Source of the DNA: Thiohalobacter sp.
Lineage (GTDB): Bacteria > Pseudomonadota > Gammaproteobacteria > DSM-19610
DNA: 11,757 bases
NCBI GenBank assembly: GCA_027010005.1
Contig: JALVCM010000214.1
Coordinates: 1-11,757, forward strand
Direction of reading: 5' to 3'
Part shown: piece after piece, positions 1 to 11,757 of the stretch
How positions within the stretch are numbered: the stretch's first letter is position 1
Layout: the number at the start of each line of letters is the position of its first letter
The notes under the pieces: generated by a model
Databases searched by the model: none
Told to the model about the DNA's origin: nothing
The model's input: only the letters and a program-made list of their open reading frames with translations
Position numbers and translations under genes: made by a program

Positions 1-208
1 CGGGGAGAAAGCGAAAATCCTCCAGGATGCCGTAAAAGCGTTCTTCCCATGACGCTGCATCATGCCCCTCAACAGAAGCCAGCGTACCGGCCACCCGATG
101 CCAGCTGTCTTCAATAGTCCGATCCTGTGCCACACCGTCCACATACAGCCGATACCGGGTTTCCCAGATGTGCTGTGCAATGGGTGTATCGAGAAAGAAT
201 TTGCTCAT
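1..208 (-). CDS. nrdJ: Adenosylcobalamin-dependent (class II) ribonucleotide reductase, N-terminal fragment
   Basis: Only the first 69 codons lie in the window; the rest runs off the left edge. The reading starts MSKFFLDTPIAQHIW and continues with YRLYVDG, TIEDSWHRVAGTLASVE and ends ILEDFRFLP. The patterns (I-W-x-x-(R/K)-Y-R), (T-I-E-D-(S/T)-W-x-R-V-A-x-x-L-A) and (E-D-F-x-F-L-P, usually followed by GGR) are typical of the start of class II ribonucleotide reductases. These reduce ribonucleotides to deoxyribonucleotides with adenosylcobalamin and need no oxygen. The catalytic cysteines and the loop residues are outside the window, so a class I NrdA cannot be fully excluded. The gene is divergent from the EF-hand gene, with about 160 bp between the start codons. 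The call rests on N-terminal motifs recalled from the family. Confidence 0.8.
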   Translation of the reverse strand, partial: MSKFFLDTPIAQHIWETRYRLYVDGVAQDRTIEDSWHRVAGTLASVEGHDAASWEERFYGILEDFRFLP

Positions 209-371
209 GGTCGACTCATCATTGTTCCATTTGCTAAGGATAGTCGGGATAAACCGGATTTTCTGTACTAACCTGTTAACGTGTCCCTACGCTGACATCG
301 ATCAAGGATAATACGACAAGGGAGTGCTATATATTTCAGATGTGGAAAATCGTTACCCAAGGAGAGTGATC
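209..371. promoter_or_regulatory. Divergent intergenic region between nrdJ and the EF-hand gene
   Basis: This gap must carry promoters in both directions, because the flanking genes are divergent. An AT-rich stretch TATATAT at 328-334 could be a -10 element or the core of half an NrdR box (consensus core TATATA). No convincing -35 partner at 16-18 bp and no second box at the usual spacing were found. A Shine-Dalgarno AAGGAG at 359-364 precedes the ATG at 372 by 7 bases. Nothing else is supported here. Confidence 0.3.
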
Positions 372-659
372 ATGAAAACCTGTAAATCTGTTCTGGTTGC
401 CGGTGCCCTGCTTGTCTCGGGCACTGCAGTATCAGCCGGCTTTCCGGCGACATTCGAAGCACTTGATACCAATGGCGATGGCTATATCAGCAATGAAGAA
501 GCCAATGCCAGAAAGGATCTGACAAAAAGCTGGCAGGCTATCGATAAAAATACTGATAACAAGCTGGATATTACAGAGTTCGATGCCTTTGAGGGCAAAG
601 GGCGTTATACAACCCCTGAAGAAAGTGAGGAGCCCGAGCCGGGTGCAGCACCGTATTAG
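372..659 (+). CDS. Secreted EF-hand calcium-binding protein
   Basis: A 95-residue protein. Residues 1-22 form a signal peptide: MKTCK, a hydrophobic core SVLVAGALLVSG, then a cleavage site after AVSA. Two EF-hand loops follow. The first is canonical, DTNGDGYISNEE, with ligands D32, N34, D36, S40 and E43. The second, DKNTDNKLDITE, has D58, N60, D62, D66 and E69, but Asn63 replaces the usual Gly at loop position 6. The tail is rich in Glu and Pro and may be disordered. The start at 372 is chosen over an in-frame upstream start at 324 because it has AAGGAG 7 bases before it and gives a proper signal peptide. The protein probably binds Ca2+ in the periplasm; the partner is unknown. Its end overlaps the next gene if that gene starts at GTG 643. 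Confidence 0.85.
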   Translation: MKTCKSVLVAGALLVSGTAVSAGFPATFEALDTNGDGYISNEEANARKDLTKSWQAIDKNTDNKLDITEFDAFEGKGRYTTPEESEEPEPGAAPY

Positions 660-1245
660 CAAACGCCTGCTACCGACCAGACGAGGGGCTGGTTGGTACG
701 GGCGGTTACTGTCTACAGGCATGGCAGTGTTACTGGTATCTGCCAGTGTGTATGCCGGGGAGGCAAAAATGGCATTACAGATTCATTCACCGGCCTTTTC
801 GGATGGTGGTGAGATTCCGTCAAAATATACCTGCCAGGGGGATGACATTTCTCCACCACTGGAATGGCAAGGCATACCCGAAGAAGCCAGAAGCCTGGTT
901 CTGATTATGGACGATCCGGATGCACCTGATCCGGCCGCACCACGCATGACCTGGGTACACTGGCTGCTTTACAACCTGCCCGTGCACATATCCGGCCTGC
1001 CGGAAGATGTCACGGCGGCAGACCTGCCGGACGGGACACAGGAAGGCCTGAATGACTGGAAACGTACCGGTTATGGCGGGCCCTGCCCACCCATCGGACG
1101 GCATCGTTATTTTCACAAGTTATATGCGCTGGATACAGTTCTGGAAGGCCTCGACAAGCCGACCAAAGGGCAGCTCGAAGCTGCCATGAAAGGACACATA
1201 CTGTCACAGGGCCAGCTGATCGGAACTTACCGGAAGCAGCACTGA
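643..1245 (+). CDS. YbhB/YbcL family PEBP (Raf kinase inhibitor-like) protein, probably exported
   Basis: The family is clear: DDPDAPDP, TWVHWLLYNLP, KRTGYGGPCPP, then GRHRYFHKLYALD are the phosphatidylethanolamine-binding-protein signatures that line the ligand pocket. The molecular role of bacterial members is poorly defined. The start is ambiguous. GTG 643 has GAGGAG at 627-632 (10-base spacing), overlaps the EF-hand stop by 17 bases, and gives a 200-residue protein. In that form a basic region is followed by the core GMAVLLVSASVYA, which looks like a signal peptide. ATG 769 has a very strong GGGGAGG at 757-763 with 5-base spacing. It gives a 158-residue cytoplasmic form, the usual length of E. 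coli YbhB. ATG 721 has no good ribosome site. I favour export because the open upstream frame encodes a plausible signal sequence, but both forms may be made. It probably forms a translationally linked pair with the EF-hand gene. Confidence 0.85.
   Translation: MQHRISKRLLPTRRGAGWYGRLLSTGMAVLLVSASVYAGEAKMALQIHSPAFSDGGEIPSKYTCQGDDISPPLEWQGIPEEARSLVLIMDDPDAPDPAAPRMTWVHWLLYNLPVHISGLPEDVTAADLPDGTQEGLNDWKRTGYGGPCPPIGRHRYFHKLYALDTVLEGLDKPTKGQLEAAMKGHILSQGQLIGTYRKQH
757..763 (+). promoter_or_regulatory. Strong internal Shine-Dalgarno before ATG 769 of the PEBP gene
   Basis: GGGGAGG lies 5 bases before an in-frame ATG at 769. From there the reading gives a complete 158-residue YbhB-like domain with no signal peptide. 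The site therefore decides between a cytoplasmic and an exported product, or allows both. Confidence 0.5.
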
Positions 1246-1290
1246 GACAAATACCCCCTGAACAGGCTACCCACTCTGACGAGGTCTGTT

Positions 1291-1677
1291 ATGTTGAATC
1301 TGAATCCTGATACAGTTTGTTTTCTGATTTCCCGGGCACGCGTATTCCACAGCAAGGAACAGGTCGTACTGCCGGACGTACCAGACAGCCCGACAGATGA
1401 CTGGGCACTGCAGGTACTGGCCGACCATACCGGCGATAGCGTTTTTCAGGAATTCAAGGCAACTGTCGATGATCTCGAACCGGATCAACAGCAGGCCCTG
1501 GTTGCATTGATGTGGGTCGGCAGAAATGATTTCAGCCCGGCTGAATGGGAAACGGCCTTGCAGGAGGCCCGCCTGAACTGGGGAGAAAACACTGCAGAAT
1601 ACCTTATTGCTCACCCGCTACTGGCCGATTACCTCCTTGAAGGACTCGACCTTCTCGGCTACCGCTGTGAAGCGTGA
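1291..1677 (+). CDS. DUF3775 family protein
   Basis: A 128-residue soluble protein with no signal peptide or membrane segment. The second half matches the DUF3775 pattern as I recall it: a helix with QQALVALMWVGR, then DF.PAEWE, and a closing YLIAHPLLADYLLEGLDLLG. The first half contains LNPDTVCFLISRAR, also usual for this family. No catalytic motif is visible and the function is unknown. The start ATG 1291 has GAGG at 1281-1284, 6 bases upstream. It lies 45 bp after the PEBP gene on the same strand with no visible terminator between them, so co-transcription is possible. It converges with the DUF2934 gene, with only 6 bp between the stop codons. Confidence 0.8.
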   Translation: MLNLNPDTVCFLISRARVFHSKEQVVLPDVPDSPTDDWALQVLADHTGDSVFQEFKATVDDLEPDQQQALVALMWVGRNDFSPAEWETALQEARLNWGENTAEYLIAHPLLADYLLEGLDLLGYRCEA

Positions 1678-1683
1678 CAGGAA

Positions 1684-2079
1684 TTACGCCCGACTTTCCT
1701 GCCGGGTCGCGGCTTCCTGACCTGGCATCTTCGGGGCTTCATCCTTTACCCAACCCTGCAACAGCAGTTGGTCGATTTCCTTTTCGGCTTCCAGCCAGTC
1801 CTGCTCGGGACTGCCGCCTGTAAAACCACGCCGTTCGGCAAGCATATAGGCGTATTCCGCGATCAGCCGGCGCCTGGCATCAACATCCACCGCGCTCCCG
1901 TGCCCCTGAATTCTGATAGTCGGCCTGTCAGAGGCCTCAATCCGGGTTTTCAGTTTTTCAGCTGTATTCTCGAGAGCATTCTCGAGTTTGCGCTCGAATC
2001 CTTTTTCAAGCTCACGCAAACGCTTGCGTAATACTTCCACTTCACCGGCCAATGCTTTCACAGTCAGTTTTTCCGCCAT
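1684..2079 (-). CDS. DUF2934 domain protein with N-terminal coiled coil
   Basis: A 131-residue protein. Residues 1 to about 50 are highly charged and heptad-like (VEVLRKRLRELEKGFERKLE), predicting a coiled coil. From about residue 68, RRRLIAEYAYMLAERRGF, then GGSPEQDWLEAEKEI, matches the DUF2934 motif (IAexAYxxAexRGF...DWxxAExEI). The function of the family is unknown. The start MAEK at 2079 is chosen because GGAGG (complement of 2088-2092) sits 8 bases upstream. Two further in-frame ATGs exist up to 2094 but lie too near or before this site. The coiled coil suggests oligomerisation; no partner can be named. Confidence 0.75.
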   Translation of the reverse strand: MAEKLTVKALAGEVEVLRKRLRELEKGFERKLENALENTAEKLKTRIEASDRPTIRIQGHGSAVDVDARRRLIAEYAYMLAERRGFTGGSPEQDWLEAEKEIDQLLLQGWVKDEAPKMPGQEAATRQESRA

Positions 2080-2087
2080 GTCCATAT

Positions 2088-2092
2088 CCTCC
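2088..2092 (-). promoter_or_regulatory. Shine-Dalgarno deciding the DUF2934 start
   Basis: On the minus strand GGAGG precedes the third of three clustered in-frame ATGs (MEDMDMAEK) by 8 bases. This supports initiation at 2079 and not at 2094. Confidence 0.5.
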
Positions 2093-2138
2093 ATTCCATG
2101 ATCACCAGCAGCCTGTTTACCTTGTACTGGAAACAGTA

Positions 2139-2169
2139 GCAGCTATTGCCCATATCGCAAGATAGCTGC
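2139..2169. repeat. Long intergenic hairpin between the PAP2 and DUF2934 genes
   Basis: A perfect 8-bp inverted repeat, GCAGCTAT at 2139-2146 and ATAGCTGC at 2162-2169. It continues inward, after a 2-base bulge, with TGC (2147-2149) and GCA (2157-2159) around a 7-base loop. A second repeat, CTGTTT at 2113-2118 and AAACAG at 2131-2136, lies just beside it. There is no T-run on the minus strand after either stem, so it is not a classical intrinsic terminator. It could end or process the dgkA-PAP2 transcript, or act in the DUF2934 leader. Confidence 0.4.
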
Positions 2170-2246
2170 GTGTACCGGCAGGAAAATCCAGACAGCCTGC
2201 ATTGCGCCCGTAACCCTTTGTCTTACCGACAATTCGACCTTTCAGG

Positions 2247-2906
2247 TCAGGATTGACCCGGAGAATGGATTTCGACAACCAGGGCCAGTGCCGACAACCA
2301 CACCCCCGCAAGTGCAAAACCGCCGATCACATCACTCGGCCAATGTACGGCAAGGTAGAGGCGGCTGAAACCAATCATGAACGCCAGTACGAGCGCAAGG
2401 AGAAGTATGCCCAGTTTTTTTTGCAACCCGGACACTTTTCTGGCAATGAGATATGCAAGGAAAACATAGAGGAACAGGCTCATCGATGCATGCCCGCTTG
2501 GAAAGGACGGGGAATTTTCCATGACCAGGCCGGCCACTTCAGAGGGACGGTGCCTGTCGAGGAGAAACTTCACGGCGATCACCACTGCAGTCAGGCTGAC
2601 AAAACCACTTGCAAAAACCAGGGACTCGAGTTTCCTTCCCAGTAATAAAAAACTGACGGTGGTAATACTGGCAATAACGGCAAGCAGAAAGGGATTGCCG
2701 AGATGTGTAATCCCGGAAAAAAGTTTGTCGCCCAGCGCAGTGTGTCGTGCCTGCAACCACTGAATGACCTGTATATCCAGCTGGACCATACGCTCCTGGA
2801 ACCAGACATTCTCCACGGTTTCAAGAAAAATCCAGCTGAATGCGATTCCCGAGAAGATAGTGGCAAGTACAGCCAGTACAGGAATTTTGTGTTTTAGTGT
2901 TTGCAT
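2247..2906 (-). CDS. PAP2-family membrane lipid phosphatase
   Basis: A 219-residue integral membrane protein with about six hydrophobic segments. The three motifs of the PAP2/acid phosphatase superfamily are complete: K113-x6-R120-P121 (KFLLDRHRP), P136-S-G-H139 (FPSGHAS), and S181-R-x5-H188-x3-D192 (SRLYLAVHWPSD). H188 is the predicted nucleophile and H139 the acid. Such enzymes remove phosphate from phosphatidate, phosphatidylglycerophosphate or undecaprenyl pyrophosphate; the substrate cannot be told from sequence. It lies about 40 bp downstream of dgkA on the same strand, so the two are probably one operon. The start ATG 2906 is the only good one before the first hydrophobic segment, though its ribosome site is weak. 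Confidence 0.88.
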   Translation of the reverse strand: MQTLKHKIPVLAVLATIFSGIAFSWIFLETVENVWFQERMVQLDIQVIQWLQARHTALGDKLFSGITHLGNPFLLAVIASITTVSFLLLGRKLESLVFASGFVSLTAVVIAVKFLLDRHRPSEVAGLVMENSPSFPSGHASMSLFLYVFLAYLIARKVSGLQKKLGILLLALVLAFMIGFSRLYLAVHWPSDVIGGFALAGVWLSALALVVEIHSPGQS

Positions 2907-2946
2907 CGTCAGGACTGTGGCCCGGCATGCGACCCGCCAGTCTCGG

Positions 2947-3303
2947 TCAACCGGAAAACAGGCTTGCCAGGAAAGAGATAAATACCAGTACTGCAGTCAG
3001 CCCCAGTACCAGAACTGCCCCGGCGGCAGCATCCTTGGCGAGTTTGATTTGCGGGTGCTGCGCGGGATGTAAATGGTCCAGTGTTTTCTCGAGGGCGGTA
3101 TTAAATAACTCTGCCGCGAGCACCGCACCCGTCACGAGAATAATGATCCCCCACCAGACAGGGTCCGGGCGCAATATGCCCAGGATAATACCCATTGCGA
3201 CAGTGACAATGAGTTGTGTCCGGAAACTGGCTTCACTCTTTAACGCAAACACGATGCCATTGAGGGCAAATCCCAGGCGGGAATGGATGGGTTTGTTTTT
3301 CAT
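2947..3303 (-). CDS. dgkA: Diacylglycerol kinase (DgkA type)
   Basis: A 118-residue inner-membrane kinase with an amphipathic N-terminus and three hydrophobic segments, close to the 122 residues of E. coli DgkA. Active-site residues are visible: E24 (KSEASFR), E65, N68 and E72 (AAELFNTALEK), and K90-D91 (LAKDAAAGA). They match E. coli E28, E69, N72, E76, K94 and D95. It phosphorylates diacylglycerol to phosphatidate with ATP, recycling the diacylglycerol left by membrane-derived glucan or LPS modification. Some relatives act on undecaprenol instead. ATG 3303 is preferred over an in-frame TTG at 3315, which would give RTYM in front. First gene of a probable operon with the PAP2 gene. Confidence 0.92.
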   Translation of the reverse strand: MKNKPIHSRLGFALNGIVFALKSEASFRTQLIVTVAMGIILGILRPDPVWWGIIILVTGAVLAAELFNTALEKTLDHLHPAQHPQIKLAKDAAAGAVLVLGLTAVLVFISFLASLFSG

Positions 3304-3371
3304 ATAAGTGCGCAACCTGCCTGTCCCGGATCACCTGCCAATTATCACCTTAACACCGGTACTTGGCCAGC

Positions 3372-3391
3372 CCGGCTGGCTCAACAGCCGG
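3372..3391. repeat. Short perfect inverted repeat upstream of the four-cysteine protein gene
   Basis: CCGGCTG at 3372-3378 and CAGCCGG at 3385-3391 form a 7-bp GC-rich stem with a 6-base loop. It lies in the divergent gap between dgkA (minus) and the small gene (plus), and no T-run follows on either strand. It could be an operator or a chance palindrome. Confidence 0.3.
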
Positions 3392-3422
3392 ACAAGCTGT
3401 GAATAACATTGACGCCGGTCAA

Positions 3423-3450
3423 TTGCGAAAAACCGGGATGGGGCCATAAT
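3423..3450 (+). promoter_or_regulatory. Possible sigma-70-type promoter for the small cysteine protein gene
   Basis: TTGCGA at 3423-3428 and CATAAT at 3445-3450 are separated by 16 bases and lie 33 bases before the ATG at 3484. Each hexamer has four or five matches to the consensus. This is a match by eye only. Confidence 0.35.
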
Positions 3451-3483
3451 AGAACGTGTAAACGTGTTCAGAGGAGTTTGTTC

Positions 3484-3723
3484 ATGACCGAAACGCATGA
3501 AGTCCCTCAGGTTGGCGCCCCGGATCCCGAGCTGAAGAATTCCCCTGTTTTCGATGAAGCTGACAATGAGTACCTGTCTCTTGATCTGGAACTGGAATCC
3601 AGTGCCTGTTACTTCAACGGGAAGTCCTATGCCATAGGGCAATACGTTTGCAGCGGTGATGAGTTGTTACGCTGTGAAGAAAAAGGCGTATGGATGCGCG
3701 AAGGTTCCTGTCACAAGGACTGA
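3484..3723 (+). CDS. Small four-cysteine protein, DUF1496-like (tentative)
   Basis: A 79-residue protein with an acidic N-terminal half (pI clearly low) and no signal peptide. The C-terminal half carries four cysteines at 42, 56, 64 and 76. The layout ACYFNGKSYAIGQYVC, then LLRC...GVW...GSC resembles the short C-x-Y-x-x-x-x-Y-x-x-G-x-x-x-x-C module of DUF1496-type proteins; that match is from memory and weak. The spacing could suit a small metal site or two disulphides, but no signal for export is seen. The start ATG 3484 has GAGGAG at 3471-3476, 7 bases upstream; the in-frame ATG at 3409 has nothing comparable. It converges on the chemotaxis operon, with an 87-bp gap to the cheB stop. Function not recognised. 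Confidence 0.7.
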   Translation: MTETHEVPQVGAPDPELKNSPVFDEADNEYLSLDLELESSACYFNGKSYAIGQYVCSGDELLRCEEKGVWMREGSCHKD

Positions 3724-3760
3724 AGTAGAGGCATACGGAAACATTGCACGCCTTTTCCAG

Positions 3761-3776
3761 CCACTCCCGGTAGTGG
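3761..3776. terminator. Weak hairpin between the convergent small gene and cheB
   Basis: CCACT at 3761-3765 pairs with AGTGG at 3772-3776 around a 6-base loop. It lies in the only gap between two converging transcripts, where a terminator is expected. The stem is short and no T-run follows on either strand, so support is weak. Confidence 0.2.
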
Positions 3777-3810
3777 GGGATGTAATCTGGCATAAAGTTG
3801 CCGGACAGGG

Positions 3811-4893
3811 TTAGTCATCTGTCAATACATTGTGGATCGTTTTTGCAACGCGGTGTAACGGTACCACGTCGTCCACGCAACCCAGTTTTACAGCCTCACC
3901 CGGCATCCCCCAGACGACACTGGTTTTCTCATCCTGGACTATGGTATGAGCACCGGAATTTTTCATTTCCTGCATACCTTTTGCCCCGTCGGCACCCATA
4001 CCGGTGAGAAGGACTGCCAGTGCATTGGGGCCAATGTTCTGTGCGACGGAGCGAAACATGACATCAACACTGGGGCGGTGGCGGTTCACCGCTGGTCCGT
4101 CACTCAGTTGACAGCGAAATCGGGCCCCGTCACGAACTACGAGCAGATGGTAGTCACCGGGTGCAATATAGACATGCCCTGGCACAATCTGCTCGCCGTC
4201 ACTGGCCTGTGTAACTATCATCTGTGAGCAACGGTTCATACGCTCTGAGAATGGCTTGCTGAAGGCTTCCGGGATATGCTGTGAAATAACGATAGCCGGA
4301 CTATCTGCCGGCATGACTTCGAGCACCTCACGGATGGCTTCGGTGCCACCGGTTGAGGCCCCCAGAGCAATGAGTCGGTCTGTGGTCCTGAAGTGTTTTG
4401 TCGTTCTCGCCGGCAGGACGGCATCGGCACTCTGTCGTTCACTCACGGTCGTCAGCATGCGCACATGTGCTTTGGACGCTATTTTAACTTTGGTAATGAG
4501 TTCCTCGGCGTAGTCGCCAAGAGCGTGTGCAATATCTACCGTGGGCTTGGCAATGAAATCAATGGCGCCCAGTTCCAGCGCATTCAGTGTGATCTCGCTG
4601 CCTTTCTGAGTAAGTGTAGAAACCATCACTACCGGCATGGGCCGCAATCTCATCAGATTACGCAGAAAGGTCACACCATCCATGCGTGGCATTTCTACAT
4701 CCAGTGTCAGCACGTCAGGTCTGAGCTGTTTTATCTTGTCACGCGCCATGAATGGATCCTGCGCAGTTCCAACCACCTCTATCCCGGGGTCCTGCTCCAG
4801 CATTTCTGTCAGCATACGCCGGACCAGGGCGGAATCATCCACCACCAGAACCCGGATTTTTTTCCCCTGTACAGTTTGAGTCGGTTGCAACAT
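3811..4893 (-). CDS. cheB: CheB: receptor methylesterase/glutamine deamidase, response regulator
   Basis: A 360-residue two-domain CheB. Receiver domain about residues 13-130: acidic pair D19-D20 ([10 protein letters not shown]), phospho-acceptor D65 ([13 protein letters not shown]), T93 (VMVST) and K117 (AKP). The catalytic domain, from about 170 to the end, has S180 (GASTGGTEA), H206 (SQHIPEAF) and D302 ([10 protein letters not shown]), which match the E. coli triad S164, H190 and D286. When phosphorylated by CheA it removes methyl groups from receptor glutamates and resets the kinase. It starts 12 bp after the cheD stop and is the last gene of the operon. The linker at about 131-169 is ordinary in length. 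In this setting it corresponds to CheB2 of the P. aeruginosa Che2 system. Confidence 0.97.
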
Positions 4894-4905
4894 AAGATAG
4901 TTTCC

Positions 4906-5547
4906 CTAGAACAATTCGATATCGCCTTCGATATGCTCGTGACTGATACGATCCTGATAGGCACACTCCTGAGTGATAACCTTATTACTGCCCATCTTTT
5001 TAACCCGCAGTTTACCGGTGGCCGGAAAGTAGACCACGCGCCTGGGCAAGGTCCCACCCAGGTCTTCGCCGATTACTTCCAGACCTTCATTTCGCAGGTA
5101 TTCTTTCGCAAAACGGATATTCTTTTCGCCAATATTGGTACTTACGTTTTCCAGCACCCGTCCTCCACCTGTCAGTTTAATTTCCAGGTTTTCACGCCGC
5201 CCGCCCGCTTTGAGAATATCATTGATAAGCTGCTCCATAGCAAACGAACCATAGCGTGCTGCCTCAGTGGCCAGGTCACCGCCACTCCATGGATTACCAC
5301 TTGCCTCCGGCAACATAAAGTGGTTCATGCCGCCGATACGGAAGACACGGTCACGGATACAAGCAGAGACGCAGGAACCAAGAGAGGTAATAATCGCCTC
5401 GTCAGACTGGGTTACATAGAATTCGCCCGGCAATATCTTCGCGGCGAAGCAATGTTGAGTATTGTCCCAGTAACGGCGAATATGCTCGAAACCTCTCAAC
5501 ACAGGTGGCTGCGTATGTCCATCGGGTGCTTTGACCAGACCTCTCAT
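4906..5547 (-). CDS. cheD: CheD: receptor glutamine deamidase
   Basis: A 213-residue protein with the CheD core from about residue 38: PGEFYVTQSDEAIITSLGSC, then a GGMNHFMLPE block. C59 and H76 keep the 17-residue spacing of the catalytic Cys27 and His44 of Thermotoga CheD. Other typical stretches are RYGSFAMEQLINDI, KLTGGG and IGEKNIRFAKEYL. It deamidates chosen glutamines of chemoreceptors, and in some systems also binds CheC or CheY-P; no cheC is seen here. The N-terminal 35 residues extend beyond the minimal enzyme, as is usual in proteobacterial CheD next to CheB and CheR. Gaps are 11 bp to cheR and 12 bp to cheB, so it sits inside the operon. The ribosome site is weak, which suggests translational coupling to cheR. 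Confidence 0.95.
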   Translation of the reverse strand: MRGLVKAPDGHTQPPVLRGFEHIRRYWDNTQHCFAAKILPGEFYVTQSDEAIITSLGSCVSACIRDRVFRIGGMNHFMLPEASGNPWSGGDLATEAARYGSFAMEQLINDILKAGGRRENLEIKLTGGGRVLENVSTNIGEKNIRFAKEYLRNEGLEVIGEDLGGTLPRRVVYFPATGKLRVKKMGSNKVITQECAYQDRISHEHIEGDIELF

Positions 5548-5558
5548 ATCAACGCTGC

Positions 5559-6416
5559 CTAGCTGATTTTCCGATAAATAGTCTGGCCTACCAGCTCAAA
5601 ACGGTTGGAGAGGTTATGCATGTTTTCGGAATGACCAATAAACAGGTAACCACCGGTCACAAGTGCATCAGCATAGCGGTCAAATAATTTACGTTGTGTC
5701 GGTTTGTCGAAATAAATCACGACATTTCGGCAAAAGATCAGATCGAATTTACCCTTCATGGGCCATTCCTGCATCAGGTTAAGCTGCTTGAACGTAATCA
5801 GATCCTGCAGGGCTGTAGCGACTTGCACCTGGTCTCCGGACCCTCCTGCAACAGGATGGAACCACTTGCTGGCACGCGTTCTTGAAAGTCCCTCGATACG
5901 CTGAGTGTTGTATCGTCCGAGCCTGGCGGTTTCAACCACATTCGAGTCCAGATCTGTTGCCAGGATCTTGGTGTCCCAGTTTTTTAGTGAGGCCATCTCC
6001 TCGAGCAGTGTTATTGCAATCGAATAAGGTTCCTCGCCTGTCGAACATCCGGCGGACCAGAATCTGATTCTATGGTCACCAGCATGTCGTCGCATGGCTT
6101 CAGGTAGTACCGTCTTGGCCATATAGTCGAAATGATGAGGTTCACGGAAGAATGCCGTCAGGTTGGTCGTCAATGCATTAATAAACTGCACCAGCTCTGA
6201 CTTGCCCTCCGGTGACTCCAGATATTTCAGATAGGAAGAAAAGTCACCCATTCTGCAGGCCCGAAGACGGCGGGAAAGTCGTCCATATACCAGATCCCGC
6301 TTACTGTCATTGAGGGATATTCCGGCCTGTTCGTACAGCTTGTTACGGACAGACTGGAAATCCTGATCAGTAAAGTGGAATTCACGCTCGCGCTTTATTT
6401 CTGCTTTGGCCAACAT
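5559..6416 (-). CDS. cheR: CheR: chemoreceptor glutamate methyltransferase
   Basis: A 285-residue SAM-dependent methyltransferase. The N-terminal helical domain (about 12-90) contains TTNLTAFFREPHHF. The Rossmann domain has the SAM loop WSAGCSTGEEPYSIA (120-134), ILATDLD (151-157), IFCRNVVIYFDKPTQ (227-241) and LFIGHSENM (258-266). The beta-subdomain at about 186-214 (HPVAGGSGDQVQV...LITFKQLNL) appears to have the same length as in E. coli CheR, as recalled. In that enzyme it docks the receptor C-terminal pentapeptide. This fits the EWEEF tail of the receptor encoded just upstream. It adds methyl groups to receptor glutamates to restore kinase activity. The ATG at 6416 has AGGAA 10 bases upstream. 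It is separated from the receptor gene by 145 bp with inverted repeats. Confidence 0.97.
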   Translation of the reverse strand: MLAKAEIKREREFHFTDQDFQSVRNKLYEQAGISLNDSKRDLVYGRLSRRLRACRMGDFSSYLKYLESPEGKSELVQFINALTTNLTAFFREPHHFDYMAKTVLPEAMRRHAGDHRIRFWSAGCSTGEEPYSIAITLLEEMASLKNWDTKILATDLDSNVVETARLGRYNTQRIEGLSRTRASKWFHPVAGGSGDQVQVATALQDLITFKQLNLMQEWPMKGKFDLIFCRNVVIYFDKPTQRKLFDRYADALVTGGYLFIGHSENMHNLSNRFELVGQTIYRKIS

Positions 6417-6481
6417 AGAAACCGGTTCCTGTCATCTGCCACGTTCCAGCAGAGGAACGCACATCCTTTGTTATACAAATG

Positions 6482-6545
6482 ATGACTCTGCAGGTGCAGC
6501 AAGAGCCAGTGGTACGAGTCATGGGGACAGAACCCGTCTGCCCCC
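6482..6545. repeat. Nested inverted repeats in the receptor-cheR gap
   Basis: Three structures share this stretch. ATGACTC at 6482-6488 pairs perfectly with GAGTCAT at 6516-6522. Inside it CTGCA (6488-6492) pairs with TGCAG (6495-6499). Directly next, GGGGACAGA (6523-6531) pairs with TCTGCCCC (6537-6544), 8 bp with one bulged A and a 5-base loop. The GGGGACAGA...TCTGYCCCC form recalls REP-type palindromes handled by REP-associated tyrosine transposases; no such transposase gene is in the window. Within a polycistronic mRNA such stems can set the ratio of receptor to downstream enzymes. Confidence 0.45.
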
Positions 6546-6561
6546 AAACACTCATATCACA

Positions 6562-9500
6562 TCAGAACTCTTCCCACTCGTCGTCCGTCCTGGGTGCAGC
6601 AGCACGCTGGCTGGCCTGCCTTGGTGCCGGCTCTCTGGACCGTGATGCAGGTGTTGCAGTAGCTGAAAGCGGCGCTGCGGCAACTGCCGGATCACCATCG
6701 ACACTAAAGAATTGCATCAAACTGGTCATACCCTGTGCCTGGTCATCCATAGATTTACTGGCAGCAGCAGCCTCTTCCACCAGTGCTGCATTCTGCTGGG
6801 TCACTTCGTCCAGCTGTGTTACAGCCTTGTTGACCTGTTCGATACCGGTGGACTGTTCCTCGCTGGCTGCTGCAATTTCGGCGATTATGTCGGAAACCTT
6901 TTTGACCGAAGTAACAATTTCATCAAGTGTTTTCCCGGATTCGTCCACCAGGCGGGTACCTTCGTCCACCTTGTCGACACTGTCTTTAATCAGACTCTTG
7001 ATTTCCTTTGCAGCTCCGGCGCTGCGCTGGGCCAGATTACGCACTTCGGCGGCAACCACCGCAAAACCCCGACCCTGTTCACCGGCGCGTGCAGCTTCCA
7101 CTGCAGCATTTAGCGCCAACAGGTTGGTCTGGAAAGCAATCTCATCAATAACACCGATAATATCGGCAATTTCCTTGCTTGAGTCATTGATGGCCGACAT
7201 GGCTGACACCGCAGTACTGACAACTTTTCCACCTTTCTCAGCCTGTTCGCGTGCTCCCGCTGCCAACTGATTGGCCTGACGCGCATTGTCCGCGTTCTGG
7301 CGAACGGTACTGGTCATTTGCTCCATGCTTGATGCGGTTTCTTCCAGGCTGGAAGCCATTTCTTCGGTGCGCTGGCTAAGGTCAGCATTACCACGAGACA
7401 GTTCTCCGGCTGAACTGCCAATGCTGTCTGCACTGGTACGGATTTCCGTAACGATACGGCTAAGATCACTGATCGTTGCATTAACCGCATCCTTGAGAGC
7501 GGCAAATTCACCCGTGTATTCGCCCTGCATTAACTCGGAAAGGTCGCCTTTCGACATCTTGTCCATGACCTGAGTAGTTTCCTTGAGCACTCTCTCGACT
7601 GTTTTCTGCAACAGCTTGTCAGCGGTGATATCTGTAGCATACTTCACCACCTTGTAAGGCTTATGGTTAAGATCCAGGATTGGATTATAGGAAGCCTGGA
7701 TCCAGATTTCTCTACCACCTTTCCCGATTCGCCTGTATTCTCCAGCGTCGAATTCACCCCGGTTGAGCTTTTCCCAGAATGCCCGGTATTCTACTGATGC
7801 AGCATAATCCGGTTCAGCGAACATGCTGTGATGCTTGCCCTTGATTTCATCCAGCGTGTAGCCCAACGTATTCAGGAAGTTTTCGTTGGCATTGATAATT
7901 GCCCCATCCATGTCGAACTCGATAACAGCCTGTGACTTGCTGATAGCATCAATTTGTCCGGAATAGTCGGCATTACGTAATTTTTGCTCGGTCACATCTG
8001 TGGCATATTTAACGACCTTGAAGGGTTTCCCGTCGGTACCGAGAATCGGATTATAGGAAGCCTGAATCCAGATTTCTTTACCACCTTTCCCGATTCGCTT
8101 GTATTCTCCAGCATCGAACTCACCCCGGTTAAGCTTATCCCAGAATGCCCGGTACTCTACTGATGCAGCAAAATCGGGTTCAACAAACATGCTGTGATGC
8201 TTGCCATTGATTTCATCCAGTGTGTAGCCCAACGTATTCAGGAAGTTTTCGTTGGCATTGATAATTGTCCCATCCATATTGAACTCGATAACAGCCTGCG
8301 ACTTGCTGATAGCCTCGATCTGACCACCGAAATCCAGTGCATTACGCCGGTCCTCGGTAACATCCGACCATTCCAGACTGTTACCTACGTAGTTCTGGTC
8401 AGAATCGAATATTGCAGTGACGTTCAGTCTGATATCCAGCGGACCAAGCTTGATGTCAGTCTGAAATGGCAGGTTGGCGGGATTGGCAAGCAGCTGACGC
8501 TGATGTGCAGGGTTCTTGTGAAACATATCAATACAGACACCGATCATGTTGCTTGCATCAAAACCGGGATAGATATCCTTCAGTATCGCTTCGTGTTTAG
8601 TCAGAAGATCGACTGTCGACTGGTTAACATAGGTGATGACCAGCTCGCGGTCTACCATCATAATGGCTGTCATGGCACCATTGACAGCACCTTCCAGGCG
8701 GGCAACATTGTCTTCCTGAACGCGTTGCGCTGTGACATCGGCCCATTCCAGACTGTTTCCAATATAATTCCCGGCATCGTCGACAATGGCCGTCACGTTC
8801 AGTGAGAACTTCAGTGGCCCGACAGAAATATCTGTCTGATAAGGCAAGTTGGAAGGATCCGAGAGTAACTGTCGCTGGTGCTGGGGGTTCTTGTGAAACA
8901 TATCAATGCAGGAACCGACCAGCGTATCAACACTAAAGCCCGGAAAGGTCTCACGCATTACAGCCTGGTGCTCGGTTAACAGATTGATCGTTGCTGTATT
9001 AGCGAAGTTGATCACCAGATCACGGTCCACCATCATAATAGCAGACATCGTTCCATCGATAGCTCCGCGCAGCTTGGTCAGTTCCTCCGCCACACTATCG
9101 TCAATATCCTGTTGTACAATTTTCTCGCTTGTAGCCATGTCGGTCTCCATATTTCCTGCCTTGATCATTACCTCAGCGACCTGATTCAGCGCCTCGGTCC
9201 AGGCCTGCTTCACATCGTCTGTCCATGCTTTTCCTGCGAACTCTGCCATCACATCGAGCAGGGTTCCCGAAACTGCACCATAGTGTTCAGGTTGTGCACC
9301 GTAATCCCGGTGTTTACGTCCCAGCTCAGTGAGCGCGTTCACCAGCTTGTCTGGTTTGCGTAAACTATTGACAACGAGCTTCAGAGCTGCGAGCAGCTTC
9401 TTTTTCTGGTCGTCCATATTGGTATTTTTAAACATCGGAACTACTTCCGGGTAACGCGCAAACAGCTCTTCGTAAAAACGCGCGACCAGTTCCTCGGCTT

Positions 9501-9720
9501 GCCCTGCCAGTAGCGAAAAGGAGTCTTCCAGCAAGGTGATGCGTGTATCTTCTGTCATCTGCCCGGGACGTTTTCCTGCGTCTGACTTTCTGCGCACACT
9601 CTTTTTCCGCTGGTTCGCAGTGCCGCTTTGATTTGACCCGTTCGGGCCCGGTGAGGTTTTTGTGTCGCCAGCCAACTCCAGTGAGGTCGTCTTCGGCTTG
9701 TTACGTGTTCGGGTCGTCAT
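6562..9720 (-). CDS. Soluble globin-PAS4-HAMP methyl-accepting chemoreceptor (Aer2/McpB position)
   Basis: A 1052-residue chemoreceptor with no membrane segment. Domains: a basic disordered leader (1-54). Globin (about 55-192) with B10 Tyr83, CD1 Phe97, E7 Gln105, proximal His137 and Tyr147. PAS-A (217-330) and PAS-B (342-455), Aer2-like, each with FHKNP.H (H276, H401) and EW.DVT (W326, W451). PAS-C (467-577) and PAS-D (589-699), BdlA-like and nearly identical. A HAMP-like segment (about 705-757). A signalling coiled coil (760-1003) with tip [22 protein letters not shown] Pro/Ala linker and the terminal EWEEF, a CheR-docking pentapeptide. The flanks [21 protein letters not shown] and [16 protein letters not shown] resemble Tsr/Tar, suggesting the 36-heptad class. 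It should control CheA in response to a gas, redox or energy cue through haem. The start could instead be M55 (9558), which would drop only the leader; ATG 9720 has GGGA 6 bases upstream. Aer2 orthology is inferred from gene order. Confidence 0.95.
6565..6579 (-). other. C-terminal CheR/CheB docking pentapeptide EWEEF
   Basis: The receptor ends DDEWEEF after about 40 Pro/Ala/Arg-rich residues. E. coli Tar and Tsr end NWETF and P. aeruginosa Aer2/McpB ends GWEEF; both tether CheR. Trp and the final Phe, the key contacts, are kept. Confidence 0.85.
7624..7956 (-). repeat. Tandem PAS repeat, copy 2 (PAS-D)
   Basis: Encodes residues 589-699 of the receptor. It is a direct repeat of 7990-8322 at an exact offset of 366 bp (122 codons). 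The protein copies differ at about 15 of 111 positions. Over the roughly 120 bases starting at 7682 and 8048 I count about eight mismatches, mostly at third positions. The clearest divergence is a four-residue loop (GTDG versus DLNH). Confidence 0.9.
7990..8322 (-). repeat. Tandem PAS repeat, copy 1 (PAS-C)
   Basis: Encodes residues 467-577 of the receptor; partner of 7624-7956. The two are joined by an 11-residue linker ([11 protein letters not shown]) within the 122-codon unit. Confidence 0.9.
8356..9072 (-). repeat. Older tandem duplication of Aer2-type PAS domains (PAS-A, PAS-B)
   Basis: PAS-A (8731-9072) and PAS-B (8356-8697) are offset by 125 codons. They share [25 protein letters not shown](Y/F)QTDI, LNVTAI and GNSLEW, but their DNA is clearly more diverged than that of the PAS-C/PAS-D pair. 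Both keep the haem-PAS signature residues. Confidence 0.8.
9145..9558 (-). other. Flavohaemoglobin-type globin domain of the receptor
   Basis: Residues 55-192. [17 protein letters not shown] aligns with the B-helix and CD region of E. coli Hmp (HFYDRMF...NPELKEIF), which puts Tyr83 at B10 and Phe97 at CD1. [11 protein letters not shown] places Gln105 at E7. [14 protein letters not shown] aligns with AQKHTSFQIKPEQY of Hmp, which puts His137 at the proximal haem position and Tyr147 at the Tyr95 position. The CD loop is about two residues shorter than in Hmp. HemAT-type sensor globins lack this QPEHY-like F-G pattern, so the domain looks closer to the flavohaemoglobin lineage. No FAD or NAD reductase domain follows. 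Confidence 0.85.
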
Positions 9721-9910
9721 ATCCTATCCCATCCATGCCAGTCCACTTAGTATCCAAATCGCAAGCGGGCAATCCCAACAGGATTTTCTATACGCTTGCA
9801 CCTTCATCTTTCTCTGGTGTTCAGAGCCATCAAAGTCTTTTAATGTCTGAAAAACAGAATAATCTTTCATGCCATATTTCCGCGGAATATCCAGCGGCCT
9901 CAGCAATTAC
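9721..9910 (-). promoter_or_regulatory. cheW-receptor intergenic region with a palindrome
   Basis: A 190-bp gap inside an otherwise tightly packed operon. It contains the perfect palindrome TTCCGCGGAA at 9878-9887, which extends to ATATT/AATAT (9874-9890) if one unpaired T is allowed. No clear sigma-28 (TAAA...GCCGATAA) or sigma-70 promoter was found. The gap could hold a separate promoter or an operator for the receptor, or a very small gene; none is proven. Confidence 0.3.
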
Positions 9911-10435
9911 CTATTGGGTAATACTGCTCATGGTAGCCAGCTCGCCTGAATTAAGCAGACGATCAATATCAAGCAGGATTACCATCTTCTCCTGAACCGT
10001 AGCAATTGAGTGCACCGACTCTGTTACGGCCTCATTTCCGTTACTCTGTATTTGTCGAAGATCTTCTTCCTGGATGTTGTACACATCGGAAACTGCATCA
10101 ACAACAATGCCCATAATGCACTCACTATCTTCACCCTGGACCCGCACCACTATCACAACTGTTGTAGGGCCGTACTCCAGTTTTTCCATTCCAAAACGCT
10201 TGCGCAGATCAACAATAGGAACAATAGCGCCACGTAGATTGATAACACCCTGCAGATAATCCGGAGTATTTGGGATTGGTGTTGCCTTGTCCCAACCCTT
10301 AATCTCCTGAACGCGCAGGATATCAACCCCGTATTCTTCGCCAGACAATATAAAGGTTAGATACTGATTATCATCAGTCATTTCAATCTGGGCTGTGACC
10401 GCTGTAACTTCCTGTTCTGCCTGTGCTGATTTCAT
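9911..10435 (-). CDS. cheW: CheW: receptor-kinase coupling protein
   Basis: A 174-residue CheW-like SH3-type beta-barrel protein. QYLTFILSGEEYGVDILRVQEI, then IPNTPDYLQGVINLRGAIVPIVDLRKRFG, are the standard CheW motifs. E44 and R68 correspond to the E38 and R62 of E. coli CheW that contact CheA and receptor. The rest has MGIVVDAVSDV and KMVILLDIDRLL, also typical. It links the receptor tip to the CheA P5 domain in the array. The start ATG 10435 has GAGGT 8 bases upstream and lies 10 bp after the cheA stop; an in-frame upstream GTG at 10492 inside cheA is not needed. The N-terminal 22 residues are an acidic extension. Confidence 0.95.
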   Translation of the reverse strand: MKSAQAEQEVTAVTAQIEMTDDNQYLTFILSGEEYGVDILRVQEIKGWDKATPIPNTPDYLQGVINLRGAIVPIVDLRKRFGMEKLEYGPTTVVIVVRVQGEDSECIMGIVVDAVSDVYNIQEEDLRQIQSNGNEAVTESVHSIATVQEKMVILLDIDRLLNSGELATMSSITQ

Positions 10436-10445
10436 ACCATTTACC

Positions 10446-11757
10446 TCATGCAGCTTGTTCGTCTTTGCGTGGTGGCTGCGAAGCCGGACCACGACTACTC
10501 ATGATAATCAAACCACCAACATCCAGAATCAGGGCTACGGTTCCATCACCAAGTATGGTTGCACCGGATAGTCCTTCTACTCGCTGATAGTTGGTTTCCA
10601 GGCTTTTGATAACAACCTGTTGCTGTCCCAGTAATTCATCGACAAGCAGCCCGACCTTGTGTCCATCATGCTCGACGATTACCAGTAGCGCATCATGCAG
10701 GGATGTATTATTAGGCTGGAGGCCGAAGATATCGTACAGGCGCACAATAGGGACGTAGTCTTCGCGCAACTTGTACATTTCTTCGCAACTGGCGATCGTA
10801 CTCACCTTTGCCACATCAATCTGCAACGACTCAACAATGGAAACTAGCGGCATAATGAAAGTTTCTTCGCCAACACTCAGCAGCTGACCATCAAGTATGG
10901 AAAGTGTCAGAGGCAAACGAATGGTGAATATTGAACCTTTGTCTTCCTCAGAATGCACTGCGATGCTGCCACCAAGGTCCTTGATGTTTCGACGTACAAC
11001 ATCCATACCGACGCCCCGACCCGAAACATCGCTGACAGTATCTGCCGTCGAGAATCCCGGCTCGAATATCAGGTCCATTATTCTTTCCTGAGACAGTGTT
11101 TCATCGGCAGGGACCAGACCACGTTCCTTCGCCCTGGAGATAATCTTGTCGGCCGGGAGGCCGCCGCCATCATCGGAAATTTCGATGACAATATAGCCGC
11201 CTTGATGATAGGCATTCAGGTGTACGATGCCTGTTTCGGGTTTGCCCTTGGCTGCACGTATCTCCGGCATTTCAATACCGTGATCGAGTGAGTTTCGCAC
11301 CAGATGGACCAGTGGATCCCCAATCTTTTCCATGACCGTTTTATCCAGTTCGGTACTTTCCCCGGAAATCTTCAATTCTATTTTCTTGCCCAGCTTTGCT
11401 GATAAATCATGCACAAGGCGCGGGAATCGGTTAAACGAAAAGCTGATGGGCAGCATACGAATTCGCATGACACTTTCCTGAAGCTCCCGGGTGTTGCGTT
11501 CCAGTTGCCCCAGCCCATCACGGAGCTTCTCGACCATGCCGGAGTCAAACTCAGTCACCTCGGTACCGACCTGACTCAGCATTGACTGCGTGATCACCAG
11601 CTCACCTACCATGTTGATAAGTTCGTCGATTTTATTGATGCCGACCCGAATGGAACTATCCGCACTTGCAGCTGACCGACGTTCAACCTTGCGTCGATCT
11701 TCCTTACGACGATCGCCCTCCGGTGGGGCCTCCTCCACTGCAGCACCTGATTCACTC
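10446..11757 (-). CDS. cheA: CheA: chemotaxis histidine kinase, C-terminal part
   Basis: The last 436 codons of CheA; the frame stays open to the right edge, so the 5' part (P1 phosphotransfer and P2 domains) is outside. A charged linker (EGDRRKEDRRKVERR) comes first. Next is the P3 dimerisation helix pair (INKIDELINMVGELVITQSML). The P4 kinase domain follows, with N box HLVRNSLDHGIE, G1 ISDDGGGL, F box IFEPGFSTA and G2 GRGVGMDVV. Last is the P5 CheW-like domain, with LLVDELLGQQQVVIKSL and GATILGDGTVALILDV. It autophosphorylates and passes phosphate to CheY and CheB. All catalytic boxes are intact. The tail SSRGPASQPPRKDEQAA is basic and probably disordered. cheY probably lies further right, outside the window, as in Che2. 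Confidence 0.97.
   Translation of the reverse strand, partial: SESGAAVEEAPPEGDRRKEDRRKVERRSAASADSSIRVGINKIDELINMVGELVITQSMLSQVGTEVTEFDSGMVEKLRDGLGQLERNTRELQESVMRIRMLPISFSFNRFPRLVHDLSAKLGKKIELKISGESTELDKTVMEKIGDPLVHLVRNSLDHGIEMPEIRAAKGKPETGIVHLNAYHQGGYIVIEISDDGGGLPADKIISRAKERGLVPADETLSQERIMDLIFEPGFSTADTVSDVSGRGVGMDVVRRNIKDLGGSIAVHSEEDKGSIFTIRLPLTLSILDGQLLSVGEETFIMPLVSIVESLQIDVAKVSTIASCEEMYKLREDYVPIVRLYDIFGLQPNNTSLHDALLVIVEHDGHKVGLLVDELLGQQQVVIKSLETNYQRVEGLSGATILGDGTVALILDVGGLIIMSSRGPASQPPRKDEQAA

Follow-up and report, generated by a model that had tools for sequence, protein, structure and literature searches.

Globin sensors are usually described as proteins in which an N-terminal globin pushes a single output domain. 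The gene studied here raises the question of what a globin does when it stands in front of a whole column of other sensory domains. It lies in a window of 11,757 nucleotides from Thiohalobacter sp., the whole stretch of DNA that was analysed, where an open reading frame running from 9720 to 6562 on the minus strand encodes a chemoreceptor of 1052 residues.

Results

Along this frame (6562..9720), Pfam places a Globin domain (PF00042) at residues 81-185 (E 1.1e-15, 58.6 bits against a cut-off of 22), PAS families in successive blocks from about residue 214 to 710, HAMP_2 at 712-751 (7468..7587; minus strand, like all features below) and the MCP signalling hairpin (MCPsignal) at 818-974 (6799..7269). 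These domains bear out the original prediction of one N-terminal globin followed by four PAS domains and an MCP hairpin, which had overlooked the HAMP domain and the Aer2-type, che-cluster setting. The receptor was also expected to be wholly soluble, and hydropathy indicates no transmembrane segment (highest 19-residue Kyte-Doolittle mean, 1.26). Residues 1-60 (9541..9720) form a polar, K/R-rich extension, in which a GxDPLAW motif was found neither by motif search of the loci nor by eye in the sequence itself.

The globin spans residues 61-188 (9157..9540), as bounded by a family HMM built for this analysis. Its best solved match is HGbRL (3wfw), and the assignment is not a chance one because this match has an E value of 6e-19. 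The other closest solved relatives are HGb, Vgb and FHP, and HemAT is absent from the best 60 of 295 structure matches. Protoglobin (PF11563) reaches 24.2 bits, just below its cut-off of 25; some relatives exceed that cut-off (P0031 with 29.3, P0003 with 30.1), PF00042 scoring far higher every time. A HemAT-type globin of the S lineage is therefore ruled out by the profiles, and the expected flavohaemoglobin or single-domain type is confirmed. The residues on which that expectation rested are all present, with position names transferred by alignment to the solved relatives: Tyr83 (B10), Gln105 (E7), the proximal His137 (F8) and QPEHY at 143-147, together with Phe97 (CD1), Lys108, Tyr147, Trp166 and Trp174. 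Membership in the F lineage follows from the best profiles and structures and from Tyr B10, Gln E7 and His F8. Pfam finds no FAD/NAD reductase domain in the receptor, which is accordingly not a flavohaemoglobin, and the H-helix Glu seen in 5/6 flavohaemoglobins sampled occurs in 1/72 receptor globins and 0/9 CheA globins. Across the MCP, CheA, CheW and STAS groups, Tyr83 and Gln105 are found in 120/120 rows and His137 in 119/120, and the pocket residues are retained in the MCP, CheA and CheW contexts (133 domains). Judged by sequence, the globin has a complete haem pocket, and haem binding is predicted.

Behind the globin, PAS1 (8707..9081; FHKNPQHQ at 275, LEWADVT at 324) and PAS2 (8332..8706; FHKNPAHQ at 400, LEWSDVT at 449) are of the Aer2 haem type by motifs and structure matches, PAS2 matching the solved Aer2 haem-PAS domains 6ceq (2.5e-26), 3vol (3e-22) and 4hi4 (7e-21). 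PAS3 (7957..8331) and PAS4 (7591..7956) are of one type, and by Pfam and structure matches the solved domains nearest to them are the FAD/redox PAS domains of 3ewk and E. coli Aer. Counting along 4hi4, we take the FHKNP histidine and the tryptophan after it to correspond to H234 and W283. H234 is the haem-PAS histidine of Pseudomonas aeruginosa Aer2 (PMC13401364). The C-terminal pentapeptide EWEEF (6565..6579) fits the CheR-tether definition x-[HFYW]-x(2)-[HFYW] (PMC7184735), as do the tails of 96/97 MCP-motif proteins in our database search.

The receptor gene lies among CheA (10446..11756, the C-terminal part with dimerisation, ATPase and CheW-like domains, cut by the contig end), CheW (9911..10492), CheR (5559..6416), CheD (4906..5547) and CheB (3811..4893), all assigned by Pfam, and this order is repeated in relatives (e.g., L035, L038, L041, L047, L050, L100). 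With its FHKNP histidine and following tryptophan, and as a soluble PAS-HAMP-MCP protein within an F7-like cheA-cheW-aer2-cheR-cheD-cheB cluster, the gene encodes a cytoplasmic Aer2-type receptor with haem-type PAS1 and PAS2, for which O2 sensing is predicted. It scores 780 bits against the Vibrio Aer2 equivalog NF041847, which requires 1200.

The same globin subfamily recurs in relatives of these array proteins. Among the 112 matches from a search that scored 600 candidates, at least 97 are globin-MCP proteins, our own included. At least nine CheA proteins in the database search carry a fused globin, as do three more in fetched loci. The CheA globin sits within the low-complexity linker ahead of P3. 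A search that scored 8000 candidates sharing most words yielded at least 48 globin-bearing CheW proteins among the 120 matches listed: 39 with one C-terminal globin, six with two and three with the globin inside the CheW fold. Three further CheW proteins (P0003-P0005) have three C-terminal globins, and two STAS proteins have a fused globin. L055 has three copies in tandem, and P0002 has at least four. In all seven fetched loci where CheA, the fold of CheW or a STAS protein contains a globin, the receptor bears one as well, and several sampled clusters have it on the receptor only. The globin tree omitted 15 single-domain database rows and four other single-domain rows (three of them long-branched), and its MCP and CheW rows were thinned randomly (108 of 163); in it the chemotaxis group has a branch support of 87, short of the threshold of 95. 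The profile and fusion data indicate a receptor-globin subfamily with an intact pocket that is also fused into CheA, CheW and STAS proteins, which is new.

In the Thiohalobacter cluster itself, CheW carries no globin and neither does the part of CheA left by the contig end; the CheA of a same-genus relative (L035) is also globin-free, and the genome (82.4% complete) has a single PF00042 match. Viral contigs gave zero matches, which speaks against a mobile or viral origin, and a plasmid search gave only nine records, below 60% identity, the annotated ones being globin family proteins. In an even sample of the phylum (398 genomes), matches passing 1e-30 are confined to our own genome and a single-domain frame of 147 aa, which rules out a broad spread and indicates a patchy one; in a class-level table of 369 genomes, 45 have a best E of 1e-36 or better. 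The 18-locus set is a sample, and its A1 search patterns derive from one stretch.

Between globin and PAS1 lies a stretch (residues 189-213; 9082..9156) whose length drifts across the family. Of 135 receptors, 113 remained after 90% clustering, and 102 of these could be anchored (11 unplaced). The distance from the globin to an adjoining haem-PAS ranges from 92 to 118 residues (n=78, IQR 100-105.75, omitting the 24 placed receptors in which no haem-type PAS adjoins the globin) and shows no clear 7-residue phase. In contrast, the distance from one PAS to the next is 125 in 88/119 cases and 126 in 22/119, and that from the last haem-PAS to the hairpin tip is 260 in 80/102. Linker drift is still compatible with a bent or re-registered helix. 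Because the globin-PAS spacing drifts while the others are nearly fixed, the globin seems to be joined to PAS1 through a loose tether and not a rigid relay.

This tether contains a predicted internal start at Met195 (ATG GCT ACA AGC; 9136..9138), which has family-level support; Met191, four codons before, is a second candidate. A Shine-Dalgarno-like GGAG (9145..9148) lies 6 nt upstream of the Met195 codon, with an anti-SD energy of -6.4 kcal/mol. Across 40 genes the energy at the linker Met averages -6.42 kcal/mol, compared with -2.25 at 1047 other Met codons, although 15/40 are weaker than -6 (13 weaker than about -5.5, read by eye from the table). After five duplicate loci were dropped, synonymous shuffling of 35 genes gave -6.81 observed versus -5.05 shuffled (26/35 lower, p 1e-4). 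A repeat in 13 genes gave -8.1 versus -5.15 (p 4e-4), 11 of them being new and two (L075, L079) looking like L052 and L047 repeated. Individually, 4/35 genes reach p<0.1, and the gene studied here is not significant alone, 39% of its synonymous shuffles being as strong. Chance or composition is thus insufficient for the family, as judged from shuffling and control Met codons, and the single gene gives no significance by itself.

A conserved linker Met behind a strong Shine-Dalgarno is therefore a predicted internal start that would yield a globin-free receptor. The motif could instead be left over from a gene fusion or arise as a side effect of encoding an acidic peptide, no internal start being used: Glu-Glu codons resemble GAGGAG, synonymous shuffles by themselves reach -5.05, and the function may lie in the encoded peptide. 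We consider this unlikely, given that the signal stands above synonymous shuffles in two gene sets and that control Met codons with upstream Glu fall below theirs (-2.94 vs -3.36). Moreover, L110 has two in-frame stops in its globin and yet a downstream frame open through PAS, HAMP and hairpin.

Discussion

We favour, with a probability of roughly 45%, a reading in which part of an O2-sensing array with two receptor products bears the globin as an accessory haem module, and not as a serial switch. The ribosome would make two receptors from one gene, a long form that includes the globin and a short form that begins shortly before PAS1, and the PAS-HAMP-hairpin column would relay the O2 signal. 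On some of the subunits the globin, as an accessory module, may bind O2 and perhaps also NO or CO. It would act without a rigid lever, most likely through ligand-dependent association between globins of array neighbours, which would tune array packing or sensitivity. That CheA, CheW and STAS proteins carry the same subfamily at positions unrelated to one another fits a module that needs only to be present in the array. HGbRL, the nearest solved globin, is a site-swapped dimer that moves upon ligand binding (PMC4476040). As a counterpoint, HGbRL itself has been proposed to be a mechanical signal relay.

Alternatively, the globin could be a serial sensor, as in HemAT-type proteins, whose ligated form shifts the H helix and turns PAS1 and the column. 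The globin is indeed N-terminal and ahead of the relay, some linkers appear helical by eye, and Lys108 (E10) is conserved, matching HGbRL, where Lys E10 takes part in the closed form. This account is doubtful in view of the drifting, unphased globin-PAS spacing next to nearly fixed ones, the occurrence of the same globin within a linker of CheA, at the tail of CheW and in a loop of CheW, and the predicted globin-free product. Gas chemistry, in which the globins would serve the haem-PAS sensors or the cell by binding or removing NO or by storing O2, appears less probable again. It would suit the F lineage, common to Vgb and flavohaemoglobin, as well as the tandem copies, and any attachment point in the array would suffice. 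However, there is no FAD/NAD domain, the H-helix Glu is nearly always replaced, and gases should equilibrate over about 35 nm in less than 1 microsecond, which would erase gradients over tens of nm; these points also weaken the original suggestion of local NO scavenging. A structural spacer or dimerisation unit with irrelevant haem, which many positions and several copies would allow, is very improbable in view of pocket residues that are nearly invariant in every context, unlike RsbR-type globins, which have lost haem (PMC4476040).

Returning to the accessory module, a wider proposal, possible but tentative, is that one haem globin subfamily came to occupy many components of a single cytoplasmic array (the receptor with one to at least three copies, the kinase linker, the CheW tail, the CheW fold and a STAS protein) as a tethered, gas-gated association module. 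Through the conserved internal start, the cell would then determine what share of its array bears globins. A globin at unrelated points of an array, seemingly loosely tied, would represent a different mode for a gas-binding domain, and the predicted dual start, if true, would allow a single gene to control how many receptors bear a globin relative to those that lack one. The F7 array is regarded as the ancestor of the E. coli motility array (PMC7184735), and the amount of haem it carries matters for what it measures.

The combination of globin, PAS and MCP is already published and common in databases. Although no described receptor of this order had been known to the original prediction, a 2018 paper reports Corallococcus coralloides Cc_4972 and six other PAS+Bac_globin+MCPsignal proteins (PMC6194562), and the at least 97 globin-MCP proteins above answer the domain-architecture check in the same sense. 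Like our receptor, the Cc_4972 group unites the three modules in one soluble protein, and Nitrospira, named there, is present in our search; its globin is reported as Bac_globin (PF01152), whereas ours is PF00042. Section 7 of that paper makes no mention of CheA or CheW globins, a tether of varying length or initiation inside the gene. What our sequence comparison adds is the CheA, CheW and STAS fusions, the drifting tether against fixed spacings, and the predicted internal start.

The F7 Aer2 receptors of P. aeruginosa, V. cholerae and V. vulnificus (PMC7184735, PMC13401364) share solubility, haem-PAS domains of the same type, HAMP, hairpin and CheR-tether pentapeptide, and are likewise encoded with CheA/W/R/D/B. 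Our receptor adds an N-terminal F-lineage globin and two PAS domains of another type, and has one HAMP by Pfam between PAS and hairpin, where two are described in the four F7 model receptors. HGbRL of Methylacidiphilum infernorum resembles it in Tyr B10, Gln E7, Lys E10 and fusion to a signalling domain, but its partner is Roadblock/LC7 and not chemotaxis (PMC4476040). Hmp and Vitreoscilla Vgb share the globin lineage and pocket; our receptor lacks the reductase domain and has the H-helix Glu replaced. HemAT and other globin-coupled sensors also have a haem globin preceding an MCP hairpin, but theirs is of the S lineage (Protoglobin) and comes without a haem-PAS column. Finally, E. coli CheA-long and CheA-short both arise in frame from a single chemotaxis gene through internal initiation; there the protein is a kinase, whereas here it is a receptor for which dual products are predicted.

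Domain organization and class of the receptor

The receptor encoded by the ORF at 9720-6562 (minus strand) of the window comprises 1052 residues. Pfam matches reveal a globin (PF00042, residues 81-185, 58.6 bits), HAMP_2 (residues 712-751), MCPsignal (residues 818-974) and, between globin and hairpin, the four consecutive PAS blocks anticipated in the original prediction. The receptor also matches the N-terminal globin part of Hmp in NCBIfam, whereas Protoglobin reached only 24.2 bits, below its Pfam cut-off, which upholds the view that this is not a sensor-globin. No stretch hydrophobic enough for a membrane helix was found anywhere in the protein, in keeping with its presumed solubility. Within the same genus, one genome (G005) codes for a relative with 76% identity across the entire protein, and another (G011) contains a relative in pieces, with 47-77% identity.

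Both PAS1 and PAS2 carry FHKNPxHQ and LEWxDVT, and the only solved chains matching PAS1-PAS2 at E 0.01 or better were 6ceq, a methyl-accepting chemotaxis protein, and 3vol and 4hi4, which correspond to the PAS of P. aeruginosa Aer2. The closest solved relatives of PAS3-4 are 3ewk and E. coli Aer. The Vibrio Aer2 model of NCBIfam scored 780 bits on the receptor, below its cut-off of 1200. The neighbours of the receptor gene on the same strand code for CheA (truncated at the contig end), CheW, CheR, CheD and CheB (Pfam). The order CheY-CheA-CheW-receptor-CheR-CheD-CheB recurs in relatives (e.g. loci L035, L038, L041, L047, L050 and L100), and is also that of P. aeruginosa che2. Downstream of cheB, ORFs at 2247-3315 and 324-1245 of the window, judged by eye, are taken to resemble PAP2-type phosphatase, diacylglycerol-kinase-like, EF-hand and PEBP-like proteins. 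The EWEEF tail conforms to the pentapeptide defined for Aer2-like receptors in the available part of Ortega et al. (PMC7184735); the word globin is absent from the main text of that paper. Altogether, the PAS1-PAS2 matches, the tail and the che gene order identify the window protein, by its sequence, as an Aer2-type receptor with a globin placed in front.

This arrangement is not unique and is partly in print. Similar database entries had been thought possible, and 97 of the 112 proteins retrieved with the globin region, the window's own counted, are indeed whole-globin receptors; the others are nine CheA, three CheW with three globins, two fragments bearing at least three globins and one protein with a globin remnant only. 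The impression that no such receptor had been described has to be abandoned, since the available part of a 2018 paper (PMC6194562) already holds seven, one Corallococcus PAS+Bac_globin+MCPsignal receptor being described and six more listed.

A globin-PAS-PAS-MCP receptor with its che cluster in a different order lies at L061:9956-12559 (Myxococcales).

Globins elsewhere in the array

Among the 120 matches listed for one CheW-globin query, 48 are CheW-globins: 39 have a single C-terminal globin, six have two, and in three the globin sits inside the CheW domain, splitting it into two halves. Pfam supports a split CheW around the globin in loci L093 and L095, and two globin-STAS proteins in L094 and L096. 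CheA globins are located in the low-complexity linker from the P2-like region to P3. No description of globins in CheA or CheW was found in the accessible part of the open-licence literature. In all seven fetched loci with a CheA, CheW-fold or STAS globin (L036, L055, L058, L093-L096) the receptor also bears a globin, and L055 combines three receptor globins with one in CheA.

In a tree built from 108 rows, the 84 chemotaxis globins fall on one side of a branch with moderate support (SH-aLRT 87), their neighbour being a cyanobacterial double globin. Context labels on this tree require 14 changes, compared with 53.8 in shuffles, and haem pocket residues are near-invariant whatever the fusion context. 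The whole-genome statements are based on an evenly drawn sample of the class, in which tandem haem-PAS were present at 1e-30 in 52 of 369 genomes. Of these 52, 43 also have a globin match (1e-36 or better), a share biased upward because the PAS query was taken from a globin receptor, and one that includes a genome with globin stops (G137).

In the cyanobacterium Elainella saxicola, L060:9893-11902 codes for two sister-lineage globins, then pentapeptide repeats.

An N-terminal GxDPLAW(M/L) peptide, often with a K/R-rich stretch after it, was observed on the receptors of L047, L055, L097, L098, L106, L107, L112 and L038, and on other operon proteins of L048, L049, L052, L094, L096 and L110. Receptors carry it in 8 of the 15 loci with a nearby ParA-like ATPase gene but in none of the 19 loci lacking one (Fisher p 3.5e-4). 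Of the seven remaining ParA loci, six have the peptide on a different ORF and one, L099, is without it. Near variants occur in L059, L093 and L095, loci without ParA. The peptide may be the partner of a ParA that positions the array.

Predicted internal start

The tether between globin and PAS1 contains a Met that is invariant across a 44-row alignment. A tether Met within 30 residues is present in 112 of 113 receptors (next residue Ala in 62), where chance would provide some Met in about one in two by rough estimate. Upstream of this Met, the anti-SD energy averages -6.42 kcal/mol (40 genes), compared with -2.25 at 1047 other Met codons and -5.09 at 34 listed ATG starts. It is stronger than in synonymous shuffles in 26 of 35 de-duplicated genes (-6.81 vs -5.05, p 1e-4), and a repeat in 13 further genes, two of which look like genes used before, gave -8.1 vs -5.15 (12 of 13 lower, p 4e-4). 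Control Met codons with an upstream Glu showed no gain over synonymous shuffles (-2.94 vs -3.36). Of the internal Met codons listed for the window gene, Met191 (-7.6) and Met195 (-6.4) have the strongest sites; for this gene alone, the Met195 energy is equalled by 39% of synonymous shuffles.

Locus L110 (G137:C6) has two in-frame stops in the globin; the receptor frame behind them is open, with GGAG before a linker ATG. Likewise, frame changes break the globin part in L062 and the receptor behind is still open. Single broken frames such as this one may be assembly errors, because the sources are often metagenome contigs. Nine globin-free relatives were fetched, seven of them with a readable frame. 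Because an N-terminal extension followed by an SD-Met site is found in four (L132, L134, L137 and L138), the predicted internal start may be independent of the globin.

Tether length and proposed working

Spacings were obtained from 113 non-redundant receptors, 102 of them anchored. The distance from Trp174 of the globin to FHKNP of the adjacent haem-PAS is 92-118 (n=78, sd 4.65, interquartile range 100-105.75), with modulo 7 counts of 7, 8, 11, 14, 14, 8 and 16. Successive FHKNP motifs are 125 apart in 88 of 119 cases and 126 apart in 22, the sd of 3.05 being due to seven at 138, and the last FHKNP lies 260 from the hairpin tip in 80 of 102. Register is held by the PAS-HAMP-hairpin column, not by the globin.

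We propose that the haem-PAS column would be an O2 receptor complete by itself, and that the globin would be an extra tethered haem module, predicted on only part of the receptors, acting through ligand-dependent globin-globin association in the array. By analogy with HGbRL, the Methylacidiphilum infernorum globin fused to Roadblock/LC7 (3wfw), we rank such association above a rigid switch, with NO removal the least favoured of the three. HGbRL, the nearest solved relative of the window globin, forms a site-swapped dimer, has a Lys E10 able to bind haem and undergoes large motions upon ligand binding, according to the available part of PMC4476040. This dimer and its motions, together with the conserved equivalent of Lys E10, Lys108, argue for association: 70 of 72 receptor globins, 9 of 9 CheA globins and 34 of 34 C-terminal CheW globins have this lysine. 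Single-domain globins resemble the chemotaxis globins in having Lys at this position (16 of 20), whereas flavohaemoglobins differ from them in having Ala (five of six).
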